Positions 1 through 64,000 of a stretch of 64,000 nt of DNA are shown piece by piece (within the stretch, counting starts at the first letter, position 1; each line of letters begins with the position of its first letter). Source of the DNA: Clostridia bacterium. Its GTDB lineage: Bacteria; Bacillota; Clostridia; Oscillospirales; Acutalibacteraceae. Where the stretch lies: positions 1 through 64,000 of the forward strand of contig JAFUNA010000027.1 in the NCBI GenBank assembly GCA_017473165.1, read 5' to 3'. The notes beneath the pieces are model-generated. The model did not search any database and was not told the DNA's origin. It worked only from the letters and a program-made list of their open reading frames with translations. Made by a program: the position numbers and the translations under genes.

Positions 1-50
1 ACTTGAAGTACATACTCAAATTAATCTTCAAGGGTTATTTTTATCAATCG

Positions 51-70
51 TTGTTTAATTTTCAAGGTGC
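51..70 (-). promoter_or_regulatory. Box-A-like antitermination element in an rRNA-type leader
   Basis: The minus strand reads GCACCTTGAAAATTAAACAA, resembling the CTTTGAAAACTAAACAA-like box A/spacer sequence found in Firmicutes rRNA leaders and internal spacers. It lies about 30-50 nt downstream of the promoter at 103-131. Bases 1-50 continue the leader. The role in Nus-factor antitermination is inferred from resemblance only. Confidence 0.5.
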
Positions 71-102
71 GTTGCGCTGTCTGTTGTCCAGAGCGCTCGA
101 CT

Positions 103-131
103 AATATACCAAATCCATCCCGATTTGTCAA
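103..131 (-). promoter_or_regulatory. Strong sigma-A promoter, probably of an rRNA operon to the left
   Basis: On the minus strand there is a consensus -35 TTGACA (126-131), a 17-bp spacer and -10 TATATT (103-108). Transcription would run left, out of the window. The following leader carries a box-A-like segment typical of rRNA operon leaders in Firmicutes, so an rRNA operon beyond the left edge is the likely target; this is inference because no rRNA bases are inside the window. Confidence 0.75.
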
Positions 132-276
132 CACCTTTTTTTAACTTTTTTCGATGTTGTTCTCAACCGCTCCGTGTGTTTCGCTAATGCCTGCCACTCA
201 ATTCCCTTGTGTGTCAACGGGTTTCGGCTGTTTATTCCGTTTCAGAATTTGAATTTTTATTTGTTTTTACCTTTTT

Positions 277-302
277 GCGGCGGGAGCAAGCCCCCGCCCT
301 AC
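277..302. repeat. Short GC-rich intergenic palindrome (copy 1)
   Basis: A GGCGGG...CCCGCC hairpin followed by CTAC. The same arrangement recurs at 3847-3869 between acn and icd, with only the loop and one base of the right arm changed. Such palindromes are scattered between genes in many gut Clostridia. The rest of 132-423 is AT-rich and shows no gene that I can support. Confidence 0.55.
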
Positions 303-367
303 TCTCTGTTTACGGTTTGTGCGGATTTACAGGACAACACACAGGTCGTACCCTACGTTATTTGAAA

Positions 368-389
368 GGGACGACTCAATGGTCGTCCC
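368..389 (-). terminator. Hairpin downstream of the GH18 gene
   Basis: A perfect 8-bp stem, GGGACGAC/GTCGTCCC with a 6-nt loop, starts about 35 bp past the stop of the GH18 gene. On the minus strand it is followed by only a short T run (TTTCAAAT), so it is a weak intrinsic terminator or another intergenic palindrome. Confidence 0.45.
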
Positions 390-423
390 CTCATTTTAAT
401 TAACTATACATTTGCAAGATATT

Positions 424-1710
424 TTATCCGACCTGTCTGTCCTCTATGCAATCCTTCATTGCACCGAAAAGGGAAAGGTCGCTGTTGATATCGTATACAT
501 CGCAGGAATAGTGCCAGACCATCATGCCGCCGAGACCTCTGCTCATGGCATAGGCGGTTTTATCGTAGATTGTCTGCCATGAATTAAAATAGGTCTTGCC
601 CTGATCGGTTTCGGTGTAATCAATATCGGCAAGCTTATCTGCGTATTCATTATAATTATACCAGTATGCTCCGCCGTCTGCGGGTCTGCCGTAGAAAGGT
701 ACGCCCAAATCAACTTTTTCTTTCGGAATAAGATTATCCTTAACCGCATTGTATCCGTTCACGGCGGACGTCATTGATGAATGATTTCCTTCGCTGTCAA
801 ACAGGTCATACTGCATAAGTTCCACCAGATCTATAACCTTCATTGCAGAATAGCTCATGCCCAAATCCCATTGCGCAACCGCAAGTCCGATTTTTTTATC
901 CGTTGCTCTGTTGAGTCTGATAAGAAAGCGGCTGAAATCATTCCACGCTTCTTTTTCGATAGGATACTCATAGTCAAAGAATATTCCGTCAAGGTTGTAC
1001 TTTTCAAGAATTTCTGCAATCTGTCCCTCCAGCTTGCGGGTTTTGAAAGCTTTGGAATGTTTCTTTGCCTGATTTGCCATCTGCTCGTTCCAATCCGTTA
1101 TTCCGCTGTCGCTGCCCGGACCGAGAATATTTACATATACATTTACGTTTCTGTTTCCTATTGCATTGCGTACATTTGTAAGTGCAGGCTCGAGCAAGCT
1201 TGTATCGACTTTGATTTCAGCGTTTTCATCAAAGGTTATGCAGCCAAAAACAATTGCATCTGTTACAACATCAAAAACCTCGGGGTTGATTGAATTCGGA
1301 GCGGTTATACTCTGCGAAACAAAATATGAGGTTACTCTGAAATCCTTGTTTTCGTTTTGTTTGAAGCTGACTTTGACTGATTTCACGGCTGCATCGCCCT
1401 TTATTTCAACAGTCAGCTTGTCTGTTTCAACCGTTTCAAACGCACAGAATCTGTATGCATCGCTTGATGAACGGTGATAAATCTGCTCGTTGTTATTACA
1501 GATTTTAACCTCTGCGGGTGCTGCGGTTTCAAGTTCAATTTCAACGGTGTTGACCTTTTGCTTATCAAAAACAATTTCGGATTTGCCGCTGAATTCTGTT
1601 ATTTCTGCAGCTACGGTATTAAGCCCCGTCTCTTCTTCAAAAACAGGAATACCAAAGAATGAACTTACGGCAATTACCGCAGCAAAGATAAATCTTAAAA
1701 TTTTATACAT
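424..1710 (-). CDS. Secreted glycoside hydrolase family 18 (chitinase-like) protein
   Basis: Probable secreted or cell-surface GH18 enzyme of 428 residues. The N-terminus MYKILRFIFAAVIAVSSFFG is a signal peptide. Residues about 40-130 look like a beta-rich domain, and the rest is a GH18 barrel. The family motif DGxxxDxE appears as LDGIFFDYEYP near residues 240-248, with the Glu being the expected acid/base catalyst. An earlier in-frame ATG exists at 1758, but the start at 1710 follows a good AAGGGTGG ribosome binding site and begins exactly at the signal peptide. GH18 proteins cleave beta-1,4-linked GlcNAc polymers; some in spore formers act on cortex peptidoglycan. The substrate here cannot be told. 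The gene is monocistronic and divergent from acn. Confidence 0.8.
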   Translation of the reverse strand: MYKILRFIFAAVIAVSSFFGIPVFEEETGLNTVAAEITEFSGKSEIVFDKQKVNTVEIELETAAPAEVKICNNNEQIYHRSSSDAYRFCAFETVETDKLTVEIKGDAAVKSVKVSFKQNENKDFRVTSYFVSQSITAPNSINPEVFDVVTDAIVFGCITFDENAEIKVDTSLLEPALTNVRNAIGNRNVNVYVNILGPGSDSGITDWNEQMANQAKKHSKAFKTRKLEGQIAEILEKYNLDGIFFDYEYPIEKEAWNDFSRFLIRLNRATDKKIGLAVAQWDLGMSYSAMKVIDLVELMQYDLFDSEGNHSSMTSAVNGYNAVKDNLIPKEKVDLGVPFYGRPADGGAYWYNYNEYADKLADIDYTETDQGKTYFNSWQTIYDKTAYAMSRGLGGMMVWHYSCDVYDINSDLSLFGAMKDCIEDRQVG

Positions 1711-1770
1711 AGAAACCACCCTTTTATGTTTTTTGTAACAGCGGAACACAAGCCCCACATTACTGATTAA

Positions 1771-1800
1771 ATAATATCATTAATTGTATAATAAAATCAA
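1771..1800 (-). promoter_or_regulatory. Candidate promoter of the GH18 gene
   Basis: The minus strand shows TTGATT (1795-1800), an 18-bp spacer and TATTAT (1771-1776), about 60 bp upstream of the chosen start. The fit to the sigma-A consensus is fair. Confidence 0.45.
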
Positions 1801-1841
1801 TATCTTTCCATAAAAAACATTATATTATGTAGGTTTTGCCC

Positions 1842-1871
1842 TTGACTTGAAGGGTTATTTTGCAATATAAT
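1842..1871 (+). promoter_or_regulatory. Candidate promoter of the acn-icd operon
   Basis: TTGACT (1842-1847), 18-bp spacer, perfect TATAAT (1866-1871), 37 bp before the acn start. The -35 lies in a small imperfect palindrome (CCCTTGACTTGAAGGG) that could be an operator; that role is speculation. Confidence 0.6.
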
Positions 1872-1908
1872 TGAATATCATCGATTTTTATCAAACAGGA
1901 GGATGAAT

Positions 1909-3843
1909 ATGGGACTTACTATCGGACAAAAGCTGATTAAGAGCCATCTTGTCAGCGGCGAAATGATTCCCGGAACGGAAATCGGTCTTAAGATTGACCA
2001 GACTCTTACACAGGATGCCACAGGTACAATGGCATATCTCGAATTTGAGGCAATGGGCGTTGAAAGAGTACGCACAGAGCTTTCTGTTTCATATATTGAC
2101 CACAACACTCTGCAGAACGGCTTTGAAAATGCAGATGACCACAGATTTATTCAGAGCGTTGCAAAGAAAAGAGGTCTTCTTTTCTCAAAGCCCGGCAACG
2201 GTATCTGCCATCAGCTTCACCTTGAACGCTTCGGCAAGCCCGGCAAAACTCTTATCGGTTCCGACAGCCATACTCCCACAGGCGGCGGCATAGGCATGCT
2301 TGCAATCGGTGCAGGCGGACTTGACGTTGCGGTTGCAATGGGCGGCGGCACATACTACACAACCATGCCCAAAATGACACTTGTCCGTCTTTCAGGCAAG
2401 CTTTCGCCCTGGGTCGGTGCAAAGGACATCATCCTCGAAGTTCTCCGCATCATGAGCGTTAAGGGCGGCGTCGGCAAGATTATCGAATACGGCGGCGAAG
2501 GTGTTAAGACCCTTTCCGTTCCCGAAAGAGCAACAATCACCAACATGGGTGCAGAGCTCGGTGCAACAACCTCCGTTTTCCCCTCTGACGAAATCACAAA
2601 GGCTTTCCTTAAAGCACAGGACAGAGAGGACGACTGGACAGAGCTCCTTCCCGATGCTGATGCACAGTATGACGAAATTATCGATATTGACCTTTCAAAG
2701 CTTGCTCCCATGGCTGCAATGCCTCATATGCCCGACAACGTTAAAACCGTTAAAGAAATCGGCAACATCGAAATCAGCCAGGTTTGCATAGGCTCATGCA
2801 CAAACTCATCTCTGCTTGACCTTCTTAAGGTTGCGGCTATCCTTAAGGGCAAGAAGGTTGCTCCCAACGTAAGCCTCACAATCTCACCGGGTTCAATGCA
2901 GGTTCTCAATATGCTTTCACTCAACGGTGCGCTTTCCGACATTCTCTGTGCAGGTGCAAGACTTCTTGAATGCTCATGCGGTCCCTGCATCGGTATGGGT
3001 CAGTCACCCCAGTCAAAGGGCGTTTCGCTCCGTACATTCAACAGAAACTTTGAGGGCCGTTCCGGTACTGCAGACGCAGGCATCTATCTTGTAAGCCCCG
3101 AGGTTGCTGCAGCATCGGCACTCACAGGTTATCTCACCGACCCCAGAACACTCGGCGAGATGCCCGAAATCACAATGCCCGAGCGTTTCATCATCAATGA
3201 CAATATGATTGAAAAGCCCGCAAGCGTTGAAGAGGCTGACAGCGTTGAAATCAAATACGGTCCCAACATCAAGCCCTTCCCCACAAGCGTTGAGCTTCCC
3301 GAGGACATCGAAGCACCCGCAATTCTCAAGGTTGGCGACAACATTACAACCGACCACATCATGCCCGCAGGTGCAAAAATTCTCCCCTACCGTTCAAACA
3401 TTCCCTTCCTTTCAAACTTCTGCTTCAAGCAGTGCGACGAGCACTTTGCAGAACGCTGCAAGGCTGCAGGCAAGGGCTTCATCATCGGCGGTGCAAACTA
3501 CGGTCAGGGTTCATCCCGTGAACACGCTGCACTTGTTCCCCTCTATCTCGGAATCAAGGCTGTTATCGCAAAGTCATTCGCAAGAATTCATTGCGCAAAC
3601 CTTATTAACGCAGGCATCATGCCCTTCACCTTTGCAAATGCAGACGACTATGACAAGATTGACACAGACGATATGCTTGCACTCAAGGGCATCAGAGAAA
3701 ACATCAAGAACGGCAGCAAGGTTGTTCTTGAAAACCTCACAAAGGGCGAAAAATATGAGCTTGCATACGATTATTCCGACAGACAGACCGCAATGATTCT
3801 TGACGGCGGACTTCTCAACTATACAAAAAACATCGGTAAATAA
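1909..3843 (+). CDS. acn: Aconitate hydratase (short, Aquifex-type)
   Basis: Converts citrate to isocitrate with a [4Fe-4S] cluster. At 644 residues it matches the short bacterial aconitase group (TIGR01342 type) rather than the roughly 900-residue AcnA. The cluster ligands are visible as CIGSCTN and, further on, CSCGPCIGMG. The C-terminal swivel domain carries GANYGQGSSREHAAL, the substrate-binding serine loop. An ATG at 1903 abuts the AGGAGG site (1897-1902) with no spacing, so the ATG at 1909, 6 nt downstream, is the better start. It is followed after 49 bp by icd, so the two make isocitrate and then 2-oxoglutarate. Members of this superfamily can resemble LeuC/homoaconitase, but the fused swivel domain and the icd neighbour favour aconitase. 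Confidence 0.93.
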   Translation: MGLTIGQKLIKSHLVSGEMIPGTEIGLKIDQTLTQDATGTMAYLEFEAMGVERVRTELSVSYIDHNTLQNGFENADDHRFIQSVAKKRGLLFSKPGNGICHQLHLERFGKPGKTLIGSDSHTPTGGGIGMLAIGAGGLDVAVAMGGGTYYTTMPKMTLVRLSGKLSPWVGAKDIILEVLRIMSVKGGVGKIIEYGGEGVKTLSVPERATITNMGAELGATTSVFPSDEITKAFLKAQDREDDWTELLPDADAQYDEIIDIDLSKLAPMAAMPHMPDNVKTVKEIGNIEISQVCIGSCTNSSLLDLLKVAAILKGKKVAPNVSLTISPGSMQVLNMLSLNGALSDILCAGARLLECSCGPCIGMGQSPQSKGVSLRTFNRNFEGRSGTADAGIYLVSPEVAAASALTGYLTDPRTLGEMPEITMPERFIINDNMIEKPASVEEADSVEIKYGPNIKPFPTSVELPEDIEAPAILKVGDNITTDHIMPAGAKILPYRSNIPFLSNFCFKQCDEHFAERCKAAGKGFIIGGANYGQGSSREHAALVPLYLGIKAVIAKSFARIHCANLINAGIMPFTFANADDYDKIDTDDMLALKGIRENIKNGSKVVLENLTKGEKYELAYDYSDRQTAMILDGGLLNYTKNIGK

Positions 3844-3846
3844 TCA

Positions 3847-3869
3847 GCGGCGGGAAAGCCCCGCCCTAC
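3847..3869. repeat. Short GC-rich intergenic palindrome (copy 2)
   Basis: GGCGGG...CCCGCC hairpin plus CTAC, lying between acn and icd. It matches the copy at 277-302 with a shorter loop. It is too GC-rich and lacks the T run needed to act as an intrinsic terminator, so the operon probably reads through it. Confidence 0.55.
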
Positions 3870-3892
3870 ACTTAATACAAGGAGAAATAAAC

Positions 3893-5056
3893 ATGACAGA
3901 AGTACAGATTAAGGCTGCTCTTGAAAAGTTTGAAGCTCTCATCAGAGAGCAGGACGCAAGAAGCGAAGCTATCAAGCAGCAGGGCGATTTCATTGACTAT
4001 TCAACTCTCGACAAGCTTACAATCGGCGTTTGCGGCGGCGACGGAATCGGCCCCATCATCACAAACGAAGCTGCAAGAGTTCTTGAATTCCTTCTTAAGG
4101 AAGACGTTGAGGCAGGCAAAATCGAGTTCAAGACAATCGACGGTCTTACAATTGAAAACCGTGTTGCAGTCAACAAGGCTATTCCCGACGATGTTCTTGA
4201 AGAGCTCAAGAAGTGCCCCGTTATTCTCAAGGGCCCCACAACAACTCCCCAGGCAGGCGATCCCTGGCCCAACATCGAAAGTGCTAACGTTGCAATGAGA
4301 AAGGCTCTTGACCTTTTTGCAAATCTCCGTCCCGTTAAAGTGCCCGAAGAAGGCATTGACTGGACATTCTTCCGTGAAAACACAGAGGGTGCTTATGCGG
4401 TCGGCTCAAAGGGCGTTAACATCACAGACGACCTTGCAATGGACTTCGTTGTTACAACAACAGAGGGCACACAGAGAATTGCAAGACTTGCATATGACTA
4501 TGCAAGAAGAAACAAGAAGGACAGAGTTTCAATCATTCAGAAGGCTAACGTTATCAAGACAACAGACGGCAAATTCCTTAACCTCTGCAAGGAAATCGGC
4601 AAGGAATATCCCGAAATCACAACCGATGAATGGTATATCGACATCACAACCGCAAAGCTTATCGACAAGAAGAGAAGAACAGATTTCAAGGTTTTCGTTC
4701 TTCCCAACCTTTACGGCGATATCATCACCGACGAAGCTGCTGAGTTCCAGGGCGGCGTAGGCACAGCGGGCAGCGCAAACATCGGCAAGAAGTATGCAAT
4801 GTTTGAAGCTATCCACGGCTCCGCTCCCAGAATGATGAGAGAAGGCAGAGGCAAGTATGCAGACCCCTGCTCAATGCTCCGTGCAGCGGTTATGCTTCTT
4901 TCACACATCGGCAAGCAGGCTGAAGCAGACAAGCTTGAAAGAGCACTTGACATCTGCATGTATGAAGAAAAGAAGCTTAAGATTACAGGCAGAGCAGACG
5001 GTGCAACCTGCGAGGATTTCGGCAACTACGTTATGGAAACCCTCTCAAATCTTTAA
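3893..5056 (+). CDS. icd: Isocitrate dehydrogenase (NAD(P)-dependent)
   Basis: Oxidative decarboxylase making 2-oxoglutarate from isocitrate, 387 residues. It belongs to the isocitrate/isopropylmalate dehydrogenase family: the N-terminal GDGIGP motif is in VCGGDGIGPIIT near residue 47, the substrate loop is FRENTEGAYAVGSKG, and NLYGDIITDEAAEFQGGVGTAG carries the metal-binding aspartates. The region EAIHGSAPR contributes to cofactor binding. NAD versus NADP preference cannot be fixed by eye. The start at 3893 follows AAGGAGA; an open frame extends upstream to 3800 but overlaps acn and has no site. Together with acn this gives the oxidative TCA branch that supplies glutamate in many anaerobes. 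Confidence 0.93.
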   Translation: MTEVQIKAALEKFEALIREQDARSEAIKQQGDFIDYSTLDKLTIGVCGGDGIGPIITNEAARVLEFLLKEDVEAGKIEFKTIDGLTIENRVAVNKAIPDDVLEELKKCPVILKGPTTTPQAGDPWPNIESANVAMRKALDLFANLRPVKVPEEGIDWTFFRENTEGAYAVGSKGVNITDDLAMDFVVTTTEGTQRIARLAYDYARRNKKDRVSIIQKANVIKTTDGKFLNLCKEIGKEYPEITTDEWYIDITTAKLIDKKRRTDFKVFVLPNLYGDIITDEAAEFQGGVGTAGSANIGKKYAMFEAIHGSAPRMMREGRGKYADPCSMLRAAVMLLSHIGKQAEADKLERALDICMYEEKKLKITGRADGATCEDFGNYVMETLSNL

Positions 5057-5074
5057 TTATATAATGTAATAAAT

Positions 5075-5111
5075 ATATCCCCAATGAAAAATCGATTTTC
5101 ATTGGGGATAT
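5075..5111. terminator. Bidirectional intrinsic terminator between icd and the lipoprotein gene
   Basis: A perfect 16-bp stem (5075-5090 with 5096-5111) and a 5-nt loop, AT-rich at both ends, sit 19 bp after the icd stop and just past the stop of the convergent gene. The stem itself has A- and T-rich flanks, allowing termination from both sides. Confidence 0.8.
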
Positions 5112-5114
5112 TTT

Positions 5115-6287
5115 CTATTCGATTTCGGTTACATATTTCTTTTCAACTCTGCCGCTGTATTTTTCTGTGTCTATTCTTACATAACCCATTTCATAGTAAT
5201 AGCCTGATGAATAAAACTCGTCGCCTTCCGAAAGAGTATCTATAACTTCCCATTCTCCGGAAATATAATTTTTAGCTTCAACTTTAACATTATCAGCCGT
5301 AACCCTGTAGTTCATCTTCATATTATCGGGAAAGATATATGATTTATCAACGCTTTTCATATATAATCCGCATTCTTCATCGTTGCCTATTGTAAAAACA
5401 TATTCAGACAGTTTTCCGTATGTATAAGTATTGAACATCTTGATAGCATCCTTTTGTCTGCCTTCAAAGGTATTCTCATTTTCTCTTATGTCTTCAGATC
5501 CGGCAACAGCTTTAACAATATATGTTTCGCCAACCGTTTTTACATCGCAAACATAGATTGCTTCGCCGCCACTAAAGCAAATTTCTCTTGCGAAACTGAC
5601 TACAAGCTCCGTATCAGGAAGATATACATATCTGAAGTTATAATCGTAATTTTCAAAAATACTTTTTTCGCTTGTCACCACTTCGTCAAAGCGTTCAAAA
5701 TCATCAACCTTAAATGTTCTTGCATTCGGACCGTATATATCCTTTAAATAAGAATTTATCTTTTCTATATCAGTAAAAGAGTATTCACACCAACCTATGC
5801 CATACGGATTCTTTTTCATCTCTTTTACACCGTTATTCCATTCGAGGCTATTGTATTCAAATCCTTCACACTGCCAAACACTAGTACCGAAATATGCATC
5901 ATTAAGAATTTCATTTGGTGTGCCATTCCAGTTTTTGTAATCATCACAGCCGTATTCCATAGGGATAAGTCTTAAAATTTCCATTAATAATTCTTCCGAA
6001 TAGTTTTTTTCAAAATCCGTTTTTTCAAAAGTAAAACTATGTTCTTCGTTCTTCACTCTTATTGTTTCGGTTTTAGCTTTTGCAGTTGATGTTTCGGGGT
6101 TTGAAGTTGTTACATATTCGGTTGTTATTTCCTCTTGAGTTGTTTCTGCGGTTGTATATTCTGTTATGGATTCTGCAGTTGTTGATGTTGGTACGGTTGT
6201 TGTTTCGGGTTCGGTTTTTTCTTTGCAAGCACCTAAAGCCGAAAACAGAATTGCTAAAATTGCCATGACCGATATAATTCTTTTCAT
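5115..6287 (-). CDS. Lipoprotein with Thr-rich linker, unknown function
   Basis: A 390-residue exported protein. The N-terminus MKRIISVMAILAILFSALGAC ends in a lipobox (LGAC), so Cys21 should be lipidated and the protein tethered outside the membrane. About 60 residues rich in Thr, Glu and Ser follow, a typical wall-spanning linker. The rest contains many Tyr/Asp/Glu residues and no family that I recognise; the last 60 residues resemble an SH3-like beta module by pattern only. The start at 6287 is set by GAGGAGG at 6294-6300; an upstream ATG at 6302 overlaps that site. It is monocistronic and convergent with icd. Confidence 0.75.
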   Translation of the reverse strand: MKRIISVMAILAILFSALGACKEKTEPETTTVPTSTTAESITEYTTAETTQEEITTEYVTTSNPETSTAKAKTETIRVKNEEHSFTFEKTDFEKNYSEELLMEILRLIPMEYGCDDYKNWNGTPNEILNDAYFGTSVWQCEGFEYNSLEWNNGVKEMKKNPYGIGWCEYSFTDIEKINSYLKDIYGPNARTFKVDDFERFDEVVTSEKSIFENYDYNFRYVYLPDTELVVSFAREICFSGGEAIYVCDVKTVGETYIVKAVAGSEDIRENENTFEGRQKDAIKMFNTYTYGKLSEYVFTIGNDEECGLYMKSVDKSYIFPDNMKMNYRVTADNVKVEAKNYISGEWEVIDTLSEGDEFYSSGYYYEMGYVRIDTEKYSGRVEKKYVTEIE

Positions 6288-6405
6288 ATTAATCCTCCTC
6301 AAAATTTTATCGCCTTGTTTATATTATAATAATACATTATAATTATCGATTTTGAATCGGAATGTAATAATTGAAGGGATTTTTGTAATTTTTGATATAA
6401 AAAAG

Positions 6406-6423
6406 GGACAGCCGAAGCTGTCC
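6406..6423 (-). terminator. Intrinsic terminator with UUCG tetraloop
   Basis: On the minus strand GGACAGC-TTCG-GCTGTCC is followed by CTTTTTTAT. This closes the operon of the small DUF6440 gene, the MFS transporter and the metallophosphoesterase. Confidence 0.85.
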
Positions 6424-6429
6424 TTGAAA

Positions 6430-6609
6430 TCATTTATTGATTATTGGTGAAATAACAGGCTTACCTTCACGGTCAAGCAGCGGGGTAAGCCCGCCGGCAT
6501 ATCCGTTTGCAGTAAACAGATAATTTACTCCCGTTTCTTTGTCAACGTAAATCTGCATTGACCCTAAATCCTGTGAATATACTTTTTCAAATCTTTTTTC
6601 TTTAGCCAT
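6430..6609 (-). CDS. DUF6440 family small protein
   Basis: A 59-residue soluble protein whose sequence (KRFEKVYSQ..., YVDKETGVNYLF, GGLTPLLDREGKPV) fits the DUF6440 family, which has no assigned function. The start at 6609 is chosen because AAGGAGA lies 7 nt upstream, inside the end of the MFS gene; the two reading frames overlap by 8 bp, so translation is probably coupled. It is the last gene of the MFS operon. Homologues of this family often sit beside transporters, but no role is known to me. Confidence 0.75.
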   Translation of the reverse strand: MAKEKRFEKVYSQDLGSMQIYVDKETGVNYLFTANGYAGGLTPLLDREGKPVISPIINK

Positions 6610-7942
6610 TTGAATTCTCCTTTTCGGCAATGAGCTTTGCTCTGATTACCTTGTCGTTTTTCTTAACAAAATATGCAGGGATAAACGCAAATGCAACAAC
6701 GATTGCTCCCGCAAGGAAAAGCTCGGGCGGATAAAGAATCATGCCCTCTGCAGTTCTCATGTCAACGGTATTGATTGTAAACTGTGCAACGCCCGGACCG
6801 ACAAGCATAGGCACAAGCACAAAAAGGAACATTCTCATTCCCATAAACGAGCCTTCTTTTCCGTGGGGGATATAATCTCTGAACGCACCGAGGAAAAGTC
6901 CCGCCATAACAAGGGACGCACCCATAACCATAATGCCGCCGACCATGATAAGGGGAAGCATTTTGTTTGTGTCGCCAAGAACGAATTTAAGACAGTAAAC
7001 AATGAGCGCACCGATGATATTGACAAGAATTGTGGGATAATAGAATTTCTCCTTGCCATATTTATCCATGAGATTGCCCATAACAACCGAAAGCACCGCC
7101 GAGCCGAGAACGATTACGATAAGGGGAATTATGTAGTCGGTTATACCGAGAGTTTTTTCAACGAAGTTAATGAGATAAGACTGGTAAACCTGAATTGATG
7201 CACCCGAGCACATACTGCCGAGAAGGCAGACATAAAGCATTTTGTTATCCTTTATAACAGAAGGTCTGAAGCTGTAGAAAACGTTGCTCCAGTAGCCCGA
7301 GGTATCCTGCTTTTTAACGTGGGGAGCATCCTTGAGCATGAAAAATCCGAGCAAGCCGCCAACAATGGGCACCGCTCCGAGAATCATAAAGAATTCGCCC
7401 CAATGCTCACTTGTGCTTGTAAGGGAATCAAGTCCCACAAAAACAACGCCCATTGCCGCAACGGGCATAATTGCAAGAACAACGTCGATTTTTCCTCTGT
7501 TGGTTGTGTCGGAAATATCGGAAACCCATGTGTTGAATGCCGCATCGTTTGCGGTTGCACCGATGAAAGACATAACGCAGTCCATGATGATAACCGTTGC
7601 AACGAGCTTTAATTTTGCGTCGGGAGAAAAGTCGATGGGAATAAACGCAAACGCCATGGTGGAAAGTCCCCAGAGTATATAGCCCCAGCAGATAACAGCC
7701 TTACGCTTGCCGAGCTTGTCGCAGAGTGCACCGCCGATAACCGTTGCAAGAGTTGCCGCAATTGCGGAAAAAGCAACCATTATTGTTGTTGCGTATGCCT
7801 CGGGCTCAATGTTATTCTGAACAAATTTCGAAAAATACATATTTTCGACTATCCAGGCAATCTGCCCGATAAGACCGAAAATGACAACCGAAAGCCAAAG
7901 CTTGAAGCCGAGCTTTGTTGTTTTTACCGCGGTGGTTTTCAT
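6602..7942 (-). CDS. MFS transporter
   Basis: A 446-residue integral membrane protein with about 12 hydrophobic segments and the major facilitator signature between segments 2 and 3 (GGALCDKLGKRKAV, the D-x(4)-G-[KR]-[KR] loop). A second copy of this loop, GNLMDKYGKEK, lies in the C-terminal half, as expected for the internal duplication. The closest general type is the sugar/cation symporter-like MFS group. The substrate is unknown. It is preceded by AAGGAGG and followed by the overlapping DUF6440 gene; the metallophosphoesterase gene ends 12 bp upstream, suggesting uptake of a substrate that the phosphoesterase processes, which is inference. Confidence 0.85.
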   Translation of the reverse strand: MKTTAVKTTKLGFKLWLSVVIFGLIGQIAWIVENMYFSKFVQNNIEPEAYATTIMVAFSAIAATLATVIGGALCDKLGKRKAVICWGYILWGLSTMAFAFIPIDFSPDAKLKLVATVIIMDCVMSFIGATANDAAFNTWVSDISDTTNRGKIDVVLAIMPVAAMGVVFVGLDSLTSTSEHWGEFFMILGAVPIVGGLLGFFMLKDAPHVKKQDTSGYWSNVFYSFRPSVIKDNKMLYVCLLGSMCSGASIQVYQSYLINFVEKTLGITDYIIPLIVIVLGSAVLSVVMGNLMDKYGKEKFYYPTILVNIIGALIVYCLKFVLGDTNKMLPLIMVGGIMVMGASLVMAGLFLGAFRDYIPHGKEGSFMGMRMFLFVLVPMLVGPGVAQFTINTVDMRTAEGMILYPPELFLAGAIVVAFAFIPAYFVKKNDKVIRAKLIAEKENSNG

Positions 7943-7954
7943 GGAATAACCTCC

Positions 7955-9097
7955 TTATTTTTTCTTAAGAAACGCTCCTGCTGCGCCTGCAGCAACGGTT
8001 GCAGCCGTGCCTGCGATAACGGCAAATTTCTGCTTCTCTCTTTCGTCTGCATTCCAGAAAAATCGTGCCTTTGAAACCGCACTTCTGCCGCAGAGGTCGG
8101 CATAATTAAAGAAATAGGTCATGTAGTTTTCGGGCTCGAATTCGTTGATGTCAAAAACTCTTACCCCTCGGTTTTCATCGCCGTAGCAGCGGAAGGATGC
8201 ACAGGAGGTCTGAATGAATTCTATGCCCTTATATTTTCCCTCAAAGCAATTTGTGTGGTCATGACCCGAAACAATTCCTCTGACGTCGCCGCATTCAAGC
8301 GCCGCATCAAAAAGTCCGTTATCCTCTTCAAGAATGCTCGGATATTCCTTCATTGAGCCCCTCGCTATGTCGGGACGGAGTCTGCACCAGCCTCGTCTGT
8401 GAGTGTTGATTGCACCGATGTCATTCTGTCCGCATTGCTCAATGAGATTTGTTATTTCGGGCAGAGGAATGTGTGCAAAAAGAAGCGATGGCACAGGATT
8501 TCCGCCGTTTTCGGCAGTCAGCTTTGCAGAGGTCTGTCTGTACCATTCAATTGTTTCGGGCTTAATCGCCTGATAGCATTTATCCTCTTTTTTGTCGTAC
8601 CACGCACAGTCCATCATATAAAGATTGAAAACAGGCTTGCCGCTTTCGCTGCCGAGAATCGGAATATTATATGTATCGCAGTCAACTCTGCCGTTGCGGG
8701 TATTCATTGGCAGACACATGGAATAGCTGCGGTAAATATCCGCCTGCTCATCCTTTGAAACAAGGTTCATGTCGTCATGGTTGCCGTAAATCATGGCAAA
8801 GGGAATTTTTCGCTTTTCAAGCGGTGCACAGATATGATGAATGGACTCCTTCATAATCTGCAGAGTTGCCGCCTTTCCGCTTGCAATCTGACGGCTGCCG
8901 AAGCGGGCATCAAGCAGATGGTTTCCGAGAATGTTGTCGCCCGTAAAAACAACAAGGTCGGGCTTGAGCTTGTCATATGCCTCGTCAAGCATTTTCACCA
9001 TAGCCTTGCGTACATATTTCATATCCTGCGGGTCGCTGACCTGCATAATTCGGATTGTTTTGCTTGAATTGAATCTGATTTCGTTTGAATTTCTCAT
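7955..9097 (-). CDS. Calcineurin-like metallophosphoesterase with C-terminal membrane tail
   Basis: A 380-residue protein with the metallophosphoesterase motif series: VSDPQD near the start, VVFTGDN, YGNHDD and VSGHDH. The usual D-x-H of the first motif is D-P-Q here, a family variant. The last 25 residues (FAVIAGTAATVAAGAAGAFLKKK) form a hydrophobic segment followed by lysines, which would anchor the enzyme to the inner face of the membrane. The start at 9097 follows GAAGGTGAA; a longer frame to 9148 has no site. It is first in the operon with the MFS transporter. The phosphodiester substrate is unknown. Confidence 0.8.
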   Translation of the reverse strand: MRNSNEIRFNSSKTIRIMQVSDPQDMKYVRKAMVKMLDEAYDKLKPDLVVFTGDNILGNHLLDARFGSRQIASGKAATLQIMKESIHHICAPLEKRKIPFAMIYGNHDDMNLVSKDEQADIYRSYSMCLPMNTRNGRVDCDTYNIPILGSESGKPVFNLYMMDCAWYDKKEDKCYQAIKPETIEWYRQTSAKLTAENGGNPVPSLLFAHIPLPEITNLIEQCGQNDIGAINTHRRGWCRLRPDIARGSMKEYPSILEEDNGLFDAALECGDVRGIVSGHDHTNCFEGKYKGIEFIQTSCASFRCYGDENRGVRVFDINEFEPENYMTYFFNYADLCGRSAVSKARFFWNADEREKQKFAVIAGTAATVAAGAAGAFLKKK

Positions 9098-9166
9098 TAT
9101 TTCACCTTCAAAAAAGTCAAAAGGACTTATCACCGAGCGCATGTGCACTTGATGTAAGCCCGTTTT

Positions 9167-9658
9167 TTATTTCAAAATTCTGTATTTCCCAATCAATGGG
9201 AGTTCCTTTGCTTGACCTTTAATAACATTAATTATACCCAGAACAATCAGCAAAACGCTGAAAACATTGGCAGCTGCCGCAATGAGCCAACCGATAAACG
9301 GAATTGCTCCGCACACGCTTCCGATAAACTGAACAATAAACAGCAAAATCCCCTGATTTGTGTGATATCTCGCAAATGGTGATTCCTTTGCCGCAAAAAG
9401 CGGGATAAGAAAAAGTAATCCGAGGTATGCAAAAATCGCCATTATCTTGTTTTTCTCAATATCATCGGGAGCATAATCCGCCGTTGTCTCCGGCGTGTTG
9501 TTAAAATTATTAAACGCATCCTCTATATTACTTCGGAAATCGCTATCCTTATTTCTTTCGGTTTTTCTTTCCTGAGCCGTTGAGGAAGGCGCACCGCAAA
9601 CCGAGCAGAATTTTGAATTATCTTCAATGGGATTTCCGCACGATGAACAATACTTCAT
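9167..9658 (-). CDS. Zinc-ribbon plus DUF4870-like membrane protein
   Basis: A 163-residue protein. The N-terminus MKYCSSCGNPIEDNSKFCSVCG is a zinc ribbon with two CxxC knuckles, joined by a polar linker to three or four hydrophobic segments (IMAIFAYLGLLFLIPLF, ILLFIVQFIGSVCGAIPFIGWLIAAAANVFSVLLIVLGIINV). This layout matches DUF4870/zinc-ribbon proteins common in Firmicutes. The phrase SPFARYHTNQG between segments is characteristic of that family. Its function is unknown. It is followed 22 bp upstream on the transcript by the lipid kinase gene, which may be co-transcribed. Confidence 0.8.
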   Translation of the reverse strand: MKYCSSCGNPIEDNSKFCSVCGAPSSTAQERKTERNKDSDFRSNIEDAFNNFNNTPETTADYAPDDIEKNKIMAIFAYLGLLFLIPLFAAKESPFARYHTNQGILLFIVQFIGSVCGAIPFIGWLIAAAANVFSVLLIVLGIINVIKGQAKELPLIGKYRILK

Positions 9659-9679
9659 TTTCAGTCTGCCTTTCAGATT

Positions 9680-10621
9680 TTATTTTGCCTGTGCAAGTCT
9701 TTTTTCTCTGTCAGCAAGGAACTTCGACTTTGCGGGAACAACATATGTCATGCCCTTTTCAACAATTTCAAAGCTTGCATCGGTTACATACTGACACTCA
9801 CCGTCAACATTAACAGCCGCAGGATTTTCGCTGTGTATAACAAGCTTTTTGCCTCTCTTGAAGGTTGTGATATCCCAGTCAAGGTGCTCGCCTCTCTTAT
9901 ATTTATTGAGAAGTGTAAGAAGTTTTGCTCTGCTCATATTTGCTTTAACAAGAACAAAATCAAGCAATCCGTCTTCGGGAAGTGCAAGAGGTGCAGCCAT
10001 GAATCCGCCGCCGTACCATCTTGAATTTCCGATAAAGCAGAAAAGATAATCGTCTGATATGGGTTCACCGTCATCAATGCTGTAGGTGAAACGGTTCTTG
10101 AATTTCTTTGCAATTGCATAAAGGCAGCCGAGATAGTATGCACCCTCGCCTGTTACAAGCGGAAGCTTCTTGAGCTTGCCCTGCATAGCACAAACTTCGG
10201 CATCCATACCCATTGAGCACTGGTTGATTGCAATTTCGTCACCGCACTTGATAAGGTCGAATTCAACGGGAACACCGTTAACAACATCGTCAAGGTTCAT
10301 GAAATCCTCTTTTGTGCCGAAAAGGCGGATGAAGTCATTGCCCGAGCCGAGAGGGATAACGGCAACCTGAACGTTTTTGAAGCCGTAAGCACCGTTGACA
10401 ACCTCATAAAGAGTGCCGTCGCCGCCGCAAGCATAAAAGCGAAGCTCCTCGCCGCCGGCTGCACGGTTTTTGACAAAATCAATTCCCTCACCGCTCTTCT
10501 GGGTGATGTAAATTTCGTAGTCAAGCGGATATTTCTTGCACACTTCTTCAATTTTTGGCTTTATAAAATCCAAAGCCTTGCCCTGACCTGCTGCAGGATT
10601 GATAACAAAAATATGTTTCAT
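9680..10621 (-). CDS. Diacylglycerol/lipid kinase (DagK/YegS family)
   Basis: A 313-residue cytoplasmic lipid kinase. It shows the DAGK catalytic features: INPAAGQGKA at the N-terminus, the GGDGTLYEVVNG nucleotide-binding motif near residue 70 and IPLGSGNDFIR near residue 95. The family phosphorylates diacylglycerol, feeding phosphatidate back to phospholipid synthesis, or related lipids such as sphingoid bases. Start 10621 follows AGGGGAA; the frame extends to 10639 without a better site. It lies just downstream of the RNA methyltransferase gene (18 bp), likely one transcript. Confidence 0.88.
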   Translation of the reverse strand: MKHIFVINPAAGQGKALDFIKPKIEEVCKKYPLDYEIYITQKSGEGIDFVKNRAAGGEELRFYACGGDGTLYEVVNGAYGFKNVQVAVIPLGSGNDFIRLFGTKEDFMNLDDVVNGVPVEFDLIKCGDEIAINQCSMGMDAEVCAMQGKLKKLPLVTGEGAYYLGCLYAIAKKFKNRFTYSIDDGEPISDDYLFCFIGNSRWYGGGFMAAPLALPEDGLLDFVLVKANMSRAKLLTLLNKYKRGEHLDWDITTFKRGKKLVIHSENPAAVNVDGECQYVTDASFEIVEKGMTYVVPAKSKFLADREKRLAQAK

Positions 10622-10639
10622 AACTTTTCCCCTCATCAA

Positions 10640-11755
10640 TTATTTGTAATACATAAACAACTGACATTTGATCATGCCGTTGTAAAGCTTTCTTCTTTTG
10701 TCAGCCTTTCTTCCGAAGGCTTTTTCAAATTCCTCATCGGGGCTGATTATGCTGTAAGACCAGCCTTTTTTCTGCTCAAAGACCTTGCCCATGGTATTAT
10801 AGATTGCTTCGCATTCCTTAAGGTCGAGCAGTCTTTCGCCGTAGGGCGGATTGCAGATAAGAGTGCCTCTTTCGGTTTCGGGTGAAAACTTTGCAACATC
10901 GGCAACCTTGAAGCTGATTTTATCCGCCACGCCCGCTCTTTCAGCATTGGCCTTTGCAATTTCAATTGCCTTTGCATCAACGTCGGAGCCGTAAGCCATA
11001 AAGTCATCGCAGGGTCTTTCAAGACTTCTTGCTCTTTCTCTTTCCTCTTCCCAGACGTTTCTCGGAATAACGCCGAAGCGTTCGGCAGAAAATCTTCTGT
11101 TGAGTCCGGGTGCAATATTTGCCGCCATCATTGCACCTTCAATAAGAATCGTTCCCGAGCCGCACATGGGGTCATATAATTTATGGTAGGGTCGGAGATG
11201 GGACAGGCTGCAAAGTGCAGCGGCAAGGGTTTCTTTTATGGGAGCGTCGTTTGCGTCAAGACGGTAGCCTCTTTTGTGAAGTCCCATGCCCGAGGTATCG
11301 ATCAGAAGCGAAACCTTGTCCTTCATGATTGAAAACTGAATCTGATGCACAGGTCCCGTTTCTTCAAACCATTCGATTTTGTATTTAGACTTAAGCCTTT
11401 CAACAACCGCTTTTTTGATTATCGCCTGACAGTCACGGGTGCTGAAAAGGGTTGAATTGATTGAATACCCTTTAACGGGGAATGCGTCGAGTGAGCCAAT
11501 CCACTCCTCCCAGGGAAGTGCCTTTGCACCCTGAAAAAGCTCCTCAAAGCTTCTTGCCTCAAAAGTGCCGACAAGAATCTGAACTCTTTCCGCAAAGCGT
11601 GAGCAGATGTTGACTCTCGCAAGAATATTTTCATCTCCGCTGAAAAGAACTCGTCCGTTTTCAGCGTTGACGTTTTCCGCCCCGAGGTCACGAAGCTCGC
11701 CCGCAATGAGCGACTCCATGCCGAGAAGGCAGGGTATTACAAAATCAATTTTCAT
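10640..11755 (-). CDS. THUMP-domain class I SAM-dependent rRNA methyltransferase (RlmL/YpsC type)
   Basis: A 371-residue RNA N2-guanine methyltransferase. Residues about 1-160 contain a ferredoxin-like/THUMP RNA-binding region (MKIDFVIPCLLGMESLIAGEL is typical). The Rossmann domain follows with YDPMCGSGTILIEGA for AdoMet binding and the catalytic NPPY motif in LICNPPYGERL. The family methylates 23S rRNA guanines at the exocyclic amine; Bacillus YpsC is the nearest characterised relative. It begins an apparent pair with the downstream lipid kinase. The exact rRNA position is inferred from the family, not shown. Confidence 0.9.
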   Translation of the reverse strand: MKIDFVIPCLLGMESLIAGELRDLGAENVNAENGRVLFSGDENILARVNICSRFAERVQILVGTFEARSFEELFQGAKALPWEEWIGSLDAFPVKGYSINSTLFSTRDCQAIIKKAVVERLKSKYKIEWFEETGPVHQIQFSIMKDKVSLLIDTSGMGLHKRGYRLDANDAPIKETLAAALCSLSHLRPYHKLYDPMCGSGTILIEGAMMAANIAPGLNRRFSAERFGVIPRNVWEEERERARSLERPCDDFMAYGSDVDAKAIEIAKANAERAGVADKISFKVADVAKFSPETERGTLICNPPYGERLLDLKECEAIYNTMGKVFEQKKGWSYSIISPDEEFEKAFGRKADKRRKLYNGMIKCQLFMYYK

Positions 11756-11789
11756 GGGGATACTCCTAAAATATATTCACATAAATTGA

Positions 11790-11813
11790 GCGGGAACCGA
11801 AAGCGATTCCCGC
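11790..11813 (-). terminator. Hairpin downstream of hpf
   Basis: A 7-bp stem GCGGGAA/TTCCCGC lies 38 bp after the hpf stop. On the minus strand it is followed by CTCAATTTATG, so the T run is poor; it may attenuate rather than fully terminate. Confidence 0.4.
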
Positions 11814-11850
11814 CGATAATTAACTGAAGTTATTAATCGGTTCAAGCGAT

Positions 11851-12378
11851 TTATTCTATCTCAGGTGAGATAAGACCGTAGCCTGAGTCATTGCGTTTAT
11901 AAACAACGCTGACCTCGTTATCCTCTGCGTTGAGGAAAACATAAAACTGATGGTCAAGAAGGTTCATCTGAAGAATTGCTTCTTCAACAGACTGGGGCTT
12001 GAGACTGACTGTCTTTTTTCTGACGAGCTCAAACTCAACCTCTTCCGAAACCTCTGCTTCGCCCGCAAATGCGTCAAAGCTTGCTGCACGGAGCTTCTTT
12101 TCAATTCGGGTCTTGTTCTTTCTTATCTGCCTGATAAGGGTGTCAACACATTTGTCAAGAGCTTCATTCATGTTTTCGGCTCTTTCCTGAGATCTGAAAA
12201 TCATGCCGTTATTGTTAACGGTGATTTCAACGGACTGTGATGACTTTTCTACAGTTACCGTAACCTTCGCCTCCACATCGGAGCCGAAAAAGCGCTCAAT
12301 TTTTGCGAGCTTCTTCTCTGCATGTTCTTTGAAGGATTCTCTTGGTGAGCACTTGCGACCTGTAATTGTGATTTTCAT
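11851..12378 (-). CDS. hpf: Ribosome hibernation promoting factor, long form
   Basis: A 175-residue long-form HPF. Residues 1-100 form the S30AE/YfiA fold (MKITITGRKCSPRESFKEH..., basic helices) that blocks the tRNA and mRNA sites. The C-terminal domain from about residue 115 (VRKKTVSLKPQSVEEAILQMNLLDHQFYVFLN) is the dimerisation part that joins two 70S ribosomes into 100S. Length and two-domain layout match the Firmicutes long form. The gene has its own promoter (12426-12455) and is followed by a hairpin, so it appears monocistronic and probably induced in stationary phase, as in relatives. Confidence 0.95.
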   Translation of the reverse strand: MKITITGRKCSPRESFKEHAEKKLAKIERFFGSDVEAKVTVTVEKSSQSVEITVNNNGMIFRSQERAENMNEALDKCVDTLIRQIRKNKTRIEKKLRAASFDAFAGEAEVSEEVEFELVRKKTVSLKPQSVEEAILQMNLLDHQFYVFLNAEDNEVSVVYKRNDSGYGLISPEIE

Positions 12379-12425
12379 GTAGTCATCCCCTTTATATAGC
12401 TATTGAAGTCTTTGACTTCGTATAT

Positions 12426-12455
12426 ATTGTAGCACAAATGCACAAAAAATGTAAA
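12426..12455 (-). promoter_or_regulatory. Promoter of hpf
   Basis: The minus strand has TTTACA (12450-12455), 18-bp spacer and TACAAT (12426-12431). The leader is about 45 nt, ending in AAAGGGGATGA before the start codon. Confidence 0.6.
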
Positions 12456-12521
12456 GAGGTTTTAAATAATTTTTAATAGAATTAATAAAAATATAATAAT
12501 TACATGAAAAATAAGTCACAT

Positions 12522-13364
12522 TCAGATTGTTTCTGTCGCATGACGGGTAACATGGCAGCCGACATTGACCGCAACGGGCAGACCCGCAATGTGGGTGGGT
12601 CTTGCTTCGATTGCAACGGCAAGGGCGGTTGTTTTTCCGCCGAAGCCCTGGGGTCCGATGCCGAGTGCGTTAACCTTTTCAAGAATTTCGCTTTCCATCG
12701 CCTGATAATATTCATCGCTGTTAGGCTCGCTGACATTTCTGCAAAGTGCGGTTTTGGCAAGCAGAGCACATTGCTCAAACGTGCCGCCTATGCCGACACC
12801 AAGCACCATCGGAGGGCATGGATTGCTGCCCGCCTGTCTTGCTGCACCGACAACGAAATTTATTATATCCTCCCTTGTTGCGGAGGGGGTAAACATTTTG
12901 AGGCAGCTCATATTTTCGCTGCCGAAGCCCTTGGGGGCAACGGTGATTTTTATTTTGTCGCCGTCAACAATTCTTGTGTGGATAACCGCAGGAGTATTGT
13001 TGCCGGTATTGACTCTGCGGAGAGGGTCTTTGACAACGGAGCAGCGAAGATATCCTTCGGTATATCCCCTTGCGACTCCCCTGTTGACCGCTTCTTCAAA
13101 TCCGCCGCCCGTAAGGTGAACATCCTGTCCGATTTGAGCAAAAACAACCGCCATTCCCGTGTCCTGACAGATGGGAATATCAAGCTCTCTTGCCGCTTCA
13201 ATGTTATCCTCAAGGGTTTTCATTATGCTTTTGGGCAATTCCTCGCATTCGCAGCCCGAGCAGAATGATATTCTTTCCTCGAGGTCACGGGGAAGATGCT
13301 TATTCGCCTTTATGCAAAGGTCACGGACAAGCTGTTCTATTTTTTCAACGTTTATTTCACGCAT
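12522..13364 (-). CDS. fumA: Class I fumarate hydratase, alpha subunit
   Basis: A 280-residue iron-sulfur hydro-lyase subunit of the FumA N-terminal/TtdA family. Cys residues expected to hold the [4Fe-4S] cluster occur in the IPICQDTGMAV segment, the LKMFTPSATRE region and the GSNPCPPMVLGVGIGG loop. In two-subunit class I fumarases and L(+)-tartrate dehydratases this chain needs a beta subunit of about 185 residues. No beta gene is next to it or elsewhere in the window. Fumarate hydration is the likely reaction; tartrate dehydratase is the alternative. It follows the S1-domain gene by 53 bp with a hairpin between. Confidence 0.88.
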   Translation of the reverse strand: MREINVEKIEQLVRDLCIKANKHLPRDLEERISFCSGCECEELPKSIMKTLEDNIEAARELDIPICQDTGMAVVFAQIGQDVHLTGGGFEEAVNRGVARGYTEGYLRCSVVKDPLRRVNTGNNTPAVIHTRIVDGDKIKITVAPKGFGSENMSCLKMFTPSATREDIINFVVGAARQAGSNPCPPMVLGVGIGGTFEQCALLAKTALCRNVSEPNSDEYYQAMESEILEKVNALGIGPQGFGGKTTALAVAIEARPTHIAGLPVAVNVGCHVTRHATETI

Positions 13365-13385
13365 AAAAAACTCCGTAAATGCTGA

Positions 13386-13409
13386 AACGGGGGTAAAAAT
13401 ACCCCCGTT
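13386..13409. terminator. GC-rich hairpin between the S1-domain gene and fumA
   Basis: A perfect 10-bp stem AACGGGGGTA/TACCCCCGTT with loop of four bases. On the minus strand the 3' tail is TTCAGCATT, only weakly T-rich. It may end the sporulation/division operon or partly uncouple fumA from it. Confidence 0.5.
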
Positions 13410-13417
13410 TGAAATTT

Positions 13418-13894
13418 TTATTGTTTGGCACCTCTGCGGGAGTAGCCGCCGCCACCTCTTTTTGAATCGCTTGCTCTTTTGAGGTCGGTCATCTTTTCAT
13501 CGCTTACCTGCTTGAAGCGAGCCATCATATCCTCAAAGGACTGCTTTTCGCCCGCTGCGGGAGCATTGCTCTTCTGACCGTTCCATACGTTGGGTGCAGA
13601 GCGTCTTTCGCCTCTGGGCTTCATGGGTCTTTGGGGCTTCTGGTCAGGCTCTTTGGGCTGCTCAACAAGTCTTTTGATTGAAAGGCTGATTTTTCCTTCG
13701 GGTGAAACGGAAATTACCTTTGTTTTAACTTCCTGACCTACGGTAAGATGCTCCTTGATATCCTTAACGTAGTTTGCAGCAACCTCTGAAATATGTATCA
13801 TACCTGTTTTGCCGCCTTCAAGCTCAACAAATGCTCCGAAATCCGTTAAACCCGTTACTTTTCCGCTTACTATTGCGCCTTCTTCGATTTGCAT
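13418..13894 (-). CDS. S1 RNA-binding domain protein (YabR-like)
   Basis: A 158-residue protein with one S1 domain in residues 1-75 (GAIVSGKVTGLTDFGAFVELEGGKTGMIHISEVA is the classic OB-fold start) and a basic, Gly/Arg-rich tail ending RGGGGYSRRGAKQ. It corresponds in position and domain to Bacillus YabR and other general-stress-13-like proteins next to divIC. It probably binds RNA or the 30S ribosome; the precise role is unknown. Confidence 0.88.
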   Translation of the reverse strand: MQIEEGAIVSGKVTGLTDFGAFVELEGGKTGMIHISEVAANYVKDIKEHLTVGQEVKTKVISVSPEGKISLSIKRLVEQPKEPDQKPQRPMKPRGERRSAPNVWNGQKSNAPAAGEKQSFEDMMARFKQVSDEKMTDLKRASDSKRGGGGYSRRGAKQ

Positions 13895-13953
13895 AAAATA
13901 TAAAGATCCTTCCGTAAAAAAATTAAAATCTATTCTGTAAACCGAGTTCGGTT

Positions 13954-14250
13954 TTATGACAGTGCGGAATCGTAATAAACTCTTTCTTCGGGCTTTGCAT
14001 ATCCGTATTGCTCTCTGGCAATGCGCTCGATATAATCTGCCTCGTTTCCGTTTGCGATAATTTCCTTAAGAGAATTGTTTTCGTCTTCTATTCTGTCACA
14101 CTGACTTGAAAGCTCCGAATAAGTTTCTTCAGCCGCATTAACCTTTGACTGAAGGCTGATTAAGGTTGCAACAAAATAGCACACCAGCGCACAAAGAAGC
14201 ACCGCCAGTATGATACTGTGTTTTCTGTTTTTTGTCTTAATTGCAGTCAT
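13954..14250 (-). CDS. divIC: Septum formation initiator DivIC/FtsB-like
   Basis: A 98-residue bitopic membrane protein: short basic cytoplasmic N-terminus, one membrane segment (IILAVLLCALVCYFVATLISL), a coiled coil (QSKVNAAEETYSELSSQCDRI...) and the family end motif IERIAREQYGYAKPEERVYY. It forms the FtsL-DivIC-DivIB division subcomplex. Its ATG overlaps the yabQ stop by one base (TAATG), indicating translational coupling in the yabP-yabQ-divIC group. Confidence 0.9.
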   Translation of the reverse strand: MTAIKTKNRKHSIILAVLLCALVCYFVATLISLQSKVNAAEETYSELSSQCDRIEDENNSLKEIIANGNEADYIERIAREQYGYAKPEERVYYDSALS

Positions 14251-14777
14251 TATCCGTTTCCTTTATTTCCAAAAACACTATTTTTAATATAACTGTTAAG
14301 ATTATACACTATACTCTTATGCTTTTGCAAGCTAAATTTTGTTTTTTTATCGGATTTTCTTATTATTTTTTTGCTTTTTTCGCTAATTTTTCCCATTTTT
14401 CGGATTATCCTGCCGAAAATGCGTTTTAAAGGCTTAAACAAAGCTGAAATCATCCGCCTGAAAAAGCTCACTGCAGCATTGGTCAGCTTCATTGCAATCG
14501 CACCGAAAGAGAAATAATATATCAGCCAGCCAAGCATTTCACCGAGAGCAACATAGAGTCTGATTTTTCCGCTGTCCATGACGAGCAGAAAACAGAAGGT
14601 CAGAAACGCACACACGGAAAAATAGAGCAAATCCATAATCAGCACGAAAATCCGTGAGTCGGAAATAATAAGCCGGATTGTGCGGAAAACGTCGTAAAGA
14701 ATTCCAAGCAGAAATCCGAATCCCAAAGCAAAAAGAAAAATCCGTGTCTGCTCGGCAAGCCCCTGAATATAAACCAT
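14250..14777 (-). CDS. yabQ: Spore cortex biosynthesis protein YabQ
   Basis: A 175-residue integral membrane protein. Three or four hydrophobic segments occupy the first 110 residues and a lysine-rich tail follows. The opening (IFLFALGFGFLLGILYDVFRTIR) is characteristic of the YabQ family, needed for spore cortex formation in Bacillus and made in the mother cell. It lies between yabP and divIC, the conserved Firmicutes order. In Bacillus the pair is sigma-E dependent; no such promoter was identified here. Confidence 0.9.
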   Translation of the reverse strand: MVYIQGLAEQTRIFLFALGFGFLLGILYDVFRTIRLIISDSRIFVLIMDLLYFSVCAFLTFCFLLVMDSGKIRLYVALGEMLGWLIYYFSFGAIAMKLTNAAVSFFRRMISALFKPLKRIFGRIIRKMGKISEKSKKIIRKSDKKTKFSLQKHKSIVYNLNSYIKNSVFGNKGNG

Positions 14778-15059
14778 TTATCGGAACACCTTGCTGAAAA
14801 ATCCGCCGCCCTTCGGTGCTTCGTCGGAATAAATGAGTGCCGAAATTTCGCCCTCAACTGTCAGCTCACCAACCTCAACGCTCAAGCGGTTAATGTGAAG
14901 ATTTGTTCCCCTCACGGTCAGCTCTCCCCTGTCGGTAAAAACAACAACGGTTTCCTCGTCAAAGCTGTCAACGTCGGACACGCCCGAAACCGTCAGCAGC
15001 CGCCTGTCCTCAAGTACTATGTTATGGGGCAGCATGCCCGATTTTCTTTCCTCTGCCAT
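14778..15059 (-). CDS. yabP: Sporulation protein YabP
   Basis: A 93-residue small beta-rich protein of the YabP family (LPHNIVLEDRRLLTVSGVSDVDSFDE is diagnostic), needed for sporulation. Start 15059 is preceded by AGGAGG at about 15068-15073; the frame continues to 15080 but that ATG overlaps the binding site. The stop is directly followed by the yabQ start. Its presence supports a spore-forming lineage. Confidence 0.9.
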   Translation of the reverse strand: MAEERKSGMLPHNIVLEDRRLLTVSGVSDVDSFDEETVVVFTDRGELTVRGTNLHINRLSVEVGELTVEGEISALIYSDEAPKGGGFFSKVFR

Positions 15060-15125
15060 AATAAAAAACCTCCTTGGCATATACGTTAATAAATAATATG
15101 CTTCGGAAGGCTTGTTTATTCTTTT

Positions 15126-15371
15126 TCAGTTATTGAGCTGTCTGAACATCAGTGCAGCACTCTCTTTTGTTGCGTGCTCGGAAACGCTTAACACTTCAAA
15201 CTTGTTTGTATTTGCGCCGAAGGTGATTTCGATTATGTCGCCTACCTTTACATCATATGATGCCCTTGCAACCTTGCCGTTGACCGTAACGTGCTTTGCG
15301 TCACAGGCATCGTTGGCAACTGTCCGTCTTTTTATGATTCTTGATACCTTAAGATATTTGTCTAATCTCAT
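15126..15371 (-). CDS. S4-domain RNA-binding protein (RlbA/YabO, Hsp15-like)
   Basis: An 81-residue S4 domain alone: MRLDKYLKVSRIIKRRTVAND... and the VTVNGKVARASYDVKVGD loop that contacts RNA. Related to heat-shock protein 15, which handles stalled 50S subunits with peptidyl-tRNA. In Firmicutes a gene of this kind (RqcP when in the ribosome quality-control role) sits in the yab cluster as here. rqcH at 60298 makes a partnership plausible. Start 15371 follows GGGAGGA; the longer frame to 15410 has no site. Confidence 0.88.
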   Translation of the reverse strand: MRLDKYLKVSRIIKRRTVANDACDAKHVTVNGKVARASYDVKVGDIIEITFGANTNKFEVLSVSEHATKESAALMFRQLNN

Positions 15372-15393
15372 TTTGTCCTCCCGTAAGAAAACA

Positions 15394-15414
15394 GGGGTTG
15401 CACGAAGCAACCCC
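15394..15414 (-). terminator. Intrinsic terminator downstream of the HU gene
   Basis: On the minus strand GGGGTTGC-TTCGT-GCAACCCC is followed by TGTTTTCTT, 17 bp after the HU stop. It probably lets the abundant HU message end separately from the S4/yabP operon. Confidence 0.65.
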
Positions 15415-15430
15415 GATTAACCGAATAAAA

Positions 15431-15706
15431 TTATTTTGAAACCTTTTCCTTAAGAGCAGCGCCAGCCTTGAAAGCGGGAACCTTTGTTGCTGCAACTGTG
15501 ATTGTTTCGCCTGTTCTGGGGTTGCGAGCCTGCTTTTCAGCACGTTCACGAACTTCAAATGTACCAAAGCCGATGAGCTGAACCTTTTCACCTGCTGCAA
15601 GAGCGTCGGAAATAGCTGCTACAACAGCGTTAACTGCCTTTTCAGCACACTTCTTTTCAATGCCTTCGTTCTTGGCAATTGCGTTTACGAGTTCTGTCTT
15701 ATTCAT
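15431..15706 (-). CDS. hup: DNA-binding protein HU
   Basis: A 91-residue nucleoid protein. It has the N-terminal helices (MNKTELVNAIAKNEGI) and the beta-arm with GTFEVRERAEKQARNPRTGETI, the conserved PRTGE segment whose proline intercalates in DNA. HU bends and packages DNA as a dimer. It sits between mazG and the S4 gene, an insertion into the classical Bacillus spoVB-yabN-yabO order that is also common in Clostridia. A terminator follows. Confidence 0.95.
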   Translation of the reverse strand: MNKTELVNAIAKNEGIEKKCAEKAVNAVVAAISDALAAGEKVQLIGFGTFEVRERAEKQARNPRTGETITVAATKVPAFKAGAALKEKVSK

Positions 15707-15771
15707 TTTTCTTACTCCAATCTTTTTTCTTTTCTTATTTTACAAATACCTTTGGTATTTATATACAATTA

Positions 15772-16566
15772 TTATTTTGCCTTGGCTTCGTCCCAAAGCT
15801 TGTCGAGCTCATCAATGCCGACGGATTTCATGTCGATATCCCTTTCCTTCGCAAGAGCTTCAACTGTTGTGAATCTTGAAAGAAATTTGTCGGAGGCAGC
15901 GGTTAAAGCTTCCTCGGCATCGGTCTTGATGAATCTTGAAACATTGACGGCGGAGAAAAGAATATCTCCCAGCTCCTCGGTCATGTTTTCCTTGTCTTTG
16001 TTTGCGATTGCCGCACGCAGCTCGCCGATTTCTTCTTCGAGCTTGTCGAGAGCACCCGAAACATCATTCCAGTCAAAGCCGACATCAGCAGCCTTTTTCT
16101 GGAGCTTTGTTGCTCTCATCAAAGCGGGCAATTCACGGGGCACGCTCTGCATTGACTCGGTTGTGCTTTTCTGACCCTTGGATTTCCTTTTGATTGCATC
16201 CCAGTTGGTCAGCACATCGTCGACGCCCGAAATCGTAACCTCACCGAAAACGTGGGGGTGGCGTTCAATAAGCTTTTTGCACACACCGTCGGAAACATCG
16301 TCAAAATCAAAAACTCCTGCTTCCTTTTCCATCTGTGCATGAAACACAACCTGCATGAGTGTGTCGCCGAGCTCCTCGCAGAGAAGCTCCTTATCGTTCT
16401 TATTGATTGCCTCGATTACCTCGTAGGTTTCTTCGATAAGATTTTTCTTGATGCTTTCGTGGGTCTGCTCCGCATCCCAGGGACATCCGCCGGGAGCACG
16501 GAGAATTCTCATTATTTCCACCAAGTCATTAACATCGTAGCGTTCTTTGAATTGAAATTCTGCCAT
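15772..16566 (-). CDS. mazG: Nucleoside triphosphate pyrophosphohydrolase MazG
   Basis: A 264-residue enzyme with two MazG domains. The first carries LRAPGGCPWDAEQTHESI and the EETYEVIEAI...EELGDTLMQVVFHA metal-binding helices; the second repeats EEEIGELRAAI...EELGDILFSAVN. It hydrolyses NTPs to NMP and pyrophosphate, cleaning oxidised or excess nucleotides. Bacillus YabN carries an extra N-terminal methylase domain that is absent here. The start has AGGAGA at 9 nt. It lies 34 bp downstream of the spoVB-like gene. Confidence 0.93.
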   Translation of the reverse strand: MAEFQFKERYDVNDLVEIMRILRAPGGCPWDAEQTHESIKKNLIEETYEVIEAINKNDKELLCEELGDTLMQVVFHAQMEKEAGVFDFDDVSDGVCKKLIERHPHVFGEVTISGVDDVLTNWDAIKRKSKGQKSTTESMQSVPRELPALMRATKLQKKAADVGFDWNDVSGALDKLEEEIGELRAAIANKDKENMTEELGDILFSAVNVSRFIKTDAEEALTAASDKFLSRFTTVEALAKERDIDMKSVGIDELDKLWDEAKAK

Positions 16567-16600
16567 TTGAAACGTCTCCTAATCAAACGCTTTTTCTATT

Positions 16601-18424
16601 TTAACCTAAAAGTCCATATTTTTCAAGGGTTTTTGCAATTTTTTCTCCTTTTGGCAAAACAATTACGTCTTCACGGGCGATTCCTTTGATAAGAAGAAGC
16701 GAAATTGCATAAACAACAACCGCCAAACCGATGGAAATTACGGCTGAAACCGTTCCCATGTTGAGAATGCTCTGCGAGGGGTCTGAAGGGAAGATTGTTG
16801 TTAAAAGTCCGTTGGCTGCATAGGCAGTAACACCGCAGAGAGCCGCACAGATTAAGGGCTTCAGCAAAACGGATGCCCAGTTAACCTTAACCTTTGAAAT
16901 ACGCAGAAGTGAGGTAAGATTGCAGACAACAATTACAACGTAGAAAAGAATTGTGCCGACCACCGCACCGTAAATGTTGATTTTGGGATTACCGACAAGA
17001 ACAAAGTTGCAGATAATCTTGACGATTGCACCCACAACAACTGACTTAACGGGGATATCCGTTCTGCCGATTGCCTGAAGCATATTGGTTGTGGGAGTTG
17101 AAATTGCCATAACGGGAGTTGCAAGTCCGTAGGCAACAAGAATGGGAGTTACAACCGCAACGGCGTCGGAGCTTGAGCCTCTTGCATAGATAATATTGAG
17201 AATGGGCTCTGCAAGAGCAGCCATGCCGATACCTGCGGGCAGAGCAATGAGCATTCCGATTCTGATAACGGTTTCAATGGTTGACTTTGTTGACTTCTTA
17301 TCCTTGACAGCCCAGGCTGCGGCAAGAGCGGGCAATGCACTTACGCCGAGCTGAATGGTGATTGTCGGAACAAGATTCTTGAAGTCAAGAGCCATGCCGT
17401 AGGCTCCCCAGAGATAGCTCTTTACTTCTTTTATATCGTTAAGATTAAGTCTTGAAAGTCTTACGGCTTCGTTGAAGGATTCGGAGTGCATCTGCAAAAC
17501 CGTATCAAAATCCGCATTGAGTGCCGATAAAATTCTTGACTGAATTGTCATTGTGTCAACAAGATTCGTTATGTTAAGAACAAGGGCACTTATAACCATG
17601 GGGATTGCAATTTTTATCATTTCCTTGGCAATAACATCCGAAGGAGCAGATTTTGGAGAATTCACAAGCTGAACTCTTGTGAAGCCGTCGCCCTTAATCT
17701 TGTGGCAAATCATAAGGAAAAGCGTGCTTGCAACCGAGCCGATTGTTACGCCGAAAACCGCACCTGCGGCAGCCCATGGAATAATAACGCTGTTAGCCTC
17801 GGTGTCGCTCGTTACGGAATTTCCGAAAACCGTTGCGGAAACATTGCCCGAAGCAAGCATTCCCGCCTCATACTGGTTCATGCCGATTGAAATAACGATT
17901 TTAGCAAGAGCAAGACCTATAAGCAGCTTGCCGAGAGCCTCGATAACCTGCGAAACCGCCGTGGGAGTCATGTTACGCAGACCCTCGTAATAGCCTCTGT
18001 ATGCCGACATAAAGCAGCAGAAGAATATTGACGGTGCAACGCATAAAACAGCAGGAAGGCTCTTGATGCCTGCAACAAAATGTGCATAAGGATATGCCGC
18101 AATAAGAAGCACAAGCGTGCCGATTACGCCAACGAGAATGAATATACGTTTTGACACATTGAAAACCATTCTGGCTTCTCTGTGTTTGTTGAGTGCAACG
18201 TTTTCGGCAACCATTCTTGAAACCGCAACGGGAAGCCCCGCCATGGAGATTGCAAAAATGGGTGTGTAAACCTCATAGGCAGAGTTGAAATAGCCTCTGC
18301 CCGTTGCACCGAGCATATCCGTAAGAGGAATTTTGAACAATGCGCCTATAAGCTTAACCAGCACAACGCCGAACATGAGCATCATTGCGCCGTTTAAGAC
18401 CGACTGTTTCTTTTGGGAAGCCAA
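16601..18424 (-). CDS. spoVB: Polysaccharide/lipid II flippase of the SpoVB/MurJ-like family
   Basis: A membrane protein of 607 residues with about 14 transmembrane segments, MATE/MOP-type. The opening (KKQSVLNGAMMLMFGVVLVKLIGALFKIPL) is typical of SpoVB/MurJ-like exporters that flip lipid-linked cell-wall precursors, in spores for cortex synthesis. A GTG at 18433 lies only 2 nt from the AAAGGAGA site, so a TTG at 18424, 9 nt from it, is the likelier start; this is a judgement. Its position next to mazG and the yab genes matches Bacillus spoVB (yabM). A vegetative MurJ role cannot be excluded. Confidence 0.88.
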   Translation of the reverse strand: MASQKKQSVLNGAMMLMFGVVLVKLIGALFKIPLTDMLGATGRGYFNSAYEVYTPIFAISMAGLPVAVSRMVAENVALNKHREARMVFNVSKRIFILVGVIGTLVLLIAAYPYAHFVAGIKSLPAVLCVAPSIFFCCFMSAYRGYYEGLRNMTPTAVSQVIEALGKLLIGLALAKIVISIGMNQYEAGMLASGNVSATVFGNSVTSDTEANSVIIPWAAAGAVFGVTIGSVASTLFLMICHKIKGDGFTRVQLVNSPKSAPSDVIAKEMIKIAIPMVISALVLNITNLVDTMTIQSRILSALNADFDTVLQMHSESFNEAVRLSRLNLNDIKEVKSYLWGAYGMALDFKNLVPTITIQLGVSALPALAAAWAVKDKKSTKSTIETVIRIGMLIALPAGIGMAALAEPILNIIYARGSSSDAVAVVTPILVAYGLATPVMAISTPTTNMLQAIGRTDIPVKSVVVGAIVKIICNFVLVGNPKINIYGAVVGTILFYVVIVVCNLTSLLRISKVKVNWASVLLKPLICAALCGVTAYAANGLLTTIFPSDPSQSILNMGTVSAVISIGLAVVVYAISLLLIKGIAREDVIVLPKGEKIAKTLEKYGLLG

Positions 18425-18464
18425 ATGGCTCACTCTCCTTTACACCGGGCACAGCCCCGTATTT

Positions 18465-19382
18465 TCAGCCCGTGAATTCACGCAGAAGCGAATTTTCGGG
18501 AAGAACCGAATAATTTATATTTCTGAAAAGACCCAGCTTGTTTTTCAGCAGATTTGCTTTTTCCGCAAATTCACCGTCTTTGACGTGCTCAAGCAGGGGT
18601 ATCGCCTTGCCCGAAAGCACGCAGGATTCGCAGGGATGGAAGGAATCGAGCTTTATATCAGCCCTGTTTTCAAACGGGAAAAGATATTTATCCTCTCCCC
18701 TCATGACTCTTTCCCATATATCAAAGGTTTCTTCAACCGATGTTGAGCGGAAACTGAAATCCCTCACCATACGGCGGATAAACCTTAAGTCACGCTTTGA
18801 GAAAAGCACACTGCCGTCATCCTCATAAACTCTTGATGAAACGCTGACATAGATTTTATAGAGATTTTCTTCGTTGAGCGTATCGGTTATCACGGGATTG
18901 AGTGCGTGCAGACCTTCAACGATTATAACATCGTTTTCGGAAAGTTCAACTGTTTTTGCATTATTTTTTCGCTCACCCGTCATGAAATCAAAAACAGGCA
19001 AATCCGCTCTGCCTTTGCGGATAAGCTCGCCAAAGCACATATGAAGCAGCTCAATATCAAGAGCCTCAACGCATTCATAGTCGGGCTCACCGTTTTCGTC
19101 AAGAGGATATCCCACGCTGTGGGGATGGTAGAAATCGTCAAGAGAAACGGTGTATGCCCTTGAGCCTTTTGCTTCGAGCTTTTGCGAAAGCAGCTTTGCG
19201 GTTGTTGTTTTGCCCGATGAGCTCGGACCCGCAAGCATCACGATTTTTTTGCTTCTGTCTGCAAAAATATCCCTTGCGGTTTCCTCAACCTTTTCATGGT
19301 ATGCCGCCGAGCACGCTTTCACGAATTCTGCGGGAGCAAGTGCAATGTTGTTGATTTTTTTATAAGTGTATTTTTCTTTCAT
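18465..19382 (-). CDS. Uridine kinase-like P-loop nucleoside kinase
   Basis: A 305-residue kinase of the uridine kinase/phosphoribulokinase family. The P-loop is GPSSSGKTTTAKLL near residue 54, followed by SLDDFYHP and the VIIVEGLHALNP strand. The N-terminal 45 residues and the C-terminal extension (SFHPCESCVLSGKAIPLLEHV) are found in the longer Firmicutes nucleoside-kinase group. Uridine/cytidine phosphorylation is the family reaction; the real substrate is unproven. Its ribosome binding site GGGTGATG overlaps the end of the palindromic element at 19396-19671. Confidence 0.85.
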   Translation of the reverse strand: MKEKYTYKKINNIALAPAEFVKACSAAYHEKVEETARDIFADRSKKIVMLAGPSSSGKTTTAKLLSQKLEAKGSRAYTVSLDDFYHPHSVGYPLDENGEPDYECVEALDIELLHMCFGELIRKGRADLPVFDFMTGERKNNAKTVELSENDVIIVEGLHALNPVITDTLNEENLYKIYVSVSSRVYEDDGSVLFSKRDLRFIRRMVRDFSFRSTSVEETFDIWERVMRGEDKYLFPFENRADIKLDSFHPCESCVLSGKAIPLLEHVKDGEFAEKANLLKNKLGLFRNINYSVLPENSLLREFTG

Positions 19383-19395
19383 TTGTCATCACCCC

Positions 19396-19671
19396 GGGGT
19401 AACGAGAATAATCCGAACCGTGTTTTTTGTCGGATAATTTTCGCTGTTTCTGTGTTAAAATACTCGCAAATCCGTCAAGGATTTGCTCCGTTTTTGCCTT
19501 GAACCATCTGAAAATTTTCTCGACAAAAAATCTTCGACCCGAAAGCGAAGAATTTTCAGATGATTTTTGGCGGTTGAGGGTGACGACAGGCTGACGCCTT
19601 TCTAATCCGAAACCCCGAAAAGCACTGAAAAGACTCGCTTTCGGGCAGGTTCGGGTTGTTCTCGTTACCCC
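19396..19671. repeat. Palindromic intergenic element, copy 1 (shared core with 29721-30025)
   Basis: The gap between hemZ and the kinase gene is filled by an element with 24-bp near-perfect terminal inverted repeats (GGGGTAACGAGAA... at 19396-19419 against 19648-19671, two mismatches). Inside lies a core hairpin GCAAATCC-GTCAA-GGATTTGC (19466-19486) followed by TTTTTGCCTTG, flanked by weaker inverted repeats, and a second hairpin CATCTGAAAATT/AATTTTCAGATG (19505-19562). No protein is encoded. It looks like a MITE-like or structured-RNA element. Confidence 0.65.
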
Positions 19672-19680
19672 ATAAATTTA

Positions 19681-21147
19681 TTATGACAAATAAAAGCTCT
19701 TTATTCCGTTTTTGCGTTCTGTTATTTTATCAAAGCCGGAAATATATTCATAAGGATATTTAAAATTAAAAATGCGTTCAACGTTTGTTGAATCGGGGTC
19801 GCAGAGCTTTGTTACCGCTCCCGCACCGACGGCAATTACCGTGTGGCACTCCTCCATCATGAAAACATTATAAAGGCAGTCCTTGCCGCTTTTGCACCAG
19901 CCGACGTTTTCGAGATTGCCGACGCACTTGCTCTGGCGGTACATATAATAGGGCTCGTATTTGCTGCCGTAAAGACGCTTTGAAGCATATTCAAGCATCT
20001 GCTTTGCCGTGTTGCCGCCAGAAACGCCCGCACCCGATGCATTAAGCTCCGACGAGCGTTTGAGAGCAAGGGTATGCACGGTTATATTTTCGGGAGAAAG
20101 CGAAATTGCAGTATCTACGCTCGCCTTGAAATCCTCAAGAGTTTCCTCGGGCAGCCCCGCAATCAAATCCATGTTGATGCTCTCAAAGCCGTATGCCTTT
20201 GCAAGCTGATATGCCTTGACCGCCTGCTCAACCTTATGGTTTCTGCCGATGAGGTCAAGGGTTTTCTGATTGAAGGTCTGGGGATTTATGCTTATTCTGC
20301 CAACGTTATGAAGGCGGAGTATTCTCAATTTTTCGGGGGTTACGGTGTCGGGTCTGCCGATTTCAACGGTATATTCCCTGACTGTTGAAAGGTCAAAGGA
20401 ATTCTCAACCGCATAGAGAAGTCGGTCAAGCTGCGGAGCTTCAAGCACACCCGGAGTGCCGCCGCCGAAATAAACGCTTTCGAGCTTCAGACCGAGCTCC
20501 GATGCGATTTCGCCCGTTATTCTGATTTCTTCCGCAAGCTTATCAAGATATTCGGGCAAAAGCTTTTTTGCGTTTGAATTTGCAATTGAATGCGAAACAA
20601 AGGAACAATAGCTGCAGCGGGTAGGGCAGAAAGGAATTGCAACATAGAGGCTGAAGGAATTTCTTTCCGAAAGTGCAATTATCTTTTCTTCCGCAGCCGC
20701 AACGGTCTGTGCAAGATTTGTTTTTTCTTCGCTGACAAGCAAATCCTCGGTGAAATAACGTCTTGCACCCTCCGCACCCATTTGGTCAATTAGACGGAGC
20801 ATGAGCTTTGAGGGTCTTACGCCCGTCAGCACGCCCCACGGCGGAGTGTAGCCCGTTATTTCGGACAAAAGGGCAAAAATCAGCTGTGCGGTTTTGAGCT
20901 CGCTTTTGTCACGAAGCTCGTTTTCGCCTGCCTTCACCTCTGCCTGTGCCGAGCGTGAAACGCCGTCAATATCCGCTTCAACTGAAATCAGATTTCCGCC
21001 GTCAATCGGAGCGCAGCGTGTCACAACCGTGCGTGAATCCTCGCCCGATTCGTCATAGACTATATTAATTTTTTCGTTGGGGAAATATACCCTGCAAAGA
21101 TTTTCACATTCATAATGGAAATCATGCCCGAAAATTCTTAATATCAC
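19681..21147 (-). CDS. hemZ: Coproporphyrinogen III dehydrogenase-like radical SAM enzyme HemZ
   Basis: A 488-residue radical SAM protein. The [4Fe-4S] motif is CPTRCSYCSF near residue 175, followed by VYFGGGTP. The roughly 170-residue N-terminal extension with TPPWGVLTGVRPSKLM is specific for the HemZ group of Firmicutes, distinct from the shorter HemW. Family annotation is oxygen-independent coproporphyrinogen oxidase, but many anaerobes with hemZ lack heme synthesis, so the true role is uncertain. The start is GTG, immediately after the TAA of the upstream MBL gene, implying coupling. Confidence 0.85.
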   Translation of the reverse strand: MILRIFGHDFHYECENLCRVYFPNEKINIVYDESGEDSRTVVTRCAPIDGGNLISVEADIDGVSRSAQAEVKAGENELRDKSELKTAQLIFALLSEITGYTPPWGVLTGVRPSKLMLRLIDQMGAEGARRYFTEDLLVSEEKTNLAQTVAAAEEKIIALSERNSFSLYVAIPFCPTRCSYCSFVSHSIANSNAKKLLPEYLDKLAEEIRITGEIASELGLKLESVYFGGGTPGVLEAPQLDRLLYAVENSFDLSTVREYTVEIGRPDTVTPEKLRILRLHNVGRISINPQTFNQKTLDLIGRNHKVEQAVKAYQLAKAYGFESINMDLIAGLPEETLEDFKASVDTAISLSPENITVHTLALKRSSELNASGAGVSGGNTAKQMLEYASKRLYGSKYEPYYMYRQSKCVGNLENVGWCKSGKDCLYNVFMMEECHTVIAVGAGAVTKLCDPDSTNVERIFNFKYPYEYISGFDKITERKNGIKSFYLS

Positions 21148-21783
21148 TTATTTTACCATCCTTCTGATATACCAATTGCGTTTTCTTTCGCTTTCAAGGG
21201 TTGTCATTCTGTTGTGACCGGGATAAACAACATAATCGCCCTCAAGAGCGATAAGTCTTTTAAGCGAAGCTATCATCATTTCGTCGCTGCCGTCGGGGAA
21301 ATCCGTTCTTCCCGCAGTCATGCAGAAAAGAGTATCGCCGCTCAAAATAACACGGTCATTTTCACAAATATAGCAGACACTTCCCATTGTGTGGCCGGGA
21401 GTGTGCATAACCTTTATTTCTTCATCGCCGAGAGTGAGAATATCGCCGTCTTTGACAAACATATCCGCCTCAACGGGAATCTGCGTTTCGGGGAAATTGT
21501 CCTCTGCAAGGCTCTTTTTGGGGTCAAGCAGATGTCCCGCATCCTTTTCGTGGATAACAACCTTTGCTCCGCTTGCTTCCCTTAAGCCGTGAACACCGAA
21601 AATGTGGTCAAAATGTCCGTGGGTGAGAAGTATATATTTGATTTTGGTATCTCCGATTGCTTTTTTGAGTGCGTCGCCGTACCACGCAGGGTCAACAACC
21701 GCACCCTCACCTGTTTTTTCGTCAACAAGCAGATAGCAATTGGAAAAAATTTCGTGTTCAAGCACAACGTGTTTAATCTTCAT
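21148..21783 (-). CDS. MBL-fold metallo-hydrolase (glyoxalase II-like)
   Basis: A 211-residue metallo-beta-lactamase-fold hydrolase. It has the HxHxDH zinc motif in LLTHGHFDHIFG, then HTPGHTMGSVCY, LSGDTLF and YPGHNRMT. This set fits the YqgX/GloB-like group acting on thioesters such as S-lactoylglutathione or other thiols. The start at 21783 follows AAAAGGAAATAAG; a longer frame to 21852 overlaps dtd and is unlikely. It is part of the rel-dtd-MBL-hemZ run seen in many Clostridia. Confidence 0.88.
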   Translation of the reverse strand: MKIKHVVLEHEIFSNCYLLVDEKTGEGAVVDPAWYGDALKKAIGDTKIKYILLTHGHFDHIFGVHGLREASGAKVVIHEKDAGHLLDPKKSLAEDNFPETQIPVEADMFVKDGDILTLGDEEIKVMHTPGHTMGSVCYICENDRVILSGDTLFCMTAGRTDFPDGSDEMMIASLKRLIALEGDYVVYPGHNRMTTLESERKRNWYIRRMVK

Positions 21784-21799
21784 TCTTATTTCCTTTTCT

Positions 21800-22258
21800 T
21801 TATTTCTTATTCCAGATATCCGTGTCCATAACGATTGTAACGGGACCGTCATTATGAATTTCGACCTTCATATCCGCCGCAAAAACGCCCTTTTCAACCT
21901 TGGAAACCCCGTTTTCAAGAAGCTTTGAGCAAAAGTATTCATAAAGCCTGTTCGCTTCGTCGGGTGCTGCGGAATCGGTAAACGAGGGTCGGTTGCCTTT
22001 TTTGATATCGGCACAAAGCGTAAACTGCGAAATAACAAGGATTTCGCCGTTTATGTCGGTTACGCTTTTGTTCATTTTTCCTGCCTCATCCTCAAAAACA
22101 CGAAGCTTTGCGATTTTTGCGGCAAGCAGCTCCGCCTGTGCCTCGGTATCGCCGTCCATAACGCCCAGAAGAACGTTATAGCCCTTGCCGACGCTGCCTT
22201 TTATTTCACCGTCAACCGTGACGGAGGATTTTGTTACACGCTGGATTACAGCTCTCAT
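21800..22258 (-). CDS. dtd: D-aminoacyl-tRNA deacylase
   Basis: A 152-residue proofreading enzyme that removes D-amino acids and glycine mischarged on tRNA. The start [17 protein letters not shown] and the active-site SQFTLCAD motif plus the later NDGPVTI (cross-subunit Gly-cisPro) are all present. The size is exactly that of the family. It lies 11 bp after rel, as in most Firmicutes. Confidence 0.96.
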
Positions 22259-22269
22259 ATTATCACCTT

Positions 22270-24480
22270 TTAGATACCGCTTCTTTCGATTGTGAGAACG
22301 CCCTCAACCTTTGAAAGCTTTGCAACAAGAGAATTGAGATGTTCAACGCCGTTAACCGAAACCGTTACCATGATTATTGCTCTGCCGTCCTTGGTGTTAC
22401 GGGTGCTCAAATCGTTAATCATGATTCTCATGCTTGCAAGCATACTCGAAATATCGGCAAGCATACCGATTCTGTTAAGGCAGAAAAGAGAAAGCGTACA
22501 TTTGAAGTCTTCTTTGATATCCGAGCCCCAGTAAGCCGTTACCCATCTTTCGGGCTCGCCCGCAAGAGAGATATCCTTCGGAACGTTGGTGCAGCTTCTT
22601 GTATGAATCGAAACACCGTAGCCTCTTGTTATGAAGCCGATGATGTCGTCACCGGGAAGAGGATTGCAGCAACGTGAAAATTTGATAAGACAGTTATCGA
22701 TTCCCTCAACAACAACGCCCTCACTGCTCTTTGTTCTCTTTTTGGGCTGAACGATTTTGATTGCAGCCTCGTCGGGCTTATTGAGCTTGGAATAGTCCTC
22801 TTTGAACCTGGGCATAAGACGGACAAGAGAAATTCCGCCGTAGCCGATTGCCGCATAGAAATCGTCAATATCCTTGCAATGCTGTCTTTCAGCGGCTTTT
22901 TCGATAAACTCAATATATTCAGCCTCGTTAAGGCGGATGAAATTGCGTTTGAATTCACGCTCAATCTGTGCCTTACCCTCGGCAATATTTTCTTCTCTGC
23001 GTTCCTTTTTGAACCATTGTCTGATTTTGCTGCGTGCCTGGCTGGTCTTGACAATATTGAGCCAGTCACGGCTGGGACCCTTGCCCTGCTGCGACGAGGT
23101 CATAACCTCAACAATTTCGCCTGTTTTGACCTTATAGTCAAGCGGAACGATTTTGCCGTCAACCTTCGCACCTATCATCTTGTTGCCGACGGCGGAGTGG
23201 ATTGCATAGGCAAAGTCGATTACCGTTGCACCCGAAGGCAGGCTGAAAACATCGCCCTTGGGAGTGAAAACAAACACTTCCTCTGGAACAAGGTCGCTTT
23301 TGATTGTTGAAACAATGTCTTCAACATCCTCGGTTTCGCTCTGGCTTTCAAGAAGCTGGCGAATCCACGAAAGACGCTCCTCAAACTTTGCCGTGCCGTT
23401 GATGCCGAGCTTATATTTCCAATGGGCTGCGATACCGAATTCGGCGGTATGGTGCATATCCCATGTTCTTATCTGAACCTCAAAGGGAATTCCCTCCTTG
23501 CCGAGCACGGTTGTGTGGAGCGACTGATACATATTGGGCTTGGGGGTTGAAATATAGTCTTTGAATCTGCCGGGAATGGGCTTGAACATATCGTGAATAA
23601 CGCCCAGACAGTTATAGCAGTCGATAACCGTGTCAACGATTATACGCACCGCATAGATATCATAAATCTGGTCAAAGTTCTTGTTCTGCATATACATTTT
23701 GCGGTATATGCCGTGAACGGATTTGATTCGTCCGCTAACCTGTGCACCCGAAACAACAGTTTCGATTCTTTCACGGATTCTTTCCTGAATATCGGAAAGA
23801 AATTCGTTTCTTTTTCGGCTCTGATTTTCAAGTGACTCCTCGATTTCGCTGTAGGCAACGGGGTCAAGATAGCTGATTGAGAGGTCTTCAAGCTCCTCTT
23901 TTATTGGGCGGATACCGAGCCTGTGAGCGATGGGAGCATAAATTTCAATTGTTTCAAGGGCAATTTCCCTTCTCCTTTGCTCGGGCTTGAACATGAGCGT
24001 TCTCATGTTGTGGAGCCTGTCGGCAAGCTTGATGATGATAACACGGATATCCCTTGACATTGCGATAAGCATTTTGCGGATGTTTTCCGCCTGCTGCTCC
24101 TCTTTTGTCTGGAGGGGAACTTTACCGATTTTTGTTACGCCCTCAACAAGCTCGGCTATGGTTGTACCGAATTCCTTCTCAACCTCTTCGTGGGTCATGC
24201 TTGTGTCTTCAACCGTATCATGAAGAATTGCCGCAACAATGGAAGCCTCGTCCATGCCCAGGCTTGCAAGAATCAACGCAACGCTGAGCGGATGCATAAT
24301 ATAAGGCTCGCCCGAAAGACGCTTTTGTCCCTCGTGTGCGCTGCAGGCAATTTTATATGCCTTTCTTATATCACAGATTTCATCCTGCGTGCACTCCTTG
24401 CCGATAAGCTCGAGCAGAGTTTCCATACACTCCTCGGGAGTTGTGAAATTTTTTGTGCTGATTTTGTGGTAATTCTTCAT
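22270..24480 (-). CDS. rel: Bifunctional (p)ppGpp synthetase/hydrolase Rel
   Basis: A 736-residue RelA/SpoT homologue. Domain order: HD hydrolase (residues about 50-200, with ILHDTVEDT giving the HD pair), synthetase (about 240-350, with [22 protein letters not shown]), TGS ([30 protein letters not shown]), helical/zinc-finger region with [12 protein letters not shown], and a C-terminal ACT domain. The intact HD motif means both making and breaking of (p)ppGpp. It lies 4 bp downstream of recJ with its ribosome binding site overlapping the recJ stop. The apt gene often found between recJ and rel is absent. Confidence 0.96.
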
Positions 24481-24484
24481 AAGT

Positions 24485-26524
24485 TCACCTAAAGCTTCTG
24501 ATTCGTTTCATTATATCGGACTCCTCAAGGTTAACCTTGGGAGGATTTGCGGGCACATAAATTCTTTCGTCAATATCCGCTTCAAGAATGCCCATTTCAA
24601 GCATGATTTCTACAACGGCAGTTATTTTTGCCATATTCTCTCCGTCGTCGCCAAGACGCACGCAAAGAGTTTCAACGCTTCTGTCTTTAAGCGGTTTTGA
24701 TTTGATGCTTTTGAAAACATTCACTTCAAGCTCTCTGTCAGGCAGAAGTTTTTGAGCTTCCTCTGCCGTCAGATTTTCGCCCCGAAGGAATTTATCGTAA
24801 AGCGATATTGCGGAAAGTACCTTTTCTTCATCGGTCAATGCGGGTCTTATGTCCTTTATTATCGTTGAAACACGGGTTTCGCCGTTATAAACATTTCTGT
24901 CAAGATTGACCGCAAGGTCAACAATATCGCCTTTTTCGTAAGGAAATCTTTTTTCGGGCATTCCGAAATAAACAACGCCGAGCCTTGAATTGTTTTTTGA
25001 AATGCTCATGCGTATGTGTCTGCCCTCGGAAAGGCTTGCAATTTCATCTATTCTCACGCCGAAAAGACCGAAACAGGGCTGCGGATTTCCCGAACCGAAG
25101 GGCTCAAGCGACGAAAGTCCGTTAAGAATGTCAAGCCCGATGGAATTCGGAAGCAGTCTGCAGTCAACCTTACGGAGCGCAAACGGCATTTCCTTATCTG
25201 CCGCATAAAGATTTATTCTGTGGCGGAATTCTTCGATTCTGTAGGATTTGAGCCCTACACCTGCCGCAAGAGTGTGCCCGCCGAAATGCTCAAGGCAGTC
25301 GGAAACAGCTTCAATTGCATTGTAAATCGAAAAGCCATCAATGCTTCTGCACGAGCCCTTTGCGTTGTTTCCGTCACGGGAAATAACAACGCACGGTCTG
25401 CCGTAACGCTCGGTTATTCTTGCGGCAACAATTCCGATAACACCCTGATGCCAGCCCTCACCGTCAACAACAATAATTCTGTCATTGGCCATGCCCGATT
25501 CGGTTATAATCGCAGCTGCCTGCGAAAAAATCTCGGTTTCGGTTTTCTGGCGGAGTGAGTTCATGTGGTTTATATCCTCCGCAATCGCAAAAGCTTCTTC
25601 ATCATCGTTGCTTATGAGAAGCTCAAAAGCCTTTTGTGCAGAGCCCATTCTGCCCGCCGCATTGATTCTCGGACAGACCGTGAAGGCTGCGGTTGATGCG
25701 TTAAAAAGCTTGTCCCCTACACCTGCCGCTTCCATAAGAGCGTTTATGCCGGGTCTGGGGTTTTCGTTTATAAGACGGAGTCCTCTGCGGACCATAACTC
25801 TGTTTTCACCCGTAAGGGTTACAACATCGCTGATTGTGCCGAGTGCGACCAAATCGCCGTATTCCTCAATCAGAATATCGCCGTCATCGCCTTCAAGGGC
25901 ACAAACCAGCTTGAACGCAACACCGACACCCGACATTTCCTTGAAATTGCTGGGGCAGTCGGCACGATGGGGATTGACAATTGCATAGGCATCGGGCAAA
26001 ACATCGCCGACCTTGTGGTGGTCTGTGACGATAAGCTCCATGCCGAGCTCCTTTGCACGGATTGCCTCGTCAATCGCCGAAACTCCGTTGTCAACGGTTA
26101 CGATGAGCTTGACTCCTCTTTCCGCAAGCTCTTCAATTGCACCGATATTCAGCCCGTAGCCCTCGTTTATTCTGTCGGGGATATAGCTGATAACATTGGC
26201 ATCTCTTGTTTCGAGATAAGAATAAAGCAGAGTTGTTGCGGTTACGCCGTCTGCGTCATAATCGCCAAAAACGCAGATGAGCTCAAAATCGTCAATCGCC
26301 CGATTTATTCTTTCCGCCGCCTTCTCCATGTCCGCTATTGAAAGCGGGTCAAGAGTGAGCGGTGCATCAGTATCAAAAAAATCATATATTTCTTCTGTAT
26401 CTTCAAAGCCTCTGGAAGTTACAAGCAAGGCTGCAAAGGGGTCGACACTCAACTCCTGTGCAATCTGTGCCGCCAAATCCTTATTGCCTTTTGAAACTAT
26501 CCACTTTTTGCGTCTCAAATGCAA
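24485..26524 (-). CDS. recJ: Single-stranded-DNA-specific exonuclease RecJ
   Basis: A 679-residue DHH-family 5'-3' exonuclease. Catalytic motifs: FGDYDADGVTATTLLY, VTVDNGVSA, VTDHHKVGD (the DHH) and NPHRADCPSN; the DHHA1 domain includes HFGGHTLAAGVGL. It works in recombination and repair. The C-terminal 120 residues form the extra domain of Firmicutes RecJ. The open frame begins at a TTG (26524) 4 nt from AAAGGA; a second TTG at 26518 lies 10 nt away, so the start is uncertain by two codons. It leads the recJ-rel-dtd operon. Confidence 0.94.
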   Translation of the reverse strand: MHLRRKKWIVSKGNKDLAAQIAQELSVDPFAALLVTSRGFEDTEEIYDFFDTDAPLTLDPLSIADMEKAAERINRAIDDFELICVFGDYDADGVTATTLLYSYLETRDANVISYIPDRINEGYGLNIGAIEELAERGVKLIVTVDNGVSAIDEAIRAKELGMELIVTDHHKVGDVLPDAYAIVNPHRADCPSNFKEMSGVGVAFKLVCALEGDDGDILIEEYGDLVALGTISDVVTLTGENRVMVRRGLRLINENPRPGINALMEAAGVGDKLFNASTAAFTVCPRINAAGRMGSAQKAFELLISNDDEEAFAIAEDINHMNSLRQKTETEIFSQAAAIITESGMANDRIIVVDGEGWHQGVIGIVAARITERYGRPCVVISRDGNNAKGSCRSIDGFSIYNAIEAVSDCLEHFGGHTLAAGVGLKSYRIEEFRHRINLYAADKEMPFALRKVDCRLLPNSIGLDILNGLSSLEPFGSGNPQPCFGLFGVRIDEIASLSEGRHIRMSISKNNSRLGVVYFGMPEKRFPYEKGDIVDLAVNLDRNVYNGETRVSTIIKDIRPALTDEEKVLSAISLYDKFLRGENLTAEEAQKLLPDRELEVNVFKSIKSKPLKDRSVETLCVRLGDDGENMAKITAVVEIMLEMGILEADIDERIYVPANPPKVNLEESDIMKRIRSFR

Positions 26525-26604
26525 TCATTCCTTTCAATCTCTTTAGTATAACAGTTATAAAAGAATATTTCAAGGAAATTTATATATATTTTTAAAATAT
26601 AAAT

Positions 26605-26635
26605 ACCTCCGAAAAGAAATTATCTTTACGGAGGT
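26605..26635 (-). terminator. Hairpin terminator downstream of the esterase gene
   Basis: The stem ACCTCCG/CGGAGGT is extended by an AAAGA/TCTTT pairing and lies 9 bp past the stop of the esterase gene. On the minus strand it is followed by ATTTATATTTT. Confidence 0.55.
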
Positions 26636-26643
26636 ACAAATAA

Positions 26644-27744
26644 TTACTGTTTTTTCATAAAATCCATCAATCCGTGCCAGTCATCACGGCTGAAATAATG
26701 GGTTCCCCTGCGGTAGCAGAATCCTATGCTGCCGTCATTGAGATATTTGTCGGGGTTGAGGAAATCGCCCTCTCCGAAAACAAATCCCTTTTTGCCGTAA
26801 AGCTCATAGACCTCGGATGCCGCCGCACAGCAGAGAAACTGATTTTCGGGGCCCGCCCAGAGATCATTTTCAGCGGAGGCAACGTGCACTCTTCTCGGTG
26901 CAATCAGAGCGTGCATGAAGTGCTGGTCAAAGGGTGTTTCGTTATCCTTATCTCTGAATGACTCGTAATTCTTGCAGAACCAGAATTCAAATCTGTCAAG
27001 AATGTTGCTGATTATTTCACTTTTCGGGAGCTTTCCTCTGTTGAGCGCATCACCGCTGCAGCCTGCACAGTTTGAATGCACAGCCGCAAACCGTTCGTCA
27101 ACAGCACCCGTCAGAAGTGCAGTTTTGCCGAGCCTTGAATGACCGCACACGCAGATGTTTTCCTTGTCAACCTCGTCACGGGTCTGCAGAAAATCCATAA
27201 CCCTCATCGCAGCCCACGCCCACATTGCAATCTTGCCGGGCGAATAATCCGAACGCTCGCAATCCTTATATACCAAGCCTGCAAATCCGTTTGTGAAGTC
27301 GCCGTCGTCGCTTGTTACGTCTTGATAGCAGAACGATGCACAGGCAAAGCCGTTGTCGATTATTTCCTCGGTGGGCATATATTTATCGGGCACGGGAGGT
27401 CTGAAATTAATGTGCACAAAGGTTTTGATTTTTTCGCCCTTTGACGGATAAACATAGTTAACGGGGAACGTGAATTTTTCGCCGTAAACCGTGCTTGTTA
27501 TCTCAAGCTCAATAAAAGTTGCCTTTGAGGCACAGAAACGCTCATCAATATTTTTTATTTCGAAGCTGACATCTTCGGGATTTTCGGGAAGATAGCCGTA
27601 TTCGCATTCGAGCATGGTTTTCATAATCTCGGGTCGGATTTTCTCCCATTCCTCAACGGTTTCTGCTCTTTTTCCGCAAATTTCCAACGCCGACGGAACA
27701 CCGAGCTTTGCAAGCTTTTCTTTAACTGTATCAACCATTTTCAT
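26644..27744 (-). CDS. Alpha/beta-hydrolase, acetylxylan/glucuronoyl esterase-like
   Basis: A 366-residue serine esterase. The nucleophile elbow is CGHSRLGKTALLTGAVDERFAAVHSNCAG near residue 170, close to the G-x-S-R-x-G-K pattern of CE15 glucuronoyl esterases and related plant-cell-wall esterases. No signal peptide is visible, so it may act on imported substrates. A late histidine in RRGTHYFSRDDWHGLMDF is a candidate catalytic base. The start lies among GTG 27747, ATG 27744 and ATG 27738, all near AAAGGA; 27744 is used here. It has its own promoter and terminator and is monocistronic. The substrate is not determined. Confidence 0.7.
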   Translation of the reverse strand: MKMVDTVKEKLAKLGVPSALEICGKRAETVEEWEKIRPEIMKTMLECEYGYLPENPEDVSFEIKNIDERFCASKATFIELEITSTVYGEKFTFPVNYVYPSKGEKIKTFVHINFRPPVPDKYMPTEEIIDNGFACASFCYQDVTSDDGDFTNGFAGLVYKDCERSDYSPGKIAMWAWAAMRVMDFLQTRDEVDKENICVCGHSRLGKTALLTGAVDERFAAVHSNCAGCSGDALNRGKLPKSEIISNILDRFEFWFCKNYESFRDKDNETPFDQHFMHALIAPRRVHVASAENDLWAGPENQFLCCAAASEVYELYGKKGFVFGEGDFLNPDKYLNDGSIGFCYRRGTHYFSRDDWHGLMDFMKKQ

Positions 27745-27762
27745 CACTTCCTTTGCAATTCA

Positions 27763-27790
27763 ATTATAAAACTCCGGCAGCTTTTGTCAA
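27763..27790 (-). promoter_or_regulatory. Consensus promoter of the esterase gene
   Basis: Minus strand TTGACA (27785-27790), 16-bp spacer, TATAAT (27763-27768), about 25 bp before the start codon. The -35 overlaps the T run that ends the non-coding unit upstream, so the two transcription units are packed back to back. Confidence 0.7.
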
Positions 27791-27823
27791 CAAAAAATTA
27801 AGACCGTACATTTTTGCACGGTC
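27790..27823 (-). terminator. Intrinsic terminator of the non-coding transcription unit
   Basis: On the minus strand GACCGTGC-AAAAAT-GTACGGTC (27802-27823, one G-T pair) is followed by TTAATTTTTTG. The outer GAC of the stem is shared with the 3' arm of a 16-bp upstream pairing, so the two structures compete at their edge. Confidence 0.75.
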
Positions 27824-28318
27824 AAAATAAATTAATATTTAGTTTTTCCCGCTCACAGCCGCATTCCGATTTTTAACGAATCAATTCCGTCATGCTTTGC
27901 GGCTTAATCGGTTCCCTTATGTCAATTAATTTATTTTGACTGATTTCACCGTTAATTTCCGCTTTTGTTACTTATCGGATTCTGCGGCTGCAAGCTGATG
28001 TTCTGCTGAGTACATCGGGTATCGCCGCCTTTCTTTTATTCACTTTGCCACATTTTTGACTTCTGACTTTCAAATATATGGTCAAGAGGGATTTAACTTT
28101 AGGAATAACCTGTTCAGACCTTTGTGAAAAAGCTTTACGAACTTTAACGAATTGAAGATTGATTAATTTTTGCTGTTAATCTTTTTCAACTCCGAAAAAT
28201 CATTTGCAAATTTTTTTATTTTCTCTTTTTCGATTTTTCTTTTTCGGTTGTCTTTTTCATCAGGCTTTCTCGTCACCCGATTTGAGGTCTTTTTTGTTTT
28301 CCTTCAGTTCCTTTCCTC
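27796..28318 (-). ncRNA. Candidate large structured non-coding RNA, about 520 nt
   Basis: Bounded by an extended -10 promoter (28325-28353) and an intrinsic terminator, with no convincing gene between. Complementary segments on the minus strand, given as plus coordinates: 28275-28281 with 28259-28265; 28240-28247 with 28192-28199 (8 bp); 28181-28188 with 28125-28132 (8 bp); 28176-28181 with 28161-28166; 27974-27990 with 27856-27870 (14 pairs in two blocks); 27925-27940 with 27821-27836 (16 bp, perfect). The last two interleave, giving a pseudoknot or two alternative folds. Size and layout recall large RNAs such as ROOL, GOLLD or OLE, but I cannot match it to any of them; it could also be a long regulatory RNA of unknown class. 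Confidence 0.55.
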
Positions 28319-28324
28319 GACTAT

Positions 28325-28353
28325 AATATACCACACGCTTTGGCACTTGTCAA
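28325..28353 (-). promoter_or_regulatory. Extended -10 sigma-A promoter of the non-coding unit
   Basis: Minus strand TTGACA (28348-28353), 17-bp spacer ending in TGG, TATATT (28325-28330). The TGn extension and consensus -35 predict strong constitutive transcription starting near 28318, comparable to the promoter at 103-131. Confidence 0.75.
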
Positions 28354-28412
28354 TAGTTTTTTTCGAAAAAGTTGAAAACTTTTAGATATTTTTTACCTAT
28401 ATCGATTTTCTA

Positions 28413-28441
28413 TTGACTAAAAGCAAAGTTGGAGTTAAAAT
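28413..28441 (+). promoter_or_regulatory. Promoter of the DUF1292 gene
   Basis: TTGACT (28413-28418), 17-bp spacer, TAAAAT (28436-28441), 33 bp before the start codon. It is divergent from the promoter of the non-coding unit. Confidence 0.6.
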
Positions 28442-28474
28442 ATAAACGTAGTAATTGAAAGGAACAGAAATCCC

Positions 28475-28777
28475 ATGAATAATGAAGAATATACTCCCGA
28501 TATCGTCAGCATCGTTGACGAAGAAGGCAAAGAACACATTTTTGAAGAGCTTGACAGAATCGAAATGGACACAGGCAGATACGTTGCACTTCTTCCCCTG
28601 CCCGAATCGCCCGACAAAATAACCGAGGATGACAACGAGCTCATAATTCTCAAGGTTGAAGAAGAAAACGGCGAAACCTATCTCTGTCCCATCGAAAACG
28701 ACGAGGAATTCAACGAAGTGGGTCAGGCATTTGAAGAAAGACTTGCCGAAATGTTCGATTTCGAGGAAGAAGAATAA
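28475..28777 (+). CDS. DUF1292 family acidic protein (YrzB-like)
   Basis: A 100-residue very acidic protein of the DUF1292 family (PDIVSIVDEEGKEHIFEELDRIEMDTGRYVAL, ILKVEEENGETYLCPIENDEEF). Function unknown; in Bacillus yrzB lies in the yrzL-yrrK-yrzB operon near the alanyl-tRNA synthetase gene. Here it stands alone with its own promoter, directly upstream of the 6S RNA. The start has AAAGGAACAG upstream. Confidence 0.88.
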   Translation: MNNEEYTPDIVSIVDEEGKEHIFEELDRIEMDTGRYVALLPLPESPDKITEDDNELIILKVEEENGETYLCPIENDEEFNEVGQAFEERLAEMFDFEEEE

Positions 28778-28784
28778 TTACAGT

Positions 28785-28812
28785 TTGTAAAACAATAATA
28801 AAAATGTAGATT
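28785..28812 (+). promoter_or_regulatory. Candidate promoter of the 6S RNA gene
   Basis: TTGTAA (28785-28790), 16-bp spacer, TAGATT (28807-28812). It would start transcription about 28817-28820, matching the 5' strand of the closing stem. The match is moderate and begins 8 bp after the DUF1292 stop. Confidence 0.45.
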
Positions 28813-28814
28813 AA

Positions 28815-29014
28815 ATTCCCTGCCTTGTGCGAAAAATTTGCAGTCAATATGTAACCCAACACACACTAAACGGGAGCCTTGCTCCGGTGGCGGATTGCAG
28901 ACCTCCCGCCGAAGCTCTTGAGGCTTTGGCGGACGAAGGGAGCGTGAAAGCATCGGGCGGCACCCACCTGCTATGAGAGCAGGTTACAATCGGCTGCATA
29001 CGGCTTGGCGGGGT
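28815..29014 (+). ncRNA. ssrS: 6S RNA
   Basis: About 200 nt with the 6S architecture. The closing stem pairs CCCTGCC...GTGC at the 5' end with GCAT...GGCGGGG at the 3' end, next to TTTATTTTT as terminator. A central bubble contains GGAG-CCTTG-CTCC on the 5' side and ACCTGCT-ATGAG-AGCAGGT on the 3' side within CACCCACC...GGTTACAATCGGC, resembling the conserved CACCTTG...GGTTACA segment of 6S. The apical arm is CCGCC-AAGC/GCTT-GGCGG with flanking CTCCC/GGGAG. 6S mimics an open promoter and holds sigma-A RNA polymerase in stationary phase. I recognise it by structure and motif, without a covariance search. Confidence 0.72.
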
Positions 29015-29039
29015 TTATTTTTCCATGGAGGAAAGAACG

Positions 29040-29717
29040 TTGCAAAAGCTTTTTAACGCAGATTTACTTGACATAATTCCGACTGAACGCGGCTTTGTTT
29101 ATGCCTGCAGGGAAACCTTGCCCGACGGCGAAGAAGCCGTTGCGTTTTATACTTACAACCAGGAAATTGATATATTTGAAAAAATTCCCGTGCTTTCATA
29201 CATAAGTGCCAAATTCGGTGAAAACGGTGCCGACATCGCAAGGCAGCTCGGGGATTTTGTTACCTGCACGGTTGTTGACATAACAAACAGCACAAGGGCG
29301 GTTTCATATCCCGACGGAACGCTGAAAATCATTGATAACACAGGCATGGAGCTTTCCGAAGCAAAGGTTGAGTATTTTGACACTCCCGCCTGCTCGCCTG
29401 CTGCAAACGGAACGGATTTATGGTTTGTTGTTCCCGAGTCAAACGCAATTATCAACTATTCGGTAAAGCACAACAGAATCGAATTCCGCATCGGCAGCCC
29501 CAAGGAAAAGGCGTTCTGCCATCCCGTTGACATCAGCGTTTACGATAACAAGCTTTTCATCTGCAACGCCTATTCTTATAAAATAAGAACAATAGGACTT
29601 GAAAACTATAACGTCAGCGACTACTGCGTTTTCAACGAGCCCGTCAAAAAATATTTCAGGGTCAAGGATGTTGAATATGTTGTTATGGGTTCCGGTGTTT
29701 ACAGTCTTGACAAATAA
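29040..29717 (+). CDS. Hypothetical protein, beta-rich
   Basis: A 225-residue soluble protein I do not recognise. The pattern of short hydrophobic strands (DLWFVVPESNAIINYSV, KLFICNAYSYKIRTIGL) and the phrase FCHPVDISVYDNKLFICNA resemble beta-propeller/NHL-like blades, an impression only. An ATG at 29025 overlaps the GGAGG at 29027-29031, so the TTG at 29040, 8 nt after that site, is the likely start. It begins 25 bp after the 6S RNA and may be transcribed by read-through from it. Its coding sequence ends 3 bp before the palindromic element. Confidence 0.65.
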   Translation: MQKLFNADLLDIIPTERGFVYACRETLPDGEEAVAFYTYNQEIDIFEKIPVLSYISAKFGENGADIARQLGDFVTCTVVDITNSTRAVSYPDGTLKIIDNTGMELSEAKVEYFDTPACSPAANGTDLWFVVPESNAIINYSVKHNRIEFRIGSPKEKAFCHPVDISVYDNKLFICNAYSYKIRTIGLENYNVSDYCVFNEPVKKYFRVKDVEYVVMGSGVYSLDK

Positions 29718-29720
29718 TTT

Positions 29721-30025
29721 AAGGGTCGGTTCAAGGGCGGCACATCATAAGGAATTTAAGCCTTAAAAAGGATATTTTGGCATATAACTGCGTTAAAAAT
29801 GCTCGAAATCCGTCAAGGATTTCTGCGCTTTTTGCCTTGTTCTATATCCAAACTATCTCTTTTTAAGGTGCGAAGCAGTTTTTATCAGGTTATTTTTCGT
29901 TCAGACGAAATGACAAAAATCCCGCAATACTTTGTGTATTACGGGATTTTTTCATAATGTATTAACGGAAAAGAAGCGATAAAAACCTTAACTTCCTTAT
30001 GATGTTCCGCCCAATACCGACCTTT
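29721..30025. repeat. Palindromic intergenic element, copy 2, with 40-bp inverted repeats
   Basis: About 305 bp bounded by inverted repeats of roughly 40 bp (29721-29760 against 29986-30025) sharing GGGCGG-ACATCATAAGGAA and GGTCGGT. Nested inside is a second inverted repeat (29761-29786 against 29842-29868, CCTTAAAAAG and TTGG-ATATA). The core holds the hairpin GAAATCC-GTCAA-GGATTTC (29805-29823) and TTTTTGCCTTG, as in 19396-19671. A strong bidirectional terminator-like hairpin (29916-29952, AAAATCCCG/CGGGATTTT) lies in the right half. No protein coding is apparent. It fits a non-autonomous mobile element or a structured RNA. Confidence 0.7.
29916..29952. terminator. Bidirectional terminator-like hairpin inside the palindromic element
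   Basis: AAAATCCCGCAATAC pairs with GTATTACGGGATTTT across a short loop with one mismatch, flanked by A and T runs. It would end transcripts from the 6S/hypothetical gene side on the plus strand. Confidence 0.65.
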
Positions 30026-30063
30026 ATTTTTTGAACAAATTTAACATTTCTGTATCGTTTTTA

Positions 30064-30093
30064 TTGACTTTTGCCGCTTTTGCGTGTTATTCT
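30064..30093 (+). promoter_or_regulatory. Candidate promoter of the M28 peptidase gene
   Basis: TTGACT (30064-30069), 18-bp spacer ending in TGT, TATTCT (30088-30093), followed 31 bp later by the start codon with GGGAGG. It lies just outside the right end of the palindromic element. Confidence 0.5.
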
Positions 30094-30124
30094 ATTAAAG
30101 TAAACACTTAAGGGAGGAATATTC

Positions 30125-31378
30125 ATGAAAATCGCACTCGAATACAGCAAAAATTTCGACCCCAAAAGACTGGCAAAGTTCGCCGTCAAAAACATTACAA
30201 GAATCTGCAACGAAATCGGTCCCCGCAAGCCCGGCTCACCCGAAGAGCTCAAGGCACAGGAATTAATGGCAAAAGAGCTTTCAAAATCCTGCGAGGATGT
30301 TCAGATTGAAGAATTCAAGGTTCACCGTCAGGCATTCATGGGCTTTATCCCCTTCACCGTTGCCTGTGCGGTTGCAAGCGTTTTTACATACGCTTTCGTC
30401 AGCCCCATTGTTTCCGTTATTCTCGTTGTTCTCGGATTTATTCCTCTGCTTCTGGAATTCGTTATGTATAAGCAGTTTATCGACCCCCTTTTCATCGGTC
30501 ATCCCAGCCATAACGTTATTGCCAAAAGAGCGCCCAAGGGTGAAGTTAAAAAACGCATAATCATTGTCGGTCACTCCGACAGCCAGTTTGAATGGACTCT
30601 CAACTATCTTCTCGGCGGAGTAGGCATGAAGCTTGTTCTCATCCCCGCAGTTGTGGGTCTTATTGCCGACCTCATCATCGGCATTATCGGCGTTATCTGT
30701 GCGGGAACAAACGGTGCTCTTGAAGCCGCAGAGCCCCGCTGGCTCATGATTCTCGGCTTTGTTGTCGGCTGTGTTTTCATCCCCTTCCAGCTCGGCTTCC
30801 TTCTTTTCCAGAATCCCGTAAAGAGCGTTCCCGGTGCATCCGATAACCTTTCGGGCTGCTACGGTGCAATCGCAGTTGCAAAGGCAATGGAGGATACAGA
30901 CACAAGATTTGAAAACACCGAGCTTGTTATCATGTGCTCCGGCTCCGAGGAAGCAGGTCTCCGCGGTGCAAAGGCATATGTCAAGGCTCACGAAAAAGAG
31001 CTTAAGGATATCGAAACCTGCGTTATTGCCTGCGACACCTTCCGTGACCTTGAAACAATGGCGGTTTACGACAGAGATATGAGCGGCACGGTAAAGCACC
31101 ATTGGGGCGTTAAGCATCTTGTTAAAAATGCGGGTGCAAACTGCGGCTATGACCTTCACTTTGAATCGGTTTATATCGGTGCATCCGACGCTGCCGCATT
31201 CACGCAGAAGGGTATTCCCGCAACAGGCTTTGCGGCAATGGACCCCACTCCCCCCAGATATTATCACACAAGACTTGACAACGTTGAAAATCTTCGTGAG
31301 GATGCAATTGCGGCAGGAATTGAAATTCTTATAGAAGCTGCCTGTATGTACGATAAGGAAGGTCTTCCCAAAGAATAA
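30125..31378 (+). CDS. Membrane-embedded M28 family metallopeptidase
   Basis: A 417-residue zinc aminopeptidase-like protein. The M28 ligands are visible: GHSDSQFE (His), GASDNLSG (bridging Asp), GSEEAGLRG (Glu pair), IACD and YYHTRLDN (final His). Unusually, hydrophobic hairpins are inserted: FMGFIPFTVACAVASVFTYAF plus PIVSVILVVLGFIPLLLEFV before the catalytic core, and a second set (LVLIPAVVGLIADLIIGIIGVICAG, WLMILGFVVGCVFIPFQLGFLL) between the first His and the bridging Asp. The catalytic domain would thus be held on the membrane. There is no signal peptide. It probably cleaves N-terminal residues from peptides; the substrate is unknown. Confidence 0.85.
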   Translation: MKIALEYSKNFDPKRLAKFAVKNITRICNEIGPRKPGSPEELKAQELMAKELSKSCEDVQIEEFKVHRQAFMGFIPFTVACAVASVFTYAFVSPIVSVILVVLGFIPLLLEFVMYKQFIDPLFIGHPSHNVIAKRAPKGEVKKRIIIVGHSDSQFEWTLNYLLGGVGMKLVLIPAVVGLIADLIIGIIGVICAGTNGALEAAEPRWLMILGFVVGCVFIPFQLGFLLFQNPVKSVPGASDNLSGCYGAIAVAKAMEDTDTRFENTELVIMCSGSEEAGLRGAKAYVKAHEKELKDIETCVIACDTFRDLETMAVYDRDMSGTVKHHWGVKHLVKNAGANCGYDLHFESVYIGASDAAAFTQKGIPATGFAAMDPTPPRYYHTRLDNVENLREDAIAAGIEILIEAACMYDKEGLPKE

Positions 31379-31396
31379 AAGTAAATATTACCAAAA

Positions 31397-31424
31397 AACC
31401 GCTGATATTTTCGGCGGTTTTTTT
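31397..31424 (+). terminator. Intrinsic terminator after the M28 gene
   Basis: AACCGCTG/CGGCGGTT stem (31397-31404 with 31412-31419, one G-T pair) followed by a T7 run. Confidence 0.85.
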
Positions 31425-31488
31425 CATTGATTTTCGAATATAAATTTGATACTATAAAATTAATTATTAAAGGAAAGGGGCAATAAAT

Positions 31489-34400
31489 TTGCATACAATA
31501 AAACCGCACATACTCAAAGACGATATGTTCAAGCAGCTTAAGAATTACTGCATCCTCTTCAAAAAAGATATCGGCACATGGGAATACACAAGAGGTATGT
31601 TCCTTGGCGACAGATACGAAATGGAGGATTTCAAAAGCGAAATCAAAAGCGGCGATATCTGGTACGCAGGCTACGATTCAGCTCATTTCTTCAAGGCAAG
31701 CGTAACCGTTCCCGAAGAAATGGACGGTCTTGAGCTGCGTGCAAAATTTCAGGTCGGCGGCGAAGCTCTTGTTAAGTGCAACGGTCACTATGTTTCGGGC
31801 TGTGCTTCAAGGGACAGTCTGCCCGACAGAACAGAGGTCGCTCTCGGCGTTCACAAGGCGGGCGAGGTGCTTACCTTTGAAATCGAAGCAACGGTTGATT
31901 CAATGAGCTTCTGCGATGCCGCAATGGAGGGCGCAAAGCATCAGGAATGCCGTTTCGGCGAAACCTGTATTTTTGTTGCCGACAAGGAATGCGAGGGCTA
32001 CTATATTGACCTCGAGGTTGCATTCCAGGCACTTGACTACATCAAAGACGAGCACATAAACGCAAAGGTTTATGCCGCTGTTGACGACAGTATGCACATG
32101 GTTGACTATGATTTTGACGAAGCAAGAGTCAGAAAGTCAATCCATGAGGCAAGAAAATATTATCTTGCAAAAATTGCATCAATAAACTGGTCCGCACAGA
32201 GCAAGGTTATTCTCACGGGTCACAGCCACATTGACGTTGCATGGCTCTGGAGAATTCAGGAAAGCATCCGCAAGAGTGCAAGAACATTCATGAATGTTAC
32301 TTCTCTTATGGACGTTTATCCCGAGATGACCTTCGGTCAGAGCCAGGCGGTTCTTTATCAGATGATGAAGGACCACTATCCCGAAATCTATGAAAAAATC
32401 AAGGAAAAGGTTGCCGCAAATCAGTGGGATATCTGCGGTAACGTCTGGGTTGAGGCAGACACAAACATCGCATCGGGCGAAGCTCTTATCCGTCAGGTGC
32501 TTTACGGCACTGAATTCTTCAAAAACGAATTCGGCAAGGTTTCAAAAACCTACTGGCTGCCCGACTGCTTCGGCTTCACTTGGGCACTTCCCCAGATTAT
32601 CAAGGGCTGCGGCATGGAGAATTTCATAACCTCAAAGCTCAGCTATAACGACACAAACAAATTCCCCTACAGCATGTTTATGTGGCAGGGCAACAACGGC
32701 GACAGAGTCAACGCCCACCTTATGCGTCCCGCCTACAACTGCCATTACAACGTTGAGGAAATCATGACCGTTGACAACGAATGCAACAACAAAAATGAGC
32801 TTAACGTTTCAATGAGTATGTACGGCTACGGCGACGGCGGCGGCGGTCCCACAAGAAATATGCTTGAAAGAGGCAGACGCCTTCAGAATTTCCCCGGTCT
32901 GCCCAAAACCGAAATAGGTCACGTTGACGAATTCTTTGAGTCATATCACGGCATTGAGAACGAGCTGCCCGTATGGAACGGCGAAATGTTCTATGAAAAC
33001 CACAGAGGAACATTCACAAGCCAGGCGTTCGTTAAGAAGAACAACAGAAAGGGTGAATTCCTTTTCACAAGAGCTGAAATGCTTTCTGTTTTTGCCGAAA
33101 AGCTTCTCGGCAAGGAATATCCCAAGGAGGAAATCGAAAAGGGCTGGAGAATCCTTATGACAAACCAGTTCCACGATATTCTTCCCGGCTCGTCAATCCA
33201 CGAAGTATTCGAGGATTGCCGCAGGGATTACGCCGTCATGAACAAAATCGGCGAAGATATCTATAACGGTGCTCTCAACGCTCTGGGCGGTGCGGTTACC
33301 GCAGACAAAAACAGCATTACCGTCTGGAATCTCACAAGTGCAAAGAGCTATGAGCCCATCACGGTCGAGGGCGTTCCCGAGGGAATGTATGTTTCAACCG
33401 ATGACGGTCTTTCGCTCCCCTGTGCATATATCGACGGCAAGTTCATGTTCCTTCCCGACGAGCTTGACGAAATGAGCTGCAAGACATTTAAGCTCCACGA
33501 AGGCGAATGCATCTATTCCCCCGTCGAAGCTGAAACAAACCTTCTTGAAAACGCCGTTCTCCGTGTTGAATTTGACGAAAACGGAATTATCACAAGCATT
33601 TATGATAAGCTCAACGAGCGTGAAAGCCTTGACGGCAGAGGCAATATTCTCACAATTTCACTTGACAAGTGCGTTCACGAAACCGCATGGAATCTTGAGC
33701 TCAACTATCAGAAAAAGATGTGGGAGCTTCTTGAAGCTGACAGCATCGAGGTTGTTGAGCAGAACGCCGTCAGAGGTGTTATCCGCATAAAGAGAAGCTT
33801 CAATAAATCGGTTATCACACAGGATATCACGCTTTATCAGAACGGCGAAAGCGTTGTTTTTGACACAACCGTTGACTGGCACGAAAGTGACAAGGTGCTC
33901 AAGGCAGGCTTTGACGTTTCCGTTATCGATACAGATGCTACTTACGAAATCGCTCACGGTGCAATCAAGCGTCCCACTCATTGGAACACAAGCTTTGACC
34001 TCACCCGCTTTGAGGTTGCCGCACACAAATGGGCTGACCTTTCCGAGGGCGGCTACGGCTGCAGTATTATCAATGACTGCAAATACGGCTACGATATCCA
34101 TAACAGCCACATGAGAATAACTCTCCTGCGTGCACCCACCTGCCCCGACAGAACAGGCGACCACGGTATCAACACATTCAAGTACGCATTCCATCCCCAT
34201 GCCGATGACTGGAGAAATGACACCGTACAGATGGCTCATGCTTTCAATGTTCCTCCCGTTGCGGTTTACAATGCAGAGGCAACAGAGGGCAAAATCGCAT
34301 CAGGCGACATCTTCCTTTCATTGAGTGAGAAGAATGTTATGGTTGACGCCGTCAAGAAGGCACAGGACGGCAGAGGCTATATCGTGCGCGTTGTTGAGCA

Positions 34401-34563
34401 GGAGCAGAGAAGATGCAATGTTACACTCAACTGGGCATTCGGTTTTGACAAGGTTATCGAAACCAACATGATTGAAGAGGACAAGGAAGAAGTTGCACAA
34501 AGCGGCAACGAATTCGAATTCGCAATCAAGCCGTTCGAGGTTAAAACATTCAGAATTATATAA
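31489..34563 (+). CDS. Alpha-mannosidase, glycoside hydrolase family 38
   Basis: A 1024-residue GH38 enzyme hydrolysing alpha-mannosides. The zinc site begins HSHIDVAWLWRIQES near residue 245 (His and Asp), the nucleophile Asp lies in WLPDCFGFTWALPQI near residue 355, and the helical domain has TNQFHDILPGSSIHEV near residue 560. The C-terminal 450 residues are the usual beta-sandwich domains. There is no signal peptide, so it is cytoplasmic and probably trims imported N-glycan or mannan oligosaccharides. The start is a TTG 8 nt after AAAGGGG; the next in-frame ATG at 31525 would shorten it by 12 residues. It is flanked by terminators, so a single-gene unit. Confidence 0.93.
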   Translation: MHTIKPHILKDDMFKQLKNYCILFKKDIGTWEYTRGMFLGDRYEMEDFKSEIKSGDIWYAGYDSAHFFKASVTVPEEMDGLELRAKFQVGGEALVKCNGHYVSGCASRDSLPDRTEVALGVHKAGEVLTFEIEATVDSMSFCDAAMEGAKHQECRFGETCIFVADKECEGYYIDLEVAFQALDYIKDEHINAKVYAAVDDSMHMVDYDFDEARVRKSIHEARKYYLAKIASINWSAQSKVILTGHSHIDVAWLWRIQESIRKSARTFMNVTSLMDVYPEMTFGQSQAVLYQMMKDHYPEIYEKIKEKVAANQWDICGNVWVEADTNIASGEALIRQVLYGTEFFKNEFGKVSKTYWLPDCFGFTWALPQIIKGCGMENFITSKLSYNDTNKFPYSMFMWQGNNGDRVNAHLMRPAYNCHYNVEEIMTVDNECNNKNELNVSMSMYGYGDGGGGPTRNMLERGRRLQNFPGLPKTEIGHVDEFFESYHGIENELPVWNGEMFYENHRGTFTSQAFVKKNNRKGEFLFTRAEMLSVFAEKLLGKEYPKEEIEKGWRILMTNQFHDILPGSSIHEVFEDCRRDYAVMNKIGEDIYNGALNALGGAVTADKNSITVWNLTSAKSYEPITVEGVPEGMYVSTDDGLSLPCAYIDGKFMFLPDELDEMSCKTFKLHEGECIYSPVEAETNLLENAVLRVEFDENGIITSIYDKLNERESLDGRGNILTISLDKCVHETAWNLELNYQKKMWELLEADSIEVVEQNAVRGVIRIKRSFNKSVITQDITLYQNGESVVFDTTVDWHESDKVLKAGFDVSVIDTDATYEIAHGAIKRPTHWNTSFDLTRFEVAAHKWADLSEGGYGCSIINDCKYGYDIHNSHMRITLLRAPTCPDRTGDHGINTFKYAFHPHADDWRNDTVQMAHAFNVPPVAVYNAEATEGKIASGDIFLSLSEKNVMVDAVKKAQDGRGYIVRVVEQEQRRCNVTLNWAFGFDKVIETNMIEEDKEEVAQSGNEFEFAIKPFEVKTFRII

Positions 34564-34568
34564 AAAAT

Positions 34569-34590
34569 TCCCACCGAGCAATCGGTGGGA
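34569..34590. terminator. Bidirectional terminator between the mannosidase and flavin genes
   Basis: TCCCACCGA/TCGGTGGGA, a 9-bp perfect stem with loop GCAA, with T-rich tails on both strands between convergent genes. Confidence 0.85.
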
Positions 34591-34600
34591 TTTCTTTATT

Positions 34601-35089
34601 CTATCTCATCTTTACCAAATCCATTGATTCTTTACCCGAAAGATGTTGGATTTGCATTTCGATTATCGCAACCGCCGCAAAACGAGCGGCTATTTTTTTG
34701 TCTGCATTTTCCTGCGGCTCATGGGGCGAATATTTCTTTGTGTAGCTCTCCATAACCGCACGCTTTTCTTCGTCGGATTCAATTATTCTTGCTTTGCCAA
34801 AGGCAATAACGCTTCTGAAGCTGCTTGTGAAATCCTTGGGCAGAATAACATCCGTTTCCGTAACACAAAACGAAATCTTGGGATTTCTCATTATTGCATC
34901 GTTCTTGTGTCCGCTCTTTGCAGAATGAAAATAAATTTTTCCGTCTGCATAAATATAGCTCATGGGCACGGTATAGGGATATCCGTCATCACCGTTAACC
35001 GCAAGCACACCCGTATTCTGACCTTCAAGTATTTTTATGCAATCCTCTTTTGAAAGAGCCTGCTTGAATCTTCTCATTTCTCTGAACAT
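34601..35089 (-). CDS. Pyridoxamine 5'-phosphate oxidase-family flavoprotein (NimA-like)
   Basis: A 162-residue split-barrel FMN-binding protein. Features include GVLAVNGDDGYPYTVPMSYIY, IYFHSAKSGHKNDAI and the later RSVIAFGKARII strand, all typical of the Pyridox_ox_2 group that includes nitroimidazole reductases. It probably binds FMN and reduces small molecules. The start at 35089 follows AGGGTGATA; the longer frame to 35113 lacks a site. It lies 13 bp after the hypothetical gene at 35103 and shares its promoter. Confidence 0.85.
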   Translation of the reverse strand: MFREMRRFKQALSKEDCIKILEGQNTGVLAVNGDDGYPYTVPMSYIYADGKIYFHSAKSGHKNDAIMRNPKISFCVTETDVILPKDFTSSFRSVIAFGKARIIESDEEKRAVMESYTKKYSPHEPQENADKKIAARFAAVAIIEMQIQHLSGKESMDLVKMR

Positions 35090-35102
35090 TCTTATCACCC
35101 TG

Positions 35103-35603
35103 TCAGCTTTCAATTATTTTTACTCGGTTTCCGTTTGAGTCATAGAAATTTGCATCAATTGCACCGTCCGGCAATGCAAAAGCAAACGGCTTTTGACTGT
35201 CAATTTCGATTATTTCCGTTCTGTCATTATAAAAAACTTCAATTTTTGAAATGTTAATTTTATTCATGGACACATAGGCTGCGGCGCTGTTAAATTTAAA
35301 CTCTGCAACACCATCATCCGTAAATATTCCGCCGCCCGCCTTGAAGAAATAGCCGAAGCTGAGCGATTCATCTTTGGCATAGACCGAAAACACATGGTCA
35401 TCAAGGCTTTCGGGATAAAAAAGCATTGCTGCAATCTTATCGGAGCAAGACTTTGAAACAGCCCAGTCTTCATTTATTTGCTGTGATTTTCTTGCATCTG
35501 CTTCAAGCTTTTGGGCCGAAACGCCGATATTGTCACGAACAAAGAAAAAGCCGAAAACACCGACGATTATTACAACTGCAACACACAAAAGCTTTTTCAT
35601 CAT
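35103..35603 (-). CDS. Hypothetical membrane-anchored or secreted protein
   Basis: A 166-residue protein with one N-terminal hydrophobic segment (LLCVAVVIIVGVFGFFFV) that is either a signal peptide or an anchor, followed by a soluble domain I do not recognise. The start (35603) is 6 nt after AGGGTG. It is transcribed from a consensus promoter together with the NimA-like flavoprotein gene. Function unknown. Confidence 0.7.
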   Translation of the reverse strand: MMKKLLCVAVVIIVGVFGFFFVRDNIGVSAQKLEADARKSQQINEDWAVSKSCSDKIAAMLFYPESLDDHVFSVYAKDESLSFGYFFKAGGGIFTDDGVAEFKFNSAAAYVSMNKINISKIEVFYNDRTEIIEIDSQKPFAFALPDGAIDANFYDSNGNRVKIIES

Positions 35604-35641
35604 ACAAATCACCCTTTCGTTTACCTCGAGTATCTATGTAT

Positions 35642-35670
35642 ATTATATCATACACACAGACCCGTGTCAA
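35642..35670 (-). promoter_or_regulatory. Consensus sigma-A promoter
   Basis: Minus strand TTGACA (35665-35670), exactly 17 bp, TATAAT (35642-35647); start codon about 38 bp downstream. A perfect match at both hexamers, so the hypothetical/flavoprotein operon should be well expressed unless repressed. Confidence 0.85.
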
Positions 35671-35690
35671 CACGAAAGGGCTGCATAATT

Positions 35691-37010
35691 TTATTTAAAA
35701 CAATAATTATATACCTTTGACCACGATGCAACTCTTTTGGCGTTCCACTTTTTGGGCATCATTGCACAGGCAGCGGAAACACGGCCCATTCTGACACCGC
35801 AGGCAATAATCTTTTTGAGCAGCTCCATATCGCTGCAAACCTGCTTTGCCTTGTTTATCATGTCTGCAGGGTCAACTTTGACGCTGCCAAGACCCGTAAA
35901 GTCCGCACCGATTGTCATTAAGTCCTCTGTGAGAATTTCCTTTTCAAAGAAATAGTCAATTTCTTCGGGAGTCAGGCTCAAAAGCAGAAGCTTTGCCGCC
36001 GCAAGGGGTGCAAGTCCGTTGCCGAGGATTTTGTAATAGCCCGTCTGATAATTCCAGAGCGTATCAGCGGTAAATGCGTTGTGTTTATCCTTTATAACGG
36101 TATCCGCAAGCACCTTTGATGCTTTAAGACTGTTTGCGATTCCCGAGCCGATAAGAGGAACTGTCATGAATGCGCTGTCGCCGATTGCCGCATAGCCGTC
36201 GGCAACCATAACTGCCATAGGCTGACGAACGGGAATTTCAACAAACTGTCCGCCACGCTGAACCTCCGTGCCGAGTCTGGGGTTGGTTTTACGCAGATGC
36301 TCTGCAAATTCGTTGACGTGATCCATATCGAATTCTTCAAATCTGCCTATGAGCAGGTCGGTGTGGTCATCCTCGGAGGCAACCCAGTTAACGCCCTTTA
36401 TTCCGCCCTCGAAAAGCATTACCTTGAACTTCGCCTCAACAGGTTCTTCGGTTGCAACGTTATAAAAAGCTCTGTAGATTGTGATTTTTTCGTTTCTTTC
36501 AACATCCTTGTCAATCATAAATGACTCGGGAAGATTTCGTCTGACGGGCGAATTAAGTCCGCAGGCATCGATAACAAGGTCGCCGTAAACATCGCCTTCG
36601 CTCGTTTTTATACCTACAACACGGTTGCCGAGAACAACGGGACCCTTTACCTCGCATTCATAAACAATTTTTACGCCGCATTCAAGAGCGTGGTTAATGA
36701 AATGCTCATAAATATCCCTGCGTTCCATCTTGATTTCAAGCTTATCCTGCGGCACATGCTGACGCAGACCCTTTGACTGTGAAGGGCTGAAGAAGGTCAT
36801 GTCTTCTTTGTATTCAAACTTATCCTCGGGCGGCATCTCCATGCCCGCAATGCCCAGCGCATCGGGAGCAAAAATATCAGTCCAGTCGTAGCCGAGAGTT
36901 CCTTCCTTTTTCTTCTCGTAAACGGTTACGTCGTAGCCCGCTTTTGAAAGCTGTGCAGCCGCAGCAATTCCGCCGTGACCGAGACCTGCAACAATTATTT
37001 TTTTGCCCAT
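35691..37010 (-). CDS. FAD-dependent oxidoreductase, geranylgeranyl-reductase-like
   Basis: A 439-residue flavoprotein. The Rossmann motif is IIVAGLGHGGIAAAAQLSKAG (G-x-G-x-x-G) and the second FAD motif is DGYAAIGDSAFMTVPLIGSG near residue 290. The middle substrate-binding part and the C-terminal helices match the geranylgeranyl reductase/halogenase-like family. The reaction is not known; lipid double-bond reduction is one option. GAGGAGG precedes the start. It stands alone, with a palindrome (37106-37119) upstream. Confidence 0.75.
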   Translation of the reverse strand: MGKKIIVAGLGHGGIAAAAQLSKAGYDVTVYEKKKEGTLGYDWTDIFAPDALGIAGMEMPPEDKFEYKEDMTFFSPSQSKGLRQHVPQDKLEIKMERRDIYEHFINHALECGVKIVYECEVKGPVVLGNRVVGIKTSEGDVYGDLVIDACGLNSPVRRNLPESFMIDKDVERNEKITIYRAFYNVATEEPVEAKFKVMLFEGGIKGVNWVASEDDHTDLLIGRFEEFDMDHVNEFAEHLRKTNPRLGTEVQRGGQFVEIPVRQPMAVMVADGYAAIGDSAFMTVPLIGSGIANSLKASKVLADTVIKDKHNAFTADTLWNYQTGYYKILGNGLAPLAAAKLLLLSLTPEEIDYFFEKEILTEDLMTIGADFTGLGSVKVDPADMINKAKQVCSDMELLKKIIACGVRMGRVSAACAMMPKKWNAKRVASWSKVYNYCFK

Positions 37011-37105
37011 AGGGGAAAAACCTCCTCATGTGTTTATAAAAATTATTCTGCCTTGATTTTTGTTACTTATTTACATTATATACTTTAACACGCACAACCG
37101 TAAAC

Positions 37106-37119
37106 GTTACATTTGTAAC
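37106..37119. promoter_or_regulatory. Candidate operator palindrome upstream of the oxidoreductase gene
   Basis: GTTACATTTGTAAC, 6-bp arms around two bases, contains TACAnnTGTA on the minus strand, the pattern bound by CopY/BlaI-type repressors. It lies just upstream of a TATAAT-like hexamer (near 37076-37081). The regulator identity is a guess from pattern. Confidence 0.35.
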
Positions 37120-37136
37120 AGTTATGGTATAAAAAA

Positions 37137-37160
37137 CAGGCAGCCTTGACGGGTTGCCTG
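37137..37160 (-). terminator. Intrinsic terminator of the DUF1846 gene
   Basis: Minus strand CAGGCAACC...GGCTGCCTG followed by TTTTTTAT, starting 7 bp past the stop codon. Confidence 0.85.
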
Positions 37161-37166
37161 CAATTT

Positions 37167-38654
37167 TTATTTATGATAGAGCTTTTTGGTCTGATATCTC
37201 GGCTCACAGGTGAGGTTAATTCCGATTTTTCTGTAAACATCAAGGTCAACCTGCGAAAGCATTACAGTTGAATGTGCCTCACAGCCCGCAAGCCCTTCAA
37301 TTGCATCAAGAGCCTTCTTTGCAACGGGATTTGTGTTTGCACTCATTGAAAGAGCAATAAGGGTTTCATCGGAATGAAGTCTGGGATTGTGACCCTTGAG
37401 AATTCCCGTTTTAAGCTCCTGAATGGGCTCAATAATGGAGGGTGCAATCATCAGAAGGTCATCGGGAAGCCCCGCAATCGCCTTTGCCGCATTGAGCAAC
37501 GCCGCACTTGAAGCACCGAGAAGGTTTGAGGTTTTGCCCGTTACGATTCTTCCGTCGGGAAGCTCAATTGCAACCGCAGGCTGACCTTCGGTTTCGGCAC
37601 TTCTGTCCATTGAAGCCTTGATAACCTTTCTGTCATCAACGCTGACACCCGCCTGATTCATAAGGCTGACAATCTTATCAACCGCCTCCTGCTTGCCTGT
37701 GCCCGTTTTTAAATCGCAAAGAGCGGCAAAATATCTGCGGACAATTTCCTGCTTTGAAGCATATTTTACCGCTTCATCATCACAGATTGCATAGCCAGCC
37801 ATGTTGACACCCATATCCGTGGGTGATTTGTAGGGGCTTACGCCCTCAATTTTCTCAAAAATAGCATTAAGAACAGGGAAAACCTCAACATCTCTGTTGT
37901 AGTTTACGGTTGTTGTGCCGTAAGCCTCGAGATGATAGGGGTCAATCATATTAACGTCGTTAAGGTCTGCCGTTGCAGCCTCATAGGCAAGATTTACGGG
38001 GTGTTTGAGAGGAAGATTCCAGACAGGGAAGGTTTCAAACTTTGCGTAGCCCGCCTTGTTGCCCCTCTGATTTTCATGATAAAGCTGTGAAAGGCATGTT
38101 GACATTTTTCCGCTGCCGGGACCCGGCGCGGTGATAACAACAAGGGGTCTTGTTGTTTCGATAAACTCATTTTTGCCGAAACCGTCATCGCTTACGATAT
38201 GTGCAACGTTATAGGGATAGCCCTCAATGCTGTAATGGATAAACACCTTGACGCCAAGCTTTTCGAGCTTTGATTTGAAGGCATCCGCAGAGGGCTGTGC
38301 CTTGTACTGTGCAAGCACAACGCTTCCGACATAGAGTCCCGCCCCTCTGTAGGCATCGATAAGGCGCAAAACATCGGCATCGTAGGTTATACCCAAATCA
38401 CGGCGAATCTTATTGCTTTCGATATCCGCCGAATTGATTACGATTACAACCTCAACGTTTTCTGCTATGCTTTTGAGCATCTGGAGCTTGCTGTCGGGAG
38501 CAAAGCCCGGAAGCACTCGTGACGCATGATAATCGTCAAAAAGCTTTCCGCCGAATTCAAGATAGAGCTTTCCGCCGAATTCGTTTATACGCTTTCTTAT
38601 CTGCTCCGACTGACGGCTGATATATAAATCATTATCAAAACCGATTTTTTTCAA
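37167..38654 (-). CDS. DUF1846 family protein
   Basis: A 495-residue cytoplasmic protein of the DUF1846 family. The conserved regions are KIGFDNDLYISRQSEQIRKR at the start, VITAPGPGSGKMSTCLSQLYHE (a P-loop-like GPGSGKMS segment) and GVNMAGYAICDDE. Structures of the family exist but no function is agreed. The family size is about 495-500, which supports a TTG start at 38654 placed 6 nt after AAAGGGTG; the frame runs open to 38777 without a site. The gene has its own promoter and terminator. Confidence 0.88.
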   Translation of the reverse strand: MKKIGFDNDLYISRQSEQIRKRINEFGGKLYLEFGGKLFDDYHASRVLPGFAPDSKLQMLKSIAENVEVVIVINSADIESNKIRRDLGITYDADVLRLIDAYRGAGLYVGSVVLAQYKAQPSADAFKSKLEKLGVKVFIHYSIEGYPYNVAHIVSDDGFGKNEFIETTRPLVVITAPGPGSGKMSTCLSQLYHENQRGNKAGYAKFETFPVWNLPLKHPVNLAYEAATADLNDVNMIDPYHLEAYGTTTVNYNRDVEVFPVLNAIFEKIEGVSPYKSPTDMGVNMAGYAICDDEAVKYASKQEIVRRYFAALCDLKTGTGKQEAVDKIVSLMNQAGVSVDDRKVIKASMDRSAETEGQPAVAIELPDGRIVTGKTSNLLGASSAALLNAAKAIAGLPDDLLMIAPSIIEPIQELKTGILKGHNPRLHSDETLIALSMSANTNPVAKKALDAIEGLAGCEAHSTVMLSQVDLDVYRKIGINLTCEPRYQTKKLYHK

Positions 38655-38717
38655 TTTCAACACCCTTTCACCCGCAATGTTTATGAAAAAAGCGGATTTA
38701 GTAACACTAACTAAATT

Positions 38718-38746
38718 ATTATATAACACAGTTTGTTTTAAATCAA
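38718..38746 (-). promoter_or_regulatory. Promoter of the DUF1846 gene
   Basis: Minus strand TTGATT (38741-38746), 17-bp spacer, TATAAT (38718-38723), about 64 bp before the start codon. Confidence 0.7.
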
Positions 38747-38844
38747 GTAAAAAGAAAAATTTCTGACAAAATATCAAAAAATATACCTAACCGTTTTGAA
38801 AAAACTTTACTATATTATTGAAAAACAAAAAGGAGTGCATATAA

Positions 38845-39009
38845 ATGTTAACAACAATCATCACCTTGATTTTTACCGTATCTGTTTTTATTGCGGCGGC
38901 AGTTGTTGTTGCAGGCAGTCTTACTTTTTCGGCTTTTCTGATAATTCCCGCTTTGCTGTTTATACCAATTGCTGTCGGAATCAAAAAATTTATCGATTGG
39001 GTATTTTGA
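38845..39009 (+). CDS. Small hydrophobic membrane protein, 54 residues
   Basis: A short gene preceded by AAAGGAG 9 nt upstream and followed 14 bp later by a good terminator. The product MLTTIITLIFTVSVFIAAAV... has two membrane segments and ends FIDWVF. It is divergent from the DUF1846 gene. I do not recognise the family; the defined binding site and terminator argue that it is real. Confidence 0.6.
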   Translation: MLTTIITLIFTVSVFIAAAVVVAGSLTFSAFLIIPALLFIPIAVGIKKFIDWVF

Positions 39010-39023
39010 CGTGTAATAAAAGA

Positions 39024-39053
39024 AAATGGTGTATCAAAAAAGATACACCATTT
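39024..39053. terminator. Bidirectional terminator between the small gene and clpX
   Basis: AAATGGTGTATC/GATACACCATTT, 12-bp perfect stem with A6 loop. It is followed by TTTTTG on the plus strand and by TTTTCTTTT on the minus strand. Confidence 0.88.
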
Positions 39054-39057
39054 TTGT

Positions 39058-40356
39058 TTAACCAGCGTTTTTTGATTTTGGTTTTGTGACCTTGGGCGGA
39101 GGAGTCAGCTTTTTTCTGTTGGGGTTGCGTTCAATGAGCGGAGCAACTCCGTCTTTTACGCAAGCCTCGGTTATGCAGACTCTTTCAACCGTGTGGTCGG
39201 AAGGAATTTCATACATAACAGGCATAAGAACGCCTTCGATAATCGAGCGGAGTCCTCTTGCACCCGTTTTCTTTTCAAGAGCCTTGTCGGCAATTGCTTC
39301 AAGTGCACCGTCATCAAATTCAAGCTCAACATCGTCAAGCTTGAAAAGCTCGGCATACTGCTTGACGATTGCGTTTTTGGGAGTTGTGAGAATTTTTACA
39401 AGCGAATCTCTGTCAAGCTCCTTGAGCGAGGTTACAACAGGAAGTCTGCCCACAAGCTCGGGAATAATTCCGAATTTTACAAGGTCCTGCTGAATAACCT
39501 TTGCCATCATATCCTCTTTTGCAGCCTCGGATTTGCTCTTTATCTGTGCACCGAAGCCGAGAGTTGAACCCTCGGAACGCTTTTCAACGATTTTTTCAAT
39601 TCCGTCAAAAGCACCGCCGCATATGAAGAGAATGTTTGATGTGTCAATCTGGATAAACTCCTGCTGGGGATGCTTTCTGCCGCCCTGGGGAGGAACGTTT
39701 GCAACCGTTCCTTCAATAATCTTAAGGAGTGCCTGCTGAACGCCTTCGCCGCTGACATCCCTTGTTATTGAGGGATTTTCGCTCTTGCGTGCAATCTTGT
39801 CGATTTCGTCAACATAGATAATTCCTCTTTCGGCACGCTCGATATCGAAATCTGCAGCCTGAATAATACGCAGAAGAATATTTTCAACGTCCTCGCCGAC
39901 ATAGCCTGCCTCGGTGAGGGTTGTTGCGTCCGCAATTGCAAAGGGAACATCGAGTATTCTTGCAAGAGTCTGGGCAAGCATTGTTTTGCCGACACCCGTA
40001 GGACCGAGAAGAAGGATGTTGCTCTTCTGAATCTCAACGTCGGTATTGCCCTTGCTTTCTATTCTTTTGTAGTGGTTATAAACCGCAACGCTCAATGCAA
40101 TTTTTGCCGCATCCTGTCCGATAACATATTCGTCAAGCATCGCCTTGATTTCTTTGGGCTTGGGGAGATTGCTTGTGTCAAAATCCTTGCGTTTGTGCGA
40201 AGGCTCTGACTCAATTATCGAGCAGCAAAGATCAATGCACTCGTTGCAGATATAAACGTTCGGTCCTGCGATAAGCTTGTCAACCTGATCCTGCGTTTTG
40301 TGGCAGAAGGAACAGGAAACGAACGTTTTCTCTCTTCTTTCATCATCTCTGGGCAT
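39058..40356 (-). CDS. clpX: ATP-dependent Clp protease ATP-binding subunit ClpX
   Basis: A 432-residue AAA+ unfoldase that feeds substrates to ClpP. Zinc-binding Cys15, Cys18, Cys37 and Cys40 form the N-domain. The Walker A is GPTGVGKT at 118-125, Walker B is [10 protein letters not shown] and the pore loop GYVGED is present, as is the ClpP-binding IGF-type loop (STLGFGAQ). The C-terminal 20 residues ([19 protein letters not shown]...) are basic and Pro-rich. It follows clpP by 23 bp. Confidence 0.98.
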
Positions 40357-40379
40357 GATTGCCTCCTAATGGGTGAAAT

Positions 40380-40961
40380 TTATCTTTTTTCTATTACCTT
40401 ATCAACCAGACCGTATTCCATGGCTTCCTGTGCTGTGAGGTAATTATCTCTCTCGGTATCTCTTGCGATTTCCTCAATGGGTCTGCCTGTGTTCTGCGAA
40501 AGAATTCTGTTGAGTCTTTCTCTGGTTTTGAGGATATGGTCTGCAACAATCTTAATTTCGGTTGCCTGACCGCGTGCACCGCCGAGAGGCTGATGAATCA
40601 TGATTTCGCTGTTGGGAAGAGCATATCTCTTGCCCTTTGCACCCGATGAAAGCAGGAATGCTCCCATTGATGCCGCTATACCCATGCAGATTGTGGAAAC
40701 ATCGCACTTGATGTACTGCATTGTGTCATAGATTGCCATGCCTGCGGTAACGGAGCCGCCGGGGCTGTTGATATAAAGGCTGATGTCCTTTTCGGGATCC
40801 TGTCCTTCAAGATAGAGAAGCTGTGCAACAACAATGCTTGCGGTTGCATCATTAACTTCGTCGGAGAGAACGATAATTCTGTCATTAAGAAGACGAGAAA
40901 AAATATCGTAGGAACGTTCTCCTCTGTTTGTCTGTTCAACAACATAAGGTACCAATGCCAT
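40380..40961 (-). CDS. clpP: ATP-dependent Clp protease proteolytic subunit ClpP
   Basis: A 193-residue serine protease forming the 14-subunit chamber. The triad is Ser98 (GIAASMGAF), His123 ([11 protein letters not shown]) and Asp172 (ERDNYL). The family length and the hydrophobic pocket sequences are normal. It lies between tig and clpX, the standard Firmicutes order, suggesting a tig-clpP-clpX quality-control operon. Confidence 0.98.
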
Positions 40962-41082
40962 ATTAATTCAATCCTTTCTCCGCAAATAGATAGCGAATAA
41001 ACCGGCGGCTGCCGGTTTATTCCAGAAAACTTATATTTAAAGTATAGTTTAATTCCCCTGAACTTATTCAACAACCGTTAAA

Positions 41083-42504
41083 TTATTCAGCAGCTTCTTC
41101 CTTCTTTTCTGCTGCCTTCTTTGTTGTTTTCTTTGCAGCGGGCTTCTTTGCGGGCTTTTCTTCTTCAGCCTTTTCTTCGCCTTCTGCAACTTCCTTTTTC
41201 TTGGTTGTTCTCTTTGCAGCAGGCTTCTTTGCCTTTGCGGAATCGATTACAACCTTAACAGCCTCCTGCTTTGCAATTTCAGCAGCAACTGTTTCTTCGG
41301 AGATAAGCTCCTTAAGCTTTTCAAGGTCAATCTGATACATTTCAGCCATCTTGTTGTATTCTTCTGCGATAGCTTCGTCTGATGCCTTGATGCCTTCAAG
41401 CTCGATAATCTTTTCAACTGCAAGGTCAATCTTAACGTCTGCAACTGCACGCTCTCTCATCTGGCTTTCAAAGATTGCCTTGTCCATGCCCATATACATG
41501 AGGTATGTGTCAAGGTCGATACCCTGCTGACCGATTCTCTGTGCAAAGCTGTCAATATTTTCCTTGGTCTTGTTTTCATACATGCATTCGGGAATTTCAC
41601 CCTCAACGTTCTGGCAAAGAGCATCAATAACAGCATCTTCAAATGCACGCTGTGCACTCTCCTGCTTTCTGTTGAGAAGGTCTTCTTCAATACCTTTCTT
41701 AAGCTCATCAACTGTTTCGTATTCGCCCATATCCTTTGCGAATTCGTCATCAAGCTCGGGAAGCTCCTTAACCTTGATTTCGTGAAGCTTAATCTTGAAA
41801 ACAGCATCCTTTGAAGCAAGCTCGGGAGCATACTCTGCGGGGAAGGTTACGTTAACGTCAAACTCTTCGCCGATTGAGTGACCGATAATCTGCTCTTCAA
41901 AGCCGGGAATGAATGAGCCGGAGCCGATTGTGAGGCTGTATTTTTCTGCCTTGCCGCCGTCAAATGCAACGCCGTCAACAAAGCCTTCAAAATCGATAAC
42001 GGTGATGTCGCCGTCCTTTGCAGCTCTGTCATCAACGTCAACCATTCTTGCGCCTCTTTCAAGCATATGCTCGATTTCGTGGTCGATTTCCTCCTTTGTT
42101 ACCTTTGAGTCTGCCTTTTCAGCGGTAAGACCCTTGTAAGCCTTAACGGTGATTTCGGGCTTAACGGTAACGTTGAAGGTCATAACAACGCCTTCTTCTT
42201 TGCTCATTGTCTTAACATCAAAATCTCTGGGCTGGTCAACGGGAATGATGCCTGCCTCGTCATAAGCAGCCTCTACTGCCTTGGGGAAAACGATGTCAAG
42301 TGCATCTTCGAAAAATACTTCCTTGCCGTAAAGCTTTTCAATCATCATAAGGGGAGCCTTACCCTTACGGAAGCCGGGAATCTGGATTGACTTTCTCTGC
42401 TTGAGATAAGCCTGCTGGATTGCAGCTCTGAAATCTTCTGCCGCAATAGCGATTTCAACTGAATAGGTGTTTGTTTCTGTTTTGTTTGCTGATACTAAGC
42501 TCAT
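41083..42504 (-). CDS. tig: Trigger factor with long Lys/Ala/Glu-rich tail
   Basis: A 473-residue ribosome-associated folding chaperone and peptidyl-prolyl isomerase. The N-terminal ribosome-binding loop is IPGFRKGKAPLMMIEKLYG (GFRxGKxP), the FKBP domain holds DGDITVIDFEGFVDG...FIPGFEEQIIGH, and the helical arms follow. Normal trigger factors end near residue 425; here about 48 further residues of low complexity follow (KKPAAKRTTKKKEVAEGEEK, then KPAKKPAAKKTTKKAAEKK), alternating basic and acidic. The tail is in frame with a normal stop, so it is not an obvious frameshift. Confidence 0.95.
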   Translation of the reverse strand: MSLVSANKTETNTYSVEIAIAAEDFRAAIQQAYLKQRKSIQIPGFRKGKAPLMMIEKLYGKEVFFEDALDIVFPKAVEAAYDEAGIIPVDQPRDFDVKTMSKEEGVVMTFNVTVKPEITVKAYKGLTAEKADSKVTKEEIDHEIEHMLERGARMVDVDDRAAKDGDITVIDFEGFVDGVAFDGGKAEKYSLTIGSGSFIPGFEEQIIGHSIGEEFDVNVTFPAEYAPELASKDAVFKIKLHEIKVKELPELDDEFAKDMGEYETVDELKKGIEEDLLNRKQESAQRAFEDAVIDALCQNVEGEIPECMYENKTKENIDSFAQRIGQQGIDLDTYLMYMGMDKAIFESQMRERAVADVKIDLAVEKIIELEGIKASDEAIAEEYNKMAEMYQIDLEKLKELISEETVAAEIAKQEAVKVVIDSAKAKKPAAKRTTKKKEVAEGEEKAEEEKPAKKPAAKKTTKKAAEKKEEAAE

Positions 42505-42646
42505 TTTAGTATTCCTCCATTGATGGATTATTTAACCACATGATTATAACAAATAATTTCAGAAATTTCTATATATATTTGTATTTTCTTATGTTTAGTT
42601 AATTTTTCTGTTTTTTTCGCCGTTCTTTTGGTGATATTGACAACAA

Positions 42647-43333
42647 TCAGTACACCAAAGCGGGGCAAAACGCCAGAAAGTCGCTTGAAACAAGGGAAAA
42701 TCTTATGCCGTCGCTCACTCCGTTGAAGGCTCCCGCATGAGAATATGAATGCAGATGACCGTAATAGCAGCGGCTTATTTTTTCTTCAACAAGAACGTTG
42801 TAAATCTCGTCGCATTTCTGCGTTAAATTCAGCGGCGGATAGTGAAGAAAAACAACAGGCTCAAGCCCTGTTTCCTTTGCCGCCTGAATGGACATTTTCA
42901 GCCTGCCAGCCTCACGCAGAACAACCTTTTTGTCCGCATCGCTTTCGGCATCAAAAAACCAGCCTCTTGTTCCGCAGATTGCGAAATCTCCTGCCGTATA
43001 AGCATTGTTATGGAGTATGTTGAGAGTTGTGAGCGAATGCTTTTCAAAAAATTCGTCGGATTTTTTCTTGGTTGCCCACCAGTAATCGTGATTGCCCTTA
43101 AGAATTATTTTTCTGCCGGGCAAAGAGTCGAGAAATCTGAAGTCCGCAAGACCTTCCTCAAGATTCATGCACCAGGATATGTCGCCCGCAAGCACAACGG
43201 TATCATCATCCGTTACGAGCCGCCGCCAGTTTTTTTCAAGCCGCTGCTCATAGTCGGTCCAGCCGCCGAAAATATTCATCGACTTGCCCGTTGCGATTGA
43301 AAGATGAGGGTCGCCGATTGCAAACAGAGCCAT
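42647..43333 (-). CDS. Metallophosphoesterase (YmdB/Icc-like cytosolic)
   Basis: A 228-residue calcineurin-like phosphoesterase. The metal motifs are IGDPHLS (DxH), VVLAGDISW (GD), ILKGNHDYWW (GNHD) and YYGHLHSY (GHxH), with a tryptophan-rich middle. It is of the group annotated as serine/threonine phosphatase-like or cAMP phosphodiesterase-like; the substrate is unknown. Start 43333 lies 7 nt from AAAGGA; the ATG two codons earlier is only 1 nt away. It is divergent from the DUF1540 gene. Confidence 0.85.
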   Translation of the reverse strand: MALFAIGDPHLSIATGKSMNIFGGWTDYEQRLEKNWRRLVTDDDTVVLAGDISWCMNLEEGLADFRFLDSLPGRKIILKGNHDYWWATKKKSDEFFEKHSLTTLNILHNNAYTAGDFAICGTRGWFFDAESDADKKVVLREAGRLKMSIQAAKETGLEPVVFLHYPPLNLTQKCDEIYNVLVEEKISRCYYGHLHSYSHAGAFNGVSDGIRFSLVSSDFLAFCPALVY

Positions 43334-43423
43334 AAACATATCCTTTCCAAAAATAATTTGAAGCAAACAGATAATAATATCATTGCGGAGCCTTCCGCCA
43401 ATAACCGAAAGGAGAGAATCACA

Positions 43424-43612
43424 ATGGACAGAGAAATCGGCGCAATTACCTGTTTTGCGAAAAACTGCGTTTACCACAAGGGTCAGACCGCCTGCACCGC
43501 AGGCACAATCGAAGTGGGCAATTCCTCCGCCTGCAAAAGCGGCGAAACACAGTGCTCAACCTTCAAGCTCAACGACTGTGCGGTTGACAAGCCCTGCGGC
43601 TGCGGCGACTGA
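43424..43612 (+). CDS. DUF1540 small Cys-rich protein
   Basis: A 62-residue protein with six or more cysteines arranged C-x4-C-x(8)-C...C-x(6)-C and ending KPCGCGD. This fits the DUF1540 family of clostridia, likely a metal-binding domain. The start follows AAAGGAG at 6 nt. It is convergent with thrC, whose stop lies 9 bp away. The biological role is unknown. Confidence 0.8.
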   Translation: MDREIGAITCFAKNCVYHKGQTACTAGTIEVGNSSACKSGETQCSTFKLNDCAVDKPCGCGD

Positions 43613-43620
43613 TTTTAAAA

Positions 43621-45105
43621 TCAGATACCGAGCATATTGAACACAACGCCGTCCATGCTGTCCTTTGAGCAGCAGCCGTCAAATCTTACAGCCTTGTTGC
43701 GAAGATTTGCAAGCTGCTCGGGGCAGCATTTTCCCGTTACCTCTGCAAGACGCTCAACCATTTCAAATTCGTCAAGACCGTCTGTTTTGCCTTCAACGGC
43801 TTCAAGCACGGCTGCACTGAATTTGAAGGGGCTTGCGGTTGAAGCGATAACTGCGGGAGTTGCATCGCCTGTTTTTTCTTTGTAGTCATAGTATACCTTA
43901 ACGGCAACCGCTGTATGAGTATCGCAAAGATAATTCTTATCCTTGAAAACCTTTGCAATCGTTGCTTTTGTTTCATCATCATTGCAGCAGCCTGCGGCAA
44001 ATTCAGCCTCAATCTTTGCAAGAGTTGCAGCATCAACCTCATACTTACCGTTTTCGGAAAGCTGCTTCATCCATGCGGTAACGTTTTCGCTGCCCGCCAT
44101 TGAATAAAGAAGTCTTTCAAGGTTACTGGAGATAAGAATGTCCATCGAGGGTGAGATTGTTGTGAAGAATTCACGGTTTCTGTTGTATACACCCGTTGTG
44201 AGAAATTCGGTGAGAACGGAGTTGCTGTTTGATGCACAGATGAGCTTCTTGACAGGAAGACCCATTTCCTTTGCATAGTATGCAGCAAGAATATTGCCGA
44301 AGTTACCCGTGGGAACAACAATATTGATTTCGTCGCCCGCCTTGATTTCACCTTCTGCGAGAAGGTCGGCATAAGCGGAGAAATAATAAACAATCTGCGG
44401 GCAAAGTCTGCCCCAGTTGATTGAGTTTGCGGATGAAAATGCCATTGAATTTTCGGCAAGCTTTTCGCCGATTGCCTTGTCGGTGAAAATTCTCTTGACG
44501 CCGCTCTGTGCATCGTCGAAGTTGCCTTCAATTGCACAAACGGCAACGTTATTGCCCTCCTGTGTGCACATCTGGAGCTTCTGCATGGGGCTTACGCCGT
44601 CGCTGGGATAGAAAACAAGAATCTGTGTGTTTTCAACATCCTTGAAGCCTTCAAGAGCAGCCTTGCCGGTATCGCCCGAGGTTGCAACAAGAATAACGAT
44701 TTTTGTACCCTTTGCAGCCTTACCGCTGGAAACGGTGAGAAGTCTGGGAAGAATCTGGAGTGCCATATCCTTGAATGCACAGGTGGGACCCTTGAAAAGC
44801 TCAAGAATATGTACGCCGTCTTCGATTTTTGCGAGAGGTGCAACCTTTTCGCTTGAAAAACCTGTTTCATATGCACCCTTAACGCAGGAATCAACTTCAG
44901 CCTCGGTGAAGTCGGTGAGGAACAGAGAAAGTATTGACTTTGCTCTGCCGATATAATCAAGACCCGCAAGCTTTTCGATTTCGGCAAGTGAAACCTTGGG
45001 AAGATTTTCGGGGACAAAAAGACCGCCCTCCGATGAAATACCCTTGGTTATTGCCTGCGAAGCGGAAACCTTGACGGAAGTATCTCTTGTGCTTACATAA
45101 TTCAT
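43621..45105 (-). CDS. thrC: Threonine synthase
   Basis: A 494-residue PLP enzyme converting O-phosphohomoserine to threonine. The N-terminal phrase MNYVSTRDTSVKVSASQAITKGISSEGGLFVPE is typical of the long (class II, yeast/E. coli-like) form, and the PLP lysine is K112 in PTCAFKDMALQ. The glycine-rich phosphate loop is VPTGNFGNILAAYYAKEMG. It is monocistronic. The 49-bp gap upstream is too small for a T-box; a TATAAT (45137-45142 region, minus strand) suggests a simple promoter. Confidence 0.96.
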   Translation of the reverse strand: MNYVSTRDTSVKVSASQAITKGISSEGGLFVPENLPKVSLAEIEKLAGLDYIGRAKSILSLFLTDFTEAEVDSCVKGAYETGFSSEKVAPLAKIEDGVHILELFKGPTCAFKDMALQILPRLLTVSSGKAAKGTKIVILVATSGDTGKAALEGFKDVENTQILVFYPSDGVSPMQKLQMCTQEGNNVAVCAIEGNFDDAQSGVKRIFTDKAIGEKLAENSMAFSSANSINWGRLCPQIVYYFSAYADLLAEGEIKAGDEINIVVPTGNFGNILAAYYAKEMGLPVKKLICASNSNSVLTEFLTTGVYNRNREFFTTISPSMDILISSNLERLLYSMAGSENVTAWMKQLSENGKYEVDAATLAKIEAEFAAGCCNDDETKATIAKVFKDKNYLCDTHTAVAVKVYYDYKEKTGDATPAVIASTASPFKFSAAVLEAVEGKTDGLDEFEMVERLAEVTGKCCPEQLANLRNKAVRFDGCCSKDSMDGVVFNMLGI

Positions 45106-45154
45106 AAAATCACTCTCTTTAGAAAAAGTTTTCGAAATATTATATCACATAAAT

Positions 45155-46120
45155 TCAGCTTTGTAAAATATTTTTAAAGAAATTATTTGAATTTTCAAAG
45201 AAAATTTTATCAAGAATCAAATTATTTATGCCCTTTCGAGCAAGAAATCCACGTAAAGCGGGAATTTTGTCAATTCCTGCAAGCTCGGGATTGATTTCAC
45301 AGCCGTCAAAATCCGAGCCGATTGCAAGAGCATTTTCGCCGCCCAAATCAAGAATATGAGCCATATGACGGTAAACGGCCTCAAAGCCGTCGTCGCCCTC
45401 ATCGCCGAGAAAGCTTTTGCAGAAATTGATTCCGATTAATCCGCCGCATTCAATCAGCAGTTTTATCTGCTCATCGTTAAGACTCCTGCGGCAGGAGAAA
45501 AATTTATCCTCGCTGTCTTTGCGTGTTTTCAGAAGCACGTCTTCGGAGTTTGAGTGAGATGCAATCACCCTTGCGCCGCTTGAAATCGCATCATAAAATC
45601 CAGCTCTGTTGAGATGGGAAACATCGGCAGCGATTCTGTGCTTTTCCATCTGCTTCAAAAGCTCTTTTCCGACGGGTTTAAGCCCCGAATCAACACCCGA
45701 CTGACAACCGTAACCGAGTTCATTCTCCGCATTCCATGTCAAGGTTATCAGCTTTACACAGTGTTCTTTTGCGATAAGAATACCGTCTTTTTCCGCAAAA
45801 GGCGACCCGCCTTCACAGGTCAGAATTGCGGCACATTTTTTATTGTTCAGAGCGTTATCCAAATCCGAAACACGTTGACACAGTTGGATTTTATCGTTGT
45901 TTTCAGATGTTTCGTTTTTAAAGTTCAGCAAGACATTTTCAAAATATTCAAGAGCGGCTTTGCTACGCAGCTCATCGGGTATCCAGATTGCAAAAAGCTG
46001 TACCCATTTGTCAAGCTGTTCACCTTTACACAGGTTTATGTGCAGATTTCCGTCACACAAGGGCATTTTTCGGTTGAAGCACTCCCCCGCCGTGTCGCAA
46101 TGAAGGTCAAAAATGTTCAT
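45155..46120 (-). CDS. Membrane dipeptidase family (peptidase M19)
   Basis: A 321-residue TIM-barrel metalloenzyme. The metal-binding start is IFDLHCDT (normally DGHNDLP), followed by LTCEGGSPF, LTLTWNAENELGYG, AADVSHLNRAGFYD and ASHSNS, and the last motif IGSDFDG. Members hydrolyse dipeptides with a C-terminal D- or L-residue and are widespread in clostridia. There is no signal peptide, so it is cytoplasmic. GAGGTG precedes the start. It lies 9 bp downstream of yraN and probably ends the rplS-to-yraN run. Confidence 0.88.
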   Translation of the reverse strand: MNIFDLHCDTAGECFNRKMPLCDGNLHINLCKGEQLDKWVQLFAIWIPDELRSKAALEYFENVLLNFKNETSENNDKIQLCQRVSDLDNALNNKKCAAILTCEGGSPFAEKDGILIAKEHCVKLITLTWNAENELGYGCQSGVDSGLKPVGKELLKQMEKHRIAADVSHLNRAGFYDAISSGARVIASHSNSEDVLLKTRKDSEDKFFSCRRSLNDEQIKLLIECGGLIGINFCKSFLGDEGDDGFEAVYRHMAHILDLGGENALAIGSDFDGCEINPELAGIDKIPALRGFLARKGINNLILDKIFFENSNNFFKNILQS

Positions 46121-46129
46121 TTAATCACC

Positions 46130-46483
46130 TCAAAACGCATTTTCAATATAGTTTATGCCCGTCATTTTGAAGTTATCATCAAGATAAACCTCAATAACGT
46201 CAAAACGCATTCCACCGCTCATCTTCGTAAAATTGAGAAAGCTTTTCGCTGCCATTCTGACCCTTTCCTGCTTGCCGTCATCAACGGCTTCCATGGGTCT
46301 TATCTCCGTGCTCTCGTTTCGGGTTTTGACCTCAATAAAAGAAAGAATTCCTTTCTTTGACGCAACCAGATCAAGCTCACCGAAACGGCAGACATAGTTT
46401 GCGGTTATAATTTTGAAGCCGTTGTCACGCAGATATCTTGCGGCATAAACCTCTCCCCACGCACCGACCTTGTTCTTAATCAT
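46130..46483 (-). CDS. yraN: YraN family protein (UPF0102, endonuclease-like fold)
   Basis: A 117-residue protein of the UPF0102 family, whose fold resembles Holliday junction resolvases and restriction endonucleases. The motif GELDLVASKKGILSFIEVKTR (E-x-D...E-V-K) is the nuclease-like site. No activity has been firmly shown for the family. Its ATG overlaps the rnhB stop (ATGA), as in many bacteria where rnhB and yraN are neighbours. Confidence 0.93.
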   Translation of the reverse strand: MIKNKVGAWGEVYAARYLRDNGFKIITANYVCRFGELDLVASKKGILSFIEVKTRNESTEIRPMEAVDDGKQERVRMAAKSFLNFTKMSGGMRFDVIEVYLDDNFKMTGINYIENAF

Positions 46484-47085
46484 TTCTTTTCACCCGTAAA
46501 GGATTTGAGGAATGACATTCTGTGACAGTCGGAAATTCCGTGCTCGGTCAGCATTTCATAGTGGAGCTTTGTGCCGTAGCCCTTATGCTTTGCAAACTGA
46601 TACTGCGGATATTTTTCATCAAGCTCAAGCATGAATCTGTCCCTGCTGACTTTGGCAAGAATCGAAGCCGCAGCAATCGAAGGGCTTTTTGCATCTCCCT
46701 TTACAATTGTTTCGCCCTCAATTTCAAGCGGAGGCATTCTGTTGCCGTCTATTAGTGCGTAATCCGCAGGCACGTCAAGACCCTCAACCGCCTTACGCAT
46801 GGCGAGATATGTCGCCTGCAGAATGTTGATTTCGTCAATTGTTTTTTCGTCAACGCTTGCAACGCTCCAGCTGATTGCTTTTTCTTTAATCACGTCAAAA
46901 AGAGCATCCCTTTTCTTCTCCGAAATCTTTTTTGAGTCGTTCAGACCCTCAATTTCGCAGTTTTCGGGCAGAATTACCGCCGCAGCAAATACAGGCCCCG
47001 CAAGAGGTCCTCTGCCCGCCTCGTCAACACCGCAAACCGCCGAATAGCCCTTTGATTTTGCCGCAAATTCAAACTCAAAATCCAT
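46480..47085 (-). CDS. rnhB: Ribonuclease HII
   Basis: A 201-residue enzyme removing RNA from RNA-DNA hybrids, including single ribonucleotides. The catalytic start is CGVDEAGRGPLAGPVFAAAVIL (Asp-Glu), then LNDSKKISEKKR, YALIDG and VKGDAKSPSIAAASILAKVSRD. The start at 47085 has GGAGGT at 5 nt; an open frame to 47118 is not needed. Overlaps yraN by 4 bp. Confidence 0.96.
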   Translation of the reverse strand: MDFEFEFAAKSKGYSAVCGVDEAGRGPLAGPVFAAAVILPENCEIEGLNDSKKISEKKRDALFDVIKEKAISWSVASVDEKTIDEINILQATYLAMRKAVEGLDVPADYALIDGNRMPPLEIEGETIVKGDAKSPSIAAASILAKVSRDRFMLELDEKYPQYQFAKHKGYGTKLHYEMLTEHGISDCHRMSFLKSFTGEKK

Positions 47086-47140
47086 ATTTACCTCCAAAGA
47101 TAAAAGACCGCAGGGCAAAATGCAATGCGGTCAGAAATTA

Positions 47141-48319
47141 TTAAAGAAACTGTTTGTCGATTACTTCATTTACAATATCCTTGAGATACTGCAGGCTGAA
47201 GGATGAGGTCTTGCTTAAAACGCCGTGCTTTGAAGCAAGCTCCTCGGTGTAATCCTCAAGAGGATAAACTCTGATGTTGGAATAGCCGTAGCCGTAATGG
47301 GTCACAACGCCCGAAAACTTTGTGTTTTCAAAGGCAATCGCACCTGTTGTGTTGTTCTTCACTATTTCAAAATTCAGCATTCCGCCGAGCATTCTGGGTC
47401 CTCTGTTCTGTGCGGAAATGAAGTTGCCGAGTGAATATGCAACAAGGGTTGTTCTTCCGTCGGGATTTGTAATGTACTCAATGGGCTGAATTACATGGGG
47501 ATGGTGTCCGATGATAACATCCGCACCCCATGACGCCATTTTTTCGGCAAGGGTACGCTGTGCATCGGTTGGCTCGTGAGTATATTCGTTGCCCCAATGA
47601 GCATTAACGATTACAATATCCGCCATTTCCTTGGCTTTCATTATGCTTGACTGAATACGGTATTCGTCCTCTGCAAGAACAAGCACAACCTCTGTATCGC
47701 TCGGAAGCGAAAGACCGTTTGTTGATTCCGTAAGTCCGAGATAAGCAATCTTAACTCCGTTTACCTCGCTGACGGGAATATTATTGAATTCCTCTTCGTT
47801 AAGGTAAGCACCTGTTGTTATAACATTCTTATCTTTCCAGAAATTGATTGCCGAAATAAGACCCTTTTCGCCGCAGTCAATGGAATGGTTGGTTGCAATG
47901 TTGAAAACGTCAAAGCCGATTTCAAGCATTTCTTCGCCGACCTCAACGGGTGAATTGAACATGGGATAGCTTGAAACATTGTGCTCGGTTGAAATAATTG
48001 TTTCCTGGTTAAGGATTGCAACGTCGGGCTCTTCTATTTTATGGGCAATTTTTTCATAGGCAAAGCTGAAATCATAGCCGCCGCTCGACCTTGCAGCCGC
48101 CTGCTCATAGATCGTGTCGTGAATAAGATTATCGCCGACCGCAACAAAGCTCACTCTTGAAAAAAGCTCCTGCTGCTGTGTTGTTGACGGCTCTTCACCG
48201 GGTCTTGCATCGGCACTGATATCGGGGCGTGAATCCCCTCTTGTGAAAAACATTACGCCAAGAGCAATGACATCGAGAACAACTATTACGGCAAGAAAAA
48301 TCGCCATTTTCTTTCTCAT
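47141..48319 (-). CDS. CapA family protein (PGA_cap, metallophosphatase-like)
   Basis: A 392-residue membrane-anchored protein. One N-terminal hydrophobic segment (MAIFLAVIVVLDVIALGVMFF) is followed by a PGA_cap domain outside the cell: VAVGDNLIHD, NQETII, NIATNHSIDCG, VNAHWGNEY and IGHHPHVIQP. CapA proteins are linked to poly-gamma-glutamate capsules, but most homologues in clostridia have no capsule genes beside them, as here. Start 48319 has GGGAG upstream. It sits between rbgA and rnhB, an insertion in the classic rplS-lepB-rbgA-rnhB order. Confidence 0.85.
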   Translation of the reverse strand: MRKKMAIFLAVIVVLDVIALGVMFFTRGDSRPDISADARPGEEPSTTQQQELFSRVSFVAVGDNLIHDTIYEQAAARSSGGYDFSFAYEKIAHKIEEPDVAILNQETIISTEHNVSSYPMFNSPVEVGEEMLEIGFDVFNIATNHSIDCGEKGLISAINFWKDKNVITTGAYLNEEEFNNIPVSEVNGVKIAYLGLTESTNGLSLPSDTEVVLVLAEDEYRIQSSIMKAKEMADIVIVNAHWGNEYTHEPTDAQRTLAEKMASWGADVIIGHHPHVIQPIEYITNPDGRTTLVAYSLGNFISAQNRGPRMLGGMLNFEIVKNNTTGAIAFENTKFSGVVTHYGYGYSNIRVYPLEDYTEELASKHGVLSKTSSFSLQYLKDIVNEVIDKQFL

Positions 48320-48337
48320 ATTAACAACTCCCATTTA

Positions 48338-49189
48338 TTAATCAAGGGTCAATTTCCCGAGTTTTCCGCTTCTGTATTCGTCAAGCAGAGCAACCGCCGC
48401 TCTTTCGGTGTCGATTTCGCCGCCCTTGATGAGCATTCCTCTTTTTTTACCGATAAGCTCAAGAAGCTCATAGGGCTCAAGGTCTTCAAAATCCGTTACC
48501 TTATATCTTTCGGTCAGCCTGTCGGGATAATTCCTTTGAAGCACAACAAGCAGACGCACCGCAATTTCCTGGCTGTCGAGAATTTCATCCTTAACGGAGC
48601 CGATAAAGGCAAGCTTAAAGCCGACCTCGGGGTCTTCGAATTTCGACCAGAGTACACCCGGAGTGTCAAGCAGTTCAATGCCCGAGCCGATTGCAAACCA
48701 TTGGTTGCTTCTTGTTACACCGGGCTTGTCCGCAACCTTTGCACGGTTTTTGCCCGCCATTCTGTTGATGAAAGAGGATTTTCCCGTGTTGGGAATACCC
48801 ACAACCATGACACGCAGAGCCTTGCCCGCCATACCTTTTTCGGTGTTTATTCTTATTTTTTCTTTCAAAACTTCCCTGACCGCAGGCTGAAATTTATCAA
48901 GACCCTTGCCGCTTCTGCAGTCAACGGGCAATGCGGTGACGCCCTTTTCGGCAAGCTCTTTTATTTTTCTTGCCGTTGCGTTGGGGTCTGCAAGGTCACA
49001 TTTGTTGAGCAAAACGATTCTGGGCTTTGAGCCGACAATTTCGTCAAGCTCGGGATTTCTGCTGCTTTCGGGAATTCTTGCATCAACGATTTCACAAACC
49101 GCATCAACAAGAGAAAGACTCTCTTTTATAAGTCTTCTGGTTTTAGCCATATGGCCCGGAAACCATTGGACAATCATATTCTCATTCAT
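48338..49189 (-). CDS. rbgA: Ribosome biogenesis GTPase RbgA (YlqF)
   Basis: A 283-residue circularly permuted GTPase needed for late 50S assembly. The G4 motif NKCD precedes G1 GIPNTGKSSF and G3 DTPGV, the hallmark permuted order. The start MIVQWFPGHMAKTRRLI is characteristic. The C-terminal ANTAR-like RNA-binding region ends with DEYRSGKLGKLTLD. Lies 4 bp after lepB and just before the CapA-like gene. Confidence 0.96.
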   Translation of the reverse strand: MNENMIVQWFPGHMAKTRRLIKESLSLVDAVCEIVDARIPESSRNPELDEIVGSKPRIVLLNKCDLADPNATARKIKELAEKGVTALPVDCRSGKGLDKFQPAVREVLKEKIRINTEKGMAGKALRVMVVGIPNTGKSSFINRMAGKNRAKVADKPGVTRSNQWFAIGSGIELLDTPGVLWSKFEDPEVGFKLAFIGSVKDEILDSQEIAVRLLVVLQRNYPDRLTERYKVTDFEDLEPYELLELIGKKRGMLIKGGEIDTERAAVALLDEYRSGKLGKLTLD

Positions 49190-49193
49190 AATT

Positions 49194-49739
49194 TTAACCT
49201 ATTTTGAACTGTCCGAAAGGCAGCATTCTGAAAAGTGCCTTTCCGAGTATATATTCTTCTCTGATAAAGCCAACACGGTCATCACGGCTGTCGGTTGAAG
49301 CGTTTCTGTTGTCACCCATTGCAAAAATATGACCCTCGGGCACAACAACAGGACCAGTAAAATCCTCTCTGTCCCTTGTAAGCTCCGCTATATACGGCTC
49401 ATCAAGTGCAGCACCGTCAACATAAACGATGCCCTGATTGAAGTCGATGTCAACCGTCTGTCCTTCGGTTGCAATAACTCTTTTGACAAGCACATCGGGA
49501 ATGGGGTCCTCGCAGGGCTGGCTTGTTACAACAATATCGCCGTATTCGGGCTCTGTATAAAATGCCGTAAGAATTATTCTGTCACCGTTTCTGAGGGTGG
49601 GATACATTGAGCTGCCGACAACGGTTATCGTTCTGAAAATAAAGGTAAAAGAAAGTGCAACCGCAACAATGGCAAGAGCAATTATTGACACAAAATCAAA
49701 AATGCCACCTGCTTTTTTTGCGTTATCTTTTTTCTCCAT
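49194..49739 (-). CDS. lepB: Signal peptidase I (first copy)
   Basis: A 181-residue type I signal peptidase with one N-terminal membrane segment (IIALAIVAVALSFTFIF). Ser44 (VGSSMYPTL) is the nucleophile and Lys86 (VLVKRVIA) the general base; the GDNRNASTDSRD box follows. Start 49739 (ATG) is 8 nt after AAGGAG; a GTG at 49748 overlaps the site. A second signal peptidase gene lies directly upstream. Confidence 0.95.
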   Translation of the reverse strand: MEKKDNAKKAGGIFDFVSIIALAIVAVALSFTFIFRTITVVGSSMYPTLRNGDRIILTAFYTEPEYGDIVVTSQPCEDPIPDVLVKRVIATEGQTVDIDFNQGIVYVDGAALDEPYIAELTRDREDFTGPVVVPEGHIFAMGDNRNASTDSRDDRVGFIREEYILGKALFRMLPFGQFKIG

Positions 49740-49751
49740 TTCGGTCACTCC

Positions 49752-50348
49752 TTAATTATCGTAAATTTCCCATTCGCCCGTGGGATAAATTCTTCCGAGG
49801 GCTTTGCCGAAAACATATCTCTCGTCAATCAAACCGATTTTACTCGAGCGGCTGTCAAGGGAAACATTTCTGTTGTCGCCCATTACGAAAAGCTTTCCTT
49901 CGTCAACCGTAAGCGGAAACTGCACATCGTAATTCACCGAAGTGGGCTCTGAAATATATGGTTCATCGATTTTCATTCCGTTAACGAAAACCTCGTGGGA
50001 ATCAAAATCAATATCAACAACATCTCCGCCGACGGCTATAACTCTTTTGATAATCGGAACATTTCTTTCCCACGGCTGGGTCAGAACAACAATGTCGCCA
50101 CGTTCAACGTTCACCGTCACTCCCGAAATGGCAACCCAGTCGCCGTCATTGAGGGTCGGGAACATTGAATCACCGTCAACTCCGATTGCACGGAACATCA
50201 GCGCAAAAACAAGGAACACAACTATAACCGCACCTTTAATCGAATCCGCAACGTCATAAATAAGCGAAAGCAGACCCGAGGTTTTCGGCTCGTCATCCTC
50301 AACGGCAGGGGGATAAAATTCTATCCAGAATTCTTCAATTCTGCGCAT
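49752..50348 (-). CDS. lepB: Signal peptidase I (second copy)
   Basis: A 198-residue paralogue of the preceding enzyme. A longer acidic cytoplasmic tail (MRRIEEFWIEFYPPAVEDDE) precedes the membrane segment. Ser61 is in GDSMFPTL and Lys101 in IIKRVIAV, so it appears active, and GDNRNVSLDSRS is intact. The two copies differ widely, so the duplication is old; they may prefer different substrates. It is 12 bp upstream of the other copy. Confidence 0.95.
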   Translation of the reverse strand: MRRIEEFWIEFYPPAVEDDEPKTSGLLSLIYDVADSIKGAVIVVFLVFALMFRAIGVDGDSMFPTLNDGDWVAISGVTVNVERGDIVVLTQPWERNVPIIKRVIAVGGDVVDIDFDSHEVFVNGMKIDEPYISEPTSVNYDVQFPLTVDEGKLFVMGDNRNVSLDSRSSKIGLIDERYVFGKALGRIYPTGEWEIYDN

Positions 50349-50399
50349 GATGTTCTCCTTTCATAAAGATGTAATTAATTAAAAGAAACAAGGAAAAAA

Positions 50400-50425
50400 G
50401 GTGTAACAACGCAAATTGTTACACC
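50400..50425 (-). terminator. Intrinsic terminator after rplS
   Basis: Minus strand GGTGTAACAA-TTTGCG-TTGTTACACC followed by TTTTTTCC. It starts 10 bp past the rplS stop and should reduce read-through into the lepB genes. Confidence 0.88.
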
Positions 50426-50434
50426 CTCATCTGA

Positions 50435-50779
50435 TTATCTGATCTGTTCCTTAACCTTTGCAGCCTTACCAACTCTGTCTCTGAGGTAGTAGAGCTTGCT
50501 TCTGCGAACGCGACCGTGTCTTACTGTTTCAACTTTAGCAACGTTGGGGGAATGAAGAGGGAATACTCTTTCAACGCCAACGCCGTAGGAAACACGGCGA
50601 ACTGTGAAGGTTTCGGAAACGCCTGAACCCTTGCGAGCGATAACGGTTCCTTCGAAAACCTGAATTCTTTCTTTGTCGCCTTCACGAATCTTTACGTGAA
50701 CCTTAACGGTATCACCGACTTCGATTGCGGGAACTTCGGATTTCAGAGAATCCTGAGCGATTAACTTGAGTGCATCCAT
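50435..50779 (-). CDS. rplS: 50S ribosomal protein L19
   Basis: A 114-residue ribosomal protein. The signature [41 protein letters not shown] and the basic end [19 protein letters not shown] are all present. It contacts the 30S-50S interface. CGGAGG precedes the start. A 126-nt leader and its own promoter lie upstream, a terminator downstream. Confidence 0.98.
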
Positions 50780-50905
50780 TGTTAATTTCCTCCGATTTTT
50801 TCAGATGTTCGTAACTGTTACACAGAAAGAGGAACACCCTTTTTAATGTTATTGGCATTAAATCTCGTCTTTGAGCGCAATTACTCTAATGACGGCACAA
50901 ATGCG
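50780..50905 (-). promoter_or_regulatory. rplS 5' leader, possible L19 autoregulatory region
   Basis: A roughly 126-nt untranslated leader between the start point inferred from the promoter at 50912-50940 and the rplS start. It contains GTAACAGTTAC and AT-rich complementary segments. L19 leaders are known in Firmicutes; whether this one matches that family needs a covariance comparison. Confidence 0.4.
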
Positions 50906-50911
50906 AATAAT

Positions 50912-50940
50912 ATGATATCACAAGATTTAACGGAATGCAA
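50912..50940 (-). promoter_or_regulatory. Promoter of rplS
   Basis: Minus strand TTGCAT (50935-50940), 17-bp spacer ending TGTGA, TATCAT (50912-50917). Confidence 0.6.
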
Positions 50941-50975
50941 GCATTTTTTTGCGTTTTTATGAAATTGTTGTATTT

Positions 50976-51638
50976 TTATCTAAAATCACTTAAATCCTCA
51001 CGCAAAAGACGTGTTCTTGTTATGGAAGTTTTCTCATATTCCGCCGCAAATTCGGCAAAAAGTGCGTTGAGAAGCAAATCCGCATTAAGATTAACGCTGT
51101 TGCCCGCCGCAAGAATTGTTTTGATTTTGCAGAAATTTTTCTCGGCTTCAATCGAGAATGAACGCACCATTTCACAGAGGTTAACGGTTTTTATTCCCCT
51201 CTTGCTGCGTTTTTCGGCGTTGAGAATTCCGCCGTCGATAATGCTCTGTGCACCTGCGGCAAAGCCTTCAGCCTCACCCTCGGTTGCAAACTCAACGGTT
51301 ATTTCATATTCAGCCGCCGCAATTTCGTTGGGCTTGTTGACAGGCTCAAGCACGTCAACAATTTCGATGCCGTCGGGCATGACGGAATTGAGCTTTGATT
51401 TGATTTCGTCAAAACTCATATCCTGCTCAATTCTTATATCAAGAGGCTCTCTTTTTCCCTCCTGTCCGAGAGGAAGGGGCATGAGAAATGTCATGTAGGG
51501 GTGAGGGTTAAAGCCCTCTGTATACCAAAGGGGAATTTCCGCTCTGCGTACCGCCCTTGTCATGCAGCGGTTCATGTCGAGGTGGGAAATGTAGACGGCA
51601 AGACCGCCTTTTTTAAACCACAGTCTTACTGATTTCAT
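50976..51638 (-). CDS. TIGR03936/DUF2344 radical-SAM-associated protein
   Basis: A 220-residue protein of the family that always accompanies the TIGR03960 radical SAM protein. The signature is VRLWFKKGGLAVYISHLDMNRCMTRAVRRAEIP and YTEGFNPHPYMTFLMPLPLG. In some bacteria the two are fused. The function is unknown; a role in RNA or tRNA modification has been suggested from context. The start at 51638 follows GGAGGTG and lies inside the end of the upstream gene (26-bp overlap). Confidence 0.9.
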   Translation of the reverse strand: MKSVRLWFKKGGLAVYISHLDMNRCMTRAVRRAEIPLWYTEGFNPHPYMTFLMPLPLGQEGKREPLDIRIEQDMSFDEIKSKLNSVMPDGIEIVDVLEPVNKPNEIAAAEYEITVEFATEGEAEGFAAGAQSIIDGGILNAEKRSKRGIKTVNLCEMVRSFSIEAEKNFCKIKTILAAGNSVNLNADLLLNALFAEFAAEYEKTSITRTRLLREDLSDFR

Positions 51639-53469
51639 CGCACACACCTCCGTTGAGCTTGTTTGCACCGCAGCCCGCACATTTTTCACGGCAGCAGGCG
51701 GTTGTTTCGGCTTTATGAGCCTTCTCGTTTTCTTTTATAAGGAAATTCTTTGTTACGCCGTAGTCCATATGGTCCCAGGGAAGAATTTCGTCAAATTCCC
51801 TGCGTCTGGCGGTATAGAAATAGGGGTCAATTCCGTTTTCGGCAAAGCTTTCTTCCCAGAGCTCGGGCTTAAGATGCTCTGCCCAGCCGTCCATTTTGCA
51901 GCCCTTTCTCCATGCGGTTTCGATAACGTTGCCGAGGCGTCTGTCACCTCTTGCAAAAACGCCCTCAAGGAAGCTTGTCCAGGGCACATGGCGTGAAACG
52001 TTGACCTTGCGTGTTGTTACGCAGGAAACAAGAAAATTCTGCTTATCAACAAGCACATCGGGCTTATCCTGGGGCTCCCATTGGAACGGAGTGAACGGCT
52101 TTGGAACAAGGGACGCAAGGCTTATGCTTACGCTGACGCTCTTGCCCTTGGGCTTATCGGGATTTTTATAATATTCGTCAACAACCGCCTGTGCAAGGTC
52201 GGCAATTCCCCTGATATCCTCCTCGGTTTCGGTGGGCAGGCCAATCATGAAATAAAGCTTGACGGCAGTCCAGCCGCCCGCAAAAGCCTGTGCGGCAGTT
52301 TTGAGGACTTCTTCTTCCGTGATATTTTTGTTGATAACGTCACGAAGTCGCTGTGTACCCGCCTCGGGAGCAAAGGTGAGTCCGCTGCGGCGAACGGCAT
52401 TGAGCTTTTCCATAAGCTCCTTGGGGAAGTTATCAACTCGCAGCGAAGGCAGGGCAATGTTGATTTTTTCGTCGATTGTCCACGGAAGCATATTGGTTAT
52501 AAGCTTTCCAAGACCCTTGTAGTCACTCGTGCTCAAAGAGCAAAGCGAAATTTCGTCATAGCCCGTGCTTTCGCAGATTGCTCTGCATTGAGCCTCAACG
52601 GCTTCGGGAGATTTGCGTCTTAAGGGTCTGTTGAGAAAGCCCGCCTGACAGAATCGGCAGCCTCTTATACATCCTCTGAAAATTTCAACCGTTGTTCTGT
52701 CATGAACAACCTCAAGAAACGGAACAACGAATTCTGTCGGTGAAAACATTTTGTCAAGGTCGGCAACGTTACGTTTTTCAACCTTTTCGGGTGCTCCGCA
52801 GGTCGGAGTTACGGATTTGACCGTGTTATCCCCGTTATATTCAACCTCATAAAGCGAGGGCACATATACACCCTTAATCTGTGCTGCAGCGGCAAGGAAT
52901 TCCTGCTTTGTTGCACCCTTTGCCTTGTATTCTTTGAGAAGGTCAATAAGCTCCATTGTCACTTCTTCGCCGTCGCCGGGAAGGGTTATGTCAAAGAAAT
53001 CCGCCATCGGCTCACCGTTACAAACGCACGCACCGCCCGCAATGACAATGGGAGTCAGAGCGGTTCTGTCCTTTGACCTCACGGGAAGCCCCGCAAGGTC
53101 AAGCATATTCAGAACATTGGTGTAGCAGAGCTCATACTGCAGCGTAAAGCCGAGAATGTCAAAGTCTTTTATTGCATCGCCGCTTTCGAGGGCATAGAGA
53201 GGAATATCGTTTTCACGCATTACCTGCTCCATATCCGTGCCGGGTGCAAAAACTCTTTCGCACCATGCATCATCCCTCGAATTGACAAGGGAATAGAGTA
53301 TTTTCATGCCCAGATGGGACATTCCGATTTCATAGGTATCGGGGAAGCAGAAAGCATAGCGTATGTCAACGGAATTCTTATCCTTGACAACGCTGTTGAG
53401 CTCGCCGCCCGTATATCTGCCGGGTTTCTGCACCTTAAGCAAAAACTTTTCGATTTTCTTGGGATACAT
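51613..53469 (-). CDS. TIGR03960 family B12-binding/radical SAM protein
   Basis: A 618-residue protein. Residues about 60-200 form a B12-binding-like domain, and the radical SAM core has EIFRGCIRGCRFCQAGFLNRP (C-x3-C-x2-C) near residue 265. The C-terminus is Cys-rich (TTACCREKCAGCGANKL), suggesting a second metal site. The family is conserved next to rplU/rpmA and spoIVF genes in Clostridia. Its substrate is not known. AGGAGATAATTT precedes the start. Confidence 0.92.
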   Translation of the reverse strand: MYPKKIEKFLLKVQKPGRYTGGELNSVVKDKNSVDIRYAFCFPDTYEIGMSHLGMKILYSLVNSRDDAWCERVFAPGTDMEQVMRENDIPLYALESGDAIKDFDILGFTLQYELCYTNVLNMLDLAGLPVRSKDRTALTPIVIAGGACVCNGEPMADFFDITLPGDGEEVTMELIDLLKEYKAKGATKQEFLAAAAQIKGVYVPSLYEVEYNGDNTVKSVTPTCGAPEKVEKRNVADLDKMFSPTEFVVPFLEVVHDRTTVEIFRGCIRGCRFCQAGFLNRPLRRKSPEAVEAQCRAICESTGYDEISLCSLSTSDYKGLGKLITNMLPWTIDEKINIALPSLRVDNFPKELMEKLNAVRRSGLTFAPEAGTQRLRDVINKNITEEEVLKTAAQAFAGGWTAVKLYFMIGLPTETEEDIRGIADLAQAVVDEYYKNPDKPKGKSVSVSISLASLVPKPFTPFQWEPQDKPDVLVDKQNFLVSCVTTRKVNVSRHVPWTSFLEGVFARGDRRLGNVIETAWRKGCKMDGWAEHLKPELWEESFAENGIDPYFYTARRREFDEILPWDHMDYGVTKNFLIKENEKAHKAETTACCREKCAGCGANKLNGGVCDEISKTVV

Positions 53470-53528
53470 AAATTATCTCCTGTTCAAATTCATATCCCGA
53501 TTATAATAACATATAAATATGAAAAAAT

Positions 53529-54131
53529 CTACAGTTTAACCCTATCCTTTTCTTTTTTATCCAAAAAAATTGCCGCAGAAAGATAAAGCGACACTCCGAG
53601 AAGGGTTGCGTTTCCCGTTTTCGGCAAAACCGCCATTCCCGCAGTCGCCAGAGGTGCAACGGTTACGCATGATATTGCAAAGCAAAGTTTATCCGCTTTT
53701 TCCTCGCTCATTCGTCCCCCAAGCCAAAGAAAAAGCAGATTCCCGCCGTCAAGAGGTCGGCACGGGATAAGATTAAACGCTCCGATAAGCAGGCTCAACA
53801 TCAGGGCGTTTTTCGTTTTTTCTCCGAACTGCAGCATTAACAACGCCATTAAAAAATTCATCACGGGACCCGATGCATAAACCGCCGTTTCCCTTGCTCT
53901 GCCCCAATATTCACCGCTTCTTTCAAGCTTTATCCCGTAGAAAGAAAGGGTTACGGACTTCGGCTTTTCTCCAAGCAGCAGAAGGCAGACTATATGCCCG
54001 AATTCGTGAATAATGCAGCAGAAAAGTGCAAGTGCTCCGATTCCGCTTTCATCAAGAATCAGCGTTAAGGTTACTGCCGCCGCAAAGGTTACATCAATTT
54101 TTAACTCCGTTTTGCCGAAATCAAGCTTCAT
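53529..54131 (-). CDS. spoIVFB: Membrane-embedded M50 metalloprotease, SpoIVFB-like
   Basis: A 200-residue site-2-type protease. The zinc site HExxH is in CCIIHEFGHIVCLLLLG near residue 45 and the third ligand in NLIPCRPLDGGNLLFLW. Six or so hydrophobic segments are visible. SpoIVFB cuts pro-sigma-K in the mother cell; the CBS domain of the Bacillus enzyme is absent, as in many clostridia. The identification rests on the adjacent LytM gene (SpoIVFA-like), which overlaps its start, and on the conserved neighbourhood with TIGR03960/TIGR03936. A general intramembrane protease is the alternative. Confidence 0.78.
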   Translation of the reverse strand: MKLDFGKTELKIDVTFAAAVTLTLILDESGIGALALFCCIIHEFGHIVCLLLLGEKPKSVTLSFYGIKLERSGEYWGRARETAVYASGPVMNFLMALLMLQFGEKTKNALMLSLLIGAFNLIPCRPLDGGNLLFLWLGGRMSEEKADKLCFAISCVTVAPLATAGMAVLPKTGNATLLGVSLYLSAAIFLDKKEKDRVKL

Positions 54132-55080
54132 CGGCATTTTCGGGATAAAGCAGAGGCTCGGGATTGACCCTTATTCCGTTTATCCTTACCTCAAAATGAA
54201 GATGCGGACCCGTTGACCAGCCCGTTGAGCCGACCAATCCTATTGTTTCGCCCTGACGGATAACGGCTCCCTCTTCAACATAGATTTCGGAAAGATGGCA
54301 ATAGTAGGTGCGAAGCTTTTCGGAATGCTCCATAAGAATATAGTTTCCCCAGACATCGCTGCTGCCTGTTTCAACAATTTTTCCGTAAAACGCTGCCGCA
54401 ACGGGAGTACCCTCTGCCACCGCAAGGTCAAGACCCGTATGAAAGCCGTAGTTTCCCGAAACGGGATTTGTTCTGTAGCCGAAGCGTGAGGTTATCCTCG
54501 CATTTTCAACAGGCAGAACAGGGGCAACGCTGACATAATACGGTGCAAACGAAGTTCCCTTTGCCGCCTCTTTATGCTCCATATCTCCGCCGCCCGAGCC
54601 GTTTTGCACAAGCTCGCCGACCGCAACGGTTTCGCCTGTTTCATCGCTTGTCACCTCATAGGAATCAAGGGTTATTTCTTCCGAAATTTCGGCGGTCTGC
54701 GTTGCTTTTTCGGTTTCGATTTCGGGTTCAGCCATTGCAGGCTCTGCCGTTTCGGCAGGCTTGAAAACAAACTCTGCCGCATCTTTAATCTGCTCAACAA
54801 TTTCGCCTGCAGACATATCATTCTGCATGATTCTGCCGTAATCGGCTTTCATTCTTTCAAATGTTGACGGGCTGATTTTTGAAGCGGCAAAAACTCCGCC
54901 CGCAACGAGAACACACAGCACCGTCTGGAGCAGAATCAGCCTGATAAGATAATCAGTTTTTGTTTTTTCTTTGGCTTTGGATGTTCCGCTTCTTTTGGGC
55001 ACATCCTCATCGGCAAACTTAAATCTGCTGCGGTATTCGTCCCTTTCCGTCCTTGGCGGCATCTGAAAATCATAGTCCAT
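54121..55080 (-). CDS. spoIVFA: LytM/M23 domain membrane protein, SpoIVFA-like
   Basis: A 319-residue bitopic protein. A basic cytoplasmic N-terminus precedes the membrane segment (LIRLILLQTVLCVLVAGGVFAA), then a Glu/Thr-rich stretch and a C-terminal M23 domain with GFHTGLDLAVAEGTPVAAA and GPHLHFEVRINGIRVNP. The zinc ligands H-x3-D and HxH are intact, unlike the degenerate LytM domains of several sporulation scaffold proteins. SpoIVFA holds and regulates SpoIVFB; a SpoIIQ-like role is possible. Start 55080 follows GGGGGAA; it overlaps the protease gene by 11 bp. Confidence 0.75.
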   Translation of the reverse strand: MDYDFQMPPRTERDEYRSRFKFADEDVPKRSGTSKAKEKTKTDYLIRLILLQTVLCVLVAGGVFAASKISPSTFERMKADYGRIMQNDMSAGEIVEQIKDAAEFVFKPAETAEPAMAEPEIETEKATQTAEISEEITLDSYEVTSDETGETVAVGELVQNGSGGGDMEHKEAAKGTSFAPYYVSVAPVLPVENARITSRFGYRTNPVSGNYGFHTGLDLAVAEGTPVAAAFYGKIVETGSSDVWGNYILMEHSEKLRTYYCHLSEIYVEEGAVIRQGETIGLVGSTGWSTGPHLHFEVRINGIRVNPEPLLYPENADEA

Positions 55081-55162
55081 TATAATTCCCCCGAAAAAAG
55101 TTTTATCGGTCAATTATATGAATGCGGAACGGGAAATTATGATAAACACAAAGCTAAAAGAA

Positions 55163-55192
55163 AAAAGCAAGGCACGTCAGCACCTTGCTTTT
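55163..55192 (-). terminator. Intrinsic terminator upstream of the spoIVF-like operon
   Basis: Minus strand AAAAGCAAGG/CCTTGCTTTT stem followed by TTCTTTT, 10 bp after the stop of the 131-residue hypothetical gene. Confidence 0.85.
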
Positions 55193-55202
55193 ACTTTAAC
55201 TT

Positions 55203-55598
55203 TCACTCCTCGGCGATAATCCGCCAATAATCATGTGAATAATATTTTGTCAAACGGTTTTCGGCTTCTTCAAGACCTTTGAAAAAATCTTTTCCGAAGC
55301 CTTTTTCGGGCTCGGCATAAAGTCCCCATGCAGACGCCTCGCTGACAGACGGAAAATATTTATCCCAAAGCAGCTTGCTGCCTTTTTTGTCCCTGTTATA
55401 ATTCAGATAAGTTGAATCCTCCCGTATTCCGTCACGGACTTTCAGAAAATCTGCGGTCAGCTCGTTCATTTCCGCCTCGGAGCATCTGCCCAGCGAATAA
55501 TATTCGGCTCTGACGGTTATGCTCTGAATCAAAGAAATATATTTTGACATACGCTTTGCAAGCTGTTCATCGGTTAATTTTTCAAGCTTCATTACCAT
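55203..55598 (-). CDS. Hypothetical protein, helical, unknown family
   Basis: A 131-residue charged protein rich in Glu, Lys and Tyr with predicted helices and no signal or membrane segment. The ending YYSHDYWRIIAEE is distinctive. I do not recognise it. The start overlaps the stop of the upstream FAD-protein gene by 7 bp, which suggests it is translated from the same message. Two ATGs (55598, 55592) are possible starts. Confidence 0.65.
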   Translation of the reverse strand: MVMKLEKLTDEQLAKRMSKYISLIQSITVRAEYYSLGRCSEAEMNELTADFLKVRDGIREDSTYLNYNRDKKGSKLLWDKYFPSVSEASAWGLYAEPEKGFGKDFFKGLEEAENRLTKYYSHDYWRIIAEE

Positions 55599-57199
55599 TC
55601 ATCACTTTCGTCAATAAGAACTGCGTGGGCACAGCGTATTCCGTCAACCGCTGCGGAAACAATTCCGCCCGCATAGCCCGCACCCTCGCCGCACGGATAA
55701 AGACCTCTTATATTCGACTGATAAAGCTCGTCACGGAGAATTCTGACAGGTGCGGAGGAACGGGTTTCGGGAGCGGTCAGCACACCGTCAGGAAGTGCAA
55801 AGCCGTTAAGGCTTCTGTCCATTTTAACAATCGCCTGTGCCATTGTTTCAGTCACCTTTTCGGGCAAAACCTTGCGGATATCGCCGGGAGTTACGCCCGT
55901 TGCACAGGTCGGCTTGACATAAGAGAGCTTTTTGGATGGAGTGTTATTAAGAAAATCTCCGATTGTCTGGCAGGGTGCGCTGTAGTCACCGCCGCCAAGC
56001 TCAAATGCGGTTTTCTCGATTTTTCTCTGGAGTTCAATACCTGCAAGAGGATGGTCGCTGCCGAAATGCTCGGGCTCAATTCCGACAAGCAGGGCTGCGT
56101 TTGAGTTTTCGCCGTCACGGGCATATTCGCTCATGCCGTTAACAACGACATGACCCTCCTCCGATGCCGCCGCAACAACCGTGCCGCCGGGACACATACA
56201 GAAGGTGTACGCTCCCCTGCCGTGGTCGGGATGGCAGGCAAGCTTATAGTTTGCCGCACCGAGTGCGGGATGACCCGCAAACGAGCCGTACTGTGCTTTG
56301 TCAATCATCTCTCTGGGATGCTCGATACGCACACCGACAGAGAACGGCTTCTGAATAATATTTATACCCTTTTTATAGAGCATTTCAACGGTATCTCTTG
56401 CGGAGTGACCGATGCAGAGTAAAAGAGTATCGGTTTCGATATCCTCAAATCCGCCCTCGGGATTTTTACAGGTTATTCCCTGCACAACGCCGTTTGCAAT
56501 AATCAGATCCGTTAATTTCCAACCGAATCTGACCTCGCCGCCAAGAGAAATAATTTCTTCTCTGAACGCTTTGACAACCGCTCCGAGCCTGTCCGTACCG
56601 ATATGCGGAGTTGAGGAATAACCGATTTCGGGCGGTGCTCCGTGAGCAATCAGCTCCTCAACAACCTTGCGGCAAAGAGGGTCTTTTATACCCGTTGTCA
56701 GCTTGCCGTCGGAAAAAGTTCCCGCTCCGCCCTCACCGAACTGAACGTTGCTTTCGGGGTTGAGCTTTCGGGTTGTCCAGAAGCCGTTTACATCCTTGGT
56801 TCTTGTGTCAACATCCGCACCTCTTTCAAGGACAAGAGGCTTGAGTCCCGCACGTGCAAGAATGAGTGCCGCATAAAATCCCGCAGGACCGAAGCCCGCA
56901 ATAACGGGTCGCAGAGTGCTTGTTCTTCGGATTTCGGGCATCTCATAGCGATAAGGCACACCTGTTTCAACCTTCGGATTTTTCGCATGGGCAACAACGG
57001 CGTTTTCATCGGAATCAACCTCAACACTGACGTTATAAACAAAAAAAATGTTATCTTTTTTTCTTGAATCAACCGCTTTTTTTGTTATCTGAAGCGATTT
57101 GATTTTATCCTCCTTGCAACGGAGTGCCTTTGCCGCAGCTCTGCGGAGTGCACTCTCGTCGCTGTCAAGAGGAAGCTTTATTTCGTTAATTTTTATCAT
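55592..57199 (-). CDS. FAD-dependent dehydrogenase (COG2509-like)
   Basis: A 535-residue flavoprotein. An N-terminal domain of about 100 residues (ALRCKEDKIKSLQITKKAVDSR) precedes the Rossmann motif VIAGFGPAGFYAALILARAGL near residue 105; GEGGAGTFSDGKLTTG and the C-terminal GEGAGYAGGIVSAAVDG are characteristic of the uncharacterised FAD-dependent dehydrogenase group COG2509. It is probably cytoplasmic, with an unknown substrate. It starts directly after the stop of the HI0933-type gene. Confidence 0.88.
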   Translation of the reverse strand: MIKINEIKLPLDSDESALRRAAAKALRCKEDKIKSLQITKKAVDSRKKDNIFFVYNVSVEVDSDENAVVAHAKNPKVETGVPYRYEMPEIRRTSTLRPVIAGFGPAGFYAALILARAGLKPLVLERGADVDTRTKDVNGFWTTRKLNPESNVQFGEGGAGTFSDGKLTTGIKDPLCRKVVEELIAHGAPPEIGYSSTPHIGTDRLGAVVKAFREEIISLGGEVRFGWKLTDLIIANGVVQGITCKNPEGGFEDIETDTLLLCIGHSARDTVEMLYKKGINIIQKPFSVGVRIEHPREMIDKAQYGSFAGHPALGAANYKLACHPDHGRGAYTFCMCPGGTVVAAASEEGHVVVNGMSEYARDGENSNAALLVGIEPEHFGSDHPLAGIELQRKIEKTAFELGGGDYSAPCQTIGDFLNNTPSKKLSYVKPTCATGVTPGDIRKVLPEKVTETMAQAIVKMDRSLNGFALPDGVLTAPETRSSAPVRILRDELYQSNIRGLYPCGEGAGYAGGIVSAAVDGIRCAHAVLIDESDEW

Positions 57200-58417
57200 T
57201 TATTTTACCTCACCTGCAAGCATTCCCGATGCCCACGCCCATTGAAGATTAAATCCTCCGCAGCCGCCGTCAACGTCAATTATTTCGCCTGCAAAATATA
57301 AATTCGGGCAAATTTTTGACTGCATTGTTTTCAGGTCGATTTCACCGACTTTTATGCCGCCGCTCGTCACCTGTGCATTGGCAAAGCCCTTTGTTCCGCT
57401 CACTTCAAGCGGAAAGCTTTTGATTTTTTGAGCTGTCTGTCTGAAATCTTTTTCTTTCAGCTCATCAATCCGCATTTCGGCATTGTAAAGTTTAGCAGCT
57501 TTACAAATCGCAATTCCGACTGCCTTGGGAAGAAATCCCGTCAGCAGATTGTCAATTTTGCAGAACCTCTTTATTTTACAAAGGTTTTTGAGATATTCAA
57601 CCAGGTCGTCATAGGACATATCGGGCATAAAATCGATATAAGTAAAGGGTTTTTCCTTTACATTATCGATATATTTCTGTGCCTGTGATGCAAGCTCCAT
57701 TGCCGCTATTCCGGAGAGTCCGTAGTCCGTAAAAAGTATTTCTCCCCTTGTTTGTGCTATTTTTTTCTCACCCTTAAGTGTCAATGTGACGTTTCTGACT
57801 CTGACACCCTTCATGGGCTTTGTTATTTCGGGCGAAGCACAAATCGGCACAAGTGCGGGATACAGTTTTGTTACCGAATGACCCAGCTGCTTTGCAAGCA
57901 AAAAGCCGCTGCCGTCAGAGCCCTGCGGCGGTGATGATTTTCCGCCTGTTGTAATTATCAGCTTTTTGCATTCAAACTCATTGTTTATCAAAAATCCGTT
58001 TGATTTTTTCTTGATATCCGTTACGGGAGTTTCGCAGAAAACATCAATTTCAAGACGTTCAATTTCAAAACGGAGTGCGTCAACAACCGATGCCGCCGTG
58101 TTGCTTTCGGGGTAGACTCTTCCCTCCGAATCTGCATAGCAAAGCAAGCCCGTTGACCCGAAAAACTCAACAATCTTCTGCGGCGGATATGCATCAAAAG
58201 CAGCCTGTGCAAAATCCCTGTTAACATACTCGTGGTTGAGTGCATATTCATTTGTGAGATTGCATTTTCCATTGCCCGTTGCAAGCAGTTTTTTGCCTAT
58301 TCTCGGTAGCTTTTCAATTACGGCAACGCTCATTTCGGGATGAAGCCTTTTTGCGTTTATCGCAGCCGCAAGACCCGCAGAGCATCCGCCGACTATTATC
58401 AAATCAAATGTTTTCAT
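57200..58417 (-). CDS. HI0933/YhiN family FAD-binding flavoprotein
   Basis: A 405-residue flavoprotein. The dinucleotide motif is IIVGGCSAGLAAAINAKR, followed by VIEKLPRIGKKLLATGNGKCNLTN, the family signature (TIGR00275), and the C-terminal CPNLYFAGEIIDVDGGCGGFNLQWAWASG. No reaction is firmly assigned. The stop abuts the start of the next FAD gene (TAAATG). The pair may act together. Confidence 0.9.
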   Translation of the reverse strand: MKTFDLIIVGGCSAGLAAAINAKRLHPEMSVAVIEKLPRIGKKLLATGNGKCNLTNEYALNHEYVNRDFAQAAFDAYPPQKIVEFFGSTGLLCYADSEGRVYPESNTAASVVDALRFEIERLEIDVFCETPVTDIKKKSNGFLINNEFECKKLIITTGGKSSPPQGSDGSGFLLAKQLGHSVTKLYPALVPICASPEITKPMKGVRVRNVTLTLKGEKKIAQTRGEILFTDYGLSGIAAMELASQAQKYIDNVKEKPFTYIDFMPDMSYDDLVEYLKNLCKIKRFCKIDNLLTGFLPKAVGIAICKAAKLYNAEMRIDELKEKDFRQTAQKIKSFPLEVSGTKGFANAQVTSGGIKVGEIDLKTMQSKICPNLYFAGEIIDVDGGCGGFNLQWAWASGMLAGEVK

Positions 58418-58497
58418 CGGTTGTTACATCCTTTTCAGATTTCACTGACATTTTATTTTACATCATTATATATACGGTTGTCAAATATTTATCGGTA

Positions 58498-58526
58498 TTG
58501 ATATTAATTTTAAAATGTGATATAAT
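58498..58526 (+). promoter_or_regulatory. Promoter of the DUF1858-trmK-nif3 operon
   Basis: TTGATA (58498-58503), 17-bp spacer ending TGTGA, TATAAT (58521-58526), 33 bp before the start codon. Confidence 0.75.
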
Positions 58527-58559
58527 AACAGTACTTAACATGAAAGGATGTTTTTTGAA

Positions 58560-58766
58560 ATGAAAGAAATCACAAAAGATATGAAAATCGGCGAAATTCT
58601 TGACGCTAACCGTGAAATTGCACCCTTCTTCCTTAACATGGGAATGCATTGCCTCGGCTGCCCCTCCGCAAGAAACGAAACCGTTGCACAGGCTTGCATG
58701 GTTCACGGCGTAAACGCTGACGAGCTTATCGCAGACATCAACGATTTCCTCGCAAAGAATGCTTAA
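58560..58766 (+). CDS. DUF1858 disulfide-domain protein
   Basis: A 68-residue protein of the DUF1858 family (TIGR03980-type, hybrid-cluster-associated redox domain). The pair C-x2-C in MHCLGCPSARNET is the expected redox-active or metal-binding site. It may take part in a thiol switch or deliver sulfur, but no function is proven. It precedes trmK with an 8-bp overlap and shares its promoter. Confidence 0.88.
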   Translation: MKEITKDMKIGEILDANREIAPFFLNMGMHCLGCPSARNETVAQACMVHGVNADELIADINDFLAKNA

Positions 58767-59454
58767 GCTTTCCGAAAGAATGCTCATGGCGGCGAAGATG
58801 GTGCGAAGCGGCAAAATTGCCGCCGATATCGGCACAGACCACGCCTATCTTCCCGCCTGGCTGGTTTTAAACAACATCTGTCCCTCGGCTCTTGCCTGCG
58901 ATGTACGCAAGGGTCCGCTTGATAATGCCCGAAAAACGGTTGAGCTTTACGGCATTGAAAACAAAATCACCCTGCGGCTTTCCGACGGTTTTGACGAAAT
59001 CAGCCCCGACGAAGCGCAGGATTTTATTATGTGCGGAATGGGCGGCACTCTCATGGAGGAGCTTGTTTCACGCACTCATTGGCTCAAGGATGAATCAAAA
59101 CGATTAATCGTTCAGCCACAGTCCCACAGCGAGGATATCCGCAGATTTTTTGTTCGGAACGGCTTTGAAATCCTTTTTGAAGATGCCTGCACCGACGGAG
59201 GCAAACTTTACTGTGCAATGGCGGCGGAATACACAGGCAAAATCATCAAAAAACCTATTTCTTACATATATTCGGGCGAGCTATCAAAATGCAGAAAACC
59301 CGAAGCTCGGCTTATGCTTGAAAACACGGCTTCAAGGCTGAAAACAAAGCTCGATGCCGCTAAAAATCACGGCACGGCAGAGGATGCGGAATATCTTGAA
59401 AAGGTTATAACGGAATTGGAGGCAACGATAAATGAAATGCAGACCGACGGTTAA
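58759..59454 (+). CDS. trmK: tRNA (adenine(22)-N1)-methyltransferase TrmK
   Basis: A 231-residue methyltransferase modifying A22 in the D-loop of tRNAs. The AdoMet-binding motif is IAADIGTDHAYLPAWLV near residue 20; the family motifs MCGMGGTLMEELV and LIVQPQSHSEDIRRF follow. The C-terminal coiled coil ends in ELEATINEMQTDG. Its gene overlaps DUF1858 by 8 bp and nif3 by 23 bp. The trmK-nif3 pair is conserved in Firmicutes (yqfN-yqfO). Confidence 0.94.
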   Translation: MLKLSERMLMAAKMVRSGKIAADIGTDHAYLPAWLVLNNICPSALACDVRKGPLDNARKTVELYGIENKITLRLSDGFDEISPDEAQDFIMCGMGGTLMEELVSRTHWLKDESKRLIVQPQSHSEDIRRFFVRNGFEILFEDACTDGGKLYCAMAAEYTGKIIKKPISYIYSGELSKCRKPEARLMLENTASRLKTKLDAAKNHGTAEDAEYLEKVITELEATINEMQTDG

Positions 59455-60193
59455 GGATATTTTTGATTTTCTCCAGAGCATTGCACCCTTTGATGCACAA
59501 AGCGAATGGGATAACAGCGGTTTGCTTGTTGGCGAGCCTTCAAAAGAAGTTAAAAAAATCGGCGTTGTGCTTGACATAACAGCCGATGCGGTTGATTATG
59601 CCGCAAAAAACGGAATTGACCTTATTGTCAGCCATCATCCCGTTATTTTCAGACCTGCAAAGAATTTTCTTGACGGAAATCCTGCTTATATGCTTGCCAA
59701 AAACGGTATTTCCGCAATCTGTGCACACACCTCGCTTGACATTGCAAAAGGCGGTGTTAACGATGCACTTGCCGCTGCTTTGGGCTTTGATAATGTTTCC
59801 GATTTTTCCGAATGCGGCGAAACGGCAATGATAAGAATTGCAGAAATCTGCGAAACCGATGCCGAAAACCTTGCAAAGCTTGTTGCTGAAAAGCTTTCAA
59901 CCTGTGCTGCGGTTGCAGACGGCGGCAAAAAAATAAAAACCGTTGCTCTTTGCGGCGGTGCAGGCGGAGATTTCTGCTTTGAGGTTGCCGCAAAATGTGA
60001 CGCATTCATAACAGGCGAGGTCAAGCATCACGAATTTCTTGCCGCAAAGGATATGGGTCTGACTCTCATTTCCGCAGGTCACTTTGAAACAGAAAATCCC
60101 GTTGTTTCTGTGCTTGCAGACAAAATCAAAGCGGAATTTGACTGCGAGGTTGAAATTATTCCGCAGAACTCACCTGTTAACTATTACCGCTGA
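59432..60193 (+). CDS. Nif3-like dinuclear metal-centre protein
   Basis: A 253-residue Nif3/YqfO-like protein that forms hexamers with a two-metal site: LIVSHHPVIF supplies the histidines, ICAHTSLDIAKGGVND the next ligands and ISAGHFETENPVV the last His and Glu. GTP cyclohydrolase type I-like annotations exist but are doubtful. Shorter than Bacillus YqfO (about 370 residues), lacking the inserted PII-like domain. It overlaps trmK. Confidence 0.92.
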   Translation: MKCRPTVKDIFDFLQSIAPFDAQSEWDNSGLLVGEPSKEVKKIGVVLDITADAVDYAAKNGIDLIVSHHPVIFRPAKNFLDGNPAYMLAKNGISAICAHTSLDIAKGGVNDALAAALGFDNVSDFSECGETAMIRIAEICETDAENLAKLVAEKLSTCAAVADGGKKIKTVALCGGAGGDFCFEVAAKCDAFITGEVKHHEFLAAKDMGLTLISAGHFETENPVVSVLADKIKAEFDCEVEIIPQNSPVNYYR

Positions 60194-60290
60194 AAGGCTT
60201 CTCCTTGATGAGGCAACCGAAAACAACACCTCATCCACCGCAAGCGGTCCCCCTTCCCCTCAAGGGGAAGGCATTTTTATAAGACGAGGA
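60194..60290. repeat. Intergenic palindromic repeat between nif3 and rqcH
   Basis: Contains CTTCCCCT/AGGGGAAG (60243-60260 region) and an upstream AGGCTTCTCCTTGATGAG / CTCATCCACC segment. This resembles dispersed repeats common in gut Clostridia, usually seen between genes. There is no coding and no T run, so transcription may pass through to rqcH. Identity as a repeat is by memory of the pattern only. Confidence 0.45.
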
Positions 60291-60297
60291 AAAAGCT

Positions 60298-62055
60298 ATG
60301 CCCCTTGACGGAATTACTTTAAATTTACTCAAACAAGAGCTTTCGCAATATATTATCGGAAGCCGTATAGAAAAAATACACCAGCCGTCAAAAGACGAAC
60401 TGGTGTTTCATCTGCGTTCACGTGAGGGCGCATACAGGCTGCTTGTTTCGGCATCCGCCAACAGCCCGAGGCTTCATCTTACGGCAAACGCACCCGAAAA
60501 TCCCGCAACGCCGCCCATGCTCTGCATGCTTTTCAGAAAGCATCTGACAGGTGCGGTTATAACCGACATCCGCCAATTAGGTCACGACAGGGTTATATTT
60601 ATCGACCTTGCAGGTACAAATGAAATCGGCGATGCGGTAACATTTACGCTGTGCGTTGAAATCATGGCAAAGCACAGCAACATCATTCTCGTAAATTCCG
60701 AAGGAAACATTGTTGATGCAGTCAAAAGGGTTGATTTCACTCAATCCTCCGTGCGTCAGATTCTCCCTTCTTTCAGATATGAAATTCCCCCGCAGCAAAA
60801 CAAAATCATGCTCACAGAAGCCTACCCCGAATCGATTGTTGAAACAATCAAAAACTGCAGAGGCAAGCGTCTTTCGGGAGCAATTCTTGAAACAATACAG
60901 GGCGTTTCTCCGCTTATCAGCCGTGAAATCGCCGCATACACCTGCGGCGGCGACATCGGTGCATGGGAAATGAACGAAATAAATGAGCAAAGGCTGCTGA
61001 ATAAGCTCACGGAAATCCGTGACACTCTTATCAGCGGCAAGGCATCGCCCACCATGCTCCTTCGTGAAAACATAAAGCCCTACGACTTCACCTTCACGGA
61101 TATCACCCAATACGGTTTTGCGGTTACTGCAAAAACTTTTGAAAGCTTTTCACAGCTGCTTGACGATTTTTATTATGAAAAAGACCGTTTTGAGCGTACA
61201 AAGCAGAGAAGCCAGTCTTTGCTCAAGCTCCTCAACAATGCAGCCGCAAGAGCTGCAAGAAAGCTGCAGAGCAGGCAGGCGGAGCTTGAAGCATGTGCCG
61301 ACAAAGACAAGCTTCGCATCAATGCAGAGCTGATTCTCGCAAATCAGTACAGACTCGAAAAAGGCTCACTTTTCTATGACCTTGAAAATTTCTATGATAA
61401 CAACGAGGTTATCAGAATTCCAGCCGACCCCGCACTTTCTCCCTCCGCAAATGCACAGAAATATTTCAAGGAATACCGCAAGGCGAAAACGGCGGAGCAG
61501 ATGCTCGGCGAGCTGATTGAGCAGAGCGAGCAGGAGCTTGCCTATCTTGAATCGGTTATCGATTCCGTTAACCGTGCCGACGGATATACCGAGCTTGCGG
61601 AAATCCGCAACGAGCTTTATGAGCAGGGATATCTCAAGCGTGCCAAAAACGATAAATCAAAAAAGCCAAAGCCCATGCCGCCTATGGAATATGTTTCAGA
61701 CGACGGCTACACAATTCTTGTTGGCAGAAACAATGTTCAGAATGATTTGCTTACTTTCAAGACAGCTGCAAAGGATGATTCATGGTTTCATACACAAAAA
61801 ATCCCCGGCTCTCACGTTGTTGTTATCGGCAACGGCGATATAATCCCAGAGCAAACCTGCCGTCAGGCGGCAATTCTTGCGGCATATCACAGCGGCGGCA
61901 GGGAATCCTCACAGGTTGCGGTTGACTATACGGAAGTGCGTTCACTCAAAAAGCCCGTCGGTGCAAAACCCGGAAAGGTTATTTATCACACATATAATAC
62001 CATGTGGGTAACCCCCGACAGAGAGCTTTGCGAGAGATTGAGGAAGAAGAAATGA
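60298..62055 (+). CDS. rqcH: NFACT-family ribosome quality-control protein RqcH
   Basis: A 585-residue protein of the FbpA/NFACT family. NFACT-N starts MPLDGITLNLLKQELSQYIIGSRIEKIHQP; a long coiled coil lies near residues 280-330 and 380-430, and NFACT-R (DUF814) near residues 460-570 with GYTILVGRNNVQNDLLT and DSWFHTQKIPGSHVV. RqcH adds alanine tails to nascent chains on obstructed 50S subunits, which ClpXP can then degrade; clpX and clpP are in this window. The older fibronectin-binding name is less likely to be the main role. The start follows GAGGAAAAAG. Confidence 0.92.
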   Translation: MPLDGITLNLLKQELSQYIIGSRIEKIHQPSKDELVFHLRSREGAYRLLVSASANSPRLHLTANAPENPATPPMLCMLFRKHLTGAVITDIRQLGHDRVIFIDLAGTNEIGDAVTFTLCVEIMAKHSNIILVNSEGNIVDAVKRVDFTQSSVRQILPSFRYEIPPQQNKIMLTEAYPESIVETIKNCRGKRLSGAILETIQGVSPLISREIAAYTCGGDIGAWEMNEINEQRLLNKLTEIRDTLISGKASPTMLLRENIKPYDFTFTDITQYGFAVTAKTFESFSQLLDDFYYEKDRFERTKQRSQSLLKLLNNAAARAARKLQSRQAELEACADKDKLRINAELILANQYRLEKGSLFYDLENFYDNNEVIRIPADPALSPSANAQKYFKEYRKAKTAEQMLGELIEQSEQELAYLESVIDSVNRADGYTELAEIRNELYEQGYLKRAKNDKSKKPKPMPPMEYVSDDGYTILVGRNNVQNDLLTFKTAAKDDSWFHTQKIPGSHVVVIGNGDIIPEQTCRQAAILAAYHSGGRESSQVAVDYTEVRSLKKPVGAKPGKVIYHTYNTMWVTPDRELCERLRKKK

Positions 62056-62756
62056 ACACCAAAAATCTTAAAGAAATCAGAGAAGCCGAAAAGCAGTCAC
62101 ACATTGAGGTTTATTCCACCGCAAAGCTTTTTGAAAGCGGAAGCTAGCTGCAAAAGCCCGTAAAAACCGTTACGGATTTATTTGAACATTTCAAAGATTA
62201 CAATGAAATCAATGTTCTTGATTTGGGCTGCGGTGTGGGAAGAAACTGCATTCCCGTTGCAAAAGAATTTAAAAACAAGTGTAGAATTGATTGCATTGAT
62301 ATTCTTGATTTTGCAATCGATGAACTAAAGAAAAACAGCATTGAATACGATGTTGAAAGCGAAATCAACGGAATTGTTTCATCCATTGACGATTTTTTGA
62401 TAAAAGAAAATTTCTATGATTTAATAATTGCCGTTTCGGCTCTTGAACACATCGATTCCGTTGAATCCTTCAAAAACAAGCTGAAAGAAATCTGCATCGG
62501 TACAAGAAAAAACGGCATTGTTTGTCTGATAATCAATTCCGAGATTACCGAAATCAACAAAGAAAGCGGCGAAGAGCTTATCCCTCAATTCGAGGTTAAC
62601 ATGAAAACCGCAGAATTGCTTGTTTTGTTAAAAGAAACCTTTGACGGATGGGAAATCATAAAATCAACCGTCAGAAATCAACGGTATGATATTCCAAGAC
62701 AAAGCTGCGTTGCGGATTTGTCAACGGATGTTGTTACGGTTGTTGTGAAGAAATAG
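62052..62756 (+). pseudogene. Class I SAM methyltransferase broken by one in-frame amber codon
   Basis: From the ATG at 62052 (overlapping the rqcH stop, ATGA) the reading frame runs 31 codons, meets TAG at 62145-62147, then continues open to 62756. The downstream part has a clear AdoMet site (VLDLGCGVGRNCIPVAKEF) and an ALEHIDS loop. The residues around the stop read FESGS-stop-LQKPVKTV; homologues as I recall them have Trp at this position (GSW-L-x-KPVKTV), so a TGG to TAG change is likely. The same gene ends with TAG, so TAG is read as stop here. A TTG at 62223 could at best give a fragment missing the first 57 residues. A sequencing error is possible. Confidence 0.72.
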
Positions 62757-62763
62757 AAAAAAG

Positions 62764-62787
62764 CCGCCGACTTTCAGAAGTCAGCGG
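62764..62787. terminator. Bidirectional terminator between the methyltransferase and DUF378 genes
   Basis: CCGCCGACTT/AAGTCAGCGG stem (10 pairs; one is G-T when read on the minus strand and A-C on the plus strand) with loop TCAG; TTTTTGTTTT follows on the plus strand and CTTTTTTC on the minus strand. Confidence 0.8.
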
Positions 62788-62795
62788 TTTTTGTT

Positions 62796-63020
62796 TTACT
62801 GAATCTCGTCAGAGCCGGTTGTAACTGCAGCTTCGGTATCTCTGAAAAGCAGGGAAATGCACCAGATACCCGCAAGGGCAACAAGCGTATAAACAATTCT
62901 GCTGAGAATTGCTCCCTGTCCTCCGAAAATCCACGCCACGAGGTCAAACTGAAACAGACCAATGCCGCCCCAGTTGAGAGCACCGATGATTACAAGGCCC
63001 AGTGAAATTTTATCAAGCAT
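62796..63020 (-). CDS. DUF378 membrane protein (YuzA-like)
   Basis: A 74-residue protein with two hydrophobic segments: ISLGLVIIGALNWGGIGLF, where LNWG is the DUF378 signature, and ILSRIVYTLVALAGIWCISLLF. The family is found widely in Firmicutes with no known function. Start 63020 lies 9 nt after AAGGAG; a TTG at 63029 overlaps that site. Convergent with the broken methyltransferase. Confidence 0.88.
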   Translation of the reverse strand: MLDKISLGLVIIGALNWGGIGLFQFDLVAWIFGGQGAILSRIVYTLVALAGIWCISLLFRDTEAAVTTGSDEIQ

Positions 63021-63090
63021 TCGTTTCAACTCCTTACTTGCTTTTCACAGTTAGTATGGACAGAAACAAAGCTTTCTATACAGGAAAATT

Positions 63091-63642
63091 TTAAAATTCA
63101 AACTTAACGTCGCTGTCTTTGAGAAGCGGCGCTTTTTTGTCTTTTTCGGAAAGTACGGGATTATCTTCTCCCCACTCAACTCCGATTTCGGGGTCGCAGA
63201 AACAGATACTTCTGTCATTTTCGGGGGAATAATATTCATCCACCTTATAAGACACCTCAACATTTTCGGTCAAGGTCAAAAATCCGTGCAGACAGCCCTT
63301 GGGAATAAATAACATTTTTTTGTTTTCGGCGTTAAGCTCAACGGCTATCCACTTCATATAAGTGGGCGAGCCCTTTCGGATATCAACCGCAACGTCAAGA
63401 ATTGCTCCCTGCAAACAGGTTATGAGCTTTGACTGTGCCTTGGGGTCGGTCTGGCAATGCAGACCTCTCAATGTTCCCTTCGTTGCCGAAAAAGAGCGGT
63501 TATCCTGAACAAAATCGGCTTTTATTCCAAGCTTTTCAAGCTTTTCTTTTGAATAGGATTCATAAAACCAGCCTCGGTTATCGCCGAAAACCTGCGGCTC
63601 AATTTCATAAACTCCCTCAATCGCTGTTTCAGTCAGCTTCAT
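63091..63642 (-). CDS. rfbC: dTDP-4-dehydrorhamnose 3,5-epimerase
   Basis: A 183-residue cupin-fold enzyme (RmlC) making dTDP-L-rhamnose precursors for surface glycans. The catalytic His lies in TLRGLHCQTDPKAQSKL, and QDNRSFS, FIPKGCLHGFLTLTE (second His) and YKVDEYYSPEND (active Tyr region) are present. It overlaps the rfbA end by 14 bp and has GGAGGG in front of the start. rfbB and rfbD are not in the window. Confidence 0.95.
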   Translation of the reverse strand: MKLTETAIEGVYEIEPQVFGDNRGWFYESYSKEKLEKLGIKADFVQDNRSFSATKGTLRGLHCQTDPKAQSKLITCLQGAILDVAVDIRKGSPTYMKWIAVELNAENKKMLFIPKGCLHGFLTLTENVEVSYKVDEYYSPENDRSICFCDPEIGVEWGEDNPVLSEKDKKAPLLKDSDVKFEF

Positions 63643-64000
63643 AATTCAAGTTTCCCTCCGCACCCCAGCAAGGTCTTTCGCCGGGTTTTCCGCCTGTGTA
63701 AAGAATTTTTCCTTCCGCAACAGACTTAAGATGCTGTCCGTAAGAGGATTTGCCGTATTTTTCCGCAGAGCGAAGCAATGCTTCACGGCTTATCCAGCGC
63801 ATATTGTATGCAATCTCTTCGGGAGCCGAAATCTTGATTCCCTGAAGCTTTTCAACGGTTCTGATAAAGTTTGCGGCATCCATAAGGCTCTCAACCGTAC
63901 CTGTGTCAAGCCACGCAAAGCCTCTGCCCATGAGCTTGATATCAAGGTCGCCGTTTCGGAGATACATCTGATTGATGTCGGTTATCTCAAGCTCGCCTCT
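63629..64000 (-). CDS. rfbA: Glucose-1-phosphate thymidylyltransferase, C-terminal part (cut by window edge)
   Basis: The 3' part of an RmlA gene running off the right edge. The partial product begins RGELEITDINQMYLRNGDLDIKLMGRGFAWLDTGT, the well-known active-site region, followed by the C-terminal helices (EEIAYNMRWISREALLRSAEKYGKSSYGQHL). About 124 residues are visible of roughly 290. It makes dTDP-glucose, the first step to dTDP-rhamnose, and is followed by rfbC with a 14-bp overlap. A tail of about 22 residues (GGKPGERPCWGAEGNLNYEAD) extends past the usual end. Confidence 0.93.
   Translation of the reverse strand, partial: RGELEITDINQMYLRNGDLDIKLMGRGFAWLDTGTVESLMDAANFIRTVEKLQGIKISAPEEIAYNMRWISREALLRSAEKYGKSSYGQHLKSVAEGKILYTGGKPGERPCWGAEGNLNYEAD

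Follow-up and report, generated by a model that had tools for sequence, protein, structure and literature searches.

What is encoded on the minus strand between a glucuronyl-esterase-like gene and a divergent DUF1292 gene in the 64,000-nt stretch of Clostridia DNA analyzed here (the window)? The original prediction placed at this position a possible new, large, structured RNA, equipped with a promoter and a terminator of its own, and saw no convincing gene within it. The RNA is supported by its fold, by covariation among 17 homologs, and by the lack of an Rfam match. As judged from sequence, the RNA gene is an independent minus-strand unit, extending from approximately 28318 to 27798, and the anatomy of the unit is well supported; transcription, translation, and function of the RNA are inferred. 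The finding is real, and it is larger than was first described. The unit and its neighbors are arranged as follows.

26644–27747, minus strand: glucuronyl-esterase-like gene, downstream of the RNA in the window
27763–27790, minus strand: promoter of the downstream gene, a 12/12 match, directly behind the RNA terminator
27798–28318, minus strand: predicted transcript of ~520 nt, its ends taken from the promoter and terminator positions
27802–27823, minus strand: intrinsic terminator, GACCGTGC-AAAAA-TGTACGGTC, with a U-rich tail to about 27795
28325–28353, minus strand: promoter, with -35 TTGACA (28353–28348), a 17-nt spacer, -10 TATATT (28330–28325), and TG before the -10
28475–28777, plus strand: DUF1292 (PF06949) gene, the divergent neighbor and a locus marker across genera
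28814–29018, plus strand: 6S RNA (RF00013), 54.9 bits, on the far side of DUF1292

Homologs were sought by BLAST with 524 bases of the region against 45 genomes of the genus, the window's own included. Matches were obtained in 19 genomes, and 17 of these contained the conserved core (query positions of about 226–519); G016 and G038, which matched just A-rich pieces of 26–34 bases, were left out of the 17. No core was found by BLAST in 28 of the 45 genomes, and for G002, G007, and G016 (each at least 96% complete) the covariance model was also negative, indicating that the RNA is not universal even within the genus. The RNA region is single-copy in its genome.

The extended -10 promoter that had been predicted (TTGACA-17-TATATT with TG, 28353–28325, minus strand) is near consensus, matching at 11 of 12 positions in a promoter scan of the window, and the predicted intrinsic terminator was recovered by a scan as a hairpin of 9 pairs with a U-rich tail (27823–27802, minus strand). 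Because such scans expect 2.9 promoter-like and 2.5 terminator-like sites by chance per 2 kb, the weight of the two signals lies in their conservation in relatives. The TTGACA promoter was present at the expected place in all 17 genus homologs, and a terminator was called by script in 16, that of the 17th (L015) being seen by eye in the sequence. From the shared start motif to the terminator, the RNAs of the relatives measure 336–445 nt. An A-rich tract lies immediately 5' of the -35 element (about 28354–28364, minus strand); such a tract precedes TTGAC in 17/17 RNAs of the genus and, with slightly different patterns, in 14 of 26 RNAs from other genera. A-tracts upstream of the -35 element also occur in strong promoters, for example rRNA promoters.

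The DUF1292 gene adjoins the RNA in 16 of the 17 genus loci, 6S RNA lies beyond DUF1292 in the seven genus loci that were scanned (7/7), and the order 6S–DUF1292–new RNA repeats in the loci scanned. The exception is L016 (G027:C90), in which sequence resembling the end of a tyrosine integrase stands before the RNA promoter, where DUF1292 would be expected; L017 carries an RNA near-identical to that of L016, but with DUF1292. L016 may thus represent a mobile-element junction or an assembly effect. Near the 6S RNA of L002, two sub-threshold matches to Gut-1 RNA were observed at 798–944 (plus strand; 33 bits against a gathering score of 50).

The gene 3' of the terminator varies among the 17 genus loci, being esterase-like in 3, recJ-like in 9 (a label based on Pfam for one locus and on BLAST for the other eight), and of other kinds in 5. 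This bears upon the reading of the RNA as a leader or attenuator of the downstream gene. The downstream gene shares the strand of the RNA in the window, and the frequency of recJ-like genes is in keeping with such a role, but the RNA ends in a terminator, the downstream gene in the window has its own 12/12 promoter (27790–27763), and no one gene is constant at this position. We therefore consider a leader improbable.

The region folds strongly, as had been predicted. The minimum free energy of 27795–28318 (minus strand) is -135, compared to -94.6 (sd 5.2) for 100 dinucleotide shuffles (z = -7.76), none of which was as good. The following elements of the fold were defined, all on the minus strand.

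28086–28318: 5' domain, with the conserved start CGAGGAAAGG; GAGG (28315–28318) can pair with CCTC (28086–28089)
28056–28085: P2 hairpin, TTGACC (28080–28085) with AGTCAA/GGTCAA (28056–28061)
27997–28016: start-codon hairpin, GATGT (28012–28016) with ACATC (27997–28001)
27851–27995: P3, a long-range helix in which ORF codons pair with a 3' segment, with covariation
27984–27995/27851–27862: P3a, part of P3
27974–27979/27865–27870: P3b, part of P3
27899–27962: P4 stem, 27959–27962 and 27948–27955 with 27899–27912, enclosing P5
27936–27942 with 27920–27925: P5, inside P4
27875–27891: P6 hairpin, about GACG (27888–27891) with CGTT (27875–27878)
27834–27845: A/T-rich element on the 3' side, AAACTAAATATT; the relatives have AAATTGAATAT here

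Covariation was analyzed in an alignment of the core from 17 sequences (A2), a check that the original prediction had proposed. The named helices are paired in 88.1% of the cells of this alignment, compared to 30–39% for slid structures. Two-sided changes were found in 17 of 41 pairs and in 43 cells, compared to 8.9 pairs and 13.1 cells (sd 2.7) in shuffles, with 0 of 500 shuffles doing as well; the count of further pair types (39) showed no excess over shuffles (38.0; 192/500). Support from covariation is strongest for P3b, P4, P5, and P6. The aligned P6 columns are unpaired in the window species, the pairing given above being read by eye one shift away. P3a, with 12 pairs, is paired in 100% of cells, mostly by invariant or wobble pairs, and P2 shows little covariation because its sequence is nearly invariant. 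There are no two-sided changes in the start-codon hairpin, so covariation is no proof of that element. The GAGG/CCTC pairing closes a hairpin domain of varying length, about 230 nt in the window and 53–140 nt up to CCTC in the relatives. The start CGAGGAAAG is conserved across the 17 genus core loci, one of which has TGAGGAAAG, and, among the 26 RNAs of other genera, 12 have AATTGAATA of the 3' A/T-rich element.

Two helices had been singled out in the original prediction as forming a pseudoknot or alternative folds. The helix of 14 pairs (27974–27990/27856–27870) falls on the conserved P3 (P3a and P3b). The 16-bp helix is strong in the window species (duplex energy of -15.8, compared to -5.7 with sd 2.0 for shuffles), but nothing comparable was present in the 16 relatives tested. 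The pseudoknot depends on the 16-bp helix, which was seen in the window species only; of the two helices it is the 14-pair one that is conserved.

We compared the RNA to known families. At the gathering score of Rfam 15, 6S was the sole match in the whole window; at E ≤ 10, matches within 27700–28500 were at chance level at most, in agreement with the expectation that no ordinary known RNA would be found; and Rfam scans of 7 genus loci and 12 other loci gave no match to the RNA. By these scans, Rfam 15 does not include the RNA family. Membership in ROOL, GOLLD, OLE, or raiA was rejected by the lack of a covariance-model match (Rfam 15). The RNA resembles these as a large structured Firmicutes RNA with its own transcription unit, but the likeness to ROOL, GOLLD, and OLE suggested originally goes no further: its conserved core is smaller, it has translation start modules, and what is conserved at its center is a site for translation initiation followed by a very short ORF. 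Membership in 6S was likewise rejected, RF00013 matching just the neighbor at 28814–29018 (plus strand).

Housekeeping RNAs were also considered. Like tmRNA, the RNA is structured with a short internal ORF, which would favor a divergent copy of such an RNA, but RF00023 had no match in it, it has no tRNA-like match, and it has its own start codon and Shine-Dalgarno sequence; ARAGORN found no tRNA and no tmRNA in the whole window, and a tmRNA scoring over the cut-off is found elsewhere in the genome. The start of the RNA, GAGGAAAG, resembles the RNase P core. RF00010 and RF00011, however, had no match in the RNA, and RNase P type A was found over the cut-off at other places in 32 of the 45 genus genomes, RNA bearers included, although not in the window's own assembly, which is 88% complete. 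Both tmRNA and RNase P are rejected, and derivation of the RNA from a divergent copy of either is extremely improbable.

One part of the original prediction that must be reversed concerns coding. Rather than lacking a convincing gene, the RNA contains a conserved ORF of 15–16 codons behind a strong Shine-Dalgarno sequence in 17/17 homologs.

28025–28034, minus strand: Shine-Dalgarno sequence, AGAAAGGCGG, with AAAGGCGG identical in 17/17
27968–28015, minus strand: short ORF, ATG...TAA, 15 codons, MYSAEHQLAAAESDK

The start signal has the layout AGAAAGGCGG-N8/9-ATG-TAC within the genus, and the ORF is intact in every homolog, ending in TAA (12) or TGA (5). The Shine-Dalgarno sequence is predicted to be mostly open in the genus (mean unpaired 0.65, 76th percentile of its RNA) and the start codon mostly closed (mean unpaired 0.29). 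By eye, a pairing also seems feasible between GGCGGC in the Shine-Dalgarno region and GCCGC in the ORF. From about its eighth codon on, the ORF is the 5' side of P3; because these later codons form the 5' strand, passage of a ribosome and formation of P3 are mutually exclusive.

RNAs at the corresponding position, oriented divergently from DUF1292, also occur in other genera and in a second family; they bear a single module or several (about AAAGGnGGTGAGTCC-RATG). In the proposed module, a Shine-Dalgarno sequence is joined by a fixed spacer (GA-N-TCC or GAT-N-CC) to the start codon of a very short ORF. A script was run on 116 DUF1292-upstream regions of the order to find those in which a divergent promoter precedes a module and an ORF of ≤25 codons. 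Promoter and module were found in 30 of the 116 regions on the right strand; the opposite strand gave 1, and first-order Markov sequence predicts 0.6. The positives came from f1 (21/69 regions) and f22 (9/9 regions, 8 genomes), with none in ten other families (0/38). From these 30 we kept 26 RNAs (18 of f1 and 8 of f22), dropping L181, which shares its genome with L129, and L150, L154, and L169, which were doubtful by eye.

The module repeats within an RNA as AAAG-G(n)-GTGAGTCC-RATG, up to five times (L156) and more if start-less units are counted. In 31 regions, partly chosen with a related pattern, 71 spacer-defined units were found on the RNA strand and 3 on the other. The exact module RRRGTGAGTCCRATG had 18 matches in 25 such genomes, 17 of them at the DUF1292 locus, and its reversed control had 0. 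The module spacer was found at 19 of 25 first-ORF starts, compared to 3 of 165 ordinary Shine-Dalgarno gene starts in the same loci. Modules of the other genera are predicted to be slightly more exposed than average (unpaired 0.49, 60th percentile). Duplex energy with the 16S tail was -14.8 for 48 modules and -10.8 for the 165 ordinary starts, which we treat as a hint because the selecting pattern already contains part of the complement and the letters of the tail were assumed.

The ORFs of these modules are short. Among the 71 spacer-defined modules, 42 have NTG, 11 have AAG, and 18 have neither; 18 of the 42 NTG modules have ORFs of 2 codons and 9 have ORFs of 3 (27 together), and in 8 of the 11 AAG modules a stop follows after 2–3 codons. 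AAG or start-less modules with the spacer kept were observed in L148, L161, L173, and L124, several with a stop after 2–3 codons. The 26 RNAs have 48 modules, and 29 of these have mini-ORFs of 2–3 codons before the stop; 5.9 are expected from shuffled downstream sequence, or 7.1 after correction for the 25-codon limit. The pattern used by the script for these module counts had also selected the RNAs. Codon 2 is TAC in 12 of 30 ORFs of ≤4 codons. In 7 of the 24 RNAs with a scripted terminator (L083, L089, L101, L124, L134, L156, and L159), the last mini-ORF start codon lies 16–21 nt before the terminator hairpin, which is closer than a ribosome footprint would leave free.

These data bear upon three other explanations. 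In the first, the RNA would be purely structural and noncoding, the ORF arising incidentally from a conserved motif, GGAAAGGCGGCGATACCCGATGTAC, with some other binding partner. Conservation does exceed coding need (AAAGGCGG, CCGATGTAC) and 29 of the 71 modules lack NTG, but the in-frame stop after 15–16 codons in 17/17 homologs, the mini-ORF lengths far off chance, and the stops in the AAG modules (8/11) make this explanation unlikely. In the second, the RNA would act by structure or base-pairing and its ORF would encode a functional micropeptide, as in dual-function small RNAs such as SgrS/SgrT and RNAIII (PMC5521070). Like SgrS, RNAIII, and SR1, it is a regulatory-type RNA with a small ORF and a Shine-Dalgarno sequence, and it combines an independent transcription unit with a conserved ORF, retained in 17/17 of the genus; first ORFs across genera share residues (Y at position 2 in 10/25, E at position 4 in 17/25). 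Here, in contrast to these systems, the second half of the ORF is held in a covarying long-range helix and the relatives bear tandem ORFs of 2–3 codons. Frames 0 and 1 of the first ORF are equally conserved (z of 13.1 and 13.6), a comparison by which peptide and RNA conservation are inseparable; codon 3 varies freely within the genus; and many modules elsewhere encode just 2–3 residues. A functional micropeptide is on this evidence rather unlikely. In the third, the abundant AGGA/GGA motifs would make the RNA a CsrA sponge of the CsrB type, with its repeated GGA motifs. CsrA (PF02599) was found in 1 of 25 RNA-bearing genomes and not in that of the window, with E. coli and B. subtilis controls positive; a sponge is rejected on this basis, and we consider it very improbable.

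The wider distribution of the RNA was examined with several searches. Covariance model R1 found L059 (45.6 bits) and L051 (49 bits, mostly module) beyond its training set. Against 398 family genomes it gave four strong matches in the genus and eleven weak ones (19–22.8 bits) outside; three of the eleven (L064, L068, and L074) have the promoter, module, short ORF, and adjoining DUF1292, and are homologs by eye, while L073, without DUF1292, is doubtful and the rest resembled coding or unrelated DNA. Records with the core motif comprised 26 stretches, 18 from uncultured Clostridia or Oscillospiraceae of ruminant and horse gut and 8 from outside Clostridia, set aside by name. The window RNA had no match in 50,697 phage records, nor the core pattern in viral contigs. 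A class-wide pattern search gave matches in 27 of 391 genomes and 7 control matches, and the contexts inspected included ordinary gene starts, coding sequence, and promoter-near mini-ORFs; because the matches include ordinary starts and coding sequence, a spread of modules beyond f1 and f22 is suggestive only. In L228, G742 (f51), an GGAGTGAGTCCAATG-AGT-GAG-TAA mini-ORF lies between a promoter and an hsp20-like gene, and modules may thus serve as upstream ORFs of protein genes. L227 and L229 (f51) have short units with a first mini-ORF of MTK* or MAK* and a last ORF of MEDIPPK* or MEGNPPK* that lies a few bases before a terminator-like hairpin; these are possible distant members.

We favor, at a probability of about one half, the reading that these are an uncatalogued class of independently transcribed structured Clostridia RNAs with ribosome-loading modules, which would regulate through ribosome engagement. 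What the sequences show is an independent unit with conserved structure, conserved signals for starting translation, and ORFs of about 2–25 codons. The RNA would be strongly transcribed, 30S subunits would load at the exposed Shine-Dalgarno sequence, and ribosomes would start and, after between one and about twenty peptide bonds, stop; the likeliest effect would be regulation through ribosome occupancy. In the genus of the window, a ribosome on the 15-codon ORF would have to open P3, which is paired to the second half of the ORF, making the RNA a two-state device, folded without ribosomes and opened by them. Translation and the fold being mutually exclusive, the RNA could therefore report or buffer the state of translation initiation in trans. 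In relatives with more than one module, each RNA would act in this way on several ribosomes, as a carrier of idling ribosomes.

Several observations count against this reading. In the genus of the window, the start codon is predicted to be mostly paired, and the modules of other genera are exposed barely above average. The equal conservation of frames 0 and 1 gives no signal of selection on a peptide, some modules lack a normal start codon (11 AAG and 18 neither, of 71), the scripts for the module counts used a pattern that also picked the RNAs, and the core is unmatched by BLAST in most genomes of the genus (28/45).

A further possibility, which we consider doubtful, draws on the neighboring 6S RNA. 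6S RNA is a decoy for RNA polymerase, and the new RNA may be its translational counterpart, a ribosome decoy. The two are neighbors across DUF1292 and would both be decoys for a central machine, but they are separate genes of different sequence and fold, and the site mimicked would be a translation start rather than a promoter. From a strong promoter with its A-tract, the cell would produce an RNA resembling translation start sites. Base-paired with the entire single-stranded 16S tail, this RNA would keep 30S or 70S ribosomes on ORFs too short for a protein, or cycle them there, and would thereby adjust the supply of free ribosomes to growth. In the window's genus, the RNA would have one such site, and ribosomes would have to open its fold.

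Lambda bar minigenes consist of a start, one sense codon, and a stop, and their translation traps peptidyl-tRNA (PMC8012679). In other genera, 29 of 48 modules resemble these minigenes, a Shine-Dalgarno sequence being followed by a start codon, one or two more codons, and a stop; the 15-codon ORF of the window does not. Lambda bar comprises a small number of phage coding sites. In the present case, a chromosomal structured RNA conserved over genera carries several mini-ORFs and, unlike lambda bar, has its own promoter and terminator, and codon 2 is mostly TAC rather than the AUA of lambda bar. The role of the RNA could be to report ribosome supply, to hide ribosomes, to starve a tRNA in the manner of lambda bar (PMC8012679), or to make a peptide.

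A literature search of open-access full texts, covering noncoding RNAs with mini-ORFs, ribosome decoys, intergenic RNAs at DUF1292/6S, and surveys of structured RNAs, turned up no description of such an RNA. Fremin and Bhatt list 3161 candidate RNAs in supplements (PMC8040213), and parts of the RNA may be among these candidates; with that reservation, the design appears new in kind. If the favored reading is true, there is a class of chromosomal RNAs made of translation start sites without genes behind them. This would represent a new mode of global translation control, adjoining a known decoy of RNA polymerase, in dominant and little-studied gut bacteria. ORFs of 2–20 codons can form the conserved core of a structured RNA, and RNA annotation and gene annotation both overlook such elements.
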